Position numbers and translations under genes: made by a program. A DNA stretch of 64,000 bases from Naasia aerilata (GTDB lineage: Bacteria > Actinomycetota > Actinomycetes > Actinomycetales > Microbacteriaceae): NCBI RefSeq assembly GCF_030296595.1, contig NZ_AP027731.1:2480001-2544000 (forward strand). The letters run 5' to 3'. Every line of letters begins with the position of its first letter. The first letter of the stretch is position 1. This document shows, one piece after another, positions 1 to 64,000 of the stretch. The notes beneath the pieces were generated by a model that ran no database searches, was not told where the DNA came from, and saw nothing but the letters and a program-made list of their open reading frames with translations.

Positions 1-71
1 CCCGAGTCGACGTCCACGATGGCGCCCTTGATGCCGGTTCCGCCGATGTCGATGCCGATCGCAGTGGTCAT
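1..71 (-). CDS. ppgK: Polyphosphate glucokinase, N-terminus only (runs off the window)
   Basis: Only the first 23 codons are present, read leftward from an ATG. They encode an N-terminal phosphate-binding strand of the ROK sugar-kinase fold (GIDIGGTGIKGAIVD). In Actinobacteria this exact form, directly after a short Met-Thr lead, is typical of polyphosphate glucokinase, which phosphorylates glucose with polyphosphate or ATP in the cytoplasm. A TAGGTT hexamer lies 6 nt before the ATG, so the transcript is probably leaderless. A polyphosphate kinase 2 gene lies elsewhere in the window. ROK kinases of other specificity share the motif, so the exact substrate is inferred. Confidence 0.72.
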   Translation of the reverse strand, partial: MTTAIGIDIGGTGIKGAIVDVDS

Positions 72-77
72 GGCTCC

Positions 78-83
78 AACCTA
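78..83 (-). promoter_or_regulatory. -10 box of ppgK, leaderless type
   Basis: TAGGTT on the minus strand, 6 nt before the ATG. The spacing puts the transcription start at or next to the start codon. Confidence 0.5.
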
Positions 84-210
84 CCGGCGGTCCCGCCGCC
101 TCTCCAGCCGCGCGGACGGCCCCCGGGCCCGGGTTCTCCCCGGAACGGCGGGCGTAGGATTCCCGCAGACGGTGGCCGACGGAGGCCGCCCATCGAGCCC
201 GGAGGTTGGC

Positions 211-408
211 ATGGCCGAGGACGAGCCGCAGTGGTGGTACAACTCGCGCACGGGACAGACGGAGCGCGGGATGCTCTCGAACGCCATCGACCGGGTCGGT
301 CCCTTCGCCACCGAGGAGGAGGCGAAGCGGGCTCCCGAGAAGCTGCGGGAGAACTCGCAGCGCTGGGCGGCCGAGGAGGCCGCCGACAACGACTGGGGCA
401 AGCACTGA
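211..408 (+). CDS. Small SPOR-like conserved protein
   Basis: A 65-residue acidic protein with an aromatic N-terminal motif (QWWYNSRTGQ) followed by a conserved GPF-type turn and a charged helical tail. Short actinobacterial proteins of this form are annotated as SPOR-domain proteins, sometimes wrongly as methionine aminopeptidase; I see no catalytic residues. The start is set by GGAGG six bases before the ATG; a TAGGAT hexamer at 155-160 is a plausible -10. It is followed after 4 nt by the dehydrogenase gene, so the two are probably co-transcribed. Function unknown. Confidence 0.75.
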   Translation: MAEDEPQWWYNSRTGQTERGMLSNAIDRVGPFATEEEAKRAPEKLRENSQRWAAEEAADNDWGKH

Positions 409-412
409 GCCG

Positions 413-1461
413 GTGACCGGCTGGCCGCCCGAGGGCGGGAGGGTCGTCGGCATCGCCGTCGCGGCGCCCGGCGAGGTCGAGCTCGTGGATGCGGACGCGG
501 TGCCGTCCGCGCGCGGCGGCCGTGTGCGCGTCGAGCAGGACCCGGCGCTCGGCGCCGACGAGGTGGCCGGCGCCACCGTGTGCACCCTGATCAGCCCCGG
601 GACAGAGCTGGCCGGCGCCTACCGCCCGGTCGGCCCCCACGCCCCGTACCCGTGGATCCCCGGCTACGCCGCCGTCTTCCGAGTCGACGCGCTGGGCAGT
701 CAGGTCGAGGGCATCGCGGTCGGCGACCTCGTCTTCAGCCAGGGCAGCCACCGGAGCCGCCAGCGGGAAGCCGCGAGCGCCGTCTGGCGGCTGCCGGACG
801 GACTGGATCCCTTCACCGCGGTCTTCGCACGCCTGATGGCCGTGCCCCTCGCCGCGCTGAGCACCGCGGAGGGACTCGTAGGCGCTGAGGTCGGCGTCAG
901 CGGCCTCGGCCCGATCGGCCACTTGGCCGCGGCCATCGCGGCGCACTCCGGCGCCCGGGTCACCGCGTGGGATCCGCGGGAGGACCGCCGCACGCAGGCA
1001 CCCGCCTCGGTGACCGTGCTGGAGGGGCCGCCGGAGCCGGGCCCGCGCGCGCAGTACGGCACGACGCACGGCTTCGATCTGGTGCTGGAGTGCTCGGGGC
1101 ACGACGGTGCGGCTCTCGCGGCCGTGCGCGCCGTGCGGTCCGGGGAGAGGTCGTGCTGGTCGGCGCCCCCTGGTCCCGCAGGTCTGAGGCCTCGGCTCAC
1201 GACCTGCTCACCGAGGTGTTCCACCGCTACGTGACGCTCCGCAGCGGCTGGGAGTGGCAGGTGCCGCTCGACCCGCCGCCCTTCGGCGGACCGAGCATGC
1301 GGCGCAACGTCGACCAGGCGCTGCGCTGGCTCGCCGACGGGAGCATCAGCGTTGCCGGCCTCGCCGACCGCTTCCCGCCGACCGAAGCGGCGCGCGTCTA
1401 CGCGGCGCTGGCCGACGGCACCACGTCGCGGCTCACGGCGCTGTTCGACTGGCGCGGCTGA
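413..1461 (+). CDS. MDR-superfamily (zinc-type) alcohol dehydrogenase-like protein, frameshifted
   Basis: Medium-chain dehydrogenase/reductase of about 350 residues. The N-terminal GroES-like half contains a TLISPGTELAG segment and a conserved PGY turn; the Rossmann half has a GVSGLGPIGHLAA nucleotide-binding loop. The usual GHE zinc ligands are not evident, as in the BchC-like oxidoreductases, so the substrate is unknown. The frame breaks in a G run at 1142-1145: adding one G restores SGGEVVLVG and the reading continues to 1461. The GTG start lies 4 nt after the upstream small gene. The break looks like a base-calling error because both halves are well preserved. Confidence 0.7.
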
Positions 1462-1472
1462 CCCTCGAGGCG

Positions 1473-2282
1473 CTACTCGTACTCGTGCTCGGGCGCCGGA
1501 TAGGCGCCCGACTCGACGTCGGCTCGGAACGTGCGCACCGCGTCGCCGAGCAGGGTGCGCAGGTCGGCGTACTTCTTCACGAACCGGGCGTACCGGCCGC
1601 CCTGGAGCCCCGCGAAGTCGGTCCAGACCATGAGCTGGCCGTTGGTGTGCGGGCCGGCGCCGACGCTGATCGTCGGGATGCTGACCGACTCGGTGACGCG
1701 CTTGGCCACGTCGCTCGGCATCATCTCGAGGACGACGGCGAAGGCGCCCGCGTCCTCGACGGCCTTCGCATCGGCGAGAACCGCATCCGCGTTCTCGCCG
1801 CGTCCCTGCACCACGTGTCCGCCGATCTGGTGCTCGCTCTGCGGCGTGAAGCCGATGTGGGCCATGACCGGGATGCCGGCGGACACGATGCGGCGGATCT
1901 GCTCGGCGCTGCGGACGCCGCCCTCGAGCTTGACCGCCTGGGCGCCCGTCTCCTTCATGAAGCGGAACGCGGTCTGCAGGGCCTGGTCCGGGCCGAGCTC
2001 GTAGGAGCCGAACGGCATGTCCGCGATGACGAACGCGCGACGGGCCGCGTTCGCGACGGCGCGCGTGAGGGGGATGAGCTCCTCGACGGTGACCGGCACG
2101 GTGCTGTCGTAGCCGAGCACGACCTGGCCAGCGGAGTCGCCGACCAGCAGGAAGTCGATGCCGGCCTCGTCGAAGATCGCCGCGGACAGGGCGTCGTAGC
2201 TGGTGAGGCCGACGATCGGCACGCCGTTCTCGCGCGCCGACTGGAAGTGGCGCTTGCGGACCCGCTTCACCGGCTCAGTCAT
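1473..2282 (-). CDS. panB: 3-methyl-2-oxobutanoate hydroxymethyltransferase
   Basis: A 269-residue protein of normal PanB length. It transfers a hydroxymethyl group from 5,10-methylene-tetrahydrofolate to 2-oxoisovalerate to give ketopantoate, the first committed step of pantothenate and CoA synthesis. The GLTSYDALSA and VGDSAGQVVLGYDST segments carry the conserved metal- and substrate-binding residues, and the C-terminal half keeps the ISVGAGPHTNGQ motif. It stands alone, convergent with the dehydrogenase. The ATG is 6 nt behind a TAGGAT box, which supports this start. Confidence 0.95.
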   Translation of the reverse strand: MTEPVKRVRKRHFQSARENGVPIVGLTSYDALSAAIFDEAGIDFLLVGDSAGQVVLGYDSTVPVTVEELIPLTRAVANAARRAFVIADMPFGSYELGPDQALQTAFRFMKETGAQAVKLEGGVRSAEQIRRIVSAGIPVMAHIGFTPQSEHQIGGHVVQGRGENADAVLADAKAVEDAGAFAVVLEMMPSDVAKRVTESVSIPTISVGAGPHTNGQLMVWTDFAGLQGGRYARFVKKYADLRTLLGDAVRTFRADVESGAYPAPEHEYE

Positions 2283-2288
2283 GCCCTC

Positions 2289-2294
2289 ATCCTA
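2289..2294 (-). promoter_or_regulatory. -10 box of panB, leaderless type
   Basis: TAGGAT on the minus strand with a 6-nt gap to the panB ATG. Confidence 0.55.
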
Positions 2295-2310
2295 GAACCG
2301 CCGCAGAAGG

Positions 2311-2364
2311 GCACGTTCCGGCCCCGAGTGCGCGCTGCAGCGGCCACTTTGAGCCGGAACGTGC
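2311..2364. repeat. Intergenic nested palindrome (type A)
   Basis: Perfect 12-bp inverted repeat, GCACGTTCCGGC at 2311-2322 and GCCGGAACGTGC at 2353-2364. The 30-nt loop holds a second level of symmetry: AGTG/CACT flanking the self-complementary CGCTGCAGCG. It lies between the divergent panB and PPOX genes, too far from either stop codon to be their terminator. I see no second copy in this window. Confidence 0.7.
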
Positions 2365-2432
2365 ACTAGGAGCCGAAGGCCTCTGGAGCGGCTCCGTCAG
2401 CATGTGTACGTTGTCCACATGGGATCACGCGG

Positions 2433-2830
2433 ATGACCGGACTGCCCGACGACGTGCGGCCCTACTTCAGCGCCGCGAACTACGCCCACCTCGCCACCCT
2501 GCTGCCCGACGGGAGCCCGCACGTCGTCCCGCTCTGGGTCGACGTCGAGGGCGACCGGCTCGTCTTCCTGACCGTTCCCGGCTCCCGGAAGGACCGCAAC
2601 CTCGCGGCCGACCCCCGGGTCGCCGTCTCGGTGGCGCAGGCCGACCACCCGTTCGCGATGGCGACCGTGCGCGGGCGGGTGGCCGAGCGCATCGAGGGCG
2701 ACCGCGCCTGGGCGATCATCGACCGGATGGCCGAGAAGTACACGGGCGCGCCGTACGCCGACCGCACCCCCGCGTGGTGTTCGCCGTGGACGTCGAGTCC
2801 GCATGGGCGCATGACTACGCCGCCGACTGA
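2433..2830 (+). CDS. PPOX-class flavin/F420-dependent oxidoreductase, frameshifted
   Basis: About 132 residues of a split-barrel flavin-binding protein: HLATLLPDGSPHVVPLWVD is the hallmark first sheet and the C-terminus reads VVFAVDVESAWAHDYAAD. Members in Actinobacteria often use F420 or FMN and reduce small molecules; the substrate is unknown. One base is missing in the C run at 2767-2771. Without it the frame runs straight on into the MFS gene and gives a false 541-residue fusion. With one C added the protein ends at a TGA at 2828-2830, overlapping the MFS start by 20 nt, so the two genes are translationally coupled. Confidence 0.75.
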
Positions 2831-4058
2831 GGCGGCGGCTCCCGCCGCCCTCGAGCTCTCGCGCATCCAGCGCCGCACCGTCCGGGTGCTCATCGCGGGG
2901 CAGATCCTCGGCGGGCTCGGCTTCGGCGCCACCTCCTCCATCGGCTCGGTCCTCGCGACCGAGGTGGCCGGTTCGGAGGCCTGGGCCGGGGCCGCCGCGA
3001 CTCTGAGCACCTTGGGCGCCGCGGCCGCAGCGGTTCCGCTCGCCGCGCTCGCCCGCCGCCGGGGCCGACGCCCCGCCCTGGCGTCCGGCATCCTGACCTC
3101 CACGGCCGGGGCGATCCTCGTCGTCGTCAGCACCGGCCTCGGCCTCTTCCCACTCCTGCTGCTCGGCTTCGCGCTGCTCGGCGTGGGCGCCGCCGTCAAC
3201 CTGCAGACGCGCTTCGCCGCCACGGACCTGGCGAGCCCCGCGCATCGTGGCCGCGACCTCTCGCTCGTCGTCTGGTCGACGACGATCGGGGCGGTGGTTG
3301 GCCCGAACCTGTTCGGTCCCGGGCAGGGCATCGCCGAGGCGTTCTCGATGCCGCCCCTCACGGGGTCCTTCGTCATCGCGGTGGTTGCCCAGGTTGCCGC
3401 CGCCGCGCTCTTCCTCCTGGGGCTGCGCCCGGACCCCTACCTGGTCAGCCGGTCGCTGCCCGCCGCGCCCGTGGCGCCCGCGGCACCCGGCCGGGTCTCC
3501 GCGCGGTCGCTCCTGATCCTCGCCATCTCGTCCGTGGCGGGCAGCCACGCCGTCATGGTGGCGGTGATGTCGATGACGCCCGTCCACCTCACGCACGGCG
3601 GGGCGACGCTCACGATCATCGGCCTGACCATCAGCCTCCATGTCGCCGGGATGTTCGCCCTCTCGCCGCTGTTCGGCTGGCTGAGCGACCGCATGGGGCG
3701 CATCCGGACCGTCCTGCTCGGCCAGGGGATCCTCGCCGTCGCGGTCGTGATCACCGCATCGGCCGGGCACAGCACCGCGGGTGTCACGGTGGGGCTCATC
3801 CTCATCGGCCTGGGCTGGAGCGCGACCACCGTCTCCGGTTCCGCGCTCATCACCGACCTCACGACGGGCGCCGCCCGCACCCGCGCGCAGGGCCGTACCG
3901 ACCTCGTCATGAACCTGAGCGGCGCGCTCGGCGGCGCGGCAGCCGGGCCGGTGCTCGCGCTGATCGGCTACGCCGGCCTCGCCCTCGCCGCCGGGGTCAT
4001 CGTGCTCGTCGTCGCGGGCGCCAACCTCGTGGTCCCGCGCGTCCGCGCCGCGGTCTGA
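2811..4058 (+). CDS. MFS transporter
   Basis: A 415-residue major facilitator with about 12 hydrophobic segments. The ARRRGRRPAL loop after the second segment and SDRMGRIRT after the eighth are the two MFS signature loops. It starts inside the end of the PPOX gene and is in the same frame as that gene's damaged upstream part, which is why the two look fused. Substrate unknown; families of this type export drugs or small metabolites. The coding sequence itself is intact. Confidence 0.8.
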   Translation: MTTPPTEAAAPAALELSRIQRRTVRVLIAGQILGGLGFGATSSIGSVLATEVAGSEAWAGAAATLSTLGAAAAAVPLAALARRRGRRPALASGILTSTAGAILVVVSTGLGLFPLLLLGFALLGVGAAVNLQTRFAATDLASPAHRGRDLSLVVWSTTIGAVVGPNLFGPGQGIAEAFSMPPLTGSFVIAVVAQVAAAALFLLGLRPDPYLVSRSLPAAPVAPAAPGRVSARSLLILAISSVAGSHAVMVAVMSMTPVHLTHGGATLTIIGLTISLHVAGMFALSPLFGWLSDRMGRIRTVLLGQGILAVAVVITASAGHSTAGVTVGLILIGLGWSATTVSGSALITDLTTGAARTRAQGRTDLVMNLSGALGGAAAGPVLALIGYAGLALAAGVIVLVVAGANLVVPRVRAAV

Positions 4059-4086
4059 GCACCGAGCGAACTCAGGGCGCACCCAC

Positions 4087-4092
4087 TAGCCT
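4087..4092 (+). promoter_or_regulatory. Probable -10 box of glnA2-glnE
   Basis: TAGCCT about 48 nt before the glnA2 GTG. The leader that follows holds a small GGGCC/GGCCC hairpin and then an AAGGGA ribosome-binding site. No GlnR-type box is visible here, unlike upstream of glnA1. Confidence 0.4.
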
Positions 4093-4140
4093 GAGAGGCA
4101 GAAGTTCAGGGCCTTCCGGCCCCTCCAGCGAAGGGAAGCC

Positions 4141-5495
4141 GTGGCCGACAAGCAGCGCGACTTCGTCCTCCGGACCATCGAGGAGCGCGGCGTCAAGTTC
4201 GTGCGGCTCTGGTTCACCGACGTCATCGGCACCCTCAAGTCCGTGGCCGTCGCCCCCGCCGAGGTGGAGGGGCCTTCGTCGAGGGGCTCGGCTTCGACGG
4301 GTCCGCGATCGAGGGCCTCACCCGCGCGTTCGAGGCGGACGTCCTCGCCCACCCGGACCCCACGACGTTCCAGATCCTGCCGTGGCGCGGCGAGATCGAC
4401 CCGACGGCCCGCATGTTCTGCGACATCACGACGCCCGACGGGCAGCCGCATGCGGCCGACCCCCGCAACGTGCTGAAGCGCGCGCTGGCGAAGGCGGCGG
4501 ACCGCGGGTTCACGTTCTACACGCACCCCGAGATCGAGTTCTACCTGCTCAAGTCGAGCCAATACGGAACCGACGGGCCGGATCCGGTGGACCGCGCGGG
4601 CTACTTCGACAACGTCCCCGGCGGCACGGCGCACGACTTCCGGCGCCGAAGCGTCCGGATGCTGGAGGACCTCGGCATCTCGGTCGAGTTCAGCCACCAC
4701 GAGGCAGGCCCCGGCCAGAACGAGATCGACCTCCGCTATGCGGATGCCCTGACCACCGCGGACAACATCATGACGTTCCGCACCGTCGTCAAGGAGGTCG
4801 CGATCGAGCAGGGCGTCTATGCGACGTTCATGCCGAAGCCGCTCCAGAACGAGCCGGGCAGCGGCATGCACATGCACATGTCGCTCTTCGAGGGCGACAC
4901 CAACGCGTTCTTCGACGCCGGCGCGCAGTACCAGCTCTCGGCGATCGGCCGGCAGTTCATCGCGGGCCTGCTGCGCCACGCGCCGGAGATCACCGCGGTC
5001 ACGAACCAGTTCGTGAACTCCTACAAGCGCCTCTGGGGCACGACCGAGTCGAAGCTCGGCGAGGCACCGAGCTTCGTGACCTGGGGTCACAACAACCGCT
5101 CCGCGCTCGTCCGCGTCCCGCTGTACAAGCCGGGCAAGGGCCAGTCCTCCCGAGTGGAGTACCGCGCGATCGACTCCGCCGCGAACCCCTACCTGTCGCT
5201 GTCGCTGCTGCTCGCGGCCGGCCTCAAGGGGATCGAGGAGGGCTACGAGCTGCCCGCCGAGGCCGAAGACAACGTGTGGGAGCTGAGCGACCCGGAGCGC
5301 CGCGCGCTGGGCTACGCGCCGCTGCCCGCGAGCCTCGACCACGCCATCCAGTACATGGAGGAGTCGGAGCTCGTCGCCGAGACGCTCGGCGAGCAGGTCT
5401 TCAACTATGTGCTGCTCAACAAGCGGCGCGAGTGGCGGGACTACCGCGCGCAGGTGACGCCGTACGAGCTGCGGTCGAACCTCGAGATGCTCTGA
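4141..5495 (+). CDS. glnA2: Glutamine synthetase type I, GlnA2 class (frameshifted)
   Basis: About 451 residues, ATP-dependent ligation of ammonia to glutamate. Conserved parts include the N-terminal FTDVIGTLKS beta-grasp, HPEIEFYL, GSGMHMHMSL and NNRSALVRVP. Where GlnA1 enzymes carry the adenylylated tyrosine (xLYxLPPEE), this protein has Trp in NVWELSDPE, so it should not be controlled by GlnE although glnE follows after 15 nt, as in corynebacteria and mycobacteria. The frame breaks in the G run near 4269-4272; one added G restores EGAFVEGLGFDGSAIEG. GTG start with AAGGGA upstream. Confidence 0.88.
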
Positions 5496-5510
5496 CCCGA
5501 AGCAGCGCCG

Positions 5511-8500
5511 ATGCGCCGTGAGCTGACCTCGCTCAGCGACCTCGCGCGCCTCGGCTTCGCGCGGCTCGGCAGCGTACGCGCGCAGTTCGACGAGCTGGAC
5601 GCCCTGGTCGGCGACGGCGGCGGGGACGACCTGATGCCGCTGTTCGGGGCGGTGGCGGATCCGGACCAGGCGCTGGAGGCTCTGCTGCGCCTCGCGCGAG
5701 CCCACCCGGACCGGGTGCGGCGGACGCTCGGCTCCGCGGGCGCCACGCGGCGCCTCCTGCTGGTGCTCGGCGCTTCCTCGGGGCTCGCGGATTTCGTGCA
5801 GCGACGGCCCGAGGCTCTGGAGGCGCTCGAGGCCCCGCTCACCGAGCTGCCCACCGCGGACGACCTCCGCGCGGGGATGCTCGCTGCCGTCGGCGCAGGC
5901 GAGGACGGCATCGCGACGGTGGCGGGGGAGCCGGGGCGCGTGGCGCTCCGCGTCTGCTACCGCCGCGAGCTGCTCCGGCTCGCCGCGTGGGACCTGGGGC
6001 AGCCGCGCGCCGTCGAGGCGGTCCAGGCCGTCACCGCCGTTCTCGCCGACCTCGCGGCCGGAGCGCTCGACGCCTCCCTCGCGGTCGCCCGCGCCGACGC
6101 CGCCCGCCCCGGCCCGGGCCGAGCGGCCCGCGATGACATCGCGAACACGCGCCTCGCGATCATCGGGATGGGCAAGGCCGGGGCGCGCGAGCTCAACTAC
6201 GTGAGCGACGTCGACGTCATCTTCGTGGGCGAGCCGGCCGAGGACAGCGGCCTCGACACCGACCGCGCCGTCGCGATCGCCACCCGGCTGGCGATGCTCA
6301 CGATGCGGGGCATCCACGAGCTCGCCCTCGAGCCGCCCCTGTGGGAGGTGGACGCGAACCTGCGTCCCGAGGGCAAGGACGGCGCCCTGGTGCGCACCCT
6401 CGAGTCCCACCTCGTCTACTACGACCGCTGGGCTCGCGACTGGGAGTTCCAGGCCCTGCTCAAGGCGCGCGCCATGGCCGGCGACCGCGAGCTCGGCGAG
6501 CGCTACGTCGAGCGGATCGCCCCGAAGGTGTGGAGCAGCTCCGAGCGGCCCAGCTTCGTCGAGCAGGTGCAGCGGATGCGTGAGCGCGTCACCGAGCACA
6601 TCCCGGCGGAGGAGAGCGAGTACCAGATCAAGCTCGGCGCCGGGGGCCTGCGCGACATCGAGTTCACGGTGCAGCTGCTGCAGCTCGTGCACGGCCGCAC
6701 CGACGAGACCATCCGTGTCCGGAGCACGCTCGAGGCTCTCGACGCCCTCGCTGACGCCGGCTACATCGGGCGTGCGGAGGCGGGCGAGTTCGCCGAGGAC
6801 TACCGCGTGCTCCGTCTGCTGGAGCACCGGCTGCAGCTCGAGCGGCTGAGCCGGACGCACCTCATGCCGCGCGACGAGGACCGGCTCCGGGTGCTCGCAC
6901 GCTCGTCCGGGCTGGGCGGCAACGCCGAGGAGCTCCTCACGCGGTGGCAGCGCACCAAGGTGGCGGTGCGGAGCCTGCACGAGCGCCTCTTCTACCGACC
7001 GCTGCTGTCCGCCGTGGCGCGGATGCCGGGGGCGGCATTGGCGCTCACGAGCGAGCAGGCGGAGGCGCGGCTGTCCGCCATCGGCTTCGCGAACGCACGC
7101 GGCGCGCTGGGCCACATCGCCGCGCTCACCCAGGGCGTGTCGCGCCGGGCCACTATTCAGCGCCACCTGCTGCCCGTGCTCCTGCAGTGGCTCGCGGAGG
7201 GACCGGATCCCGACGGCGGGCTCCTCGCCTTCCGCCGGATCAGCGAGTCGCTCGGCGACGCGCACTGGTTCCTGCGCATGCTCCGGGACAGCCACGAGGC
7301 GGCCGGCCGGCTCATGCAGGCCCTCTCCGGCTCACGCTTCGTCGTCGAGCTGCTCGAGCGGTACCCGGAGGCGGTGGGCTGGCTGGAGAACGATGCCGAC
7401 CTGCGTCCGCGGAGCTGGGAGGCCCTGCGCGAGGAGACGAGCGCGACCGTGCTGCGGCACCGGGAGCCGGACGCGGCCGCCACCGCCCTGCGCACCGCCC
7501 GCCGGCGCGAGGTGCTGCGCCTCGCCCTGGCGGGCATCCTCGACGTGGCGAAGATCGAGGAGCTCGGCCAGGCCCTCTCGAGCGTCACGACCGCCATCCT
7601 GTCCGGTGTCCTGCGGACCATCCGGCGGGAGGACGGCCCGTGGCCGGAGTTCGCGATCATCGCGATGGGCCGGTACGGGGAGCGGAGCTCGGCTTCGGTT
7701 CCGACGCCGACATCCTCTACGTGTACCGGCCGATCGCCGGCATGGCGCCCGAGCTCGCCCAGCGGAAGGCCGAGCAGATCGTCGCCGAGCTGGTGCGTCT
7801 CACCGCCGACAACCGCCTGCCGCTCGAGCTCGACGCGGGGCTCCGGCCGGAGGGCAAGAACGGCGCCATCGTGCGGTCCCTCCGCTCCTACGAGGCCTAC
7901 TACGCGCGCTGGTCGCTGACGTGGGAGGCCCAGGCCCTGCTGCGGGCGCGCGGCGTCGCGGGCGACCACGACCTGGTGCGCGACTTCTCCGCCCTCGCCG
8001 ACAGCGTGCGGTATCCCGCGGAGGTGCCCGAGGCCGAGGTCCGCGAGATCAAGCGCATCAAGGCGCGCGTCGAGAATGAGCGGCTGCCCCAGGGCGCCGA
8101 TCCCGCCCGCCACCTGAAGCTCGGCCGCGGCACGCTGAGCGATGTGGAGTGGCTCGTGCAGATCCTGCAGTTGCAGCACGCCGCCCGGCACCCCGGGCTG
8201 CGCACGACGTCGACGCTCGCCGCGCTCGACGCTGCGGTCGACGCCGGTCTGCTCGAGCGGGAAGACGCCGAGCGGCTCCGTGCCGCGTGGCTCCTCTCCT
8301 CCCGCCTCCGGTCCGCGATGACGCTCTGGATGAACAGGACCAGCGACCTGCTGCCGGCCGACCGGCGGCAGCTCGATGGCATTGCCCGGCTCCTCGGCTA
8401 CCCGGCGGGCTCGGCAGCCGTCCTGGAGGACGAGTACCTGCGCGTCACCCGCCGATCCCGATCGGTGTTCGAGCGCCTGTTCTACGGCGCGCCGGTCCGG

Positions 8501-8518
8501 GTGCGGCCCGACAGCTGA
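5511..8518 (+). CDS. glnE: Bifunctional glutamine synthetase adenylyltransferase/deadenylase (frameshifted)
   Basis: About 1003 residues with two nucleotidyltransferase domains. The N-terminal (deadenylating) one carries GMGKAGARELNYVSDVD with its Asp-x-Asp metal site; the C-terminal (adenylating) one has AMGRYGGAELGFGSDAD. Each is followed by a helical domain with the RPEGKxGxxV and LGxGxLxDxEW motifs. It switches GlnA1 activity in response to nitrogen status. One G is missing in the run at 7677-7680, exactly inside the second active-site motif; restoring it gives a full-length protein. It shares an operon with glnA2. Confidence 0.9.
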
Positions 8519-8576
8519 CCTGCTAGAACGGGGAGGGATCGTTCCCAGGTCCCGCTGAGCCGAAGGTGGTGCGCCG

Positions 8577-10042
8577 GTGCCGACGGGGGACGAGCCCAAC
8601 ATCCTGGTGATCTTGGCCGACCAGGTGGTGCCCTTCCTGACCTCTCCCTACGGCGATCCGGTCGCGCAGACGCCGAACCTCCAGCGCCTCGCCGACGAGG
8701 GCGTCCGCTTCGATGCCGCGTACACGCCCGTGCCGCTGTGCTCGCCCGCCCGGGCGGCGCTCCTCGCCGGACGGGACGCCTCCGCGATCGACTGCTTCGA
8801 CAACGCCTCGGTGATGCCGTCCGACGTCCCCACGCTCGGCCACTACCTGACCAACGAGGGCTACGACACCGTGCTCACCGGGAAGATGCACTTCGTCGGC
8901 CCGGATCAGCTGCACGGGTTCCGGCATCGCCTCACCACCGACGTGTTCCCGGCGGGCGTCGACTGGGTGCCCGTGGTCGACCAAGACGGGCGCTTCCCGG
9001 CCGGCGGGCACGCGCGGCACTACGCGGATCCCGACCCGGGCGTCCGGACGTGGACCCAGTTCCTGGACTTCGACGAGGAGACCCAGTTCCGCGCGCTCCA
9101 GTACCTCCGGGAGCGCGGCCGGCTGCGCCCCGCGGAGCCCTTCGGGATGGTCGTGTCGTTCCACCACCCGCACGACCCGTTCCACGTGCTGCAGGAGTAC
9201 TGGGACCTCTACGAGGGCGCGGACATCCCGGTGTCGTCCTGGCCCGAGGGGATCGCCCAGTCGGAGCTGGACCGCTGGGCCAACGAGGCGCATGACACCG
9301 CCGGCTACGACCTCCGCGACCCCGAGTCGCTCCGCCACCTCCGCCGCGCCTACTACGCCGCCCTCAGCTACGTGGACCGGAAGGTCGGCGAGCTGCTGGC
9401 CGCCCTCGAGGCCTCCGGGGAGCTCGACCGGACGGCCATCGTGTTCACGAGCGACCACGGCGACATGATGACCGAGCGCGGGATGGTGCAGAAGCGCACC
9501 TTCTACGAGTGGTCGGCGCGCGTGCCCCTGACCATCACCTTCCCCGGAGGCCGGTCCGGGGAACGGCCGTGGCGACGCCGGTGTCCCTCATCGACCTGCT
9601 GCCGACGGTGCTCGACCTGTTGGGCGTGCCCGACGCTCGTCGCGCCGATCTGGACGGCCGCAGCCTGCTGCCGGTGATCGCGGGGGAGGGCGCCGACGAG
9701 CCGGTGTTCTCCGAGTACCACCTCGAGAAGGTGTGGGCGCCCTGCTTCATGATCCGGCGCGGGCGGTGGAAGTACGTCTACGTGCACGGCCACGATCGGC
9801 AGCTGTTCGACCTGCAGGAGGATCCGAACGAGTGGACCGACCTGTCCGGCCGCCCGGAGCACGCGGCGATCGAGGCGGAGCTGCACGCGCTCCTGCTCGA
9901 CCGCTTCGATCCCGAGGCGCTGGCTGCGAGGGGCGCGGCGAGCATCCCGCGCCGCGTGATCGTGGCGGAGGCGATGCGCCGCAACGACACGCACTGGGAC
10001 TACACGCCGGTCTTCGACGGCACCCACCGGTACGTCCGCTGA
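8577..10042 (+). CDS. Choline-sulfatase-like arylsulfatase (frameshifted)
   Basis: About 488 residues of the alkaline-phosphatase/sulfatase fold: NILVILADQ at the N-terminus, the formylglycine site CSPARAALLAGR (Cys55; the usual Ser of CxPSR is Ala here), GKMHFVG, and SDHGDMMTERGMVQK followed by SARVPL as in BetC choline sulfatases. The likely role is release of sulfate, and perhaps choline, from sulfate esters. No signal peptide is visible. One G is missing in the run at 9558-9561, splitting off the C-terminal 160 residues. GTG start. Confidence 0.78.
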
Positions 10043-10055
10043 CAGCCGCGTCTCC

Positions 10056-10061
10056 TAGCCT
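10056..10061 (+). promoter_or_regulatory. -10 box of the GNAT gene, leaderless type
   Basis: TAGCCT with a 6-nt gap to the ATG. Confidence 0.5.
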
Positions 10062-10067
10062 GGACCC

Positions 10068-10652
10068 ATGACGACCGCGGAGATCACCATCCGGCCCATC
10101 CACGACGTCCCGCAGGAGGATGTCGACGCGGTGTTCGGCACCCGCGGCGATCCGGCCGGCTGCTGGTGCCAGTTCTTCAAGCTGACGAACGCGCAGTGGG
10201 ATGCCCGCACGCGGGATGACCGGCGCGACCTGCTCTGCGAGCAGGCCCGGGTCGCTCCCGGGCCCGGCCTCGTCGCCTACCGGGACGGGGAGCCGGCCGG
10301 CTGGGTGGCGGTCGAGCCCCGCGTGGTCTACCCTCGCCTCCGCCGGGCCAGGGTGACGGCCGAGCTCCGCCCCGAGTTCGACGACCCGACGGTGTGGGCG
10401 ATCACCTGCTTCGTGGTGCCGGTCGGCCACCGCAACCAGGGCGTCGCCGGAGCGCTGGCGTCGGCGGCCGTGGAGCATGCCCGGGCGCACGGCGCCGCCT
10501 CGGTCGAGGGGTACCCCGTGGACACCGACGAGAATCCGCGACTGTCGGCTGCCGACCGCTACCACGGCACCGTGCGCCTGTTCGAGCGCGCGGGCCTGAC
10601 CGTCGTCAGCCGGCCGGCCCCGGCGCGAGCGATCATGCGCCTCACCTTCTGA
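10068..10652 (+). CDS. GNAT-family N-acetyltransferase
   Basis: A 194-residue protein with a GNAT core. ITCFVVPVGHRNQGVAGAL matches strand 4 and the acetyl-CoA pyrophosphate loop (Q/RxxGxxG/A form), followed by a helix and the ERAGLTVVSR C-terminal strand. Cys-rich CWCQFF near residue 35 is typical of one uncharacterised GNAT subgroup. The acceptor is unknown. It is a single gene with its own leaderless promoter, separate from the sulfatase. Confidence 0.8.
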   Translation: MTTAEITIRPIHDVPQEDVDAVFGTRGDPAGCWCQFFKLTNAQWDARTRDDRRDLLCEQARVAPGPGLVAYRDGEPAGWVAVEPRVVYPRLRRARVTAELRPEFDDPTVWAITCFVVPVGHRNQGVAGALASAAVEHARAHGAASVEGYPVDTDENPRLSAADRYHGTVRLFERAGLTVVSRPAPARAIMRLTF

Positions 10653-10699
10653 CGACCCCGCTCTCGCCTTCCCCGCTTCGTCCTGAACTCCTGCTCCCG

Positions 10700-10806
10700 T
10701 GCGCGGATCAGGAGATCTGCGCCGATCAGGAACACGGAACGTTTTCGCGCACCGATCAGGACGGCGCGCCGTCTCGTTCGGCGGCTTTCCTGATCGGCGC
10801 GCGCGC
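10700..10806. repeat. GATCAGGA structured element, copy 1 (type C)
   Basis: An intergenic element with three direct copies of CSGATCAGGA (starting at 10704, 10722 and 10752) and one inverted copy ending at 10797. The third copy and the inverted one form a stem of 15 bp with one mismatch. A second element of the same plan lies at 28845-28950; both begin with TGCGCGGATCAGGAGATCT. It fills most of the gap between the GNAT stop and the META lipoprotein gene. Function unknown. Confidence 0.75.
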
Positions 10807-10838
10807 GACGTAAGGTTCCAGTCGGAAACGGAGGACGG

Positions 10839-11260
10839 ATGCGGCGGGTTCTGGGCGCGACAGGCGCCGTCCTGGTCGTCGCCCTCCTTGCCGGCTGCGC
10901 CCCGGGACTGCCTGCCCGCGGCCCGGGGAGGAGCTGGTCGGGGACTGGCGCCTCACGGCGGCATCCGACCGCCGCGGCTTCATGGACCTGACGGACGCCG
11001 ACATCACCCTGTCGATCGCCGAGGAGGCGACGACGGGTGCGGGTCCGTGCAACACCGTGGACCTCGAGGTGGACGGGGGACCGGGTGCCGTGGCCGTGAC
11101 GATCGGCACCCTGACCGAACGCGCCTGCGCCGACGAGAACCTCATCGGCGTCGAGGGCCGCTACATCACCGTGCTGTCGAACGTCGTGTTCGCCGAGGCG
11201 GGCGACACGACACTGGTGTTGCGCGGACGCAGCGGCAAGCTCACCTACGCGCGGCAGTAG
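10839..11260 (+). CDS. META-domain lipoprotein (frameshifted)
   Basis: About 140 residues. The N-terminus is a lipoprotein signal: two Arg, a hydrophobic core and the lipobox LLAGC. Then comes a META (HslJ-like) domain, with GDWRLTAAS as the first strand and GAGPCNTVDLEV as the conserved Gly-Cys-Asn strand. Such proteins sit at the outer face of the membrane and some are linked to antibiotic or heat tolerance; the role here is unknown. One G is missing in the run at 10925-10928, between signal peptide and domain. A GGAGGAC ribosome-binding site precedes the ATG, and TAAGGT at 10811-10816 is a likely -10. Confidence 0.72.
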
Positions 11261-11263
11261 CCG

Positions 11264-11320
11264 CGAGGTGGCAGAAGCTGCTGCTACCTCGGCGCGGAAG
11301 GAGCAACAGCTGCCACCTCG
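11264..11320. repeat. GAGGTGGCA inverted repeat, copy 1 (type D)
   Basis: Perfect 11-bp inverted repeat (CGAGGTGGCAG and CTGCCACCTCG) starting 4 nt after the META gene's stop codon. The right half contains GGAAGGAGCAAC. The same outer arms and a near-identical GGAAAGAGCAAC recur at 12460-12516. It may serve as a terminator here but has no T tract. Confidence 0.65.
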
Positions 11321-11406
11321 TGGGCGCCGGCTCGCGCACGCGCCCGCGAAATCCCTTCTGCTCGGCACCCCTGTCAATCCCCAGACGCCCCCACGCCCGC
11401 GCCCCC

Positions 11407-11412
11407 TAACGT
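11407..11412 (+). promoter_or_regulatory. -10 box, leaderless type
   Basis: TAACGT with a 6-nt gap to the ATG at 11419. Confidence 0.5.
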
Positions 11413-11418
11413 GGGCGT

Positions 11419-11697
11419 ATGAGCAATCCCATCACCACCACAGCAGCCCCGATCAGCGAGCACCACACCGTCACCCGGACCCGGGAGACGAAGCCCTCGT
11501 TCAAGACGAGCGAGTTCTACGTGTGGCTCCTCGTGTCCCTCGCGATCCTGATCGCCTCCGCCGTCGTGGACAACGGCGACGACGGCTCCGGCTTCGGCGC
11601 GAGCTCGGCCTGGTTCTACATCGCGCTCGTGACGGTCGGCTACCTCGTGAGCCGCGGCCTCGCCAAGGCCGGCAGCCGCAGCGACGACAGCCGCTGA
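11419..11697 (+). CDS. Small two-span membrane protein, unknown
   Basis: A 92-residue protein. A Thr-rich polar N-terminus of about 35 residues precedes two hydrophobic segments (FYVWLLVSLAILIASAVV and AWFYIALVTVGYLVSRGLA) joined by a short acidic Gly/Asp loop. No domain is recognised. It is monocistronic: leaderless promoter in front and a strong hairpin just after the stop. Confidence 0.65.
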   Translation: MSNPITTTAAPISEHHTVTRTRETKPSFKTSEFYVWLLVSLAILIASAVVDNGDDGSGFGASSAWFYIALVTVGYLVSRGLAKAGSRSDDSR

Positions 11698-11709
11698 GCT
11701 AGAGCTTCA

Positions 11710-11743
11710 CGAAAGGGCCGCGGCGATCGCCGCGGCCCTTTCG
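11710..11743. terminator. Perfect 34-bp palindromic terminator
   Basis: Two fully complementary 17-nt arms, GAAAGGGCCGCGGCG on the left and its complement on the right, ending in CCCTTTCG. It lies 12 nt after the stop of the small membrane protein gene and could also act on the opposite strand. Confidence 0.75.
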
Positions 11744-11819
11744 CGTCTCTGTGACCTGTCCGCTTCGGCTGCTTTTCCGGCCGGATCCTCGATAGAAGTG
11801 GGCACGTCGCGAAAGCGCA

Positions 11820-12359
11820 TTAGGCCGATGCAGGCTCCTGAAGCCGCTCGCGCAATTCTCGAAGGTGACTGGGCAGCGCGGCCAGTTCGAATGTCCCCTG
11901 GTCGGTCTCCAGATCGACGATTGTCAGCTGCGGATTGAGGCTCCACCACTGACGCGGCCGGGGATGCCGCCCCGAATCCTCCCCGAGCGAGAGCACGTGG
12001 AGTTCCAGCTTCTTTCCCGTGGGAATGCGCACCTGCCAGAAATAGCGCTCCAGACGCAGGCGTCCGTCGCCGATGTCGGTGAGGCGCGCATGGTGCCACT
12101 TGTCGCCCGACGAGCGGACGGCCACCTCGATGCGGTCTCCGACCAGGCGCTTGCCGAGCAGCAGTCCCGCGGCGATCGCGAGGACCATGATCACGAGGAC
12201 CACGGCGAGGATCGGCCACGCGATCGCCCCGCCGCCACCGGTCCGGTCTAGGGTCGGCACGACGAACACCGCGACCAGGACGATCGCCAGAAGAGGTCCG
12301 ACCAGCAGCATTCCGATTCGGAATGTCTGTTCGCGGGCAGGGGTGCGATTGCGGGGCAT
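11820..12359 (-). CDS. Two-span membrane protein with cytoplasmic domain, unknown
   Basis: A 179-residue protein. Two hydrophobic helices at about residues 15-37 and 47-68 are followed by a soluble domain of about 110 residues with DKWHHARLTDIG and YFWQVRIPTGKK strands. Similar DUF2550-like or secretion-associated membrane proteins exist in Actinobacteria, but I cannot assign a family with confidence. The ATG is chosen because GAGGAC lies just before it; upstream in-frame Met codons have no such site. A TAGGAT box lies about 32 nt upstream. Confidence 0.6.
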   Translation of the reverse strand: MPRNRTPAREQTFRIGMLLVGPLLAIVLVAVFVVPTLDRTGGGGAIAWPILAVVLVIMVLAIAAGLLLGKRLVGDRIEVAVRSSGDKWHHARLTDIGDGRLRLERYFWQVRIPTGKKLELHVLSLGEDSGRHPRPRQWWSLNPQLTIVDLETDQGTFELAALPSHLRELRERLQEPASA

Positions 12360-12391
12360 TGTGTCCTCGGGCTTTGGGAATGCGGATTGGA

Positions 12392-12397
12392 ATCCTA
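12392..12397 (-). promoter_or_regulatory. Probable -10 box of the two-span membrane protein gene
   Basis: TAGGAT on the minus strand, 32 nt before the ATG, within an AT-richer stretch. Confidence 0.35.
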
Positions 12398-12459
12398 GCG
12401 CCGAATCACACGCGGATAACAACCGCATATCTGCAACAATCGCCCGACAATCGAAGGGT

Positions 12460-12516
12460 GAGGTGGCACTAATTGCTGTTTCCTGAGGCGGGAAAGAGCA
12501 ACCGGTGTGCCACCTC
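12460..12516. repeat. GAGGTGGCA inverted repeat, copy 2 (type D)
   Basis: Perfect 10-bp outer arms (GAGGTGGCAC and GTGCCACCTC); inside, GCTGTTTCC pairs partly with GGAAAGAGCAAC. It has the same design as the element at 11264-11320. It lies between the 3' end of glnA1 and the promoter of the two-span membrane protein gene. Confidence 0.65.
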
Positions 12517-12524
12517 GGCAGAAA

Positions 12525-12558
12525 GAAAGGGCCGCGATCCGAAGATCGCGGCCCTTTC
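12525..12558 (-). terminator. glnA1 terminator
   Basis: 15-bp perfect stem (GAAAGGGCCGCGATC and its complement) with a CGAA loop, 17 nt beyond the glnA1 stop codon. Confidence 0.8.
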
Positions 12559-12575
12559 CGTCGGGTCGTGCGGGA

Positions 12576-14012
12576 TCAGACGCCGAAGTACAGCTCGTAC
12601 TCGAAGGGGTGGGGACGAGCCGCGAGGGGCTTGATCTCCTTCTCGCGCTTGTACTCGATCCAGGTCGAGATGAGGTCCTCGGTGAAGACGCCACCGGCGG
12701 TGAGGAACTCGTGGTCGGCCTCGAGAGCGTCCAGCACGGCGTCGAGCGAGCCCGGCACCTGCGGGATCAGCTTCGCCTCCTCCGGCGGGAGCTCGTAGAG
12801 GTCCTTGTCGACCGGCTCGTGCGGCTCGATGCGGTTCTTGATGCCGTCGAGGCCCGCCATGAGCTGCGCGGCGAACGCGAGGTACGGGTTGCCGGAGGCG
12901 TCGGGCGCGCGGAACTCGATGCGCTTGGCCTTCGGGTTGGTGCCCGTGATCGGGATGCGGATGGCAGCGGACCGGTTGCCGGCCGAGTAGACCAGGTTCA
13001 CGGGGGCCTCGTAGCCGGGCACCAGGCGGTGGTAGCTGTTCGTCGTCGGGTTGGTGAACGCGAGGATCGACGCCGCGTGCTTGAGGATGCCGCCGATGTA
13101 CCAGCGCGCGAGGTCCGAGAGCCCGCCGTAGCCGGCCTCGTCGTAGAACAGCGGCTTGCCGTCGCTCCAGAGCGACTGGTGCGTGTGCATGCCCGAGCCG
13201 TTGTCGCCGAAGATCGGCTTCGGCATGAACGTGGCGGTCTTGCCCCACAGGTTCGCGGTGTTCTTGACGATGTACTTGAACTTCAGGATGTCGTCCGCGG
13301 CGTGGACCATCGTGTCGAACTTGTAGTTGATCTCGCCCTGGCCGGCGGTGCCGACCTCGTGGTGGCTGCGCTCGACCTCGAGGCCGACGTCGATCAGCTT
13401 GAGGACGATGTCGTCGCGCAGGTCGGCGTGCTGGTCGACGGGGCTCACCGGGAAGTAGCCGCCCTTGAAGGGGGTCTTGTTGGCGAGGTTGCCGCCCTCC
13501 TCCTCGCGACCGCTGTTCCAGGCGGCCTCGTCGGAGTCGACCTTGTAGAAGCTGTGGCCCTGCGTGACCTCGTAGCGGACGTCGTCGAAGATGTAGAACT
13601 CGGCCTCGGGGGCGAAGAACGCGGTGTCCGCGATGCCGGTGGAGGCCAGGTACTTCTCGGCCTTGTGCGCCACCTGGCGGGGGTCCTTCGAGTAGATCTC
13701 GCCGTTACGCGGGTTGTAGATGTCGAAGACCATGATCAGGGTCCGCTCGCTGCGGAACGGGTCGAGGTAGGCCGTCGAGATGTCCGGGATGAGCTGCATG
13801 TCGGACTCGTGGATGTTCGCGAAGCCGCGGATCGAGGAGCCGTCGAACAGCTGGCCGACCGAGAAGAAGTCCTCGTCGACCGTCGCGGCCGGGATGTTGA
13901 AGTGCTGCTGCACGCCCGGCAGGTCGGTGAAGCGGATGTCGAGGAACTTGACGTCAGTGTCCTTGATGAACTTGATCACCTCGGAGGAGTCACTGAATTT
14001 GGGGTGCGACAT
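12576..14012 (-). CDS. glnA: Glutamine synthetase type I-beta, GlnA1
   Basis: A 478-residue protein, the main ammonia-assimilating enzyme (glutamate + NH3 + ATP to glutamine). Conserved segments: [56 protein letters not shown] and [26 protein letters not shown] holds the tyrosine that GlnE adenylylates, matching glnE in this window. Intact, with a strong terminator and, upstream, a -10 box preceded by two tandem GlnR-type boxes, so both transcription and activity should follow nitrogen supply. Confidence 0.97.
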
Positions 14013-14067
14013 GTATCTAGGAGCTCCAAACAGCGTGTGGGTCGGGCTGAGACAACAGCCGGGACCG

Positions 14068-14073
14068 ACCCTA
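14068..14073 (-). promoter_or_regulatory. -10 box of glnA1
   Basis: TAGGGT on the minus strand, 55 nt before the ATG and just downstream of the GlnR boxes. Confidence 0.5.
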
Positions 14074-14083
14074 GGCGGACGCA

Positions 14084-14121
14084 GTTTCGCGTCAGTGACG
14101 GGATTGTTTCGAGGGTGTTAC
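14084..14121 (-). promoter_or_regulatory. Tandem GlnR-type operator of glnA1
   Basis: Read on the minus strand the site is GTAAC-n6-GAAAC-n6-GTCAC-n6-GAAAC, which fits the actinobacterial GlnR consensus (gTnAC-n6-GAAAC, repeated every 22 bp) at every position, with all three spacers exactly 6 nt. It ends 10 bp upstream of the -10 box, where an activator would sit. GlnR itself is not in the window; the assignment rests on the motif and the target gene. Confidence 0.8.
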
Positions 14122-14132
14122 GCCGGCGCGGC

Positions 14133-14138
14133 TAGGCT
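14133..14138 (+). promoter_or_regulatory. -10 box of the RDD gene, leaderless type
   Basis: TAGGCT with a 6-nt gap to the GTG. It lies 12 bp from the glnA1 operator on the other strand, so GlnR binding could influence both genes. Confidence 0.5.
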
Positions 14139-14144
14139 TTCGGG

Positions 14145-14552
14145 GTGCCCGACGCTCCCGCCTCGCCTGCGGGCCGGTGGCCCGGCGACCGCCTCGGGCG
14201 ACAACAGAGCGGACCCGGCTCGATCGCCCGTCCGGGCGTGCGCATCGCCGCCATCGCGGTGGATTTCGCGCTCTGCTTCGCCATCTACACCGCCTTCTTC
14301 TACGGCAGCTCCTGGGCGAGCCTTGCGATCTTCGTCGTCGAGCAGGTGCTCTTCCTCGTCGCATTCGGGGGCAGCATCGGCCACCTGATCTTCCGGATGC
14401 GGGTCGTGACCCTGCAGAACCGCTGGGCGGGCGTCTGGCGCCCGGTGCTGCGGACGGTGCTGCTGGCGCTGCTGATCCCGGCCGTCATCTGGGACGCGGA
14501 TCAGCGCGGCCTGCACGACGTCTTCGCCGGCACGGTGCTCGTCCGGGTCTGA
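14145..14552 (+). CDS. RDD-family membrane protein
   Basis: A 135-residue protein. After a polar N-terminus comes the RDD pattern: RPGVRIAAIAVDF (the Arg-Asp pair), a hydrophobic pair of helices, HLIFRMRVVT, and a final WDADQRGLHDVFAGT. RDD proteins are small integral membrane proteins, sometimes linked to transport, with no settled function. In related actinobacteria this gene sits between glnA1 and DUF4191, as here. GTG start, leaderless promoter. Confidence 0.82.
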   Translation: MPDAPASPAGRWPGDRLGRQQSGPGSIARPGVRIAAIAVDFALCFAIYTAFFYGSSWASLAIFVVEQVLFLVAFGGSIGHLIFRMRVVTLQNRWAGVWRPVLRTVLLALLIPAVIWDADQRGLHDVFAGTVLVRV

Positions 14553-14566
14553 CCGCGTCCCGCGCG

Positions 14567-14980
14567 TCAGGGACCGGAGGCCGGGACCTCGATGGTGCCG
14601 CCGCGGAGGTTGTCCACCGTCTCCATCCGGAAGCCGTCCTGGATGGTGACGGTCACGACGACGATGATCGCGAGGATCAGGAACACCAGGAAGGTGCTCC
14701 ACGGGTTCCGCATGGGGCGGTGCGGCAGGCGGGTGCCGCTCGCCGGGACCGGCACATCCACGAAGCGGGTCTCGACCACGGGAGAGGTCGCCAGCAGCAC
14801 GTCGCGGGCCTCCCGGAGCTCCGCGAAGCGGATGCCCGCGCTGTGCCGCTCCTCGTCGGTGGCCTCGGTGAGGAGGTCCGGGTGGTTCAGGCGCGCCTGG
14901 CGCGTGAACGCGTGCTGGATCTCGGTGACCGGAGCATCGGTCGCCACGCCGAGCAGCTGTGCGGCGTCGGCGGGGGACAT
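14567..14980 (-). CDS. Membrane-anchored J-domain protein
   Basis: A 137-residue protein. Residues 1-66 form a short J-domain with the essential HPD tripeptide (LNHPDLL) that stimulates DnaK ATPase. Residues 93-113 are a single hydrophobic helix (STFLVFLILAIIVVVTVTI), and a short tail follows. The arrangement suggests a cytoplasmic co-chaperone held at the membrane. It lies 5 nt behind DUF4191 on the same strand, so the two form an operon, and it is convergent with the RDD gene. Confidence 0.72.
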   Translation of the reverse strand: MSPADAAQLLGVATDAPVTEIQHAFTRQARLNHPDLLTEATDEERHSAGIRFAELREARDVLLATSPVVETRFVDVPVPASGTRLPHRPMRNPWSTFLVFLILAIIVVVTVTIQDGFRMETVDNLRGGTIEVPASGP

Positions 14981-14985
14981 GGGCG

Positions 14986-15690
14986 TCAGCGCATCCTCTG
15001 GGGGCGGACCTTCAGGGGGTCGACGCCCTTCGGGATGGGGAGCTTGTTGCCCGCGAGGGAGCTGAGCCGGTTGCTGACCGCGACCACCTCGGCCTTGCTC
15101 AGGGTGCTCTTGAACTTGCCGAGCCGCCGGTTGATGTCGTGCAGCTTCGTCGACTCCTTGTCGGGGCCGACCTGCAGCGAGTTGACCGGGACGTTCGGCA
15201 GAATGCGGGCGATCTTGCGCTTCTCGTCCTCGAGCATCCGGCTGGTGCGCGTCTTCGGGCCCTCGGCGATGAGCACGACACCGGGGCGGCCCACGGCGCG
15301 GTAGACGGCGTCCTGCGTCTTCGGGTTGACGGCGACGGGCATCTCGCTGCCGCGCCAGCCGCGCTTGAGCGAGCTGCGCAGGACCGCGCCGACCGCCCCC
15401 GCCTGGCCCTCGATCTGCGCGTAGGCGGCCCGCTCGGCGCGCCGGCCCAGAACGACGAGGAAGAGGAGGAGGCCGAGCAGGAGCCCGGAGATGACCCAGA
15501 GGATGATCGAGAAGACGTTGCCGTCGGACAGGACGATGCCGAGGACGATGCCGACCACGAGGGGCACGAGCACCGCGGCGAGCATCCACCAGATGGCCTG
15601 CTTGTCCAGGCGGCGGGTCATCTGGAAGACCTGCCAGAGCTGCTTCACGCGGCCCGGCTCTTTCGGGGTGGGGCGGGTCTCTCGGGCCAT
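14986..15690 (-). CDS. DUF4191 membrane protein
   Basis: A 234-residue actinobacterial protein. A basic N-terminus, two hydrophobic helices around residues 36-80, then a conserved soluble domain with GWRGSEMPVAVNPKTQDAVY, GRPGVVLIAEGP and NRLSSLAGNKLPIPKG. Function unknown, though the family is widespread in Actinobacteria near lipA and glnA. First gene of an operon with the J-domain gene. The ATG stands 6 nt behind a TATCCT box. Confidence 0.8.
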   Translation of the reverse strand: MARETRPTPKEPGRVKQLWQVFQMTRRLDKQAIWWMLAAVLVPLVVGIVLGIVLSDGNVFSIILWVISGLLLGLLLFLVVLGRRAERAAYAQIEGQAGAVGAVLRSSLKRGWRGSEMPVAVNPKTQDAVYRAVGRPGVVLIAEGPKTRTSRMLEDEKRKIARILPNVPVNSLQVGPDKESTKLHDINRRLGKFKSTLSKAEVVAVSNRLSSLAGNKLPIPKGVDPLKVRPQRMR

Positions 15691-15696
15691 GCCCAC

Positions 15697-15702
15697 AGGA
15701 TA
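15697..15702 (-). promoter_or_regulatory. -10 box of DUF4191 operon, leaderless type
   Basis: TATCCT on the minus strand with a 6-nt gap to the ATG. Confidence 0.5.
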
Positions 15703-15828
15703 CCGCTCGGGCCGACACCGGTCTGGCGTGTCCGCACCCGCCTCCCTCCCCGGCGCACGCCCTCGGCGAAATCGCACAGATCGGCGGACGCGGCTGACGC
15801 ATCCGCCGCTTCGGGGGAGAGTCGGGGC

Positions 15829-17090
15829 GTGGAACGAGGGGGATACCGGCAGATTCGGGTGCTGTCGGCGGGTGCGGGGGAGGAGGTGCTGCTCTGCCGC
15901 CGGGCGGCCGACGAATCGGCCGAGCCGGTGGTGGTCCGGCTGATGGATGAGGAGTCCGCGGATGCCGCCCTCGCGGTCGCCGGTGCCGTCTCCTCCCCGC
16001 ACCTGGCCCCGCTCCTCGATCTGTTCGACGCGCGCGATGGGCGCTTCGGTCTCGTCTACCCCCGGCTCTCCTCATGGTCCCTGGCCGACCTGCTGGCCCG
16101 GCGCACGTCCTTGAGCGCCGGGGAGGCGGTGACGATCCTCGTGTCCGTCGCGCGAGGGGTCGACGCGCTCCATGAGCGGGACCTCAGCCATGGCGCCCTG
16201 CGGCCGACGGGCGTCCTGTTCGACGACGCCGGAACGCCCGCGCTCGTCCGGCTCTCCGCTTCCCGGCCGCTCACGCCCGCAACCGCGCTGGTCGATCGTC
16301 GAGCCCTGGCCGCCCTGGCGGCGGTCGTGCTCGAGCGGGTGACGGAAGGCGGCGCGCTGGCCGCGGAATTGACCCAGTCCCCGGAGGGCCTCGCTCCGAA
16401 GAGGATGCAGGAGAGGCTGTTCGCTCTCGCTGAGCCTCGGCCGATCGACTACCCGCGGTCGGCCTCGACGCTCACGATCGAGCAGCTCTTGCCCTCCCGA
16501 GCCACCCCGCCGGAAACGCAGCCACCCGCGTCTCCGGCGGGGTGGCTGTCCGGCTCGGTGCCGTCCGGGTTGGCCGGCAGAGGCCGGCGCCTGGTCGCGG
16601 CGCTCCGCACGGTACGGCGGCGAGTGTGGGTCCCTGCCCTCGTCGCGGCGGGGTGCCTCGTGCTCGCGCTGCTGATCGTGCCCGGCGAGGCGTCCTCCGC
16701 GGCGGGTGAGCCGCGCCCGGCGCCCTCGGGAGCGCCTTCTCCGCGCGCGGCCACGGAAGCGCCGCAGTTCGCCGCACCCGACCGGTCCGCCCTGCAGGCC
16801 GACGATCCGCTCACCGCGGCACGGGTGCTGGCGGCGGCGAGGGACTCCTGCCTGGAGTCCGGCGGCGGGGAGTGTGCGGGAGCGGTCGACCAGCCCGGCT
16901 CGGCACTCCTCGAGGCCGACGCCGCGGGCCGGGGACCGGAGCCGCCCACCCTGCCCGCTCCCGAGGGGAGGCGTTCGTTCAGCGCACCGGCGACGCGGCG
17001 ATCGTCGAGCAGGGCGCCGTCACCCTGCTGCTCGTGCGCGCCGACGGCGAGTGGCGCATCCGCGACGTCTTCGACAGCGAGCCGTCGTGA
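15829..17090 (+). CDS. Predicted membrane pseudokinase (frameshifted)
   Basis: About 420 residues. Residues 1-210 have the outline of a Ser/Thr kinase, including a [13 protein letters not shown] segment where HRDLKPxN should be, but the catalytic Asp is Ala, the DFG motif is replaced by LSASRP, and the VAIK lysine is Arg. A Pro-rich linker leads to one membrane helix ([18 protein letters not shown]) and an outer domain of about 125 residues. It is probably a non-catalytic scaffold or sensor. One G is missing in the run at 16965-16968, cutting off the last 40 residues. GTG start; convergent with sucB. Confidence 0.62.
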
Positions 17091-17134
17091 TCGCGGCGTG
17101 CGCCGTCGGCGCGGAGGGGAGGCCCGAGACGCCA

Positions 17135-17165
17135 AAGCGGCCCACTGGAGGTCGGCGGGCCGCTT
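17135..17165 (-). terminator. Hairpin between the pseudokinase gene and sucB
   Basis: 9-bp perfect stem, AAGCGGCCC and GGGCCGCTT, 16 nt past the sucB stop; it could serve both convergent genes. Confidence 0.6.
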
Positions 17166-17180
17166 CGTCGGCAGTGCGGA

Positions 17181-18975
17181 TCAGAGGCCGAGCTGGCCCT
17201 CGAATGCGCCCTCTTCCAGGCGGTTCTTCACCTGGACGAGGAAGCGGGCGGCGTCGGCGCCGTCGACGATGCGGTGGTCGTAGCTCAGGGCCAGGTACAC
17301 CATGGAGCGGATCGCGATCGCCTCCGAGACGCCGTCGTTGACGACCACGGGCCGCTTGACGACGATGCCCGTGCCGAGGATCGCCACCTGAGGGAGGAAC
17401 ACCAGCGGGGTGTCGAACAGGGCGCCGCGCGAGCCGGTGTTCGTCACCGTGAAGGTTCCGCCCGCGAGCTCGTCCGGCTTCAGCTTGTTGTTGCGCGTGC
17501 GCCCGGCGAGGTCGGCGATCTGGCCGGCGAGGCCCGCGATGTCGAGCGAGCCGGCGTCGCGCACCACGGGGGTGAGCAGGCCGCGCTCGGTGTCGACCGC
17601 GATGCTGATGTTCTCGGTGTCCGGGTAGACGATCGAGTCGCCGTCCACGGTCGCGTTGATGATCGGGTACGTCTTCAGCGCCTCGGCGGCGGCGAGGGTG
17701 AAGAAGGGCAGGAAGGACAGCTTCGTGCCGGTCTTCTCGAGGAACTGGTTCTTCACCCGGTCGCGGAGCTGAGCGAGACGCGTGACGTCCACCTCGACCA
17801 CGGTCGTGAGCTGCGCGCTCGACTGCATCGAGACGACGGCGCGCTCGGCCACCACCTTGCGCAGGCGCGACATCTTCACGGTGGTGCCGCGCAGCGGCGA
17901 CACCTCGACCTCCTGAGGAGCTGCCGGTGCGGCGGGCTCCGCCGGTCGACACGGCAGGCGCGCCCTTCTGCTCGGCGGCGGCGAGGACGTCCTCCTTGCG
18001 GATCCGCCCGCCGACGCCCGAGCCGGAGAGGGAGGCGAGGTCGACCCCGCGCTCGTGCGCGAGCTTGCGGACGATCGGCGTGATGTAGGCGCTGCCGTCG
18101 GCGGCGAGCTCCTGCTCGATCGTCGCGGCGGCCGGGTCCACCGCCTGGTGGTCGGGGGCGGGCTGGGCCGGCGCCTGCTGGCTGCTGGTCTCCGGCACGG
18201 GGGCCGGCGACGGCGGCGTCTGACCCTGGCCTGCAGTCGCCTCCTGGCCCGGCTCGACCTCGCGGGAGGTCACAGCGTCGTCCGCGAGCGAGCCCTGAGG
18301 CGCCTGGCCGGCCTCGGGAGCGGGCTGCCCCCACGACTCGGTCTGCGGCGGCTGCTGGCCGGCGGGGGACGAGCCCTCCGCGGGGGCCGACTGCGCGGGC
18401 GTCGCGGCCTGCGGCGCCGGCTCGAGGGTCGGCTGCTGCGGCGCCGCGGCGGGCGCTGCCGGCTGTTCGGGCGCGGCCTGGGCGGGCTGCACCTGCGCGG
18501 GCGCGGTCTGCGCGGCGGCCGGCTGCTGCTGAGGCGTGGGCGCCTCCTGGGGCGCAGGGGCCTGCTGCTGAGGCGCGGGCGCCTCCTGGGCCGGGGCGGG
18601 CTGCTGCTGGGGCGCGGGCGCCTCCTGGGTGGGGGCGGGCTGCGGGGCAGCCTGCTCCTCCGCAACGGACTGCGTCGCCTGTGCGGTGTTGTTGGCCTCC
18701 TGCTCGGGCAGCGGGGTGGCCTCGCCGCCATCGCCGGCACCGGAGCCGATCCGCACCAGGGGCGTGCCCACGTCGACGGTCTCGTCCTCCTGGACGAGGA
18801 TCTCCTCGATCACGCCGCCGACCGGAGACGGGATCTCGGTGTCGACCTTGTCCGTCGACACCTCGAGCAGGGGCTCGTCAACCTCGACGCGGTCCCCGAC
18901 ACTCTTCAGCCAACGGGTCACCGTTCCCTCCGTGACACTCTCTCCGAGTGCGGGGAGGTTGACGGACTCGCTCAT
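17181..18975 (-). CDS. sucB: Dihydrolipoamide acyltransferase, E2 of 2-oxoglutarate/pyruvate dehydrogenase (frameshifted)
   Basis: About 597 residues. Residues 1-77 are one lipoyl domain with the lipoylated Lys43 in STDKVDT. Residues about 78-290 form a very long Ala/Pro/Gln-rich linker. Residues about 295-335 are the E3-binding domain ([16 protein letters not shown]). The C-terminal 240 residues are the acyltransferase core with [10 protein letters not shown] and its catalytic His. The frame breaks at about 17936-17946, where one extra base seems present, the only gain among the frameshifts here. The gene follows lpdA (E3) after 60 bp. In Actinobacteria one E2 can serve both pyruvate and 2-oxoglutarate dehydrogenases. 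Confidence 0.9.
18500..18655. repeat. Ala/Pro/Gln-coding tandem repeats in sucB
   Basis: Imperfect direct repeats encoding [13 protein letters not shown]-like units within the E2 linker. They keep the reading frame and probably vary in copy number between strains. Confidence 0.6.
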
Positions 18976-19035
18976 TCGGTTGTCTCCTTCAGAAACTGCA
19001 ATGTGATCGGAAGTCTGGGCAGCGGCTCTGCGGCT

Positions 19036-20407
19036 CTACAGAGCGTGCAGCGGCTTGCCCGCGAGAGCGAGGAAGGCCTCACCCATCGCCTCGTACTGGG
19101 TCGGGTGGGCGTGGATCAGGGGGCGATGTCCTCGGGGTACGCCTCCCAGTTGACCGCGAGCTGCGCCTCGCCGATCAGCTCGCCGACGCGGGAGCCGATG
19201 GCGCTCACGCCGATGATCGGGCCGTCCTTGACGCGCACGACCTTGATCGAGCCCGAGGTGCCGATGATCTCGCTGCGGGCGTTGCCGGCCAGCGAGTAGT
19301 CGTAGGTCGCGACCTTCTCCGCGCCGAACTTCTCGATGGCGCGTGCCTCGGAGTAGCCGATCGAGGCGACCTCCGGGTCGGAGTAGGTGATCTTCGGGAT
19401 GTTGATGTCCTCGATGACGACGGGCTTCAGCCCGGCGATCTCCTCGGCCACGAAGATGCCCTGCTGGAAGCTGCGGTGCGCGAGCTGCAGGCCGGGGACG
19501 ATGTCGCCGATCGCGTAGACGTTCGGCACGCTCGTAGCCAGGCGCTCGTTGGTGAGCACGAAGCCGCGGTCCATGCGGATGCCGGCCTCCTCGAACCCGA
19601 GGTTCGCCGTGGCGGGCCCGCGGCCGACGGCGACGAGCAGCAGCTCCGCCTCGACCGTTCTGCCGTTCTCGAGGGTCACGACGACGCCGGCGTCGCTCTG
19701 GGTGACGCTCTGGAAGCGCACGCCGAGCGAGTACTCGATGCCGCGCTTGCGGAAGGCGCGCTCGAGGGCCTTGCTGATGACCTCCTCCTCGTTGGGAACG
19801 AGGTGGGGCAGCGCTTCGATGATGGTGACGTCGGCGCCGAAGGAGCGCCAGACGCTCGCGAACTCCACCCCGATGACGCCGCCGCCGAGCACGGCGACCT
19901 TCTTCGGCACGAACTGGAGGCCGAGCGCCTGCTCGGACGTGATGACGCGTCCGCCGAGCTCCAGGCCCGGGAGGCTGCGGGAGTAGGAGCCGGTCGCGAG
20001 GACCAGGTTCTTGCCCCTGTAGGTGTCCTCGCCGACCTGCACCGTGGTGCCGCCGACGACGCGTCCCTCGCCGGCGATCGTGGTGACGCCGCGCGCCTTG
20101 ACGAGCGACTGCAGGCCCTTGTACTTCTTCGCGACGATGTTCTCGCGGTAGCTGGTGACGGCGGCGATGTCGACGCCCTCGAAGGTCGACTTGATGCCGA
20201 ACTGCTCGGAGTCGCGCGTGGCGTCCGCGACCTCGGCCGCGTGCAGGAGCGCCTTGGTCGGGATGCAGCCGCGGTGGAGGCAGGTGCCGCCGACCTTGTC
20301 CTTCTCGATCATCGCCACGGTCATGCCGAGCTCGGCAGCCCGCAGGGCGGTGGCGTAGCCTCCGCTTCCCCGCCCAGGACGACGATGTCAAAGTTCTGTT
20401 CAGCCAC
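19036..20407 (-). CDS. lpdA: Dihydrolipoyl dehydrogenase, E3 (two frameshifts)
   Basis: About 457 residues. FAD/NAD flavoprotein that reoxidises the lipoyl groups of E2. FDIVVLGGGSGGYA is the FAD-binding start, GGTCLHRGCIPTKAL holds the redox Cys pair, VAVLGGGVIGVEFA binds NAD, and IHAHPTQYEA is the C-terminal His-Glu motif at the dimer interface. Two single bases are missing: in the C run at 20368-20371 (near the N-terminus) and in the G run at 19119-19123 (just before the C-terminal motif). The GTG start has GAGGAG upstream. Middle gene of pepA-lpdA-sucB. Confidence 0.9.
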
Positions 20408-20500
20408 TCGTATGCTCCTCGGGGTCGTGCGGAGGCAGGCCGGGATCGTGTCCCGACCGCCCTGTCCACCTTAGTACGGCGGCCGGGGCGGACCCGGGGG

Positions 20501-21989
20501 TCAGGGGCGCTCGCGAAGCCCTCGGCGAACGCGAGAAGTGCCCGCACGGTGACCCCGGTGGGACCCCCGCCGGTGAAGCCGAACGGGCTTCCGCCGTTGT
20601 TGGCCGCGCCGGCGATGTCGAGGTGCGCCCACGGGATCGAGGTGCCGTCGGGGCGCTTCCCGATGAAGTCCTTGAGGAACACCGCGGCGAGCAGCATCCC
20701 GGCCGCGGTGTTGCCCGGCTTCGCGTTCGCGATGTCCGCGATGTCGGAGTTGAGGACGGCGCGGAGCTCGCCGGGCAGAGGCATCCGCCACACCAGCTCG
20801 TCGGTCGCCTCAGCCGCCGCGAGGAGGCGGTTCACCGGCTCATCGTCGCCCATGACCGCGACGTAGCGGGTGCCGAGTGCGACGGTCGCCGCGCCCGTGA
20901 GGGTCGCGACGTCGACGATGGCGTCGGGCTGCTCCTCGCCCGCGGCGACGAGGCCGTCCGCGAGCACGAGCCGGCCCTCGGCGTCGGTGTTGAGCACCTC
21001 GACGGTCTTCCCGCCGCGGATGGTGAGCACGTCGTTCGGCCGGGCGGCGCTGCCCGACGGCATGTTCTCCGCGATGCACAGCCACGCCGTGACCCGCACG
21101 GGCAGTTCGAGCCGGGCGGCGGCGAGTGTGACGGCCAGCACGGTGGCGGCGCCCGTCATGTCGTACTTCATGCCCACCATCGAGGCGGCGGGCTTCAGGG
21201 AGAGGCCGCCGCTGTCGAAGGTGATCCCCTTGCCGACCAGAGCAACGTGCGCCGACGCGCCCTCGGGCGCCCAGGAGACCTTGACGAGCCGCGGCGGGCG
21301 GATCGAGCCCTTTCCCACCCCGAGGATGCCGCCGAACCCGTCGCGCTCCAGCGCCTCGGCGTCCCACTCGGTGAACTCGACGTCGAGGCCCTCCGCCAGC
21401 GCGTGCGCGCGCTCGGCGAGCGTCTCCGGGTAGAGGTCCGACGGGGGAGCGTTGACGAGATCCCGGACGGAGGCGACCGCCCCGGCCGTCGCCTGGGCAC
21501 GGGCGACGAGCGCGTCTGCGTCGACGGTCTCGGCGACGACCGCGACCTCCGAAGCCGGGGCCTTGTCGGGGGAGAGTGAGGCCACCCGGTAGTCGTCGTA
21601 GGAGTAGGCCCCGAGCGCCGCGCCTTCGAGCACGGCGAGGACCGCTGCGTCGTCGGCGACGGGCAGCGCGAAGGCGATGCTGGACACTCCGCGCAGCTGG
21701 CGCGTCACCGAGCCCGCCGCGTAGCGGAGAGCGTCCGGGGTGACGTCCCCGGAGCCGAGCCCGACGAGCGCGACGCTCTTGGCGCCGATGCCGGGGAAGG
21801 GCAGTCGGACGAGCTGGTCGCGCCGCCCGGTCACCCCGATGTCGCCCAGGCTGTCGGCGAGCGCCTCGAAGCCCGCGACCGGGTGCAGCTGCGGCTCCTC
21901 GCCCCCTGGCTCACGCCCAGGACGAGGACGTCGGCGGCGGTCTCGGCCGCGGAGGAGGAGGAGGTCAGGCGCAGCGAGGGCAGTGGCAT
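20501..21989 (-). CDS. pepA: Leucyl aminopeptidase, M17 (two frameshifts)
   Basis: About 495 residues, the usual PepA length. It removes N-terminal residues from peptides using two metal ions. VGKGITFDSGGLSLKP, MKYDMTGAATV and the diagnostic NTDAEGRLVLADGL carry the metal ligands and catalytic Lys/Arg. One base is missing in the C run at 21902-21906, separating the first 30 residues, and another near 20505-20520, after which the protein ends FAERP at 20501. The ATG lies 6 nt behind a TAGGCT box. First gene before lpdA and sucB. Confidence 0.88.
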
Positions 21990-21995
21990 CCGGCC

Positions 21996-22001
21996 AGCCT
22001 A
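21996..22001 (-). promoter_or_regulatory. -10 box of pepA, leaderless type
   Basis: TAGGCT on the minus strand with a 6-nt gap to the ATG. Confidence 0.5.
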
Positions 22002-22066
22002 ACGAGAGCGGAGGAGCGCTCCGGAGGGCGGCCGGATCGCCTCTGGCGGCGAGAACGCAGCGGTGG

Positions 22067-22094
22067 CATACTTCAGAACCTGACGGTTATGAAG
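22067..22094 (+). promoter_or_regulatory. Promoter and ArsR-type operator
   Basis: A CATACT -10 box at 22067-22072 overlaps a palindrome at 22071-22094 of the form CTTCAnAACC, 4 nt, GGTTnTGAAG. The site covers the transcription start of the arsR operon, so the encoded ArsR protein probably represses its own operon here. Confidence 0.6.
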
Positions 22095-22103
22095 GGAGTC
22101 CCG

Positions 22104-22492
22104 ATGTCGAGCACCGCCGCCGATCGCCTGGACGACGTCTTCGCCGCGCTCTCGGATCCCACCCGCCGCGCCATCCTGCAGCGCCTCACACTGGGCGACG
22201 CGACCGTCGCCGAACTTGCGCAGCCCTTCGACATGAGCCAGCCGGCCGTCTCGAAGCATCTCAAGGTGCTGGAGCGCGCGGGCCTGATCAGCCGGAGCTC
22301 GGTCGCCACGGCCCGGTACAGCCATCTGGAGGCCGAGCCCCTCCGGGAAGCGAGCGCCTACGTGGAGCGCTACCGGCGGTTCTGGACCGAGAGCTTCGAC
22401 CGCCTCGACATCGCCCTCGCCGAGTTCCTGGCGGAGCCACCGAACCCCCGACCGATCGAGCTGAGACCGACCCCGACAAGAGAGACGACTGA
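22104..22492 (+). CDS. ArsR-family transcriptional regulator (frameshifted)
   Basis: About 129 residues. A winged helix: ALSDPTRRAILQRLTLGDATV as helices 1-2, then DMSQPAVSKHLKVLERAGLI as the recognition helix, and a YSHLEAEPL wing. There are no metal-binding Cys residues, so it belongs to the ArsR group that sits with SRPBCC genes rather than to metal sensors. One base is missing in the C run at 22445-22449; with it restored the gene ends in a TGATG overlap with the next start. Of two in-frame ATGs I chose the second, which has GGGAG eight bases before it. Confidence 0.8.
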
Positions 22493-22962
22493 TGACGGAC
22501 ACTTCCCCCGCGGTCACCGACCGCGACGTCTACATCACGCGGGCGTTCGCCGCCCCGCGCGACGTGGTGTGGCGCTTCTTCACCGAGCCGGAGCTGATCT
22601 CCCGCTGGTTCGGCCCTCGCGACTTCCGAGTGCCGGCCGAGACGGTCAAGGTCGAGCCGGAGGTGGGCGGCGCCTACGCCCTCACCATGGTCGGGATCGA
22701 GGACGGCGAGCTCGCTCCCATGGCGGGGATCATCACCGCCTTCGACCCGCCCGAGTACCTCGAGGTCAGGCTGGGCGCGCACTCCCGGGACGTCGACCTC
22801 GACAACGTGGTCCTGCGCATCCGCTTCGCCGACCACGGCGACCGCACGCGCGTGACTCTCCACCAGGGGCCCTTCGACGCCGTCGACCGCGACCTCACCG
22901 CCGAGGGCTGGGAGCAGTCGTTCGAGGGGATCGACGCGATCCTGGAAGGAGCCGGCCGATGA
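22492..22962 (+). CDS. SRPBCC (AHSA1-like) protein
   Basis: A 156-residue START-like protein. ITRAFAAPRDVVWRFFTEPELISRWFGP is the usual N-terminus of the Aha1 C-terminal-like group; GGAYALTMVG and WEQSFEGIDAIL complete the cavity-lining fold. Such proteins bind hydrophobic ligands. Second gene of the arsR operon, overlapping both neighbours by one or four bases, so a ligand shared with the regulator or hydrolase is possible. Confidence 0.85.
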   Translation: MTDTSPAVTDRDVYITRAFAAPRDVVWRFFTEPELISRWFGPRDFRVPAETVKVEPEVGGAYALTMVGIEDGELAPMAGIITAFDPPEYLEVRLGAHSRDVDLDNVVLRIRFADHGDRTRVTLHQGPFDAVDRDLTAEGWEQSFEGIDAILEGAGR

Positions 22963-23789
22963 GCCGCAACGTCGCCGCACCCGCGCCCGTCGTCCACGAG
23001 ACGCGCAGCGCCGACGGCACCGTCATCGCCTACGAGAAGGTGGGCTCGGGTCCCGCGCTCGTCCTGGTCGACGGCGCGATGTGCGCGCGCGACTTCGGGC
23101 CCGCCCGGGACGTCGCGAAGGAGCTGCAGGATCGCTACACCGTCTACTTCTACGACCGCAGGGGCCGTGGGGCGAGCGGGGACGCCCTGCCCTATGCGCC
23201 CGAGCGGGAGTACGAGGATCTGGCAGCGGTGATCGCCGCGACGGGCGAGACCCCGTACGTCATGGGCCAGTCCTCGGGAGCCGGGCTCGCGCTGCGCGCC
23301 GCGGCGGCCGGGGTGCCGATGCGGGCGCTGGCGACCTATGAGGCGCCGTTCGTGGGCCTCCGTCCGGGCAAGGGCGGCCGGCCGAAGAACTACCTGGCCG
23401 ATCTCGAGGCCCTGATCGCGAGCGGCAAGCGCGGTCAGGCGGCCGGCTACTTCATGGTCGACATGGTCGGCGCGCCGAAGTTCGTCCCGATCATGATGCG
23501 GATGATGCCGAAGGTCTGGCGCCATCTCGAGACGATCGCCCCGACCATCGTCTACGACGCGAAGGTGATGTGGCCGTTCGAGGTCCCCGTCGAGGAGCTC
23601 GCCCGGGTCTCGGTTCCGACGCTCGCCCTCGCCGGGAGCAAGGGCAAGCCCGAGATGCTGGCGGCTCAGGAGAAGGTCGCGCAGGCGGTGCCCGGCAGCC
23701 GGCACGGAGTCCTCGCCGGCCAGACGCATCAGGTCTCGGCGAAGGTCCTCGCCCCGGCGCTCGACCAGTTCTTCCGCTCGGTGCCCTAG
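22959..23789 (+). CDS. Alpha/beta hydrolase
   Basis: A 276-residue alpha/beta-hydrolase. VLVDGAMCARDFGP stands at the oxyanion turn, YDRRGRGASG follows, the nucleophile elbow is GQSSGAGLAL (Ser), and the C-terminal His is in GQTHQVSAKV. The ATG overlaps the SRPBCC stop (ATGA). Third gene of the ArsR-controlled operon; substrate unknown. Confidence 0.82.
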   Translation: MSRNVAAPAPVVHETRSADGTVIAYEKVGSGPALVLVDGAMCARDFGPARDVAKELQDRYTVYFYDRRGRGASGDALPYAPEREYEDLAAVIAATGETPYVMGQSSGAGLALRAAAAGVPMRALATYEAPFVGLRPGKGGRPKNYLADLEALIASGKRGQAAGYFMVDMVGAPKFVPIMMRMMPKVWRHLETIAPTIVYDAKVMWPFEVPVEELARVSVPTLALAGSKGKPEMLAAQEKVAQAVPGSRHGVLAGQTHQVSAKVLAPALDQFFRSVP

Positions 23790-23796
23790 GTCCGCC

Positions 23797-23838
23797 CGGC
23801 CGGTGGACGGTTCGCTCTCGGCGTCCGTCCACCGGCCG
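23797..23838 (+). terminator. Terminator of the arsR operon
   Basis: Perfect 14-bp stem (CGGCCGGTGGACGG and its complement) with a 14-nt loop, 8 nt after the hydrolase stop. Confidence 0.75.
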
Positions 23839-23858
23839 TTCGGCCGGGACGCGGCGAA

Positions 23859-23864
23859 TACGAT
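23859..23864 (+). promoter_or_regulatory. -10 box of the PAC2 gene, leaderless type
   Basis: TACGAT with a 6-nt gap to the ATG. Confidence 0.5.
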
Positions 23865-23870
23865 GAGGGC

Positions 23871-24790
23871 ATGCGGAATCCGGAGGAGCTCTACGAGCTG
23901 ACGCCGGCGGCGGACGACGTGCCGTTCGGCCTCGACCTGGTCGCCGGGCTGACCGGATTCGCCGACGCGGGGGCCGCGGTCACCCAGCTGGGCCGGTACC
24001 TCGTCGACACCATCGAGACCACCGAGATCGCGGTCTTCGACAACGACGCGCTGCTCGACTACCGCGCTCGCCGGCCCACGATCCTCTTCGACCAGGACCA
24101 CCTCGCCGAGTACTCGCCGCCGCGTCTCGTGCTCTCGCTGGCCAAGGACGAGCTCGGCAAGTCGTTCCTCCTCCTCACCGGCTACGAGCCGGACTTCCAG
24201 TGGCACCGGTTCGCCGACGCCCTGCTCGGGCTGATGGAGCGGTTCGGCGTGAGCGCCACGACGTGGGTGCACGCGATCCCGATGCCGGTGCCGCATACCC
24301 GCCCGATGAAGGTCACGGTCAGCGGGACCCGGTCCGACCTCGTCGAGTCGATGTCCGCCTGGCGTCCGCGCACCCAGGCGCCGGCGAACCTGCTGCACCT
24401 TCTCGAGTACCGGCTCGCGGAGGCGGGGAGCCCGTGACCGGGTTCGTCCTGCTGGTTCCGCACTACCTCTCCGACACGGAGTTCCCGCTCGCGGCTGTGG
24501 CCGCGCTGGAGAGCGTGAGCGCAGCGACCGGGCTCATCTTCCCGACCGACCGCCTTCGCGAGGAGGGCCGGGAGTTCGTCGGCAAGATCGACGAGCAGGT
24601 CACCACGAGCGAGGAGCTCGCGCGGCTCGTGCACACGCTCGAAGAGCGCCACGACGCCTACATGGAGGGCAACCCGCTGTCGTCTCCGCTCACCGACGAG
24701 TACGGCGCGGTGCCGAGCGCCGACGAGATCGCCGCGGAGCTGGAGAAGTTCCTCGCCACGCGTCGCCCCTCCGACGAGGACCAGGACTAG
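23871..24790 (+). CDS. PAC2-family protein (frameshifted)
   Basis: About 306 residues, related to proteasome-assembly chaperone 2. GLTGFADAGAAV, VFDNDALLDYRARRP, GYEPDFQWHRF and GVSATTWVHAIPMPVPHTRP are typical of actinobacterial PAC2 proteins. The last third (VTGFVLLVPHYL to the end) is in another frame because one G is missing in the run at 24425-24428; adding it gives EAGEPVTGFV without a gap. Function in bacteria is not settled. Single gene, leaderless promoter. Confidence 0.82.
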
Positions 24791-24817
24791 CCGCCAGTCC
24801 GGGTCCGGCCGATCCGG

Positions 24818-25687
24818 CTACCAGGGGACTCGGGTCAGCTGTCCCGAGAGCCGCCACAGGCGCGTCGCCGCGGCCTCCTCGTTGCGGATCCTCAGCGCGG
24901 GCACGATCGCGGGAGGACCGGCCGTCCGGGTCGGACCTCCGGGCGCGATGAGCTCGCCGCCCGTGAGCGTGGGATCCAGGACCGCCATCACGTTCGGTCC
25001 GGCGCCCGCGGCGTGGTCCTGCGCGATGGCCCGTGCGGGCAGCCGGACGGGGGAGCGGAGGCGCTCGGGGGACATCGCGTAACCCGGATGCGTCGCGATG
25101 GACACGATGTCGAGCCCCTCGTCGACCGACTTGCGGTGCAGGGCGTGCGCGAAGAGGAGATTCGCCCGCTTGCTCGCCGCGTACGCGCGGAAGGGGCGGT
25201 AGCCGTGGTCGAACCGGAGATCGTGGAAGAGCAGGTGGCCCCAGCGTGCCGCGATCGACGTGACGGTGATCACGCGCGCGCGGACGCCGGCGAAGGGCAG
25301 CAGAAGCCCGGTGAGCGCGAAGTGCGCGAGGTGGTTGACGCCGAGGTGCATCTCGAAGCCGTCGGCGGTCAGTCGCCGCGTCGGCTCGAGCATGACGCCC
25401 GCGTTGGCGATCAGCGCGCGCCAGGGCGCGAAGTGCTCGGCGTACGAGGCGGCGAACTCGCGCACGGAGGCCAGCGAGGAGAGGTCGAGGGGCAGGATGC
25501 CGACCCGGGCGTCGCCGTCCAGGGCGAGGATCTCGTCCCGCACCGCCTCCCCGCGTTCGGCGTTCCGGACACCGAGGACGAGCGGCACCTGCCGAGCGGC
25601 GAGCTGCAGGGCCGTGGCGCGGCCCACACCGGACGTTCCGCCGGTGAGGACCACGGGCGACGCGGCACTGTGCGGGGCTCGGATCAC
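24818..25687 (-). CDS. Short-chain dehydrogenase/reductase
   Basis: A 289-residue SDR. TGGTSGVGRATA is the NAD(P)-binding Gly motif, NAGVM follows strand 4, and the active site shows TSIAARW and YAASKRANL (Tyr-x3-Lys). The layout resembles retinol dehydrogenase/WW-domain oxidoreductase-like SDRs. Substrate unknown. GTG start, with TACGAT 6 nt upstream; divergent from the MFS gene. Confidence 0.85.
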   Translation of the reverse strand: MIRAPHSAASPVVLTGGTSGVGRATALQLAARQVPLVLGVRNAERGEAVRDEILALDGDARVGILPLDLSSLASVREFAASYAEHFAPWRALIANAGVMLEPTRRLTADGFEMHLGVNHLAHFALTGLLLPFAGVRARVITVTSIAARWGHLLFHDLRFDHGYRPFRAYAASKRANLLFAHALHRKSVDEGLDIVSIATHPGYAMSPERLRSPVRLPARAIAQDHAAGAGPNVMAVLDPTLTGGELIAPGGPTRTAGPPAIVPALRIRNEEAAATRLWRLSGQLTRVPW

Positions 25688-25693
25688 CGGTCG

Positions 25694-25699
25694 ATCGTA
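25694..25699 (-). promoter_or_regulatory. -10 box of the SDR gene, leaderless type
   Basis: TACGAT on the minus strand with a 6-nt gap to the GTG. Confidence 0.5.
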
Positions 25700-25788
25700 G
25701 CCGGGGGCGCCGGCGCATCGGCCGGACGTCCTGGGGCGGTGCCCGGGCGCGGGGACGCCCCAGCGGCGAGCGGGCGCAGGGGCGTGGG

Positions 25789-25794
25789 TAACCT
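25789..25794 (+). promoter_or_regulatory. -10 box of the MFS gene, leaderless type
   Basis: TAACCT with a 6-nt gap to the GTG at 25801. Confidence 0.5.
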
Positions 25795-25800
25795 GGGGGA

Positions 25801-27140
25801 GTGAACTCCCGTCGCTCCTGGATCATCTTCGGCGTCGGTGTCTTCGCCTATCTCGTCGCCATCACGCAGCGCTCCAGCCTCGGCGTGGCCGCGGTCGAGG
25901 CGAGTGATCGGTTCCATTCGGCCGCCGCCGCGCTGTCGACGCTCGGGGTGCTGCAGCTCGTCGTCTACGCCCTGCTCCAGGTGCCCGTCGGCGTCCTCAT
26001 CGACCGGATCGGACCGCGGCCCCTCCTCATCGCCGGCACGATCCTGATGACGGGCGGCCAGATCGTCGTGGCCATCGCACCGACGCTCGAGGTCGCCGTG
26101 CTCGGGCGGATCCTCGTGGGCGCGGGAGATGCGACCGTGTTCACGTCGGTCCTGCGCCTCACGAACACCTGGTTCACCGGCGCTCGCGTGCCGCAGCTCA
26201 ACCAATGGATGGGCAACCTGGGCCAGTTCGGGCAGGTCATCTCCGCGATCCCGTTCGCCGCGGTGCTGCACACCTCGGGCTGGACGCCGGCCTTCCTGAG
26301 CGCGGCCGCGCTCGCGCTCCTCGCCGCCGTGCTCTGCATCGCGCTGGTCTCCAACGGCCGAGGGATCTCGCCGCAGGCGGAGAGCGTCGCCTCACTTCGG
26401 GAGGCGCTCGCGCAGCTCGGCGCAAGCCTCAAGCGGCCGGGCACCCAGCTCGGATTCTGGGCGCACTACGTCACCCAGTCGCCCGGCGTCGTCTTCGCGC
26501 TGATGTGGGGGTACCCCTTCATGGTGTTCGGAGTCGGGCTCGAGCCGGCCTTCGCCTCCACGATGCTCACGGTCATGGTGCTCACCGGCCTCGTGGTCGG
26601 CCCGTTCCTCGGTCTCCTCACGGTCCGGCATCCGATGCGGCGGTCGAACCTCGCCCTCACCGTCGTGGTGCTCATGGCCGTCGTGTGGGGCGCGGTGCTG
26701 CTGTGGCCGGCGCCGATCCCCGCGTGGCTCATCGTGGTCCTCGCGATAGCGCTCGGCATCGGCGGCCCGGCATCGCAGATCGGCTTCGACTTCGCCCGCA
26801 CGTTCAATCCGCCGCGGCGCCTGGGCTCCGCGAACGGCGTCGTCAACGTGGGCGGCTTCACGGCGAGCTTCACGAGCATGCTCCTCATCGGCCTGGTCCT
26901 GGATGCGCGGAGCGGGGAGGGGATAGCGCCTCCCTCTATTCGCTCGACTCGTTCCGGGTCGCGGAGCTCGTGCAGATCCCTGTCGTCGGCATCGGGGTGG
27001 TCGGTCTGCTGCTCGCGCGGCGCAAGACGCGGCGCCTGCTGGCCGAGGAGGAGGGAATACAGGTGGGCCCTCTGTGGGTTGCATTGGCGAGGGCATGGGG
27101 ACGGCGGAACGCGCGACGCTCCGCAAAGGGACAGGCGTGA
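25801..27140 (+). CDS. MFS transporter (frameshifted)
   Basis: About 446 residues with roughly 12 membrane segments. FGVGVFAYLVAITQRSSLG is typical of the nitrate/sugar-phosphate-like MFS group, and LIDRIGPRPLLIAG is the loop-2/3 signature. Substrate unknown. One G is missing in the run at 26919-26922, which displaces the last helix; the restored end reads SASLYSLDSFRVAELVQIP and runs to AKGQA. The gene ends 183 bp before sigA. Confidence 0.8.
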
Positions 27141-27190
27141 TCCGCACGCCAGTACGCGTGCAATAATTGGATAGGACCCGTTCAACTCCT

Positions 27191-27278
27191 GGGAGGACGG
27201 TAGCGCACTCAGCGCCGCCGGCCGGAGGACTTGACATGGGTCCAAGTGTTGCCCGCACCACGCTGAATGCGTCCTCCC
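27191..27278. repeat. Large inverted repeat in the sigA upstream region
   Basis: GGGAGGACG at 27191-27199 pairs perfectly with CGTCCTCCC at 27270-27278, and inside them TCAGCG pairs with CGCTGA (27209-27214 and 27261-27266). The long hairpin ends 45 bp before the sigA start codon, so it could lie in the promoter or the leader RNA. Confidence 0.5.
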
Positions 27279-27323
27279 GAGCTGTCCGCCCTCAGTACCG
27301 ACAACGGTAGGAAAGGTGTACCG

Positions 27324-28732
<1,409 letters not shown>

Positions 28733-28750
28733 GTTCGGACTAGTCCACGG

Positions 28751-28784
28751 CGAAGGGCCGGTGCCTCAGGGCGCCGGCCCTTCG
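28751..28784 (+). terminator. sigA terminator
   Basis: 11-bp perfect stem (CGAAGGGCCGG and CCGGCCCTTCG), 18 nt after the sigA stop. Confidence 0.8.
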
Positions 28785-28844
28785 TTGTCTCCCGGGCGTC
28801 GTCCCCGGGGGTGCGTGGGTGCGGCGCTCTGGGTCCGTCCCATT

Positions 28845-28950
28845 TGCGCGGATCAGGAGATCTCACGCGGATCAGGACGATCGGGTGATTTCGCGCGCGG
28901 ATCAGGAAGACACGCCGTCTCGCGGAGCTGTTCGCCTGATCCGCGTGCGC
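28845..28950. repeat. GATCAGGA structured element, copy 2 (type C)
   Basis: Same plan as the element at 10700-10806. Direct CGGATCAGGA copies start at 28849, 28868 and 28898, and an inverted copy lies at 28934-28943. Distances between copies are 19, 30 and 36 bp (18, 30 and 36 in copy 1). Where copy 1 has CCGATCAGG pairing with CCTGATCGG, this one has GCGGATCAGG pairing with CCTGATCCGC, so the stem is kept by paired changes. Apart from the sigA terminator, the 314-bp gap 28733-29046 holds only this element. Confidence 0.75.
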
Positions 28951-29046
28951 GAGGTCATCGCTCTCGAGGTCCTCCCCAACCGGGGCCGTCGCCGGTTCTC
29001 GACAGCAGGCGATCCGCTGTCGGAGGGTAGGGCGACCCTGCCGCGC

Positions 29047-29493
29047 ATGACGACACCGACTCCCACCATCGACAGCATCCTGAGTGCCTTCTTCCGCGAG
29101 CGGAGGAAGGGCGTGAGCGGGCCGCGACACGGGGACATCACCCGCGTCGAGACCTCCCTGCGCGATTTCGCCGAGTTCTTCGGCCCGAGCCGGCTGTGCG
29201 CCCACCATCAGTCGGTGCTCGGCCGCGAGCGCCGGGCCGGACGGAGGAATCCGGTGGCGCACCTGCTGCGGGCCGACGCGCTCCTCGACATCCTCGCCGC
29301 GTTCGTGGCGCTCTCCGTGCCCGTCGAAGAGCAGCGCCGGCGGCTCCAGCTCCAACTGGTCGCCGCGCTCCTGTCCTCGCTGCTGGAGCGCCGGCTCGTC
29401 GACGGGGCCGACGTCGCCTACCTCTTCCAGCTCCGCCGGCAGGTTCGGCGGATGGAGGCGGGACTGCCGGCGCGACGCGAGACTCAGCCCTGA
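29047..29493 (+). CDS. Hypothetical helical protein
   Basis: A 148-residue basic protein. A Thr/Pro N-terminus, then FFRERRKGVSGPRHGDITRVE and a long Arg/Leu-rich helical region. I recognise no domain, membrane segment or catalytic motif. It lies 27 nt before murT on the same strand and may be co-transcribed with it. A GACCCT hexamer 7 nt before the ATG is a weak leaderless promoter. Confidence 0.55.
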   Translation: MTTPTPTIDSILSAFFRERRKGVSGPRHGDITRVETSLRDFAEFFGPSRLCAHHQSVLGRERRAGRRNPVAHLLRADALLDILAAFVALSVPVEEQRRRLQLQLVAALLSSLLERRLVDGADVAYLFQLRRQVRRMEAGLPARRETQP

Positions 29494-29520
29494 GCGTGGC
29501 CCGTCTGGAAGACTGGAGCG

Positions 29521-30779
29521 GTGACGTCTCGACCGGCCGGAATCCACTGGGCCCCGGCGGTCCTCCTCGGGCGCGCGACGCGGGTGGCGGCGCGACTGCG
29601 TAAGCGCGGGGAGGGTCCGCGGTTCCCGGACTCGTGGTGAACAAGGTGGCTCCCGGGTTCCTCGGCAGCGTGCTGTCGCACTTCCCGGAGGGGCTCGTGG
29701 TCGTGTCCGGGTCGTCCGGCAAGTCCACGACGACGAAGATGCTGGTCACGATCCTCGAGGCCCACGGCAAGCGGATCTTCACGAATCCGTCGACGGCCAA
29801 CATCAGCCAGGGCCTCACCAGCGCTCTGCTCGAGCGCGCGTCGCTGACCGGCCGGATCGACGCCGACCTGGCCGTGCTCGAGATGGACGAGGGACACGGG
29901 GCGCTCCTCTCACCGCAGTTCCAAGCGCGGATGGTCGTGCTCACCAACGTGATGACCGATCAGATCGACCGCTTCCATGACACCCGGAAGGTGCTGGCGA
30001 TGCTCGACACCATCGCCTCTCGAGCGAGCGAGCGGCTGGTATTGAACGGCGACGACGCGCTGCTCGACTCCCTGGCCGCCGACGTGAACGACGCGGTCGC
30101 CCGCTTCGGGGTCTCGTCCGAGGTGTTCGCCGCCCTGCCGCGCGGCCTCGGCTACGCCGCCACCACCGACGCCCGCGACACCGCGGGCACCCTCGTCACC
30201 GGCGTCGCCGGGCGCAGCGCGACGATCCGGTGGGACGGCGCCGACCATGAGGTCACCCTGCCCGCGCGCGGGGTCCACTACGCCGTGGATGCCGCGGCGG
30301 CGATCGCGGCGGCCCGCGAGCTGCTCGGCACCTCGTTCGATCCGGCCGTGGCGGTCGCCGCCGTCTCCGCGATGCCCGCGGTGTTCGGCCGTGGTGAGGT
30401 CGTCACGGTGCGCGGGAAGCAGGTCGAGTTCGTGCTCGTGCAGAACCCGGCCAGCTTCCAGCTCAATGTGGACGAGCTCGAGGAGGGCCTCGATCAGGTC
30501 CTCGTCGCCATGGGCTCGGACGTCGCCGACCCGTCCTACTTCTGGCCGGTCGACGCGTCCCGGATCGGACGCGCGCGCATCGTGTCCGGCTCGAAGGCGA
30601 ACGAGCTGGCGCTCCAGCTGATCTACCAGGGGGTCCAGGTGGACGACATCGAGCCGAACCTGCCGGCAGCGCTGGATCGCTTCCTCGCGCTGCCGGAGCC
30701 GGCGTCCGGGATCAAGACCATCGTGTTCACCGCGGACTCGATGCGCCGCACCCGCACCCACCTGGGGCTCGCCGAATGA
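29521..30779 (+). CDS. murT: MurT-like Mur ligase, divergent (frameshifted)
   Basis: About 419 residues. Mur-ligase core with the ATP loop VVVSGSSGKSTTTKM, the TNVMTDQIDRF motif and NGDD, followed by a DUF1727-type C-terminal domain. Canonical MurT, with GatD, amidates the alpha-carboxyl of D-Glu in lipid II. This protein has no cysteine, so the Cys4 zinc ribbon is absent, and the usual ND-x-ADG-x-D-x-SW segment reads SDVADPSYFW. One G is missing in the run at 29608-29611 near the N-terminus. GTG start; its end overlaps gatD by 4 bp. Confidence 0.82.
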
Positions 30780-31486
30780 GCGCGCTCCGCATCCTGCAGC
30801 TCTTCCCGGAGCTCACGAACGTGAACGGCGACGCCGAGAACGCGCTCGTCCTGGCCCGCCGGCTGCAGTGGGCGGGCATCGACGCCGAGGTGGTTCCCCT
30901 GGCAGCGGGCGACCCGGTGCCGACAGCTGCGCCCGCAGCGGTTTTCCTCGGCTCGGGCACCGACTCCTCCCTCGTCCGGACGCTAGCAGCGCTCGACGGG
31001 ATCCGGGGCGCGCTGTCCGAGTGGCTGGCCGCCGATATCCCGCTCCTCGCGGTCGGTACCGGGCTCGAGCTGCTCGGGCGGCGCATCGACCTGCCCGAGG
31101 GGCCGCTCGAGGGCCTCGGGATGGTGCCGGGGGAGGCCTCCTTCCTGCCGGCCAGGGTCGCCGGCGATCTCGTCGTCGACTCGGTGTGGGGCCGCCTTCT
31201 CGGGTACGAGAACCACGGCCGCGGGTTCGCCCTCGACTCCGGGGTGACGCCGCTGGGCCGCGTCGCCGCCGGCACGGGCAACGGGGACGGCGCGGACGGC
31301 GTGGCCCTCGGCTCCCTTTACGGCACCCACCTCCACGGGCCGGTGCTCGCCCGGAACCCGGCGATGGCCATGGCCTTCGTGGCCGCGGCCGCACCCGGCA
31401 CGGGCGTCGACGCCTACGCGCGCGGCCGGGCGGATGGCGTCGCAGACGCCATCAACGCCGCTACGCTTCGGCGGCTCCAGCTCTGA
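30776..31486 (+). CDS. gatD: GatD-like glutamine amidotransferase without the catalytic Cys
   Basis: A 236-residue CobB/CobQ-type class I amidotransferase. ILQLFPELTNVNGDAENA is the family N-terminus, GYENHGRGF and YGTHLHGPVLARNP the C-terminal half with the active-site His. At residue 94, where GatD has its nucleophile in an AVCxG elbow, this protein reads AVGTG (codon GGT at 31055-31057). It should not be able to release ammonia from glutamine. ATGA overlap with murT, so the two are made together. It may act as a structural partner. Confidence 0.82.
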   Translation: MSALRILQLFPELTNVNGDAENALVLARRLQWAGIDAEVVPLAAGDPVPTAAPAAVFLGSGTDSSLVRTLAALDGIRGALSEWLAADIPLLAVGTGLELLGRRIDLPEGPLEGLGMVPGEASFLPARVAGDLVVDSVWGRLLGYENHGRGFALDSGVTPLGRVAAGTGNGDGADGVALGSLYGTHLHGPVLARNPAMAMAFVAAAAPGTGVDAYARGRADGVADAINAATLRRLQL

Positions 31487-31523
31487 CCGAGGGTGGGCGA
31501 CTCCGTGCTCTTGTGCCGACGCG

Positions 31524-31541
31524 TAGTAAGCGCGCATACTA
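31524..31541 (+). promoter_or_regulatory. MarR-type operator over a -10 box
   Basis: Palindrome TAGTA-n-GCGCGC-n-TACTA, overlapping the CATACT box (31535-31540) that stands 7 nt before the next start codon. The third gene of the operon encodes a MarR protein, the likely binder. Confidence 0.6.
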
Positions 31542-31547
31542 ACCGGC

Positions 31548-31967
31548 ATGATCGAACTCGCCACCGGCGCCGCCTCGTCCACCGCCTCGCCTGACGCGTT
31601 CTTCGCGCGCTGGGTCGATCACGCGTCCTGGTCGTCCTGGTCGCCGGATACGGAGTGGGTGAAGGTGGGGACGCCGGTGCGGGTCGGCACGCGGGGAGTG
31701 CTCAAGCCCAAGGGCGGGCCGAAGGTGCGGTTCTTCGTGAGCGCCTGCGAGCCCGGCCGGGAGTACACCGACACGTCGCTCCTGCCCGGCGCCCGGCTGC
31801 TGTTCCAGCACCTCGTCGAGCCGACCCCGTCCGGGTCCGCCCTGCGCGTGCGGGTCTGGGTAGAGGGTCCCCTCGGGCGCATCTGGGCGAAGGTGATGGG
31901 CGGCGGGTTCCGCCAGACCGCCCAGGCCGACCTCGACCGTCTCGTCGCCCTGGTGGAGCGGGCATGA
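31548..31967 (+). CDS. SRPBCC-family protein
   Basis: A 139-residue START-like protein. SPDAFFARWVDHASWSSWSPD is the usual N-terminal helix-strand, GPKVRFFVSACEPGREY a core strand pair, and a C-terminal helix closes the cavity. Ligand unknown. First gene of a three-gene operon; its TGA overlaps the next ATG (ATGA). A leaderless start behind CATACT supports the ATG chosen. Confidence 0.8.
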   Translation: MIELATGAASSTASPDAFFARWVDHASWSSWSPDTEWVKVGTPVRVGTRGVLKPKGGPKVRFFVSACEPGREYTDTSLLPGARLLFQHLVEPTPSGSALRVRVWVEGPLGRIWAKVMGGGFRQTAQADLDRLVALVERA

Positions 31968-32377
31968 GCGCCTGGCTGGGCGTGGTGTCCGCCGAGCACG
32001 TGCGGTACGCCGTGTCCAAGGGGATCGCGCAGGTCGGGCACGGGAAGCGGGGCGGCCTGGCGCGCATGCGCGCCGGCGACACCTTCGTGTACTACTCGTC
32101 CGTGGAGCGGCTCGGCGACAGGGAGCCGCTGCGACAGTTCACCGCTCTCGGCGTCCTCCCCGACGAGGAGATCTGGCAAGCCGACGAGGGGACTTTCCAC
32201 CCCTTCCGCCGCCGGGTCGAGTACGCCGCGGCGACTCCCGTCCCGCTCGAAGCGGTCAAGGACCGGCTGCGCCTCACCGCGTCACCCAACTGGGGCTACC
32301 AGCTGCGGAGGGGGCTCGTGCCGCTCGAGCTCGAGGACGTCGAGGTGCTCCGCGCCGCGATGGGGCTGCGGTCGTGA
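31964..32377 (+). CDS. EVE-domain protein
   Basis: A 137-residue EVE (PUA-like) protein. WLGVVSAEHVRYAVSKGIAQVGHGK at the N-terminus, RMRAGDTFVYYSS, FTALGVLPDEEI and a FRRRVEYAAATPVPL strand match the fold. EVE domains bind modified bases in DNA or RNA and some are parts of defence systems, but no restriction or helicase gene is nearby. Second gene of the operon, overlapping both neighbours by 4 bp. Confidence 0.85.
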   Translation: MSAWLGVVSAEHVRYAVSKGIAQVGHGKRGGLARMRAGDTFVYYSSVERLGDREPLRQFTALGVLPDEEIWQADEGTFHPFRRRVEYAAATPVPLEAVKDRLRLTASPNWGYQLRRGLVPLELEDVEVLRAAMGLRS

Positions 32378-32835
32378 CCTCGGAAGCGAGCGGTCTGCGC
32401 TCCGAGTTCGCCGAGGCGGAGCAGAGCCCCGGACTGCTGCTCTGGCGGGTGACGAACGCCTGGCAGTCCGCGATGCGCGAGGCGCTGCGGCCGTTCGATC
32501 TGACTCACGTCCAGTTCGTCCTGCTCGCGTCGCTGACCTGGCTCCGCGCCGACGGGCCGGTGACGCAGCGGGCGCTGGCGGACCACGCGCGCACCGACCC
32601 CATGATGACCTCGCAGGTGCTCCGGGCACTCGAGGCCAAGGGACTCGTCGCGCGCTCCGCGCATCCCACCGATGCCCGCGCGCGGGCGCTGACCGTCACG
32701 GACGAGGGGGCGGATCTCGCGAACCGCGCCAACGCCGCCGTCGAGGCTGCGGACCGGCGCTTCTTCGGCGCGCTCGAGGCGGAGCAGCAGGCGTTCGCGA
32801 GGCTCCTCGCGCGACTGGGTGGCACACGCGGCTGA
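32374..32835 (+). CDS. MarR-family transcriptional regulator
   Basis: A 153-residue winged-helix protein. LTHVQFVLLASLTWL, VTQRALADHARTDPMMTSQVLRALEAKGL (helix-turn-helix) and RSAHPTDARARALTVTDEG (the wing with its Asp-x-Arg pair) follow the MarR pattern. Start GTG overlaps the EVE stop. It probably controls its own operon through the TAGTA/TACTA palindrome upstream of the first gene. Inducer unknown. Confidence 0.85.
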   Translation: MTSEASGLRSEFAEAEQSPGLLLWRVTNAWQSAMREALRPFDLTHVQFVLLASLTWLRADGPVTQRALADHARTDPMMTSQVLRALEAKGLVARSAHPTDARARALTVTDEGADLANRANAAVEAADRRFFGALEAEQQAFARLLARLGGTRG

Positions 32836-32960
32836 CGATCGACGAGCCGCGGCAGCGGCGAACTGGACCGGTGTCGGAGGTTCGGCGGAGGATGGACACC
32901 GCCGGCCGAGCAGCGGCGGCGGAAGGACGTGGCGCGATGAGCAGGATCGCCGGGAGCGCG

Positions 32961-33371
32961 ATGCACACGACGAACTACTTCGACACCTTCATCGAGGTCG
33001 CCGATGACTGCCCGGTCACGGTCGCCGAGGCGCCCGCAGCCAAGGCCGATGCCAAGACGATCGCGACCATGCACTACGAGCTGATCGCCGGACACCCGTA
33101 CGAGTTCACCTCGGACGAGGTGCTCTTCCAGGTGTACGCGGAGCGCGCCGGCATCCCGCCCGAGGAGCGGGACGAGGCCCGCGAGCGCTTCTTCTCGAAG
33201 GGGCAGGCCTGCCTCCGCTCCTCGCCGCTCGGCAAGCGCTACGGCTGGGGCACGCACCACGACGCCGAGGGCCGGGTCGCGGCGTACCCGCTCGGCTCGG
33301 AGGAGTACGAGCGGCTCCGGGCGGACGCCTCCCTCGCGCACACGAAGGCCATGCGCTCCAAGCGGGCGTAG
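32961..33371 (+). CDS. DUF6157 family protein
   Basis: A 136-residue protein. MHTTNYFDTFIEVADDCPVT, YELIAGHPYEFTSDEVLFQVYAER and FFSKGQACLRSSPLGKRYGWG are conserved family segments. The final Arg/Lys-rich tail is short. Function unknown. I chose the second in-frame ATG because GGGAG lies 5 bases before it and the protein then starts as family members do. Convergent with malQ, with a large palindrome between. Confidence 0.78.
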   Translation: MHTTNYFDTFIEVADDCPVTVAEAPAAKADAKTIATMHYELIAGHPYEFTSDEVLFQVYAERAGIPPEERDEARERFFSKGQACLRSSPLGKRYGWGTHHDAEGRVAAYPLGSEEYERLRADASLAHTKAMRSKRA

Positions 33372-33380
33372 CTCCCAACC

Positions 33381-33437
33381 CGACTTGCCGAAAAGTCCCG
33401 CTTTGGAGCGCCCATAGCGGGATTTTTCGGCAAGTCG
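33381..33437. repeat. Intergenic 22-bp palindrome (type B)
   Basis: Arms at 33381-33402 and 33416-33437 pair in 21 of 22 positions, around a 13-nt loop. The arms read CGACTTGCCGAAAA then TCCCGCT. It lies between the convergent DUF6157 and malQ genes, 10 and 34 nt from their stops, so it could end both transcripts; its A/T tract lies inside the stem rather than after it. Confidence 0.75.
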
Positions 33438-33470
33438 CCCCTCCGCGGTCCGGGTCTCGGGCCTCGCGCG

Positions 33471-35415
33471 CTACCGCGCGGGGTGTCCGTGGTCGGTGAC
33501 GTCGGGTTGAGCCCGCAGCTCGTCGGCGATCTCCTCCTCGGGCCGGGGCGGGACGTTCTCGTCCTCCTCGATCTCCGGGGGCCGTGCAGCGGGTGGCCCT
33601 GCGAGCTCCCGAGCGCTCGAGCGACGGCCGCGACGCGCTCGGAGCCGAGGACGTCGTCGAGCAGCACCGGCTTCTCGTCGGGTCCGGACAGCGGGATGCG
33701 CCAGTTCGGGTACTGGCTCTCGTCGGTGCCCGGCTGGTTCTGCGTCCGGCGGTCGCCGATCGCGTCGGTCAGCGCCACGTTGAGCAGCCGTGACGGGGCG
33801 AACGTCAGGTAGCGGTGGAGCGCGACGATGATCTCCTCGTTCGTCGCGTGCTCTCCGATCAGGCCGCGCCCGCGGAGCTCCTGCATCCAGCTCTCGCGAT
33901 CCTTCCGGTCCGCCTCGGCCTCCTCCTCGATGGGGCGCGTGAGGAGCCCGAGCCGGTCGCGCAGCTCGACGTGCACGCCGTCCAGGTAGCCGTTGGTGGG
34001 CGGCAGGTCGTGGGTGGTCACGGAGGCGAGGCACAGCTCCCGCCACCTCTCCGCGGGCAGCACCTTGCCGTCCCCGTCGCGCTCGAACCAGAGGATCGAC
34101 GTGCCGAGCACGCCGCGCTCCTTGAGGTACTCGCGGGCGGACGGCTCGACCACGCCCAGGTCCTCGCCGACGACCACCGCGCCGGCGCGCTCCGCCTCGG
34201 CGGCGAGCACGCCGATCATCGCCTCGTGGTCGTAGCGGGCGTAGGTTCCGGCCGCGGGGGAGGCGCCCTCCGGGATCCACCAGAGCCGGAACAGGCCGAT
34301 GATGTGGTCGATGCGGACGCCGCCCGCATGCTTGAGCACGTTGCGGAGGAGGTCGCGCAGCGGCGCGTACCCGCTCTCGGCGAGCCGGTCCGGACGCCAC
34401 GGCGGCTGCTGCCAGTCCTGCCCCATCTGGTTGAAGGCGTCCGGCGGCGCACCGACCCGGATGCCCTGGGCGTAGACGTGGCGGTTCCGCCACGCGTCGG
34501 CGCCTCCCGGATGCACCCCGACGGCGAGGTCGTGCACGATGCCGATCGTCATTCCGGCACTCTTCGCGGCAGCCTGTGCGGCCTCCAGCTGCTCGTCGAG
34601 GACCCACTGCAGCCACATCTCGAAGTCGAGCTCGGCCTCGTGCTCGGCCGCGTAGCGCGCGGCGGCCTCTCCCGACGCGTCGCGCAGCTCCTCCGGCCAC
34701 TCCCGGTAGTCGTTGCCGTGCACGATCGAGAGGATGTTCCAGGTCGCGAACCGCTCGAGCGACTCGCCCTGCGCCTCCTTGAACGCCTGGTAGGCGACCT
34801 CGCGCTCGGCGGACCGCGGCGCCCGGTGGAGGAGCTCGAGCGCGGCACGCTTCGCGGTCCAGGACGCGTCCCGGTCGAGGAGGTCCTTCCCGGCCAGCTC
34901 CTCGCGGAGCTCGGCAGCGAGGGCGTCGATGCCCGCGCGCTCCTCATCGTCGAGGCCCGCGTACTCGGGCACGTCCTCGACGCGGATGTACAGCGGGTTC
35001 CAGAACCGCCGGGAGGACGGCAGATAGGGCGAGGGCTGCACCGGCGCGACGGGCTCGGCGGCGTGCAGCGGGTTCACCAGGATGTAGCTCGCCCCGAGGC
35101 CCGCCGACCAGGTCGCGAGGGTGGCGAGGTCGCCGAGGTCGCCGATGCCCCAGGACCGACGCGAGCGGGAGCTGTAGAGCTGGACCGCGAAGCCCCACGA
35201 CTGCCGCGCGGTCACCGATGCGGGGAGGCCGAGGAAGTCCGGGGACTCGATCGGCGCACCAGGGGTGTGCGCTTCCCCTCCTCGGCGCCCATGGCGGTGA
35301 GGATCGCCCGGACCGTCTCCTCGGGCACCTCGACGGTGCGACCCTGCCAGTCGTCGAACGAGGTGGAGATCCGGTACTTCTTCGTCAGTTCGAGCAGCTC
35401 GGGGGAGAGAGGCAT
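33471..35415 (-). CDS. malQ: 4-alpha-glucanotransferase (two frameshifts)
   Basis: About 648 residues, GH77 amylomaltase, which transfers 1,4-alpha-glucan segments in maltodextrin use. SWGIGDLGDLATLA, NPLHAAEPVAPVQPSPY, the nucleophile region GGVRIDHIIGLFRLWWIP and VVVGEDLGVVEPSARE (acid/base Glu) followed by TTHDLPPT are all present. One base is missing in the G run at 35262-35265 (after residue 50) and one at about 33601-33608 (before the acidic C-terminal tail). CAAGAT stands 6 nt before the ATG. Confidence 0.9.
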
Positions 35416-35421
35416 GCCTCG

Positions 35422-35427
35422 ATCTTG
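35422..35427 (-). promoter_or_regulatory. -10 box of malQ, leaderless type
   Basis: CAAGAT on the minus strand with a 6-nt gap to the ATG. Confidence 0.4.
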
Positions 35428-35572
35428 GCGGAGGCGGGGGCGGGGCGGGCAGGGGGTGGCGCCGGGGGAGCGGCTCCGTAGGGGCGGTCGCGGGACCTGC
35501 GGACGCGTCGGCAGCTGTACGGCATCGCGGCGAACGGCGGCGGCGCCTCTGGGAACCGCCCGATCCGGCGAA

Positions 35573-35578
35573 TACCCT
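35573..35578 (+). promoter_or_regulatory. -10 box, leaderless type
   Basis: TACCCT with a 6-nt gap to the ATG at 35585. Confidence 0.5.
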
Positions 35579-35584
35579 GGCTGT

Positions 35585-36220
35585 ATGGCCAAAGCGGAGG
35601 TGACGGAGCGGGCGCGCCGCTATCTGGTCGACGGAGCGGCGCGCCCGGTGCAGGGCGACGCCGTCGCCTTCGCGCAGGAGCCGCGCGAGGTCCAGGTCGA
35701 GGTGCTCGCGGAGCTCAGGGCACGCGCGGCCGGCGATTCGTGGTCGGCTGCCCTCGCCATCAGCGCTCTTGGCATCTCGGTGTTCGCCGCCCTGGCGAAC
35801 ACAAGCAGGATCATTGTGGAGCCTTGGACTGCCTACGGCGTGGTCGCCGTTCTGGTCTTGGTAATCCTTCTCGGCCCCATGTGGTGGGTTGCGAAGCAGC
35901 AGGCTCGTCGGAGACGGGCCGTCGCCTGGCTCGGCGCGCTCGAGGACGAGCTGCGGATGCCCTCCCCGCCGGCCGAGCGCGAGATCGTCGCATCGGCCCC
36001 GCCTCAGCACCAGCCCGGTCCGGTGCAGCCGGATTTGCCGGCCCGTGTCTCCCCGGCGGGCGTTGCGTCGCATCGGGCCGCAGACGATGCCGGGACAGGC
36101 ACGATGGCTGCCTCGTCCGACGCCCCCAGCGAGCACGACGCGACGGACACGCAGCCGGGCAGACACCGCAGCGGTCCCAGCCGGCGCAGCGCCCGGCGCG
36201 CCCACGAGATCGGCGACTGA
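35585..36220 (+). CDS. Two-span membrane protein with disordered tail, unknown
   Basis: A 211-residue protein. Charged N-terminus of about 50 residues, two hydrophobic helices (WSAALAISALGISVFAALA and YGVVAVLVLVILLGPMWWVA), then about 95 residues of Pro/Ser/Gln-rich, probably unfolded, cytoplasmic tail. The stretch coding the two helices is less GC-rich than its surroundings. No family recognised. Divergent from malQ. Confidence 0.6.
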   Translation: MAKAEVTERARRYLVDGAARPVQGDAVAFAQEPREVQVEVLAELRARAAGDSWSAALAISALGISVFAALANTSRIIVEPWTAYGVVAVLVLVILLGPMWWVAKQQARRRRAVAWLGALEDELRMPSPPAEREIVASAPPQHQPGPVQPDLPARVSPAGVASHRAADDAGTGTMAASSDAPSEHDATDTQPGRHRSGPSRRSARRAHEIGD

Positions 36221-36245
36221 CAGACGCCGAGCCGAGGCGCGCAGC

Positions 36246-36608
36246 TCAGCGGCCGGCGTCGCTCCCGCCATCCAGGCCGGCGAACCACTCGGCGTATGGC
36301 GTGTTCTTGGCGAGCTTGCGGTTGTAGTCGGGCGCGCCGTCGGTCCACCACACCGGACCCCGCTCACCGAGGCCGTGCTTGGCCGCATCCACCCGGTCCC
36401 GGGCGGCCGCGTAGGCGGCGGCATCCTCCGTGCCCTTCACGCTCTTCTTCGTCCGGCGGGCGTCCATGAGCTCGTGCACCAGGGCGTCCCGCTGCTCGGG
36501 AGCGAGCGCCGGGTTCGCCGTTCGCCAGAGCCGTCCGCGCACGACGATGTAGCGGCCGTCCGGCGTCGTCAGCGGTCCCTCGTCGTGCGGGGGCGTCGTG
36601 TCCGGCAT
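36246..36608 (-). CDS. Small conserved protein of unknown function
   Basis: A 120-residue soluble protein. TTPDGRYIVVRGRLWRTANPAL, a central Arg/Lys-rich helix and LGERGPVWWTDGAPDYNR are strongly conserved in a family found across Actinobacteria and Proteobacteria. The family is often labelled biopolymer transporter Tol, which nothing in the sequence supports. Leaderless start behind TAGACT; convergent with the membrane protein gene and divergent from the GNAT gene. Confidence 0.7.
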   Translation of the reverse strand: MPDTTPPHDEGPLTTPDGRYIVVRGRLWRTANPALAPEQRDALVHELMDARRTKKSVKGTEDAAAYAAARDRVDAAKHGLGERGPVWWTDGAPDYNRKLAKNTPYAEWFAGLDGGSDAGR

Positions 36609-36614
36609 GGCGGC

Positions 36615-36620
36615 AGTCTA
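36615..36620 (-). promoter_or_regulatory. -10 box, leaderless type
   Basis: TAGACT on the minus strand with a 6-nt gap to the ATG at 36608. Confidence 0.5.
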
Positions 36621-36663
36621 GGAAGGCCGTCGGCTCGATTTCCGGAAGCCGGCTGCTCCTCCT

Positions 36664-36669
36664 CAGAAT
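36664..36669 (+). promoter_or_regulatory. -10 box of GNAT gene, leaderless type
   Basis: CAGAAT with a 6-nt gap to the ATG at 36676. Confidence 0.4.
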
Positions 36670-36675
36670 GAGCGG

Positions 36676-37161
36676 ATGGATGTGACGGTCGAGCAGGGCA
36701 CGCTCGAGGACATCGAGGCGCTGGGGCCGCTGTGGGTCGAGATGCTCACCCACCACCGCGCCGTGATCGACGGCGCCCTGCCCGTCAACGAGGACGGACG
36801 CTCCTGGGAAGCCACCGCGAAGGAGTACCGGACCTGGTTCGAGGCCGGCAACGGGCTCCTGCTGCTCGCCCGCGCCGCCGGCGGAGACCTCGTCGGCTAC
36901 CTGATGTGCCAGCTCGACTCGAGCACGCGCACCTTCGACATGCCGCGCCTCGGTCACATCGACTCGCTCGTCGTCGCCGCGCAGGCACGCGGCGCGGGCG
37001 TCGGATCGCTGCTCCTCGACGCCTGCAAGGCCGCGCTCGTGGAGCAGGGCATCCGGTTCTGGACGATCGGGGTCGTCGAGGGCAACGACCGGGCCATGGA
37101 CCTGTACCAGCGCTTCGGGTTCCGGCCGTTCTACCGCGATCTCGCGGCCGAGATCGGCTAG
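36676..37161 (+). CDS. GNAT-family N-acetyltransferase
   Basis: A 161-residue GNAT. GHIDSLVVAAQARGAGVGSLLLDACKA contains strand 4 and the acetyl-CoA loop (RGAGVG), and GNDRAMDLYQRFGFRPFYRDL is the common C-terminal strand-helix with its conserved Asn. Acceptor unknown. It ends on a CTAG that also contains the stop of the opposite gene, so the two 3' ends overlap by 4 bp. Confidence 0.85.
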   Translation: MDVTVEQGTLEDIEALGPLWVEMLTHHRAVIDGALPVNEDGRSWEATAKEYRTWFEAGNGLLLLARAAGGDLVGYLMCQLDSSTRTFDMPRLGHIDSLVVAAQARGAGVGSLLLDACKAALVEQGIRFWTIGVVEGNDRAMDLYQRFGFRPFYRDLAAEIG

Positions 37162-37649
37162 GCGGGCAGGCGGCGCAGCAGCCGCACCCACGGCGTCCAC
37201 GCGCGGTGGGGCGGTGCGGTCGAGCCGAAGTGGCGCGCGGCCTTGGCGAGCGCGTCCTCGATGAGCGCGTTGTGCAGCGCCCGGAAGGCGAAGGGCCAGC
37301 TGAGCCGGGCGAGTCCGGACGTGACGACGACGAGCTCGTGGACGAGCTCACTCGTCCCCGGGCGGTCTCCTTCGGTCACGGCGAACCGGTGCCAGCCGTC
37401 GACCCCGCGGGGCCCGGTGAATGTGCAGCGCAGCTCGGATCCCGGCCGGTAGAGCTCGACGGTGTACCGGATGGGCCCGTGTCCGCCGGCCGCTCCCGGC
37501 TGGAGGGGGCGATCGAAGCGCACCGGCGGCCATTCCTCCCACGGCCAGAGGAGGTCGCCCGGCGAGGCGAGCGTATCCAGAACCGCGCCCACCGCGCCCG
37601 GTGACGCCGGGATGGTCCGCCGGTGGACGTTGCGGACGGGATGCCCCAT
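37158..37649 (-). CDS. SRPBCC-family protein
   Basis: A 163-residue START-like protein. HRRTIPASPGAVGAVLDTLASPGD begins the fold, WEEWPPVRFDRPLQPGA and IRYTVELYRPGSELRCTF follow, and a C-terminal helix (ALHNALIEDALAKAARHF) closes it. Ligand unknown. The ATG stands 6 nt behind a TACGCT box. Convergent with the GNAT gene. Confidence 0.78.
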   Translation of the reverse strand: MGHPVRNVHRRTIPASPGAVGAVLDTLASPGDLLWPWEEWPPVRFDRPLQPGAAGGHGPIRYTVELYRPGSELRCTFTGPRGVDGWHRFAVTEGDRPGTSELVHELVVVTSGLARLSWPFAFRALHNALIEDALAKAARHFGSTAPPHRAWTPWVRLLRRLPA

Positions 37650-37655
37650 GGCGCG

Positions 37656-37661
37656 AGCGTA
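37656..37661 (-). promoter_or_regulatory. -10 box, leaderless type
   Basis: TACGCT on the minus strand with a 6-nt gap to the ATG at 37649. The rest of the 254-bp gap to 37903 shows no gene or repeat that I can support. Confidence 0.45.
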
Positions 37662-37903
37662 CCGGCGCCGGTGGATGAGCGGCGGCCCGGCGTCGCCGCC
37701 TGCCGCCCGGCGTTCCCTGCGGGGAGACGGACCGGGAACTGTGCAGGCTCGCGCAAGACCTCCGGGACCTCGCCGCCGTAGCGTTGCCGCGTTCACCGAG
37801 CGCAGACCGTCGGCCGGCGCTCCCCATCCACGTTCCCGCGCCACCGCGGCAGCCCCTGGGCCGGAGGGACGCTCGGAACGCGTCAGCTCGGAAGAAGATG
37901 CGC

Positions 37904-38655
37904 ATGTCGGACGCAACGTCGTCGAAGCCCACCATCGTGCTCGTGCACGGCTCGTTCGCGGACGCCTCCGGGTGGTCCGGTGTGATCACCCGCCTGGCGG
38001 CGAAGGGGTACACCTCCTGCGCGCCGGCCAACCCGCTCCGCGACCTCGCGGGCGACGCCGCGTACATCCGGTCGTTCCTCGAGACCATCGAGGGGCCGAT
38101 CATCCTCGTCGCCCACTCCTACGGCGGGGCGGTCATCACCAACGCCGCGACCGGCTTGGACAGCGTGAAGGCGCTCGTCTACATCAACGGCTTCGCCCTC
38201 GCCGAGGGCGAGAGCGTGCAGACGGCCGGGCAGCTCGGCAGCGGCCCGTTCCTCCTCGTCGACCATCTCGTGATCCGGCCTTTCCCGAACTCGGGGAGGG
38301 CAACGCGGACGCGTACATCGACCCCGCCTGGTTCCACGACCTGTTCTGCGCCGATCTGCCCGAGGAGCAGGCTCTGTACATGGGGGCGTCCCAGCGCGGG
38401 GCTGCACTCGCGACCTTCGGAGCCCCGTCCGGCAAGCCGGCCTGGGCGGAGAAGCCCACCTGGTATCTCGCCTCGACGAGCGACCGCACCATCCCGGTGG
38501 AGGCGGAGCGCGAGATGGGCAGGCGGACCGGCGGCACGTTCCGGGAGATCCAAGCGTCCCACGTCGCGATGATCTCGCACCCGGACGAGGTCACCGAGAT
38601 GATCCTCGAGGCCGCCGCGATCGGCACGGACTCGCGGACCCTGGCCTCCGTCTGA
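37904..38655 (+). CDS. Alpha/beta hydrolase, esterase-like (frameshifted)
   Basis: About 250 residues. TIVLVHGSFADASGW holds the oxyanion turn, LVAHSYGGAVITN the Ser nucleophile elbow, STSDRTIPVEAE the Asp and ASHVAMISHPDEV the His. This order matches the actinobacterial and fungal salicylate-esterase-like hydrolases. One C is missing near 38284-38286; restoring it joins RPFPELGEGN. Start chosen at the second ATG behind GGAAGAAG. Substrate unknown. Confidence 0.8.
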
Positions 38656-38668
38656 CGCGGAGCACCCC

Positions 38669-38720
38669 AGCGGACGGAGGGGCGGCGGCGGCCGGCGGAT
38701 GACCCCGGCCGCCGTCCGCT
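38669..38720 (+). terminator. Hairpin after the hydrolase gene
   Basis: AGCGGACGG and CCGGCCGCCGTCCGCT pair around a bulged GC-rich stem, 14 nt after the stop. Confidence 0.55.
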
Positions 38721-38766
38721 CTGCCGTTCAGAGGTGACGAGGTCGACGCCCCGGGCCCCGGATGCC

Positions 38767-38772
38767 TAGGGT
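38767..38772 (+). promoter_or_regulatory. -10 box of GNAT gene, leaderless type
   Basis: TAGGGT with a 6-nt gap to the GTG at 38779. Confidence 0.5.
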
Positions 38773-38778
38773 CGCAGT

Positions 38779-39306
38779 GTGCTGACCCTGCATCCGTACT
38801 CCGCCGACGACTTCCCGCTGCTGGAGGCGCTGAACTCGCCGGAGATGACGGCGTATCTCGGCGGCCCGGAGTCGCCCGAGAAGCTGCAGCAGCGCCACGA
38901 GAAGTACCAGAGGCTCGCGCGCGAGGGCCAGGCGCGGATCTTCCGGATCGCCGCGGACGACCATCCCGCGGTCGGCATCATCAACTGGTGGTACGGCGAG
39001 TGGCATGACCAGCCCGTGCAGGAGGCGGGCTGGGCCGTGCGGCCCGAGTTCCAGGGGCGCGGCTACGCCGTCCGGGCGCTGGAGCTCCTCACCCCCGACG
39101 CCGCCGAGCACGGCGACCGCACGCTGCTCGTCGCCAACCCCCGCGTCGACAACGCCGCCTCGAACGCGGTGTGCGCCCGCGCCGGCTTCTCCTTCCGCGG
39201 CGAGGAGGACGACGAGTACCCGCCGGGGAACCCGATTCGCACCAACGTGTGGACCTTCGACCTCGCCGCTCTGCGGGAGGCCCGCGCGCTCGGGTACCTG
39301 CCCTGA
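38779..39306 (+). CDS. GNAT-family N-acetyltransferase (RimJ/RimL-like)
   Basis: A 175-residue acetyltransferase. EAGWAVRPEFQGRGYAVRALELL is the acetyl-CoA loop (QGRGYA) and NPRVDNAASNAVCARAGFSFRGE the conserved Asn-containing C-terminal part. This layout is that of the Acetyltransf_3 (RimJ/L) group. GTG start behind a leaderless box. It is directly followed by the GH13 gene with a 4-bp overlap. Confidence 0.83.
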   Translation: MLTLHPYSADDFPLLEALNSPEMTAYLGGPESPEKLQQRHEKYQRLAREGQARIFRIAADDHPAVGIINWWYGEWHDQPVQEAGWAVRPEFQGRGYAVRALELLTPDAAEHGDRTLLVANPRVDNAASNAVCARAGFSFRGEEDDEYPPGNPIRTNVWTFDLAALREARALGYLP

Positions 39307-40892
39307 GCGACACCGACTCGGCGGCCTGGTGGCAGAGCGCGCTGATCTACGAGGTCTACCCGCGGTCATTCGCCGACGCCGACGGCAACGGGGTCGGCGA
39401 CCTCCGCGGAGTGATCGACCGGCTCCCGTATTTGTCCTCGCTGGGGGTCGACGGCATCTGGCTGACGCCGTTCATGCACTCGCCCCAGGTCGACCAGGGG
39501 TACGACGTCAGCGACTACTGCGACGTCGATCCGCTCTTCGGCTCCCTCGGCGATCTCGACGAGCTGCTCGACGCAGCGCACTGGCGCGGCATCCGGATCA
39601 TCGTGGATGTGGTGCCCAATCACGCCTCGACCGCGCATCCGCTCTTCCGGCAGGCGGTCGAGGATGGGCCAGGATCGCCCGCCCGGGAACTGTTCCACTT
39701 CGCCCAGGGGAAGCCGTGCGGGATGCCGCCCAACGACTGGCCGAGCGTGTTCGGCGGACCGGCTTGGACGCGGGTCGCTCCGGACTCCAGCACCGACATC
39801 GACTGGTACCTGCACCTCTTCTCGCCCGCCCAGCCGGACTGGAACTGGCGGAACCCGGCTGTCGGCGAGTACTTCGAGGGTGTCCTCCGGTTCTGGCTCG
39901 ACCGCGGGGTCAACGGCGTGCGCATCGACGTCGCACACGGGCTGTTCAAGGCAGTGGGGCTGCCCGACGTCGGCGAGGTCCCGGCCCGAATCGACGGGCT
40001 GCGCACCAACCCTCTGGCGCGGGACCGGGAGGAGGTGCACGACGTGTACCGGCGCTGGCGGCGCATCGCGGACGAGTACGTGCCGCCCCGCGTCCTCGTC
40101 GGCGAGGTGAACCTGGCACCCGACCGCGCCGCGCGGTACACGCGGCCGGACGAGCTGCATCAGGCGTTCGCCTTCGCCTTCACCCACGTCGGCTGGGACG
40201 CCGACGCGTGGCGGCAGGTCGGCGAGGACCTGGAGCGCGTACGCCGCGAGCACGGCTCCGTGCCCACCTGGGCGCTCGAGAACCACGACGTCGTCCGGGC
40301 CGTCACCCGCTTCGGCGGGGGAGAGGCCGGGCAGCGGCGGGCGCGCGCGGCGATCGTCGCGCTGCTCGGCCTGCCCGGGTCGGCGTACGTGTTCCAGGGG
40401 CAGGAGCTCGGGCTCCCCGAGGTCGACGTGCCGGTCGAGGCGCGGCGCGATCCGATGTGGTCTCGCGGAGGGGTGTCCCGGGACGGCGTCCGCGTGCCGC
40501 TGCCGTGGACCGAGAGCGCCGAGCGCGCGCACGGGTTCTCGTCGTCCGCCGGCGCGGCAACGCCGTGGCTGCCGCAGCCCGGCGACTGGGGACGCTTCGC
40601 CGTGGAGGTGCAGGAGAGGGATCCGGAGTCGACGCTGCAGCTGTTCCGCACCGCGGCCGACCTGAGGAGACGACTGCTGCGTGCCGGCACCCTGCGGGCT
40701 GACCAGGCGGCGCACTGGAGCGTCGACGACGGACTCCTCCTGTGCCGCCGCGACGGTGGGGTCACCATCGCGGTCGCGATGGGCGGGCGGCCCGCGCGGC
40801 TGCCCGACGGAGAGGTGGTCCTCGCCTCTGCCGCCGTGAAGGAGGGCATGCTCCCGGCCGACGCGGCTGCGTGGGTGATCGCTCGTCGGTGA
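39303..40892 (+). CDS. GH13 alpha-glucosidase / oligo-glucosidase
   Basis: About 529 residues. IYEVYPRSFADADGNGVGDL is the usual start of GH13_30-like alpha-glucosidases; DVVPNH is region I, GVRIDVAHG the nucleophile Asp (region II), VLVGEVNL the acid/base Glu and ENHDVVR the stabilising Asp. It hydrolyses alpha-glucosides such as maltose or isomaltose in the cytoplasm (no signal peptide). The start is uncertain: a CTG in CTGA overlaps the GNAT stop; a GTG lies about 55 nt upstream. With malQ it suggests maltodextrin use. Confidence 0.85.
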   Translation: MSDTDSAAWWQSALIYEVYPRSFADADGNGVGDLRGVIDRLPYLSSLGVDGIWLTPFMHSPQVDQGYDVSDYCDVDPLFGSLGDLDELLDAAHWRGIRIIVDVVPNHASTAHPLFRQAVEDGPGSPARELFHFAQGKPCGMPPNDWPSVFGGPAWTRVAPDSSTDIDWYLHLFSPAQPDWNWRNPAVGEYFEGVLRFWLDRGVNGVRIDVAHGLFKAVGLPDVGEVPARIDGLRTNPLARDREEVHDVYRRWRRIADEYVPPRVLVGEVNLAPDRAARYTRPDELHQAFAFAFTHVGWDADAWRQVGEDLERVRREHGSVPTWALENHDVVRAVTRFGGGEAGQRRARAAIVALLGLPGSAYVFQGQELGLPEVDVPVEARRDPMWSRGGVSRDGVRVPLPWTESAERAHGFSSSAGAATPWLPQPGDWGRFAVEVQERDPESTLQLFRTAADLRRRLLRAGTLRADQAAHWSVDDGLLLCRRDGGVTIAVAMGGRPARLPDGEVVLASAAVKEGMLPADAAAWVIARR

Positions 40893-40905
40893 CGGCGGCG
40901 GACCG

Positions 40906-40911
40906 TAGGGT
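40906..40911 (+). promoter_or_regulatory. -10 box of GNAT gene, leaderless type
   Basis: TAGGGT with a 6-nt gap to the ATG at 40918. Confidence 0.5.
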
Positions 40912-40917
40912 CGGAGC

Positions 40918-41427
40918 ATGACCGCTCCACGCTTCACCGTGCGCCACCTGGTCGCGGAGGACTGGCGGAACGTCAAGGCGCTGCGCCTCGAGATGCTCGC
41001 CGACACCCCGAAGGCGTTCCTCGAGACGATCGAGATGGCCGAGGCGCATCCCGACAGCTTCTGGCAGATGCGGGCGCGCAACGGCCTGACGGAGGACGTG
41101 ATCAGCCTCGCGGCGATCCTCGACGACGGGCGCTGGGTCGGCACCATGAGCTCGCGGCTCTTCGCGGATACGCCCGATCCCTTCCTGCTCGCCGTGTACG
41201 TCTCGCCGGACGTGCGCGGCACGGCGGCGGGCGTGACCGACGCCCTGCTCGTCGCCATCGAGGACTGGGCTCGGACGAAGGGTCCCGGACTCCTTCTCGA
41301 CGTACACGAGGACAACGCGCGCGCTCGTGCCTTCTACGCCAAGCGGGGGTTCGTGGAGACGGGACGGACCAAGCCGTACCCGCTCGACCCGCGCGAGCTC
41401 GAGATCGAGATGCGGAAGCCGCTGTAG
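40918..41427 (+). CDS. GNAT-family N-acetyltransferase
   Basis: A 169-residue GNAT. FLLAVYVSPDVRGTAAGVTDALL is strand 4 and an acetyl-CoA loop (RGTAAG), LDVHEDNARARAFYAKRGFVETGR the C-terminal part with Asn and the Tyr that often protonates the thiolate. Acceptor unknown. Single gene with its own leaderless promoter. Confidence 0.85.
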   Translation: MTAPRFTVRHLVAEDWRNVKALRLEMLADTPKAFLETIEMAEAHPDSFWQMRARNGLTEDVISLAAILDDGRWVGTMSSRLFADTPDPFLLAVYVSPDVRGTAAGVTDALLVAIEDWARTKGPGLLLDVHEDNARARAFYAKRGFVETGRTKPYPLDPRELEIEMRKPL

Positions 41428-41468
41428 GGCGTCCCGGGCGTCGGCGCGGAGCGGGCTCGGATCGGCCC

Positions 41469-41474
41469 TAGGCT
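41469..41474 (+). promoter_or_regulatory. -10 box, leaderless type
   Basis: TAGGCT with a 6-nt gap to the GTG at 41481. Confidence 0.5.
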
Positions 41475-41480
41475 CGCGCC

Positions 41481-42131
41481 GTGAACCATGCCCCCCGCCA
41501 GGCCGAGCGCCGGTGGCCACAGGCCCTCGCCGTCGTGATCGCCCTGCTGCTCTACCTGCTGCTGCCGGGCGGCGTGCACTTCCTGCCGGCGTGGGTCATC
41601 CCGACTCTCTGCCTGCTGCTCCTGGTCCCGCTCGTCGTGCTCAACCCGCGGCGGCTGTCGCGCGAGACGACCTGGTCGCGGGCGATGTCGATCGGCCTCG
41701 CCGTCCTGCTCACCGTGGCGAACCAGATCACCCTGGTCCTCACCATCCGCGAGCTGCTGCAAGGCCGGGCTCAGGGCGCCGAGGTTCTGCTCACCACCCT
41801 GCAGGTGTGGGGGACCAACGTGATCGCGTTCGCGCTCGTGTACTGGGAGATCGATCGCGGGGGACCGGTCGCCCGCCGATCGCTCGGAGTGCGTGACGAC
41901 GCGACCGTCGACTTCCGGTTCCCGCAGCAGGAGGACAAGGACGACGCGGCCAAGTGGTCGCCGGAGTTCCTCGACTACGCCTACTTCTCGCTGAGCAACA
42001 TGATGGCGTTCAGCCCCACCGACGTCATGCCGCTCTCCGCGCGGGCGAAGCTCCTGATGGCGTACCAGGCGCTGACCGCGTTCATCGTGCTGGCGCTCGT
42101 CATCTCGCGGGCGGTCAACATCCTCACGTGA
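41481..42131 (+). CDS. Multi-span membrane protein, channel-like C-terminus
   Basis: A 216-residue membrane protein with about five hydrophobic segments. Between the fourth and last is a polar stretch, LDYAYFSLSNMMAFSPTDVMPLS, that has the position and shape of a re-entrant pore loop between two helices, as in two-pore-helix channels, but without a TVGYG filter. DUF1345 proteins are similar in layout. I cannot name the family with confidence. GTG start, leaderless promoter. Confidence 0.6.
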   Translation: MNHAPRQAERRWPQALAVVIALLLYLLLPGGVHFLPAWVIPTLCLLLLVPLVVLNPRRLSRETTWSRAMSIGLAVLLTVANQITLVLTIRELLQGRAQGAEVLLTTLQVWGTNVIAFALVYWEIDRGGPVARRSLGVRDDATVDFRFPQQEDKDDAAKWSPEFLDYAYFSLSNMMAFSPTDVMPLSARAKLLMAYQALTAFIVLALVISRAVNILT

Positions 42132-42337
42132 GGGTCGCCGGCGCAGAGGCCGCAGGTGCGATCGGCGACTCCCGCGAGCCGAAGTGGACGAACGGCGCAT
42201 GCGCTGGGCCCGGGCTCGCCCGCCCGATGGGACGGGCGTACGGGCGGACTCGCGTAGCCTGTGGCAGGCCGGAGGAGAGCTCGACACCGGTCAGGCAGCG
42301 GCGCGGATGTGTCGTGATCGGGAGAGGACCGGCCCCC

Positions 42338-43168
42338 ATGGCGAAGGCGAAGACGAAGGCGAAAGCCCCGCAGAAGGCCGGGCGGCGCGTCCCGAAGGAC
42401 ATCTACGAGGCAGAGCTCGAGCGTCTCCAGGTTGAGCTCGTCCGCATGCAGCAGTGGATCGTGGAGACGGGGGCGCGCGTCGTCGTCATCTTCGAAGGGC
42501 GCGACGCGGCAGGGAAGGGCGGAGCCATCAAGCGGGTGGTGCAGTACCTGAACCCGCGGTCGGCCCGGGTGGTCGCCCTGCCGGCGCCGAGCGAGCGCGA
42601 GCGCGGGCAGTGGTACTTCCAGCGGTACATCGAGCGCCTGCCTGCCGCCGGCGAGATCGTCCTCATGGATCGGTCCTGGTACAACAGGGCGGGTGTCGAG
42701 CGGGTGATGGAGTACTGCACCCAGGAGCAGTACGACCTGTTCCTGAAGCAGACGCCGGTCTTCGAGCGGATGCTCGTCGAGGATGGGATCATCCTGATCA
42801 AGTACTGGTTCTCGGTCTCGGACAAGGAGCAGGAGAAGCGGTTCAAGTCGCGACTCCACGACCCGATGCGCCGCTGGAAGCTGTCCGAGACGGACCTCGC
42901 ATCGATCGTGAAGTGGGAGGACTACTCGCGGGCGAAGGACGCCATGTTCAGCGCCACCGATCTCCCTGAAGCCCGCTGGTGGACCATCGAGAGCGACGAC
43001 AAGCGGGCGTCCCGGCTGAACGCCATCAGCCACCTGCTCTCGCAGGTGGAATACGAGGCCCGTGAGCCGGAGAAGGTCGTCATCCCGCCGCGCCCGAAGG
43101 CCGCCGACTATCAGAGGCCGCCTCGGGAGCTGCACCTCTACGTCCCGGACTACGCGGCCACGCTGTGA
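42338..43168 (+). CDS. ppk2: Polyphosphate kinase 2
   Basis: A 276-residue PPK2. A Lys-rich N-terminus is followed by the P-loop-like FEGRDAAGKGGAIKRV (Walker A), IVLMDRSWYNRAGVERVM (Walker B and lid start) and a C-terminal helical part with HDPMRRWKLSETD. One-domain PPK2 enzymes use polyphosphate to phosphorylate nucleoside diphosphates or monophosphates. GGGAGAGGA precedes the ATG; TAGCCT at about 42257 is a possible -10, and the rest of the 206-bp gap upstream has no gene. With ppgK it points to polyphosphate as an energy store. Confidence 0.92.
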   Translation: MAKAKTKAKAPQKAGRRVPKDIYEAELERLQVELVRMQQWIVETGARVVVIFEGRDAAGKGGAIKRVVQYLNPRSARVVALPAPSERERGQWYFQRYIERLPAAGEIVLMDRSWYNRAGVERVMEYCTQEQYDLFLKQTPVFERMLVEDGIILIKYWFSVSDKEQEKRFKSRLHDPMRRWKLSETDLASIVKWEDYSRAKDAMFSATDLPEARWWTIESDDKRASRLNAISHLLSQVEYEAREPEKVVIPPRPKAADYQRPPRELHLYVPDYAATL

Positions 43169-43252
43169 CCCGAGAGGGCGTCCTCACCTGAGGGTGGGCG
43201 TCACTTCCCGGCCTCCCCGGATTGGGGAGGATGCCGAGGAGGGACGCGCAGA

Positions 43253-43258
43253 TAGGTT
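43253..43258 (+). promoter_or_regulatory. -10 box, leaderless type
   Basis: TAGGTT with a 7-nt gap to the GTG at 43266; it favours this start over the ATG four codons later. Confidence 0.45.
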
Positions 43259-43265
43259 GACCCCC

Positions 43266-43805
43266 GTGGATGACCCGATGACCGTACTGCGCCCGTACCT
43301 GCGTCCCGGGGAGAAGGTGCTCTGGCACGGACGCCCCGACCCGGCCGTGACATTCGCGCCCATCGATGCCCTCCTGGTGCCCTTCAGTATCGTGTGGCTG
43401 GCCTTCGCGGTCTTCTGGGAGGCGAGCGTCATCGAGTCCGGCGCGCCGGTGTTCTTCCTCCTCTTCGGCGGGGTCTTCGTGCTCATCGGCCTCTACTTCG
43501 TGCTCGGGCGCTTCGTCTACAAGAGGCGCCGCAAGGCCGCCACCGCGTACGCGGTCACCGATATGCGGGCCCTGTCCGTGACGGGTCAGGCCATGGCCGA
43601 CTCGCCTGCCCGTACCGAGCCCATGCAGGTTCGCCGTGCCCGGGACAGGAGCCACGTGTCGGTTTCGCTCGGCCAGAGCACCTACCCCATCGACTACAGC
43701 AACACCGGGATGGACTGGTTCGGCCGGGGGCAGCGCTTCGGCTTCTACGACGTCGAGGACGGTGAGCGCATGCTCGCCGCACTGGAGCGGCTGCGGGCTG
43801 GATGA
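43266..43805 (+). CDS. Two-span membrane protein, PH-like domain possible
   Basis: A 179-residue protein. LRPYLRPGEKVLWHGRPDP is the lead found in many bacterial PH-like membrane proteins; two hydrophobic helices follow (about residues 30-50 and 58-80), then a soluble domain with AYAVTDMRALSVTG, again PH-like, ending FYDVEDGERMLAALERL. Function unknown. GTG start behind a TAGGTT box. Confidence 0.6.
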   Translation: MDDPMTVLRPYLRPGEKVLWHGRPDPAVTFAPIDALLVPFSIVWLAFAVFWEASVIESGAPVFFLLFGGVFVLIGLYFVLGRFVYKRRRKAATAYAVTDMRALSVTGQAMADSPARTEPMQVRRARDRSHVSVSLGQSTYPIDYSNTGMDWFGRGQRFGFYDVEDGERMLAALERLRAG

Positions 43806-43900
43806 GAAGCCCGTCTCCCTCCACAGAAAATACTTCGGCGAATTGCTAACAGGGCGGCTGATCAGGGCATCTGAGTGTCGGCGGTGTCAGTGGGTGCGGG

Positions 43901-43906
43901 CACAAT
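43901..43906 (+). promoter_or_regulatory. -10 box of the HNH gene, leaderless type
   Basis: CACAAT with a 6-nt gap to the ATG at 43913, in an AT-richer patch. Confidence 0.45.
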
Positions 43907-43912
43907 GGCCGC

Positions 43913-45280
43913 ATGAACCTCCCCACGGATGCGCTCCTCGAGCAGGCTGACCGCCTCGCCCGGCGCGTGAGCGGATTGCCGTGGGGTGAGGCGGAGGACT
44001 CGCTCAGTCGCCTCCTCGCCGGGGCCAGCGGGTCGACGCTCCTCGAGATCGTGGAGACCGCCGGCCGCAACCTCCGGATGGCGGAGGCCACCCTCATGCG
44101 CGCAGCAGGGGAGATCGCCAAGCGGTCGGACCGCGATGCCGTCGAGCCGCTCGCCCGGCAACTGGGAGATCGCACCGCGGCCGCGCTTGTCGCCCGGGTG
44201 GCCGACGTTCCTCTCGGCCGGGCCGCCGACTGGTGCAGAGTCGGCGCCGAACTCGTCGACCGGGAGAGCCTCACCGGAGAGCCGCTTCCCAGTCGATGGC
44301 CTGCACTCTCCTCTGCGGTCGATGGGGGAGAGGTCGCCGTCCATGAGGCCCGCGTCATCCTCGGAGCCCTCGAGGCGGTCGTACCGCACGCGGAGCCTGA
44401 GCGGCTGGCCGGCCTCGAGGAGCACCTGATCGCCCAGGCCCGGATCCTCTCGTTCGCCGACCTCTCGGCGCTGTGCCGGGCGATTCCCGACGTCTTCGAC
44501 CCGGAGGGGGCCGAGCTGCGGGAGGAGGAGCTGCGAGCCAAGTCCGGCTTCAAGATCGTCCACCGACGGGATGGGCTGCTCCGCTGGATCATCGACGCCC
44601 ACCCCGAGGCCGCCGGCTTCCTCACCGCCGCTCTCGATGCTAGAACGGCGCCCCGCCGAGCGGTCGTCTTCGCCGATGAGGACGATCCGGAACAGGATCG
44701 GGCGCTCGAGGACACCCGCACGCTCGAGCAGAAGCGCCTCGACGCTCTGCAGTCCATCTGCCGCGACAGCCTCAAAGCCGACGACGGCGACGTGTCGGGT
44801 ACGCCCGTCACCGTCGTGGTGCACATCCCGCTGGAGGCACTGGAGAGCGGGATAGGCGCCGCGACGATCGACGGGGTCGACGCTCCCATCAGCGCAGCCA
44901 CGGCCAGGAGGCTGGCCTGCGACGCCAAGATCATCCCCGTCGTGCTCGGCGGCGAGTCCGAGCCCCTCGACCTGGGCCGAGCCCGGCGGCTGTTCTCGCA
45001 GGCGCAGCGCCTGGCGATGGCCGTCCGGGACGGCGGCTGCGTGTGGTGGGCGTGCCTCGAGCCGCCCTCCCGATGCGAGGCCGCGCACCTGACCGGCTGG
45101 GCACGAGGCGGCCGGACCGATCTCGCCGCCGGGGCGCTGCTCTGCCCTTACCACCATCGAAGATTCGACAACGACGGATGGGAGCTCCGGGTCATCCACG
45201 GGGCACGACATCTCATCCCGCCGCCCTGGGTCGATGCGACTCAGCGGCCCCGGCCCGTCGACCGGCCGCGACTCCCGTAG
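43913..45280 (+). CDS. DUF222 / HNH endonuclease protein
   Basis: A 455-residue protein. A DUF222 region covers roughly residues 30-330; the last 100 residues are an HNH nuclease: CVWWACLEPPSRCEAAHLTGWARGG with the Cys pair and His, then LLCPYHHRRFDNDGWE. Such genes occur in many copies in Microbacteriaceae and other Actinobacteria; their role is unknown and they are not part of a restriction system here. Leaderless promoter. Confidence 0.88.
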   Translation: MNLPTDALLEQADRLARRVSGLPWGEAEDSLSRLLAGASGSTLLEIVETAGRNLRMAEATLMRAAGEIAKRSDRDAVEPLARQLGDRTAAALVARVADVPLGRAADWCRVGAELVDRESLTGEPLPSRWPALSSAVDGGEVAVHEARVILGALEAVVPHAEPERLAGLEEHLIAQARILSFADLSALCRAIPDVFDPEGAELREEELRAKSGFKIVHRRDGLLRWIIDAHPEAAGFLTAALDARTAPRRAVVFADEDDPEQDRALEDTRTLEQKRLDALQSICRDSLKADDGDVSGTPVTVVVHIPLEALESGIGAATIDGVDAPISAATARRLACDAKIIPVVLGGESEPLDLGRARRLFSQAQRLAMAVRDGGCVWWACLEPPSRCEAAHLTGWARGGRTDLAAGALLCPYHHRRFDNDGWELRVIHGARHLIPPPWVDATQRPRPVDRPRLP

Positions 45281-45442
45281 CTCCCGCGCCGCCCCGCACC
45301 CACCAGATCTTCGAGCGTTTGCTTGCGCAGCGGCTCGCCCCTGCTCTCCGGGCTCGCCGACAGCGAGGGGCCTCGGCAGCCGACCGGCCCCGCCGTAGAG
45401 GACCCCGGGGCCGTCCGTACGAACCGGCCACCCACGCTCCGA

Positions 45443-45448
45443 TACCCT
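45443..45448 (+). promoter_or_regulatory. Probable -10 box of the antiporter gene
   Basis: TACCCT 21 nt before the ATG, which leaves a short leader with a GGGAGG ribosome-binding site. The rest of the 189-bp gap shows no gene. Confidence 0.4.
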
Positions 45449-45469
45449 GACCAGCGGGGAGGGAGGCGC

Positions 45470-47161
45470 ATGGAGCAGCTGGTCATCGGCGTCCTCGTCA
45501 TCGGCGTGCTCGGCCTCCTCGTCATCGCCGCCGCCACCGCGCTCGCGCCCCGCTTCAACATCGCGGCCCCGCTCCTGCTCGTCGTCCTCGGCATCGCGAT
45601 CAGCTTCCTGCCCTTCGTGCCCGCCATCGAGATCGAACCCGAGCTGGTGCTCGCGGGCATCCTGCCGCCCCTCCTCTACTCGGCGTCCGTGTCCCTGCCC
45701 GCCATGGACTTCCGCCGCGAGTTCGGGGCCATCGGGGGACTGTCCGTCGTGCTCGTGATCCTCAGCTCCGTGATCCTCGGCGTGGTCTTCGCAGCCCTGA
45801 TCCCCGGTCTCGGTCTGGCCTGGGGCATCGCGCTCGGCGCCATCGTCAGCCCCACGGATGCGGTCGCCACCTCGATCGTCAAGCGGCTGGGTGTCTCCGG
45901 GCGCATCGTGGCGCTCCTCGAAGGCGAGAGCCTGCTCAACGACGCCACCGCCCTCGTGCTGCTGCGCTCTGCGATCGCGGGTGCGGCCGCCTCCGTATCC
46001 CTGCCGGCCGTCGCGGGCAGCTTCGTTTTCGCCGTCGTCGTCGCGGTGCTCATCGGATACGCCGTGGGCCGGCTCAACCTCTGGGTCCGGGCGCGGGTGC
46101 CCGACGCCACCGTGAACACGGTGATCTCGTTCACCGTGCCCTTCCTGGCTTCCATCCCGGCCGAGCTGCTCGGGGCGTCGGGACTCGTCGCCGCCGTGGC
46201 GGCCGGTCTCGTCACCGGGCGAGGCGCGCCGAGGGTGCTGTCGCCGCAGCATCGGCTCTCGGACGTCCAGGTGTGGCGGGCGATCGAGCTCATCCTGGAG
46301 GGAGCCGTGTTCCTCCTCATGGGCCTCGAGCTGTACGGCTTCGTGGAGGCCGCGGAGAAGGACGACCTCGGCTTCCTGCGCGCGCTCGGCATCGCGGCTC
46401 TGGCGCTCCTGCTCACCGTCGTGGTGCGCACCGCGTACGTCGCCCCACTGCTGGTCGGCTTGCACCGGCGGGCGAAGCGGGGCGCCCTCGTCAAAGATCG
46501 GGTGCAGTCCCTGCACGACCGGCTCTCGGATCCGGAGACGCGCGGGACGGCGCTGGAGCAGTTCGGAGGCCGGCGGCCGCGCCGCGTCACCAGGCACGAC
46601 GCCGAGCGGCTGTCGACCCGCGTGCGGCGCATGCTGGGCGACATCGACTACTTCCTCGCCGCGCCCCTCGGCTGGCGCGAAGGCACGGTCGTCGTGTGGG
46701 CCGGGATGCGCGGCGCGATCACGGTCGCCGCCGCCCAGACCCTGCCCGCCGACACCCCCAACCGCTCGCTTCTGGTGCTCATCGCCTTCATGGTCGCCGC
46801 GGCCTCGCTGCTGCTCCAGGGCGGCACGCTCGCCGCGGTGGTGGGCTGGGTGAAGCCCGCGCTGCCCGACCTCTCCTCCGACGACGAGCGCGCGCGGCTC
46901 ATGGCGCTGCTCGACGAGGCCGCCGCCCGCGCGCAGGAAGACCGGCCGGGCGGCGATGCGTCCGCTCGCGTCGGGAAGCAGGCGGCGGTGATGGTGATCG
47001 CCGCCCAGCGTCGGGCACTCCTCAACGCCCGTGACGACGGCGCCTTCAGCGCCGACCTGCTGCAGAGCGCTCTCGCCAACCTCGACGCCGACCAGATCAC
47101 GCTGGAGCTGAAGGGCGGCCCGGGCGACGCCCTCGACGGAACGCCGCCCCCTCGCAGCTGA
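45470..47161 (+). CDS. Na+/H+ antiporter, CPA1 (NhaP) type
   Basis: A 563-residue membrane protein with about 12 hydrophobic segments. LPPLLYSASVSLP, GAIVSPTDAVATSIVKRLG and LEGESLLNDATALVLL are the CPA1 ion-binding core with its Ser-Pro-Thr-Asp and Asn-Asp residues. A cytoplasmic insert lies at about 340-400, GMRGAITVAAAQTLP starts the last helices, and a C-terminal tail of about 80 residues follows. It exchanges Na+ or K+ for protons. ATG behind GGGAGG. Confidence 0.9.
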   Translation: MEQLVIGVLVIGVLGLLVIAAATALAPRFNIAAPLLLVVLGIAISFLPFVPAIEIEPELVLAGILPPLLYSASVSLPAMDFRREFGAIGGLSVVLVILSSVILGVVFAALIPGLGLAWGIALGAIVSPTDAVATSIVKRLGVSGRIVALLEGESLLNDATALVLLRSAIAGAAASVSLPAVAGSFVFAVVVAVLIGYAVGRLNLWVRARVPDATVNTVISFTVPFLASIPAELLGASGLVAAVAAGLVTGRGAPRVLSPQHRLSDVQVWRAIELILEGAVFLLMGLELYGFVEAAEKDDLGFLRALGIAALALLLTVVVRTAYVAPLLVGLHRRAKRGALVKDRVQSLHDRLSDPETRGTALEQFGGRRPRRVTRHDAERLSTRVRRMLGDIDYFLAAPLGWREGTVVVWAGMRGAITVAAAQTLPADTPNRSLLVLIAFMVAAASLLLQGGTLAAVVGWVKPALPDLSSDDERARLMALLDEAAARAQEDRPGGDASARVGKQAAVMVIAAQRRALLNARDDGAFSADLLQSALANLDADQITLELKGGPGDALDGTPPPRS

Positions 47162-47169
47162 GCCGGGAC

Positions 47170-47184
47170 GCCCGGCGACCGGGC
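47170..47184. terminator. Small hairpin between convergent genes
   Basis: 6-bp stem GCCCGG/CCGGGC with a 3-nt loop, 9 nt after the antiporter stop and 5 nt from the stop of the opposite MFS gene. Confidence 0.4.
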
Positions 47185-47188
47185 AAGG

Positions 47189-48422
47189 TCAGAGGCGGTC
47201 GTGCTCGTCCGCCCTGCCCGGGATGATCGGGGTCGCGATGGCGGGCGCGAGAGCCACGGCGGCGAACGCGAGCGGGTAGCCGAGCAGGCCGATCAGCCCG
47301 CCCACGACCGGTCCGACCGCCGCGGCCGCCACGAACTGCCCGGTGTTCTGGGTGCCGAGCGCGCGCCCCGCCCAGCGCGGTCCGGCCGCCTCCGCGACCG
47401 AGGTGAAGGCGAGACCGTTGTCGGCGACCGACACCGTGGTCGCGATCACGAGCAGCGCGGCGGCCGCGGGACCCCAGTGCGCGGCGTCGAAGGCGGCGAG
47501 CAGGAGCATCACGCCACAGGCGGTGACCGACACCCAGCGCAGCGGGCGGACGCGGCTGCCGACCCGGTCGCTCAGCATCCCGACCCCGATCCGGCCGATC
47601 GCTCCCGCGAACTGAGATCCGCCGACCAGGATGCCCGCGGCGAGCGGCGTCCAGCCGAGCTCGGCGACCAGCCAGACGAGCCCGAAGAGCGCGAGCGTGT
47701 ACTGCGGCACGACCAGCAGCATGGAGACGACGTGGATCCGCCAGAGGAATCCGGACGACCGGTAGGGGTTGTCGCCCGCGGGGAGGAGGCGTCGACCGCC
47801 GGAGCCGGGCGCGGCGGGTTCACAACCCACAGCGCGCAGGCCGCCGCGAGCACCGCCGTGGCGACCAGCGGCACGAGCAGCGCGGCGCCGATGCCCGCCT
47901 GAGCGGCCGACGGCACGGTGACGGCGGCGATCGTCGTGCCGAGCGGCTGGCACATCTGCCGGATGCCCATGACCAGGCCCCGCCGGTTCTTGGGGAACCA
48001 GCCGACGACGATCCGGCCGCTCGCCGCGCTCGTGCTCGCCGCCGCCATCCCGCCGAGCAGGAAGCACGCCCCCAGGGCGACATAGCCGGCCTGCCTGGTG
48101 CCGTCCGCGAGCAGCACGCCCGCCGAAGCCAGCGCGGTGAGGGCGAGGCCCGCCACGATCACCCACTTCTCGCCGATGCGATCGGCCAGCGCGCCCCAGG
48201 CGATCAGCGTGAACACGAGCCCGAGGTTGGGTGCCGAGGCGAGCAGGCCGGCCTGCGCCAGCGGCAGCCCGCGCTCGGTGTGCAGGAGGGGAGGAGGAAG
48301 GCGGGCGTGGTGACGAACACGGTCGCTGCCGTCTGGGCCAGTGTCCCGAGGGTGAGCGCCGTCCACGCGCGACGCGCGTTCGGCATCCGCTCCGCCCGCG
48401 GCGCCGCAGCCGTTGCCGTCAT
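47189..48422 (-). CDS. MFS transporter (two frameshifts)
   Basis: About 411 residues with roughly 12 membrane segments: WTALTLGTLAQTAATVF at the N-terminus, ADRIGEKWVIVAGLALTAL as the loop-2/3 signature, GWFPKNRRGLVMGIRQM and SDRVGSRVRPLRWVS later. One base is missing in the G run at 48288-48291 and one at 47780-47783. Divergent from a GntR regulator, with a palindrome between them that covers its promoter region, so it is probably the regulated gene. Substrate unknown, perhaps an organic acid. Confidence 0.8.
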
Positions 48423-48442
48423 CGTCGCTCCTCCCGCTAGTC

Positions 48443-48467
48443 TTGGTATACCAGCACGGTATACCAA
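48443..48467. promoter_or_regulatory. GntR/FadR-type operator
   Basis: Perfect 10-bp inverted repeat, TTGGTATACC, 5 nt, GGTATACCAA; each half contains the self-complementary GGTATACC, like the tNGTnnACNa sites of FadR-type GntR proteins. It lies between the MFS and GntR genes, 21 and 36 bp from their start codons. Confidence 0.72.
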
Positions 48468-48503
48468 TCGAGGGAGCCGTCGAACGAAGGGATCGGGCCG
48501 GTC

Positions 48504-49202
48504 GTGGACGCTTCATCGCAGACGGCTCAGCTCTACGGCAAGCTGCGAAGGTCAGTGCTCAGCCTCGAGCTGATGCCCGGTGAGCGCCTCACCGAGCGTG
48601 GCCTCGAGGCGGCATTCGGGGCCTCGCGCACGCCCGCTCGCGCCGCCCTGATGCGGCTGGAGACGGAGGGCCTCGTGCAGCGCGACGGGCGCGGCTGGAG
48701 GGTGGCCCCGATCGACCTCGCGGAGATCAATGCCGTGGCCCAGTACCGGGAGGCCGTCGAGACAGCGGGCGTTCGGCTCGCGGTCGCCACGGCGTCCGAC
48801 GAGGACGTCGCCGCTCTCGGCGCGCTCCTCGAGGCTTCGAAGCCGAGTGGGGACGAGCAGGACGGCGTCCGTGCGGGCGCGGACTTCCACGTCGAGCTCG
48901 CCCGCCTGTCCGGCAACCCGCTCCTCGCCGACGGCGTCGGCACGTCGATGGTGCGGCTGGAGCGCACCCGATGGCTCGAGGTGCGCACGGCCGCATCCCG
49001 CGAGCAGGCGTGGCGCGAGCACCGTCGGATACTGCAGGCGGTCGCCTCGCGCGACGCCGGAACGGCCGCGGCGCTGGTCGCGGCGCACATCGAGGCCACG
49101 AACAGCCGCCTGCTGGAGTCGCTCAGCGCCCAGCAGCGCACGCTCGGCCTGCGCGGGCTCGCGATCGTCGGGGATCCTTCGGCGGAGAGCCGCGTCGGCT
49201 GA
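48504..49202 (+). CDS. GntR-family regulator with FCD domain
   Basis: A 232-residue FadR-subfamily protein. The N-terminal winged helix contains YGKLRRSVLSLELMPGERLTE and EAAFGASRTPARAALMRLETEGLV; residues about 80-215 are an FCD ligand-binding domain with DFHVELARLSGNPLL and WREHRRILQAVASRD. The metal-binding His residues of FCD proteins are in place. It probably represses the divergent MFS gene until an acid ligand binds. GTG start. Confidence 0.87.
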   Translation: MDASSQTAQLYGKLRRSVLSLELMPGERLTERGLEAAFGASRTPARAALMRLETEGLVQRDGRGWRVAPIDLAEINAVAQYREAVETAGVRLAVATASDEDVAALGALLEASKPSGDEQDGVRAGADFHVELARLSGNPLLADGVGTSMVRLERTRWLEVRTAASREQAWREHRRILQAVASRDAGTAAALVAAHIEATNSRLLESLSAQQRTLGLRGLAIVGDPSAESRVG

Positions 49203-49204
49203 GG

Positions 49205-50146
49205 TCAGCGCAGGCGGACGAGCCGCTCGGATCCCTCGGTGCGCATCTCGGCGAGGCTGTTCCGTGACTTCACGAACTCCGTGAAGCTCTTGTAGCCGAG
49301 CGTCCGCTCATTGAAGGACGGGTCGAGGCGGCGGATCTGCGACTTCACCGAGGCGGCGTTCTTCCACTCGTCGTCGTCCTTGGCGGCGAGGAGCTCGAGC
49401 GCGCGGACCAGCAGACGGCTCGCGGCCCGATCCGACATCTTTGCGGTGGCCGGCGCCTCCTCGACGGGGGCGACGAAGGTGGGCAGGGTGAGCGACGGCG
49501 GCTCGGCCGGAGGGGCCTCCTCGACGGCGGGCTCGTCGACCGCGTCCTCCACGGCGTCCTCACGCGGCTCCGGGTCGGTGATGCCCGGGATGGCGTCGTA
49601 CATCTCGAAGTGGTCGCAGGCCGCGATCAGCGCAGGACTCGTGCGGCCGGAGACGCCGATGCCGAGCACGAAGCGGCCGAGCCGCTTGCAGCGCTGGGCG
49701 AGCGCGATGTAGTCCGAGTCGCCGGCGACGATGACGACGTGGGTGAGGTCGGGGAGACGGAAGAGGTCCTCCAGCACGTCGACGGAGAGCCGGATGTCGG
49801 CGCCGTTCTTGAACGCCTTGGTCGTGGGGAAGAGCTGGGTGAGGTCGACCGCGCGGTTGACGAGCTGCTTCCGGTAGCTCGCGTTCACCGGCACCGACCA
49901 GTCCGCGTACGCGCGGCTCAGCGCGACGGTGCCGAAGGACGAGGCGTAGTCGAGAATCGCTCCCACGTCGATCTCCGCCTCGGCCAGCTTGCGGGCGGTC
50001 GCCTCGGTGCCGGTCTTCGCCGGGATCACATTGCGCGCGTTGTCGTTGCGCCACGCCATGTTCCCGTTGAGCTGGTCGTAGCGCGAGATGACGATGTTGT
50101 CGAAGTCGATGTAGACCGCGACGCGGCCCTCGGTCTGGTCAGTCAT
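49205..50146 (-). CDS. NYN (LabA-like) nuclease with LOTUS domain
   Basis: A 313-residue protein. Residues about 9-160 are a NYN/PIN-like domain: VAVYIDFDNI and VVIVAGDSDYIALAQRCKRLG hold the Asp residues that bind metal, and GADIRLSVDVLEDLF adds another. An acidic Pro/Glu linker leads to residues about 245-313, a LOTUS (OST-HTH) helical domain with FNERTLGYKSFTEFVKS. NYN-LOTUS proteins are thought to cut or bind structured RNA. Single gene, convergent with gntR by 2 bp. Confidence 0.83.
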   Translation of the reverse strand: MTDQTEGRVAVYIDFDNIVISRYDQLNGNMAWRNDNARNVIPAKTGTEATARKLAEAEIDVGAILDYASSFGTVALSRAYADWSVPVNASYRKQLVNRAVDLTQLFPTTKAFKNGADIRLSVDVLEDLFRLPDLTHVVIVAGDSDYIALAQRCKRLGRFVLGIGVSGRTSPALIAACDHFEMYDAIPGITDPEPREDAVEDAVDEPAVEEAPPAEPPSLTLPTFVAPVEEAPATAKMSDRAASRLLVRALELLAAKDDDEWKNAASVKSQIRRLDPSFNERTLGYKSFTEFVKSRNSLAEMRTEGSERLVRLR

Positions 50147-50272
50147 ACGGTGTCCGTTCGAGTCTCCGGGCGCACTGGCGCCCTGCTTCCACGGTAGACC
50201 GTCCGAAACCCCTGATTCGGACGGGCATGCGACACTGGGCCGACACGTTCCGCACGCGAGGAGGCCCACCGC

Positions 50273-50776
50273 ATGGATCGCGCTCCCGGCGAGCCGGACG
50301 GACTGGCACGGCCCGACGACGCCGACGAGGAGTTCACCCCGCGGCGGCCTGCCTGGGTCAAGGCCGTGGCGTGGGTCGCGGTCGTCGGGCTCGTCCTCGG
50401 CGCCGGCTTCGGCTCGGCCCTCGCGCTGCTGGCCGGCCAGCGGGCGCAGAGCGGCCCGGAGGACGGCGTGATCGCCGTCTCCGACGTGATTCAGGAGCGC
50501 GGCATCGGGTCCGGCACGGTTCCGCTCGAGGCGGCGCCCGCCGAGGCGACCGGCCTGCAGGTGCGGTTCACCTGCCTGAGCCCCGGTCGCTTCACCTGGG
50601 GCACCGATCCCCACCGGAACCCGGCGTCCAGCTGCGGCGACTCCAGCGTGGGCTCGGCCCTCTGGAACGAGTTCGACCTGCCGGCGACGCCGGAGCTGTA
50701 CATCACGGCCGACCAGGACGCCGAATGGGCCGTCGAGGTCGTGTACGTGACGAGGGAGCCGGCCCAGGGCGTCTGA
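50273..50776 (+). CDS. Single-pass membrane protein, unknown
   Basis: A 167-residue protein. An acidic cytoplasmic N-terminus of about 28 residues, one membrane helix (AVAWVAVVGLVLGAGFGSALALLAG), then an outer domain of about 110 residues with two cysteines (FTCLSPG and SSCGDSS) that could form a disulfide. No family recognised. AGGAGG stands 12 bases before the ATG. Confidence 0.6.
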   Translation: MDRAPGEPDGLARPDDADEEFTPRRPAWVKAVAWVAVVGLVLGAGFGSALALLAGQRAQSGPEDGVIAVSDVIQERGIGSGTVPLEAAPAEATGLQVRFTCLSPGRFTWGTDPHRNPASSCGDSSVGSALWNEFDLPATPELYITADQDAEWAVEVVYVTREPAQGV

Positions 50777-50784
50777 GCGGGGCG

Positions 50785-51605
50785 TCAGGGCCGAAGCAGC
50801 TCCGCGGCGAGTACTTCCGGTGCCACCTCGGGGATCCAGTGGCCCACCTCAAGCTCGATGAAGCGATAGGGCGCGGCCACATAGCGCTCGGTGAGCTCAG
50901 CCGCCTTCCGGCCCAGGGCGCCGTCCTTGCGTCCCCAGATGTAGCGGGTCGGGACGTGCACGAGGCCGTCCCCTCCGGCCGTGCCGCCGCCCGGCAGGGC
51001 CAGGGCGCGGTACCAGTTGAGGGCACCGGTCAGGGCCCCCGGCTCGCTCATCGCCGCCGTGTACTCGTGCACGTACCGCTCCGGCAGCCGCATCGCCGTG
51101 AGGGTGCCGGGGAGGCGGGGAGGAGCACCCGCTCCGCGAGTCCCGGAACCGCGATGAGGGCCATATAGGACGAGCGGATCGCCTGGTCGGAGCTGACGAG
51201 CGCTCGCGCGAAGGCCCGCGGGTGCGGCGTGGAGACCACGGCGACGCGTTCGACGCGCCGGGGAGCCGCCATGGCCAGCCACCACGCGACCACACCGCCC
51301 ATGTCGTGCCCCACCACCGAGAAGCGCCGTGCTCCGGCGGCGTCCGCCAGGGCCACGGCGTCCCGCACCAGCTCCCTCGGCCGGTAGGCGCCGACGCCGC
51401 GCGGTCGCGCGTCCCGGGCGTAGCCGCGCTGGTCGAACGCGAGGGTGCGCATTCCGGCGTCGGCGAGGATCGGAGCGACGGCGTCCCAGGACCGCCGACT
51501 GGCCGGGAAGCCGTGCAGCAGGAGGGTGACGGGGCCTTCGAGCGGCCCGCGGTCGGTCACGTCGAAGGTGAGGCCCTCGCGGGAGAACCGGGTGATGCGC
51601 TCCAT
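50785..51605 (-). CDS. Alpha/beta hydrolase, epoxide-hydrolase-like (frameshifted)
   Basis: About 273 residues. LLLHGFPASRRSWDAV is the oxyanion turn, FDQRGYARDARP follows, VVGHDMGGVVAWWLAM is the nucleophile elbow with Asp instead of Ser, and LEVGHWIPEVAPE holds the His. Asp as nucleophile is typical of epoxide hydrolases and haloalkane dehalogenases. One base is missing in the G run at 51117-51120. GGAGGACAC precedes the ATG. Substrate unknown. Confidence 0.8.
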
Positions 51606-51639
51606 GTGTCCTCCTGGCCGTGGCGGCGCCGGGCGGCGA

Positions 51640-52131
51640 TCAGTCGCTCGTGAGCCGCTTCTCGAAGCAGAGCGACCACGGCATCGTCTCGACGTAGGGC
51701 TCGTAGACGGGGATGCGGGTGTAGCCGGAGCTCTCGTACAGCGCGACGGCTTCCGGCTGCCGATCGCCCGCCTGCAGGATGACACGCCTGCCGCCTCCGC
51801 GGCGAGCGATCTCCTCGACCTCGTTCAGGAGGCGCCTGGCCACTCCCGCTCGCCGTGCGACCGGCAGCACGATGAGCCGCTTGACCTCCCACTCGTCCCC
51901 GAGCATGCGCAGCGCGATGTGCCCGACCGCGGCACCGTCGTCCTGGACGGCTAGCAGGGTCGCCCGGATGTCGTCCGTCCGGACCGACAGGGCGCGTGCC
52001 CGCTTCCGGGTCAGCTCCGGCGGCTCCTCCCGTCCGTCGCCGTAGCGCTCCACCATGTCAGCATCCATGAGCCGGCGCAGCGCGACGGCGCGCGGATCGT
52101 TCCAGACGACGGCCTCGAGGTCGACGGTCAC
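51640..52131 (-). CDS. GNAT-family N-acetyltransferase
   Basis: A 163-residue GNAT. VKRLIVLPVARRAGVARRLLNEVE is strand 4 and the acetyl-CoA loop (RRAGVA), VILQAGDRQPEAVALYESSGYTRIPVY the C-terminal part. Acceptor unknown. GTG start, overlapping the stop of the dihydrofolate-reductase-like gene (GTGA), so the two are co-translated. Confidence 0.84.
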   Translation of the reverse strand: MTVDLEAVVWNDPRAVALRRLMDADMVERYGDGREEPPELTRKRARALSVRTDDIRATLLAVQDDGAAVGHIALRMLGDEWEVKRLIVLPVARRAGVARRLLNEVEEIARRGGGRRVILQAGDRQPEAVALYESSGYTRIPVYEPYVETMPWSLCFEKRLTSD

Positions 52132-52687
52132 CGCGCGACGTCGTAGACGGCCTTGAGGATGCCGTTGCTGTAGGCCTCGTGCTCCACGAGCTCGAGCTTC
52201 GCGAGGTCGGCTCGGTCGTCGAACAGCCGCTTGCCGCTGCCGAGCAGCAGCGGGAACACGAGCAGGTGGTAGCGGTCGACGAGCCCGGCGGCGGCGAGCC
52301 CCTTCGCGAGGGTCGCGCTGCCGTGCAGGATGATCGGCGCCCCGTCGCCATCCCGCAGCGCGGCGACCTCGTCGACGGACCGCAGGATGGTCGTGTCGCT
52401 CCAGCCGGGGTCAGTCTCGGTCAGGGTGGTGGAGACCACGTACTTCGGCATGGCGTTGTACTCCGCGAACTCCTCCATCTTCGGCCACACCGGGGCGAAG
52501 TCCTGGTAGCTGACGCGGCCCATCAGCAGGGCGCCCGCCTCCTGCTGCTCGCGGCCTTTGAGCTCGTAGGCCTCCGCCACGAAGGGGACCTGCTTGAAGG
52601 TCCAGCCGGCGTGCGGGTGGGAGCCGCCGCCGGGGAGTCCATCACTCCGTCGAGGGAGACGAACTCGGTGACGATGAGGGTGCGCAT
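52128..52687 (-). CDS. Dihydrofolate-reductase-fold protein, RibD C-terminal type (frameshifted)
   Basis: About 186 residues. LIVTEFVSLDGVMDSPGGG is the usual N-terminus of this NADPH-binding group; GALLMGRVSYQDFAPVWP, KYVVSTTLTETDPGW, and HGSATLAKGLAAAGLVDRYHLLVFPLLLGSG follow. These proteins are thought to be reductases; their substrates are mostly unknown. One base is missing in the G run at 52632-52635, cutting off the first 18 residues. First gene of a pair with the GNAT gene. Confidence 0.82.
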
Positions 52688-52768
52688 GGGATCTCCTGGG
52701 GGTGGGCGGAAAGGTTCTTCTACTCAGTACGTCGAATGGGCCGCGCCGGTTTCGACGCGGGAGCGGGG

Positions 52769-54574
52769 TCAGCCGTAGATCGAGCGCAGCGCGTCCGGGA
52801 AGTGCTCGAGCACGGTCTTCCGCCGGACCTTGAGGGACGCCGACAGCTCACCGTCCTGCTCGGTCAGCTGGCGGGGGAGAACGGCGTACTTCTTGATCGC
52901 CTCCGCGTGCGAGACCGCCTCGTTCGCTGCCGACACCGCCCGGTCGAGCTCGCCGCGGACGGACGGATGCTCCGCCGCCTGCGCGATGGTCAGGGGCGGC
53001 AGGTCCTTGCTCGCGAGCCAGCCGGGCAGCATCTCCTCGTCGAGGGCGAGGAGCGCACCGATGAACGGCTTGCCGTCGCCCACGACGACCGCCTCCGAGA
53101 TGACCGGGTGGGAGCGCAGCGCGTTCTCGAGCGCGGCGGGCTGCACGTTCTTGCCGCCCGCGGTGATGATGATCTCCTTCTTGCGGCCGGTGATGTGCAG
53201 GTAGCCGTCCGCGTCGAGCCGTCCGTAGTCACCGGTGAGGAACCAGCCGTCGGCGAAGGCGGCCGCGGTGGCCTCCGGGTCGTTGCGGTAGCCGGCGAAG
53301 ACGTTGGGACCGCTGACGAGGATCTCGCCGTCGTCGGCGATGCGGATGCCCGTGCCGGGGTAGGGGGCGCCGACGCTGCCGATCTTGATGAGGCCGGGCC
53401 GGTTCACGGCCGTGGGGGCGGAGAGCTCGGTGAGACCGTAGCCCTCCATGACCGTGACGCCGAGCCCGCGGAAGAAGTGGCCGAGCCACACGGCGAGCGG
53501 CGCGCCGCCGGAGATCGCGTAGGTGGCCTGCCCGCCCATGATCGCGCGGATGCGGCGGTACACGAGCCGGTCGGCGAGCGCGTGCTGGGCACGGAGCGCC
53601 GGGGACGGTCCGCGGGCGTCGAGCGACCTGGAGTAGCGCTGGGCGACGTCGGCGGCCCAGAGGAACAGGCGGTGCCGGGCGCCCGTGCCCGAGAGCTGGT
53701 CCGCGCGGTTGTAGAAGGTCTCGAACACGCGCGGCACCGCGAGCAGCCAGGTCGGCCGGAAGGCCTGCAGGTCCGCGACGAGCGTCTTGGTGTCCGGGGC
53801 ATAGCCGACAACGGAGCCGGAGTAGACGCAGAGGAAGTTGATGAACCGGCCGAAGACGTGGGAGAGCGGCAGGAAGAGCAGTGTCCGCGTCTCCTGGCCG
53901 GACACGACCGGCCCGAGGTTCGGGTCGTCCACGCCGTTGACGATGTGCTCGACGAAGTTGCCGTGAGTGAGCTCCACGCCCTTGGGGCGGCCGGTGGTGC
54001 CCGAGGTGTAGACGAGGGTCGCGAGCGTGTCCATGCTCGCCTGAGCGGCCCGAGCGCGGATGTCGGTGGCCGGCACCCGCTCGCCGGCGGAGGTCAGCTC
54101 CTCGAGAGCGCCGTCGTCGATCACCAGCACGCGCTGGAGGGCGGAGTCGCCGACGAACCGGCCGACGAGCTCGCCCATGGCGGCCGTCTCGGCGAGGATC
54201 AGCCGCACCCCGGAGTCCTCGACGATCCAGCGCACCTGCTCAGCGGAGGCCGTCTGGTAGATGGGCACCGACACGGCGCCGCAGTACAGCACGGCGAAGT
54301 CGGCCACCGACCACTCGTACCGGGTGGCGCCCATGATCCCCACCCGGTCGCCCGGGGCGATGCCGAGTGCGGCGAGCCCCCGCGCGACGCCGAGCATGTC
54401 GCCGAAGAAGCGGGCGACGGTCACGCGCTCGAAGGTGCCGTCCGCGGTCTTCCGCTCGGCGAAGACGCTGTCGCCCTGCGTCGCCATCCGCTCGTTCAGC
54501 AGGGAGCAGAGGGACATGTCGGGGGTGGTGCGACCGTGGGCCGGTGTCCACGTCTCGCGCAGTTCGTCGGCCAC
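52769..54574 (-). CDS. Long-chain acyl-CoA synthetase (AMP-forming)
   Basis: A 601-residue ANL-superfamily enzyme. LVYTSGTTGRPKGVELTH is the AMP-binding motif A3, FLPLSHVFGR A4, MEGYGLTELSAPT A5, and FLTGDYGRLDADGYLHITGRKKEIIITAGGKNV the hinge and C-terminal lysine region. Length and layout match FadD15-type enzymes that activate long-chain fatty acids. I chose the GTG at 54574 because TAGGGT lies 7 nt before it; a TTG two codons upstream is also possible. Intact. Confidence 0.9.
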   Translation of the reverse strand: MADELRETWTPAHGRTTPDMSLCSLLNERMATQGDSVFAERKTADGTFERVTVARFFGDMLGVARGLAALGIAPGDRVGIMGATRYEWSVADFAVLYCGAVSVPIYQTASAEQVRWIVEDSGVRLILAETAAMGELVGRFVGDSALQRVLVIDDGALEELTSAGERVPATDIRARAAQASMDTLATLVYTSGTTGRPKGVELTHGNFVEHIVNGVDDPNLGPVVSGQETRTLLFLPLSHVFGRFINFLCVYSGSVVGYAPDTKTLVADLQAFRPTWLLAVPRVFETFYNRADQLSGTGARHRLFLWAADVAQRYSRSLDARGPSPALRAQHALADRLVYRRIRAIMGGQATYAISGGAPLAVWLGHFFRGLGVTVMEGYGLTELSAPTAVNRPGLIKIGSVGAPYPGTGIRIADDGEILVSGPNVFAGYRNDPEATAAAFADGWFLTGDYGRLDADGYLHITGRKKEIIITAGGKNVQPAALENALRSHPVISEAVVVGDGKPFIGALLALDEEMLPGWLASKDLPPLTIAQAAEHPSVRGELDRAVSAANEAVSHAEAIKKYAVLPRQLTEQDGELSASLKVRRKTVLEHFPDALRSIYG

Positions 54575-54581
54575 CTGCAAA

Positions 54582-54587
54582 ACCCTA
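54582..54587 (-). promoter_or_regulatory. -10 box of acyl-CoA synthetase gene, leaderless type
   Basis: TAGGGT on the minus strand with a 7-nt gap to the GTG. Confidence 0.45.
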
Positions 54588-54625
54588 GCCCGGGCGAGGC
54601 GGTCGGTCCTGCGGCGCGGCGGCCC

Positions 54626-56376
54626 TCAGGCGGCCTGGACCCCGGTGAGCTTGCCGCGCTCTGAGCGGGTGAGCGGCGGGATGGACGCGAGCAGCTCCTG
54701 CGTGTAGGCGTGGCCGGGCCGGTCGAAGATCTGGCCGACGTCGCCGGTCTCCACCGCCTCGCCGCGGTACATGACGAGGACGCGGTGTGCGAGGTTCCGC
54801 ACCACCGACAGGTCGTGCGAGATGAAGAGGATGCTGAGGCCGAGGCGGTCCTGGATGTCGACCAGCAGGTCGGTGACCTGCGCCTGGATGGTGACGTCGA
54901 GGGCCGACACGGGCTCGTCGCACACGAGCACGTCGGGGTCCCGCATGAGGGAGCGGGCGATGCCGATCCGCTGGCGCTGGCCGCCCGAGAACTGGTGCGG
55001 GAACCGGTCCATCATGTCCGGCTGCAGCCCGACGAGCTCGAGGAGCTCGGCGACGCGGTCCCGGCGCTCCTTCGAGCTCCCGGTCCTCGTCACCGTGAGC
55101 GGCTCGGCGATCACGTCGCGGACGCGCATCCGGGGGTCGAGGGAGGTGTACGGGTCCTGGAACACCATGCCGAGGCCGGGCTGGGCGCCGGGGCGGCGTC
55201 CGCGGGTCTGTCGCGTCACGTCGCTGCCCCGGTAGAGCACCGTGCCGGAGTCGGAGCTCTCGAGGCCGACGATCATGCGGGCGAGAGTCGACTTGCCGCT
55301 GCCCGACTCGCCCACGATCGCGAGGGTCTCGCCCCGGGCGAGGGTGAGGTCGACGCCGCGGACGGCGGGAACGGTGCGGCGGTTGAACGCGGAGCCGAGG
55401 GTGAAGGTGCGGGTGAGGCCGTCGACCTCGAGCACCCGCGTGCCCTCGGGCGCGGCGACCCCCGCGAACGCGCGCCGGTCGGCGGTGCGGCCGGCTGCGA
55501 CCGGGAGAGTCGCGACCGGCGAGGAGCCCGCTGCCGCCGCGGAACCGGCGACCGCGAGCACGCGCGGGGAGCGGGATGCGGCGCCGAGTCGAGGAGCCTC
55601 CGCGTGTAGTCCTGCTCAGGCGACGCGAAGATCGTGTCGGCGTCGCCCTGCTCGACGATCTTCCCGCGGTACATGACGGCGAGGCGGTCGGCCACCTCCG
55701 TCACCACGCCGATGTCGTGCGTGATGAGGAGGACGCCCATGTTGAGGCGGCCGCGGAGGTCGTGCAGCAGGCGCAGGATCTGGGCCTGCACGGTGACGTC
55801 GAGCGCCGTGGTCGGCTCGTCGGCGATGAGGAGGTCGGGCTCGAGTGCGATCGACATGGCGATGAGGATGCGCTGGCGCATGCCGCCCGAGAACTGGTGG
55901 GGGTAGTCGTCGACGCGCTGGCGGGGGTTGGCGATGCCGACGAGGTCGAGCAGCTCGACCGCGCGGGTCTTCGCCTGCCGTCGGCCGAGGCCGCGGTGGA
56001 CCCGGAAGATCTCGCCGATCTGGTCGCCGACGGAGAGGACGGGGTTGAGGGAGGAGAGGGCGTCCTGGAGCACCATGCTCATCCGGTCGCCGCGCAGCTT
56101 CCGCCGCTGCTCCTCGCCGAGGTCGAGCAGCGACGTCTCGCCGAGGCGCAGCTCGCGCGCCGTGACGACGGCCGCGTCGTCCTGGATGCCCATGATGGCG
56201 CGAGCGGTGACGGTCTTGCCGGAGCCGGACTCCCCGAGCAGGGCCACGAGCTCGCCCGGGCGCACGTCGAGGTCCACTCCGGTCGCGGCGGGCACCAGAC
56301 CCGCGCTCGTCCGGAAGGAGATGTCGAGGCCTCGCACCGTGAGCACGGGCGCGGGGACGATCGGCGTAACGGCCAT
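54626..56376 (-). CDS. Fused double ATP-binding protein of a peptide ABC transporter (frameshifted)
   Basis: About 583 residues, two OppD/OppF-like ABC ATPases in one chain. First domain: [12 protein letters not shown] (Walker A), FSGGMRQR (signature), [14 protein letters not shown] (Walker B). After a linker of about 45 Ala/Val/Gly-rich residues the second has [21 protein letters not shown] and [14 protein letters not shown]. Both ATP sites look active. One base is missing in the G run at 55566-55569, within the linker, so the two halves appear as separate genes. It lies divergent from the dipeptidase and transporter genes and most likely powers that transporter. Confidence 0.87.
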
Positions 56377-56561
56377 GACTCCATGATGCACGGATAAACG
56401 CGCCGGAATGTTTCGATTCGATGAAGTTGCGACCGAAATCCACCACGACACTTGACGTGAGCGCCGGAAAGAAGTGGGGTGGTGTGCGGTTGCGCCGATC
56501 CCGGCGAGATGCCGGCCTCTCGCCGCCGGCTGCACGACCCCCTGCACCGAATGGAGAGAAC

Positions 56562-57770
56562 GTGCTCGAACCAGCAGAGCGCTATACGGGTTACACCGCC
56601 TACGACTACCTCGAGAAGGGCGTGGACTACCGCGAGTTCGCATACGCGAAGCAGATCGGCCGCGTCCCCGAGTACCAGGGCCTCGAGCTCAGCGAGTCGC
56701 AGGCGACCCGCGCCAAGAAGCTCCTCGAGGAGGAGACGGTCATCTCCCTCCACGAGCACCTGCAGGTGTTCCCCGAGGACATGGGCCAGCTCCGCGACCA
56801 CATCCGCCAGGGTCGCGAACCCACCGCCTACGAGGGCCTGTCCCGCTCGGGCCTCACCGCGGTGTTCGACAACGGCATGGACGGCACCTGCTGCATCTCG
56901 AGCGACGCGGGGTGGAAGTACCAGGACGTGCTCTTCGACCTCGGCGTTCGGATGGCCGACCTCGCCCACCAGGACTTCGTCATCAAGGGCGAGAGCCTGA
57001 AGGACATCCAGTACGCCAAGGAGACCGGGCGGATCGCCCACATCTTCGCGCTCGAGGCCGCCACCCCGATCGAGAACGAGGTCGACCGGCTCGACGTCCT
57101 CTACGGCTTCGGCGTGCGCCAGATGGGTATCGCCTACTCCGAGGCCAACTACCTCGGCGGCGGGCTCAAGGAGCGCGGCGACGGCGGACTCACCTACTTC
57201 GGCGAGCGCGCCGTCGCGCGGATGAACAAGCTCGGCATCGCCATCGACATCTCGCACTCGGGTGACCGCACGTGCGTCGACGTCATCAAGGCGTCCACCA
57301 AGCCCGTCTTCATCACGCACGCCGGCGCCCGCACCGTGTGGCCGACCAACCGCATGAAGACGGACGAGACCATCGTGGAGTGCGCCAAGCGCGGCGGCGT
57401 CATCGGCATCGAGGCGGCCCCGCACACGACGCTCTCGCCCGATCACCCCAAGCACAACCTCGAGTCGTTCATGGATCACTTCAAGTACTGCGTGGACCTG
57501 GTCGGCATCGAGCACGTCAGCTTCGGCCCGGACACCCTGTTCGGCGACCACGTCGGCTTGCACCATGCCTTCGCGGCGCAGCTCTCGCTCGGCCAGGCCC
57601 ACGGCAAGGTCGAGTACGAGGAGGTCCCCTACGTCGACGGCGTGGAGAACCCCGCCGAGGCGTTCACCAACATCATCGGCTGGCTGGTCCAGCACGACTA
57701 CTCCGACGACGAGATCCGCGCGGTCGTCGGCGGCAACACCCTGCGCGTTCTTGAGGAGGTCTGGTTCTGA
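56562..57770 (+). CDS. Membrane dipeptidase (peptidase M19)
   Basis: A 402-residue TIM-barrel zinc dipeptidase. SLHEHLQVFPED stands at the first metal site (HxH form), FALEAATPI carries the bridging Glu, and IDISHSGDRT and FITHAGARTVWP the second-site His residues. M19 enzymes cut dipeptides, including some with D-residues. No signal peptide, so it acts inside the cell on imported peptides. GTG start with GGAGAG upstream; the stop overlaps the binding-protein ATG (TGATG). The 185-bp gap before it holds the divergent promoters; I see no clear boxes there. Confidence 0.85.
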   Translation: MLEPAERYTGYTAYDYLEKGVDYREFAYAKQIGRVPEYQGLELSESQATRAKKLLEEETVISLHEHLQVFPEDMGQLRDHIRQGREPTAYEGLSRSGLTAVFDNGMDGTCCISSDAGWKYQDVLFDLGVRMADLAHQDFVIKGESLKDIQYAKETGRIAHIFALEAATPIENEVDRLDVLYGFGVRQMGIAYSEANYLGGGLKERGDGGLTYFGERAVARMNKLGIAIDISHSGDRTCVDVIKASTKPVFITHAGARTVWPTNRMKTDETIVECAKRGGVIGIEAAPHTTLSPDHPKHNLESFMDHFKYCVDLVGIEHVSFGPDTLFGDHVGLHHAFAAQLSLGQAHGKVEYEEVPYVDGVENPAEAFTNIIGWLVQHDYSDDEIRAVVGGNTLRVLEEVWF

Positions 57771-59392
57771 TGCGAAAGAGATATCCGCTGCTCGCCGGGG
57801 TGGCCGCGATTGCGGTCCTCGCCCTGAGCGCGTGCGCCCCGGAGGCGCCGCCCGCTGCGACGAGCACGAGCACGGCGAAGGCGGGCACTGACACGCTCAA
57901 CATCGCCACGACGACGGACGTCGTCAACTACAACCCGCTCGTCGGCAACAGCCGCAGCGACTACTGGGTCAGCAACCTCATGTACCCCCACCTGCTGTCG
58001 ATGAACGAGGACGGGGACCGCATCCCCGAGGTCGCCACCGACTGGGGCTACGTCGATGAGACGACCGGCTTCTACGAGATCCGCGACGACATGAAGTGGA
58101 GTGACGGCGAGCCGCTCACCGCGGAGGACGTCGCGTACACGCTCAACGCCACGAAGAAGGACAAGCCCGCGGGCACGCTCTACGGGCAGCTCGCGAACAT
58201 GGACTCCGCCGAGGCCGTGAGCAAGACGCGCGTCGAGATGAAGCTGTCGAAGCCCGACGCCTCGATCGTCGAGGGCATCGGCTTCTGGGGCAACATCGTC
58301 CCGCAGCACGTCTTCGAGAAGGCCGGCTCCGTGGCCGAGTTCGCGAACGACGGCTCCGACGGCGGCTGGGTCAGCGCCGGTCCGTTCGTGCTCACCAAGG
58401 TGCAGGTCGGCCAGAGCTACACCATGGACCGCGTCGAGGACTACCCGATCGTCAAGGGCGGCACCCCGATCCCGGCGAAGGTCGTCTACCGCGTGTACCC
58501 CGACGTGAACGCCGAGATCCTGGCCCTGCAGAGCGGAGCGGTCGACGCGATCGCGAACGCCCTGCCGCCGGCCCAGGTCGAGCAGCTGAAGAACACGGCG
58601 GGCATCAAGGTGGAGGAGTCCACCGGCCTCGGCTACGCGCACATGACGTACAACATGGACAACCCCGACCTCGCCAAGGTCGAGGTGCGCCAGGCGCTCG
58701 CGCACGCCGCCGACTACGACGCGATCCGCAAGGTCGTGCTGCAGGGGCAGGCCGTCTCGACGGGCTCCAGCCCGCTGATGGAGGTCCACGGCGACTACTA
58801 CGACAAGTCGATCAAGGAGTACGACTTCGACGTCGACAAGTCGCGCTCGCTCATGGAGAAGGCGGGCTACACCGCCGACGCCAACGGCAACTTCCCGGTC
58901 TCCTTCCGGCTCATCTACTCGCTGCAGGACAGCGTGACGAGCCAGTGGGTCCAGCTGGTGAAGGACAGTGCGGCGAAGGCCGGAATCACGATCGAGCTGC
59001 AGGGCACCGAGCGCAACACCTACCTGGCGATGACTAACGCGGGTGACTACGACATCTATGCGGGCAACTTCGCCATCATGGAGGACCCGGTGACGAACAT
59101 GGTCCTGTCGTACCTCCCCGGCGGAGCGATCAACTACACGCACGTCGACGACCCCGAGCTCAACGACCTCATCAACACGGCGTCGACGAGTGCGGACGAG
59201 AAGGAGCGCGTGAAGCTGATGCGGGAGGCGGCGCAGATCGTCCACGAGAAGGTCTACGACAACATCATGTACTCGCAGCAGCTCTACTTCGCCCACAGCG
59301 ACAAGTGGACGGGCTTCGTCTCGAAGCCCAGCGAGCTGCTGTCGATCGTGAACCCGGTGTCGCTGGCCAGCGCCTCCAAGACCGCGAAGTAG
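57770..59392 (+). CDS. Peptide ABC transporter solute-binding lipoprotein (SBP family 5)
   Basis: A 540-residue extracellular lipoprotein. A signal peptide with lipobox LSAC (Cys22), then a family-5 binding protein: TDTLNIATTTDVVNYNPLVG, WSDGEPLTAEDVAYTLN, YDFDVDKSRSLMEKAGY and YDIYAGNFAIMEDP. Family 5 binds oligopeptides, dipeptides or nickel complexes; the dipeptidase beside it favours short peptides. Second gene of the operon, overlapping the dipeptidase gene by one base. Confidence 0.9.
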   Translation: MRKRYPLLAGVAAIAVLALSACAPEAPPAATSTSTAKAGTDTLNIATTTDVVNYNPLVGNSRSDYWVSNLMYPHLLSMNEDGDRIPEVATDWGYVDETTGFYEIRDDMKWSDGEPLTAEDVAYTLNATKKDKPAGTLYGQLANMDSAEAVSKTRVEMKLSKPDASIVEGIGFWGNIVPQHVFEKAGSVAEFANDGSDGGWVSAGPFVLTKVQVGQSYTMDRVEDYPIVKGGTPIPAKVVYRVYPDVNAEILALQSGAVDAIANALPPAQVEQLKNTAGIKVEESTGLGYAHMTYNMDNPDLAKVEVRQALAHAADYDAIRKVVLQGQAVSTGSSPLMEVHGDYYDKSIKEYDFDVDKSRSLMEKAGYTADANGNFPVSFRLIYSLQDSVTSQWVQLVKDSAAKAGITIELQGTERNTYLAMTNAGDYDIYAGNFAIMEDPVTNMVLSYLPGGAINYTHVDDPELNDLINTASTSADEKERVKLMREAAQIVHEKVYDNIMYSQQLYFAHSDKWTGFVSKPSELLSIVNPVSLASASKTAK

Positions 59393-59406
59393 CAGAGGGG
59401 CCGCCC

Positions 59407-60369
59407 GTGTCCATCGCTCTGTTCGTCCTCCGCCGCCTGGGCAGGGGAGTGTTCACGATCTGGTTCGCCGTGACCGTGACCTTCCTCCTGCTCCGGCTGC
59501 TCCCGGGGGACCCGGCGCTCGCCGTGGCGAGCCCGAACATGACCGAGGAGACGCGGGCGGCCCTGCTCACGCAGTACGGGCTCGACCAGCCCCTGATCAT
59601 CCAGTACTTCATCTACCTGGGGCGGCTGGTGACGGGAGATCTCGGCACCAGCTTCACCCAGTCGATCCCCGTGGTCGACGTCCTGCTCCAGCGCCTGCCC
59701 TGGACGCTCGTGCTCACCGCGAGCGCCCTGGTGCTCACGGTGCTGCTCGGCATCCCGCTCGGCGTGCTCGCCGCCTCGCGCCGCGGCAAGGCGATGGACC
59801 GGTTCGTGCAGATCCTCGGCGTGACCGGGCAGTCGCTCTTCGTCCCGAGCGTCGGGATCGCGCTGCTGCTCCTCTTCGGTCTCTGGCTGCGCTGGCTGCC
59901 GATCGGCGGCGCCTACGACGACGCCGTCTACGGCGTCGCCTGGTACGGCTCGGTGCTGCAGCATCTGCTGCTGCCGGCGCTGTCGCTCACCCTGATCCAG
60001 CTGGGGTCGTATGTCCTCACGGTGCGGGCGACGCTCATCGACGCCCTCGGCGACGACTACGTGACCCTCGCCAAGGCCAACGGCCTCTCACCGCGGCGCA
60101 TCCTCTGGAAGCACGCGCTGCGCAACGCCCTGCTGCCGGCCACGACCCTGATCGGCCTCCAGCTCGGCTTCCTCGTCGGCGGCGCCGTGCTCACCGAGAC
60201 GGTGTTCGCCTACCCGGGCATCGGGCGCGGCATCTACGAGGCCGTCACCCAGCTCGACTTCCCGGTGCTGCAAGGCGCCTTCCTCCTGCTCGCCGTGACG
60301 GTGGTGGTGGCCAACATGCTCACCGACATCGTCTACGGGTTCCTCGACCCGAGAGTGAAGACCGCATGA
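59407..60369 (+). CDS. Peptide ABC transporter permease, DppB type
   Basis: A 320-residue permease with six membrane helices. FVLRRLGRGVFTIW is the family N-terminus; YVTLAKANGLSPRRIL followed by KHALRNALLP is the EAA loop that contacts the ATPase. GTG start 14 nt after the binding-protein stop. Partner of the next permease, with a 4-bp overlap. Confidence 0.92.
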   Translation: MSIALFVLRRLGRGVFTIWFAVTVTFLLLRLLPGDPALAVASPNMTEETRAALLTQYGLDQPLIIQYFIYLGRLVTGDLGTSFTQSIPVVDVLLQRLPWTLVLTASALVLTVLLGIPLGVLAASRRGKAMDRFVQILGVTGQSLFVPSVGIALLLLFGLWLRWLPIGGAYDDAVYGVAWYGSVLQHLLLPALSLTLIQLGSYVLTVRATLIDALGDDYVTLAKANGLSPRRILWKHALRNALLPATTLIGLQLGFLVGGAVLTETVFAYPGIGRGIYEAVTQLDFPVLQGAFLLLAVTVVVANMLTDIVYGFLDPRVKTA

Positions 60370-61265
60370 CCGCGCCGATCCCCGAAGCGGCCCTCGAGCC
60401 GATCCCCGAGCCCATCGCGACCGGGGGCAGCCGCGCCAGCCGTGCGACCTGGCGCGCCTTCCGCAAGCAGCCGCTCGGCCTTCTCTCGCTGGCGATCCTC
60501 GGGATCCTCATCCTCATCAGCATCGCCGCGCCACTGCTCGCTCCGTATCCGGCCAGCTACGGGACCGACGTGCTCAAGCCCCCGGGCGGCGGCTATCCCC
60601 TCGGCACGGATGCGCTCGGCCGGGACCTGTGGGGTGAGATCGTCTGGGGCACCCAGCAGTCCGTGCTCGTCGCGGTCGCCGCCTCCGCGATCGCCATCGC
60701 GTTCGGCACGCTCGTCGCGGTTCTCGGCGCCTACATCCCGAAGCTCGACGCGGTCATCGGCGTGGTCGTCGACCTGACCCTGTCGCTGCCGGTGCTGCCG
60801 CTGATGATCCTGGTGGCGGCGCTCGTCGGGCCGAGCACGTCGACGATCATCCTCGTCGTGGCCGCATTCTCCTGGCCGGAGGTGACGCGCATCGTCCGGT
60901 CGCAGGCCCTCGCGGTCGTGAAGCTGCCGTACATCGACGCGGCCCGGCTGATGACGCGCAACCACCTGTGGATCATCGGGCGGCACGTCGTCCCCGCGGT
61001 CGCGCCGGTCATCGTGGTGTCCGTCGTTGTCACGGCCTCGCGCGCGGTCCTGTCCGCGGCAGGCCTCGCCTTCCTCGGCCTCGGCGACCCCACCACCTGG
61101 TCGTGGGGCCGGATCCTCTACGAGGCGCAGGCCTCCGGGGCGATGGTGAGCGCCTGGTGGCTCACGCTCTTCCCGTCGCTCGCCATCCTCGCCCTGGTGC
61201 TCTCGGCGACGCTCCTCTCCATCGCCTACAACGACGCGCGGAACCCGAGGAACCATGACCGCTGA
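60366..61265 (+). CDS. Peptide ABC transporter permease, DppC type
   Basis: A 299-residue permease. After a polar N-terminus, FRKQPLGLLSLAILGIL starts helix 1; YPLGTDALGRDLWGEIVWGTQ is the DppC motif, and YIDAARLMTRNHLWIIGRHVVP the EAA loop. Forms the membrane channel with the DppB-type protein. Its end overlaps the next gene by 11 bp. Confidence 0.92.
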   Translation: MTAPIPEAALEPIPEPIATGGSRASRATWRAFRKQPLGLLSLAILGILILISIAAPLLAPYPASYGTDVLKPPGGGYPLGTDALGRDLWGEIVWGTQQSVLVAVAASAIAIAFGTLVAVLGAYIPKLDAVIGVVVDLTLSLPVLPLMILVAALVGPSTSTIILVVAAFSWPEVTRIVRSQALAVVKLPYIDAARLMTRNHLWIIGRHVVPAVAPVIVVSVVVTASRAVLSAAGLAFLGLGDPTTWSWGRILYEAQASGAMVSAWWLTLFPSLAILALVLSATLLSIAYNDARNPRNHDR

Positions 61266-62470
61266 GACCCTTCCCGCGCCGACAGCGGTCGGAGGCGCGT
61301 TCAGTCAGCGCCTTCCGAGCGGGGTGTACGACCGCATCCAGGAGCGCATCGTCGCCCGGCTCGAGAGCGAGGGTCTGCAGGCGATCCTCACCGACGACCC
61401 CGAGGACGTCTCCTACCTCACCGGCTTCTTCCACCACCCGGGCGAGCGCCCCGTGGCGGTGCTGCAGACCGGCGCCGGATCGACGGTGCTGCTGCTGCCC
61501 GAGCTCGAGCGCCAGCACGCCGAGGAGCAGGGCGCGCGCGCCGAGATCGTCGCGTTCGCGGAGTACCCCGGCATCGAGAACCCCTGCGCGCCGCTGGCTC
61601 GCGCGGCCGGCGGACTGCGCGGGCGGGTCGGCGTCACCACCCTCGTCACGCAGCACCGCCTCGCGATGCTGCAGTCGGCGTTTCCCGACGTCGAGTGGGT
61701 GCCGACGGAGCTCGTGACCCGCGCCCGCTACGTGAAGTTCCCCGAGGAGATCGCGCAGCACCGGGAGGCCGCCCGGATCACCGACATCATGCTGCGCTCG
61801 GGCGTGGACCTGATCACCGAGGCCATCGCCGCGGGCGGAGCGCTGCCCTCCGAGGCGGACCTGGCAGGCCACGTCGGCCGCGTGGGCGTCGGGCTCATGT
61901 ACGGCGAGCACAGCGACGTCGTGGTCATCTCGTTCCTCGCCGGCGGGCTCGTCTACGCGGGCGCGAACAGCGCGATCCCGCACGGGCTGCCTTCGGGCTA
62001 CCGGCTCCGCGACGGCGACACCTTCATGCTGTCGCTGGGCGCCGCCGTGGGGGCCGCTTCGTCGAGGGCGAGCGCACCTTCGTGCTGGGCGAGCCCACCG
62101 CCGACCAGCGCCGCTACCACGACACCGTCCGTCTCGCGCAGGCCGAGGGAGCCGGGCGATCGCGCCCGGGGTGGAGTGCCGGGCGAGCAACGCCCGCTGC
62201 CTCGACGTCATCCGCGACGCGGGGCTCGGCCAGTACCTGAGGCACCGGCAGGGCCACGGCATCGGCCTCGGCATGCATGAGCCGCCGTGGCTCGAGGACG
62301 GCGATCCGACCCTCCTCGAGGCCGGGATGATCGTGTCCAACGAGCCGGGGATCTACATACCCGGCCACGCGGGCTACCGGATCAGCGACAGCATGCTCGT
62401 GACCGCGTCCGGCTCCGAGCCCCTCACGTCGTTCCCGCGCTCGCTTGAGGACTGCACGATCCCCGTCTGA
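61255..62470 (+). CDS. M24-fold (creatinase/aminopeptidase P) protein, probably not a standard metallopeptidase (two frameshifts)
   Basis: About 405 residues. An N-terminal creatinase-like domain (about 25-150) and a C-terminal pita-bread domain with GHGIGLGMHEPPW and SNEPGIYI. Of the five usual metal ligands the first Asp is Ser (MLSLG for DxG), the second Asp is Glu (FVEGERTF for SDxTRTF) and the last Glu is Ser (RISDSM for RIEDxx); only the His and one Glu remain. A creatinase-like, metal-free hydrolase is possible. One G is missing at 62049-62053 and one at 62154-62156. Fifth gene of the peptide operon. Confidence 0.78.
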
Positions 62471-62531
62471 GACGTCCGAGCCTCGGCTCGACCCCGACCA
62501 AGCGCACCACGCACCATCAGGAAGGACCCCC

Positions 62532-63440
62532 ATGTCAGAGGTTTCCCAGGAGTTCGCACGCGCGACGACCAGCGCTCAGCGAGTGTCGATCAACGGCAAC
62601 GAGCTGGCCGTCGAGGTGCTGGGCCCGGAGGGGGCGCCGGTCATCCTGACCCATCACGGCGCGCCCGGTCTCGGCTCTCGCGCCGAGCCTCGCAACAGCT
62701 TCGGCCGGCTCGCCGACGAGTACCGCGTTGTCGTCTTCGACGCGCGGGGGAGCGGGGAGAGCGAGGGCTCCGGCGAGCTCAGCCACGAGCAGTGGGCGGC
62801 GGACCTCGACGCCCTCCGCGAGTGGATCGGCGCGGAGAAGGTGGTCATGGCCGGCGGCTCCTACGGCGGCTTCATGTCGATGGAGTACGCCACCCGGTAC
62901 CCGGAACGCGTCGCCGCCATGGTGCTGCGCGACACGGCCCCTGACAACTCGCACGCCGAGCTGGCACGCGCGAACGCCCTCGCCAGCGACCGCGTCGTGA
63001 TCGATATGGAGAAGTTCGACCGCATCGACGAGGGCCGCGTCCGGGACAACGAGGACCTCAAGGACTGCTGGCGCGAGATCCTGCCCCTCTACGACTTCGA
63101 GTACGACCCCGCCGCCGTGGAGAAGAAGGTCGAGGCGACGCCGTACCGCTACGAGGCGCACAACTACGCGTTCTCGAAGAACCTCAAGGACTACGACCTC
63201 AAGCCGCTGCTGCCCACGATCACCGCTCCGACACTGATCACGGTGGGCCGGACGGACTGGATCACGCCGGTATCCTGCAGCGAGACGATCGCCGAGCTGA
63301 TCCCCGACTCCCGTCTGGCGATCTTCGAGCGGTCCGGGCATTCGCCGCAGATCGAGGAGGCCGAGGAGTGGACCCGAACCGTCCGCAGCTTCCTGCACGA
63401 GGTCTACCCGCCGAACGGGCCGGCCGACGCGCAGCCGTGA
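62532..63440 (+). CDS. Alpha/beta hydrolase, proline-iminopeptidase-like
   Basis: A 302-residue protein. VILTHHGAPGLGSRAEPRNS holds the oxyanion HGxPG motif typical of proline iminopeptidases, FDARGSGESEG follows, MAGGSYGGFMSMEYA is the Ser nucleophile elbow and ERSGHSPQIEEAEEW the His. It may release N-terminal Pro or split amides from imported peptides. AAGGA precedes the ATG; the GTG of the regulator overlaps its stop. Sixth gene of the operon. Confidence 0.84.
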   Translation: MSEVSQEFARATTSAQRVSINGNELAVEVLGPEGAPVILTHHGAPGLGSRAEPRNSFGRLADEYRVVVFDARGSGESEGSGELSHEQWAADLDALREWIGAEKVVMAGGSYGGFMSMEYATRYPERVAAMVLRDTAPDNSHAELARANALASDRVVIDMEKFDRIDEGRVRDNEDLKDCWREILPLYDFEYDPAAVEKKVEATPYRYEAHNYAFSKNLKDYDLKPLLPTITAPTLITVGRTDWITPVSCSETIAELIPDSRLAIFERSGHSPQIEEAEEWTRTVRSFLHEVYPPNGPADAQP

Positions 63441-64000
63441 ACCCGCACGCCCTCGATCGCCTCGACGACCTGGGCCGGCGCATCGTCGTCGCGCTCCAGC
63501 GTGACGGCCGCGCCAGCTGGCGCGCCATCGCGGACGTGGTCGGCGCCTCGGTCACCACCGTCGCGCGCCGCGGTCAGCAGCTGCTGGCCGACGGCGTCGT
63601 GAAAGTGGCCGTCGTTCCCGCCCTCTCCGCGGGCGGTCCGTACGCCTCGTTCTGGGTGCGGATCAACTGCCGGCCCGGGATGGCGATGGCGGTGGCGGCC
63701 ACGCTCTCCGCGCACCAGGACGTCCGCTTCTGCTCGACCGTGTCCGGCGAGTACGACCTGATGGCGGAGATCATCGTGCGCGGGGGAGCCACGAATCAGC
63801 TCTCCGTCGTCGAGGGCCTCCGCTCCATCGACGGTGTCGAGCGGTGGCGCAGCGACCTGATCATGCACGTCTACAAGGTGAGCTTCCAGTGGGGCCGGCA
63901 GCTCTACGGCGAGCTGCTCGGCTCGGAGCCCGAGGAGGACGACGGCCGGTCCGTCGACCCCGTGGACTGCGGGCCGGACCACTTCGACGCAGCCGACCTC
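63437..64000 (+). CDS. Lrp/AsnC-family regulator (runs off the window)
   Basis: The first 188 residues are present. A DLGRRIVVALQRDGRASWRAIADVVGASVTTVARRGQQLL winged-helix N-terminus, then an AsnC ligand-binding RAM domain (STVSGEYDLMAEIIVRG) and what may be the start of a second unit. GTG overlaps the hydrolase stop. As the last gene of the peptide operon it probably adjusts the operon to amino acids released from the peptides. Confidence 0.82.
   Translation, partial: MNPHALDRLDDLGRRIVVALQRDGRASWRAIADVVGASVTTVARRGQQLLADGVVKVAVVPALSAGGPYASFWVRINCRPGMAMAVAATLSAHQDVRFCSTVSGEYDLMAEIIVRGGATNQLSVVEGLRSIDGVERWRSDLIMHVYKVSFQWGRQLYGELLGSEPEEDDGRSVDPVDCGPDHFDAADL

Follow-up and report, generated by a model that had tools for sequence, protein, structure and literature searches.

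A GatD Homologue without Its Catalytic Cysteine and Its MurT Partner as a Candidate Amino-Acid Ligase in Microbacteriaceae

The murT-gatD Pair of the Window

The window analysed here, a stretch of 64,000 nucleotides from Naasia aerilata, contains a murT homologue followed by an adjacent gatD homologue, the two genes overlapping by four bases (ATGA at 30776-30779) in the order MFS-rpoD-murT-gatD. The features of the locus are the following:

27773..28732, + strand: rpoD homologue upstream of the pair, matching plasmid genes annotated as RNA polymerase sigma factor; it marks the slot rpoD-murT-gatD
29521..29613, + strand: likely true N-terminus of MurT, from GTG 29521, in a frame that differs from that of the remainder
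29634..30779, + strand: in-frame part of the murT homologue, 381 amino acids from GTG 29634
30776..31486, + strand: gatD homologue, 236 amino acids, with the catalytic Cys94 replaced by Gly and the GatD fold predicted to be kept
30824..30826, + strand: codon of Asn17 (NVNGD), at the position of the channel-plug Tyr (Tyr30 of S. pneumoniae GatD, Tyr17 of S. aureus GatD)
31055..31057, + strand: codon GGT of Gly94, at the position of the nucleophilic Cys

A sequence-only reading of this DNA had claimed that GatD carries Gly at the site of the catalytic Cys and that the active-site His region is kept, and both claims held. The translated reading frame places Gly94 within AVGTG, and in phmmer alignments this segment falls on the part of S. 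aureus GatD around Cys94 (5n9m and 6gs2, E about 1e-20). In the MAFFT alignment with the S. aureus protein, Gly94 corresponds to Cys94, Asn17 to Tyr17, Asp19 to Asp19, Arg127 to Arg128 and His187 to the active-site residue His189. Pfam found GATase_3 in the protein, and the solved structures matching it by sequence at an E-value of 0.001 were GatD proteins only, from S. aureus and streptococci. Two of the GatD structure entries matched bear the name cobyric acid synthase. The AF2 model (pLDDT 96.3) matched S. aureus GatD 6h5e_A best (Z 29.9, rmsd 2.1, 232 aligned residues), the first non-GatD structures being those of imidazole glycerol phosphate synthase at Z 18.6. The window genome (G000) yielded one GatD match and one MurT_C match.

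VGTG occupies the residue-94 site in 9/9 genomes of the window's genus, which excludes a base error in the window assembly, and with it both a sequencing error and a single-strain oddity. Moreover, a substitution common to nine species is not an error of the sort represented by the assembly indels. The earlier judgement that a base error is less likely was borne out, and none of these close relatives restores Cys94. A local pseudogene is likewise ruled out, since murT and gatD are both kept in one slot across many genera.

The N-terminus of the window MurT is split over two frames (29557-29613 and 29616 onward), and it lies in a single frame in the same-genus relatives inspected. An assembly indel near 29613-29616 therefore probably splits the gene, in line with the earlier view that the frameshifts in this DNA are indels; the apparent indels leave residue 94 of GatD untouched. 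The MFS-like gene upstream was also matched as two pieces, which fits indels in the assembly.

The MurT homologue contains Mur_ligase_M (PF08245, E 1.1e-14). MurT_C (PF08353) scored 24.5 bits on the fragment, against a cut-off of 25, and 27.4 bits, over the cut-off, in a six-frame search of the genome. Its P-loop reads GSSGKS, TDQIDRF stands where RDQ(L/M)DRF is expected, the ADGRD loop is shortened and the ribbon with two CxxC motifs is absent. Direct alignment of the fragment equates Asp299 with S. aureus Asp349, the third residue of the triad. The AF2 model (pLDDT 91.2) matched MurT chains at Z 26-31, about equal to the best match of each of cyanophycin synthetase, pMurE, MurC and MurF (Z 29-30). 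Both proteins lie far below the NCBIfam equivalog cut-offs (77.6 of 450 bits for GatD, 88.5 of 800 bits for the MurT fragment), in a scoring that covered the window pair but no Cys-type actinobacterial pair.

Loss of the Cysteine within the Family

We read 137 GatD loci, comprising the best search matches and loci hand-picked across genera (60 and 40 from two surveys). Removal of four duplicates or near-duplicates (L012, L045, L095 and L097) left 133 aligned genes, and 129 pairs were left once the loci with a missing or short MurT (L006, L007, L010 and L134) had been set aside. The Cys is absent from 84 of the 133 aligned GatD genes, all of which belong to the window's own family (f1); residue 94 is Gly in 66 of them, Ala in 12, Ser in three, Thr in two and Asn in one. 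It is kept in the other 49, namely in 37/37 genes from other families of the order, in both those of Blastococcus and Kutzneria, and in 10 genes of f1. The comparison of residue 94 across relatives, which the sequence-only reading had proposed as a check, therefore finds the Cys in 39/39 genes outside f1. That reading had been too narrow in that it described one odd gene, where there is a class of f1 genes. A later set of 30 loci, 10 of them repeats, added 20 new f1 GatD genes, of which eight are of the Cys type, eight are Cys-less and four are divergent, with His at the site of the Cys.

In a tree of the 129 concatenated pairs, the 82 Cys-less pairs group as a single clade that includes no Cys member (support 0.99). 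The same grouping was obtained with MurT alone (0.94) and, weakly, with GatD alone after omission of sites 17 and 94 (0.65). Judged by these trees, the Cys-less pairs arose once. The clade splits into subclade A (44 pairs, including that of the window) and subclade B (38 pairs). The 10 Cys-type pairs of f1 form no single group in the concatenated tree and are scattered among those of other families, and a plasmid of Leifsonia shinshuensis carries a Cys-type pair. At least six genomes hold both kinds (G062, G074, G131, G169, G214 and G258), one of the two kinds being assigned from the MurT score alone in G169 and G258.

Coordinated Residue Changes in Both Subunits

With the two classes defined by Cys94 itself (49/49 versus 0/84), further positions changed together with it. 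Tyr17 of GatD is present in 49/49 Cys-type and 0/84 Cys-less genes, a pattern repeated by another eight f1 genes of each type. Similarly, the gate Arg of MurT (RDQ), which we equate with Arg135 of S. pneumoniae by its place in the loop, is found in 47/47 canonical proteins and in 1/82 partners of Cys-less GatD. According to the structural report on the S. pneumoniae enzyme, Tyr30 of GatD plugs the ammonia passage and Arg135 shuts the gate in models (PMC6085368). The Thr of the GTNGK motif is Thr in 47/47 Cys-type partners and Ser in 82/82 Cys-less partners, and a C-terminal Thr, invariant in Cys-type MurT, is Asp or Glu in 80/82 Cys-less MurT proteins. The DNAAD/ADGRD loop, for which the S. 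aureus study reports a suggested role in muropeptide binding (PMC6113224), is shortened in 81-82/82 Cys-less MurT proteins. The two-CxxC ribbon, absent from all 82 Cys-less MurT proteins, is scarce in the Cys type as well (8/47) and is thus no class marker.

Other residues of MurT are present in at least 90% of both classes: the P-loop Lys, the equivalents of Asn85, Glu108 and Asp349, and the hinge Arg. In Cys-less GatD, the His is kept in 63/84 genes, Asp19 in 80/84 (the other four having Glu) and Arg127 in 78/84.

Proposed Function of the Cys-Less Pair

A laboratory counterpart of the Cys-less pair has been described for S. aureus. According to that report, MurT/GatD_C94G has lost the use of glutamine, retains NH3-dependent activity at pH 8.5 and is inactive with NH3 or NH4Cl at pH 7.5, and neither MurT nor GatD by itself amidates lipid II (PMC3266927). 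The same report states, as data not shown, that S. aureus MurT substituted for MurE in vitro, giving the Lys tripeptide (PMC3266927). Taken together, these results imply that a GatD devoid of glutaminase activity can still be required as a partner and that MurT is capable of amino-acid ligation. The window GatD bears the identical Cys-to-Gly exchange. However, the S. aureus protein is a laboratory mutant in which the channel and MurT are canonical, whereas the change in the window is natural and comes with changes in both.

Compared with the lipid II isoglutaminyl synthase MurT/GatD of S. aureus, S. pneumoniae and mycobacteria, the window pair shares the gene order and both folds, and the P-loop Lys, the Mg-binding Glu, the hinge Arg, the Asp349 equivalent and the GatD His are present. 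In contrast to the canonical pair, it lacks the nucleophilic Cys, the Tyr plug and the gate Arg of MurT, and its MurT differs by the shortened ADGRD loop, by GSSGKS in place of GTNGKT and by the absent two-CxxC ribbon. According to its model, the window MurT would share the middle and C-terminal Mur ligase folds with MurC-F, pMurC/E and cyanophycin synthetase; unlike these, the modelled part has no UDP-binding N-terminal domain, and a GatD partner is kept. Archaeal MurT-like ligases, known here by description rather than by sequence, are likewise MurT relatives independent of a glutaminase, but they have no GatD according to their description (PMC11915815), whereas the window retains a Cys-less one.

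In type-B peptidoglycan the cross-bridge starts at the alpha-carboxyl of D-Glu, and we know of no enzyme that has been named as loading the cross-bridge amino acid onto this position. Genera of the Microbacteriaceae are described in two reports as having type-B peptidoglycan with diaminobutyrate or D-ornithine (PMC5945732, PMC10757982), and elsewhere in bacteria the alpha-carboxylate of D-Glu can be amidated or bear Gly or D-Ser, according to a review (PMC11555704). The C94G precedent, the model matches and this literature together favour amino-acid ligation to the D-Glu alpha-carboxyl as the reaction of the pair. We hold it slightly more probable than its negation that the pair is an ammonia-free ligase of this kind, likely attaching the diamino acid of the type-B cross-bridge, with GatD as a non-catalytic partner.

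In the proposed mechanism, the pair would no longer act as a glutamine-dependent amidotransferase. As suggested by its conserved residues, MurT would bind ATP and convert the D-Glu alpha-carboxyl of a peptidoglycan precursor into an acyl phosphate. Instead of GatD-derived ammonia, an amino acid would then attack through its amino group, most likely the diamino acid (often in the D form) with which the type-B cross-bridge begins, and GatD would complete or stabilise MurT. That ligase activity is retained we infer from the residues kept in MurT; the identities of acceptor and nucleophile, like the connection with type-B walls, are inferred as well. The earlier proposal of a non-catalytic GatD serving a ligase with another job gains support from the loss of the Cys in a single clade, from the joint loss of channel residues in both subunits and from the C94G precedent (PMC3266927). 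If true, loss of the ammonia supply would have made an amino-acid ligase of an amidotransferase, whose dead glutaminase stayed on as a partner.

Two observations on MurT bear on this mechanism. Of the 82 Cys-less MurT proteins, 81 have Asp for the adenine-pocket residue equivalent to Asn267, which counts against the ligase reading: N267Y is reported to abolish activity in S. aureus (PMC6113224), and ATP use by Cys-less MurT is thus not certain. Direct alignment shows Asp at this position, so that the S. aureus N267Y substitution itself does not occur naturally here. Kutzneria, with a Cys-type pair, likewise has Asp at this site. The amino-acid pocket could not be mapped reliably by sequence comparison with E. 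coli MurE (hhalign). As the C-terminal part of that alignment was unreliable, we dropped the idea that the new acidic residue corresponds to the amine-binding Glu of MurE.

MurT might instead still amidate D-Glu with free ammonia, or with ammonia from another glutaminase, GatD being a scaffold only. The amidation of lipid II by MurT/GatD_C94G with NH3 at pH 8.5 would be in keeping with this, as would the Asp349 equivalent and the acceptor-side residues kept in Cys-less MurT; against it stand the inactivity of the same mutant at pH 7.5 with either NH3 or NH4Cl (PMC3266927), the alteration of the substrate loop and a C-terminal residue in 80-82/82 Cys-less MurT proteins, and the presence, in the slot of other genomes described below, of a CofE-like ligase, in many cases together with one of the ATP-grasp type. 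We regard continued amidation as quite improbable.

It is very unlikely, in our view, that the pair has no catalytic activity at all and either plays a regulatory part or is disappearing. GatD does diverge faster than MurT in Cys-less pairs, with a mean GatD:MurT distance ratio of 1.20 versus 0.95 in canonical pairs. Moreover, GatD is shrunken, though still beside MurT, in two small genomes (L178 and L180), no GatD was detected adjoining MurT in L190, from a genome that is 78% complete, and some f1 genomes have no MurT. However, MurT has its P-loop Lys and Mg/ATP residues in at least 90% of cases, 40 of the 43 loci examined preserve the slot, and the pair is retained in genomes of 0.9-1.5 Mb (G023, G021 and G035).

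The Chromosomal Slot and Its Alternative Occupant

The 40 loci just mentioned, among the 43 that were checked and exceed 8 kb, have the Cys-less pair flanked by rpoD and parE. The neighbours that we take to be parE and MFS were named from their sequence and not by a family search, and parE was not found within the 64,000-nt window. This location is absent for 7/7 Cys-type pairs of f1 with flanks above 8 kb, and the slot is empty in 5/5 genomes whose only pair is of the Cys type and located elsewhere.

To follow the pair through the family, we surveyed 199 f1 genomes of at least 95% completeness, plus G000, for MurT matches at E 1e-20, scoring the best nine candidates per genome. A match was found in 163/199 genomes, and the remaining 36 had none. 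Sorted by score and with the aid of members whose sequence was read, the 163 divide into 127 with scores of the Cys-less class, 13 Cys-type, 13 divergent and 10 other, low-scoring ones. When all candidates were scored in 40 chosen genomes, 13 lacked a match. A CofE-like gene of the slot type (at least 264 bits) occurs in 28/199 genomes; none has both genes and eight have neither, an exclusion with a Fisher p of 2.9e-27 that ignores kinship. Both tallies were made with the same settings and are taken to cover the same 199 genomes, and 16 of the 36 MurT-less genomes are known by count only. Weaker CofE-like matches (111-116 bits) were seen in three further genomes, all with a MurT match.

Since MurT is missing from 36/199 genomes, and the CofE-like gene too from eight of these, the family as a whole cannot depend on this pair as its type-B enzyme. 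In the simplest form that the sequence-only reading had allowed, a link to type-B peptidoglycan is thereby contradicted. Eight genera include species of both states, MurT and CofE-like, which implies either two or more changes of state or its transfer from one species to another.

A parE match was obtained in 22 genomes, and the intervals of all but two of them (G028 and G070) were retrieved, 20 in total. Among the 15 MurT-less rpoD-parE intervals read, 12 have a CofE-like gene immediately behind rpoD; it is accompanied by an ATP-grasp gene in 10 of the 12 and by both Alr-domain genes in nine of the 12. Of the other three, two are empty and one holds other genes. The family names F420_ligase (PF01996), ATPgrasp_ST (PF14397) and Ala_racemase were tested on six example proteins. 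The CofE-like protein scores 30 of 181 bits against the cut-off for true CofE, far below it, and it had no match among solved structures or on plasmids. An ATP-grasp gene is also present in the slot of two Cys-less loci (L049 and L062), so that it is no clean alternative to MurT. The exchange with a CofE-like ligase, as far as gene content goes, would fit an amino-acid-ligase role of MurT/GatD.

The same survey bears on the possibility that the pair is an amide ligase for another envelope or metabolic substrate than the alpha-carboxyl of D-Glu, for instance in a dispensable side modification of peptidoglycan. The absence of MurT from 36/199 genomes and the two states within eight genera suggest an exchangeable trait, and the DNAAD substrate loop is shortened; however, the equivalents of Asn85 and Glu108, residues important to lipid II amidation in S. 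aureus or S. pneumoniae, show no variation among the 32 Cys-less MurT proteins of one alignment (A3). We consider such a substrate unlikely.

Returning to a ligase acting on D-Glu, the most specific form of this proposal combines four elements: a type-B cross-bridge ligase that places a (D-)diamino acid on the alpha-carboxyl of D-Glu, its single origin by loss of the ammonia chemistry, its replacement in the slot of many related species by a CofE-like cassette, often with an ATP-grasp gene, and hence one slot that would decide how the wall is cross-linked. We put this combination forward tentatively, as somewhat more doubtful than probable. The murT-gatD pair, the slot and the alternative cassette would then be concrete candidates for the enzyme that loads the type-B cross-bridge. 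A full-text literature search, judged from titles and the openings of abstracts among the matches listed and with most subscription journals and preprints outside its scope, returned no report of a Cys-less GatD or of a type-B ligase.

Racemase Genes in the Slot

In 19 of 32 MurT/GatD loci of subclade B, the slot contains a gene for an Alr-fold racemase, and 16 of these 19 carry a second, separate gene there, similar to a protein whose sole Pfam match is the C-terminal Alr domain. Together with the Alr genes in nine of the 12 CofE-type slots, this speaks for the ligase reading; the slot racemases would supply D-amino acids to the proposed ligase in part of subclade B. In subclade A, to which the window belongs, 0/11 loci have an Alr gene in the slot, and the window genome has a single Alr gene; both observations count against the ligase reading. 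A single Alr gene was found in each of the eight subclade-A genomes tested, G086 being assigned to A from its genus; in two of the eight it was seen as two pieces. Among genomes with a slot Alr, another Alr match elsewhere was found in 9/9 tested of subclade B and in 7/7 tested with a CofE-like gene. Six subclade-B genomes without a slot Alr comprise four with two neighbouring Alr matches elsewhere, one with two matches apart and one with a single match.

Frame breaks in the window assembly

Two genes of the window do not match their homologs as single open frames:

29521-29634: MurT N-terminus, in a reading frame differing from that of the remainder of MurT
25975-27098: MFS-like transporter gene upstream of rpoD, matched as two overlapping pieces

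Since the MurT N-terminus and the remainder share one frame in same-genus relatives, the break in the window is likely to be an indel of the assembly. The two-piece match of the MFS-like gene likewise probably reflects a further indel.

Racemase and ligase genes accompanying the pair

In the rpoD-parE interval, we observed a gene comprising only a C-terminal alanine-racemase domain, which adjoins a full alr gene (L204-L214, L217). This arrangement is found in 9 of the 12 intervals that carry a CofE-like ligase gene instead of murT-gatD, and in 16/32 MurT/GatD intervals of subclade B of the Cys-less clade; perhaps the two products form a two-subunit racemase. In addition, at two Cys-less MurT/GatD loci (L049 and L062), gatD and parE flank an ATP-grasp gene; within subclade A, both loci belong to a small branch that splits off early.

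Moreover, some genomes of the window's family harbor a divergent pair of a GatD-like protein and a MurT-like ligase (L170-L173, L195-L198). Position 94 is His in all four GatD-like proteins read, and both MurT-like proteins inspected (n=2) contain the motifs GTNGKT and TRDSIKRN as well as zinc-ribbon-like cysteines. One genome, G061, places two ligase types side by side, as the MurT-like gene lies next to a CofE-like gene:

C1:613116-614389 (L199): divergent MurT-like gene beside a distant CofE-like gene

Genome G130, of the same genus, yielded weak matches to MurT and CofE-like ligase alike.

Plasmid-borne murT-gatD

The murT-gatD genes are usually located on the chromosome. We also observed a plasmid-borne pair in Leifsonia shinshuensis:

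NZ_CP043642.1, L140 2727-5676: Cys-type murT-gatD pair

It is immediately followed by an M15 (VanY-like) peptidase gene, possibly constituting a mobile cell-wall modification, and is surrounded by metal-resistance genes. murT-gatD is likewise present on NZ_CP077935.1 (L141), a record labelled as an S. aureus plasmid, which may be a piece of the chromosome.
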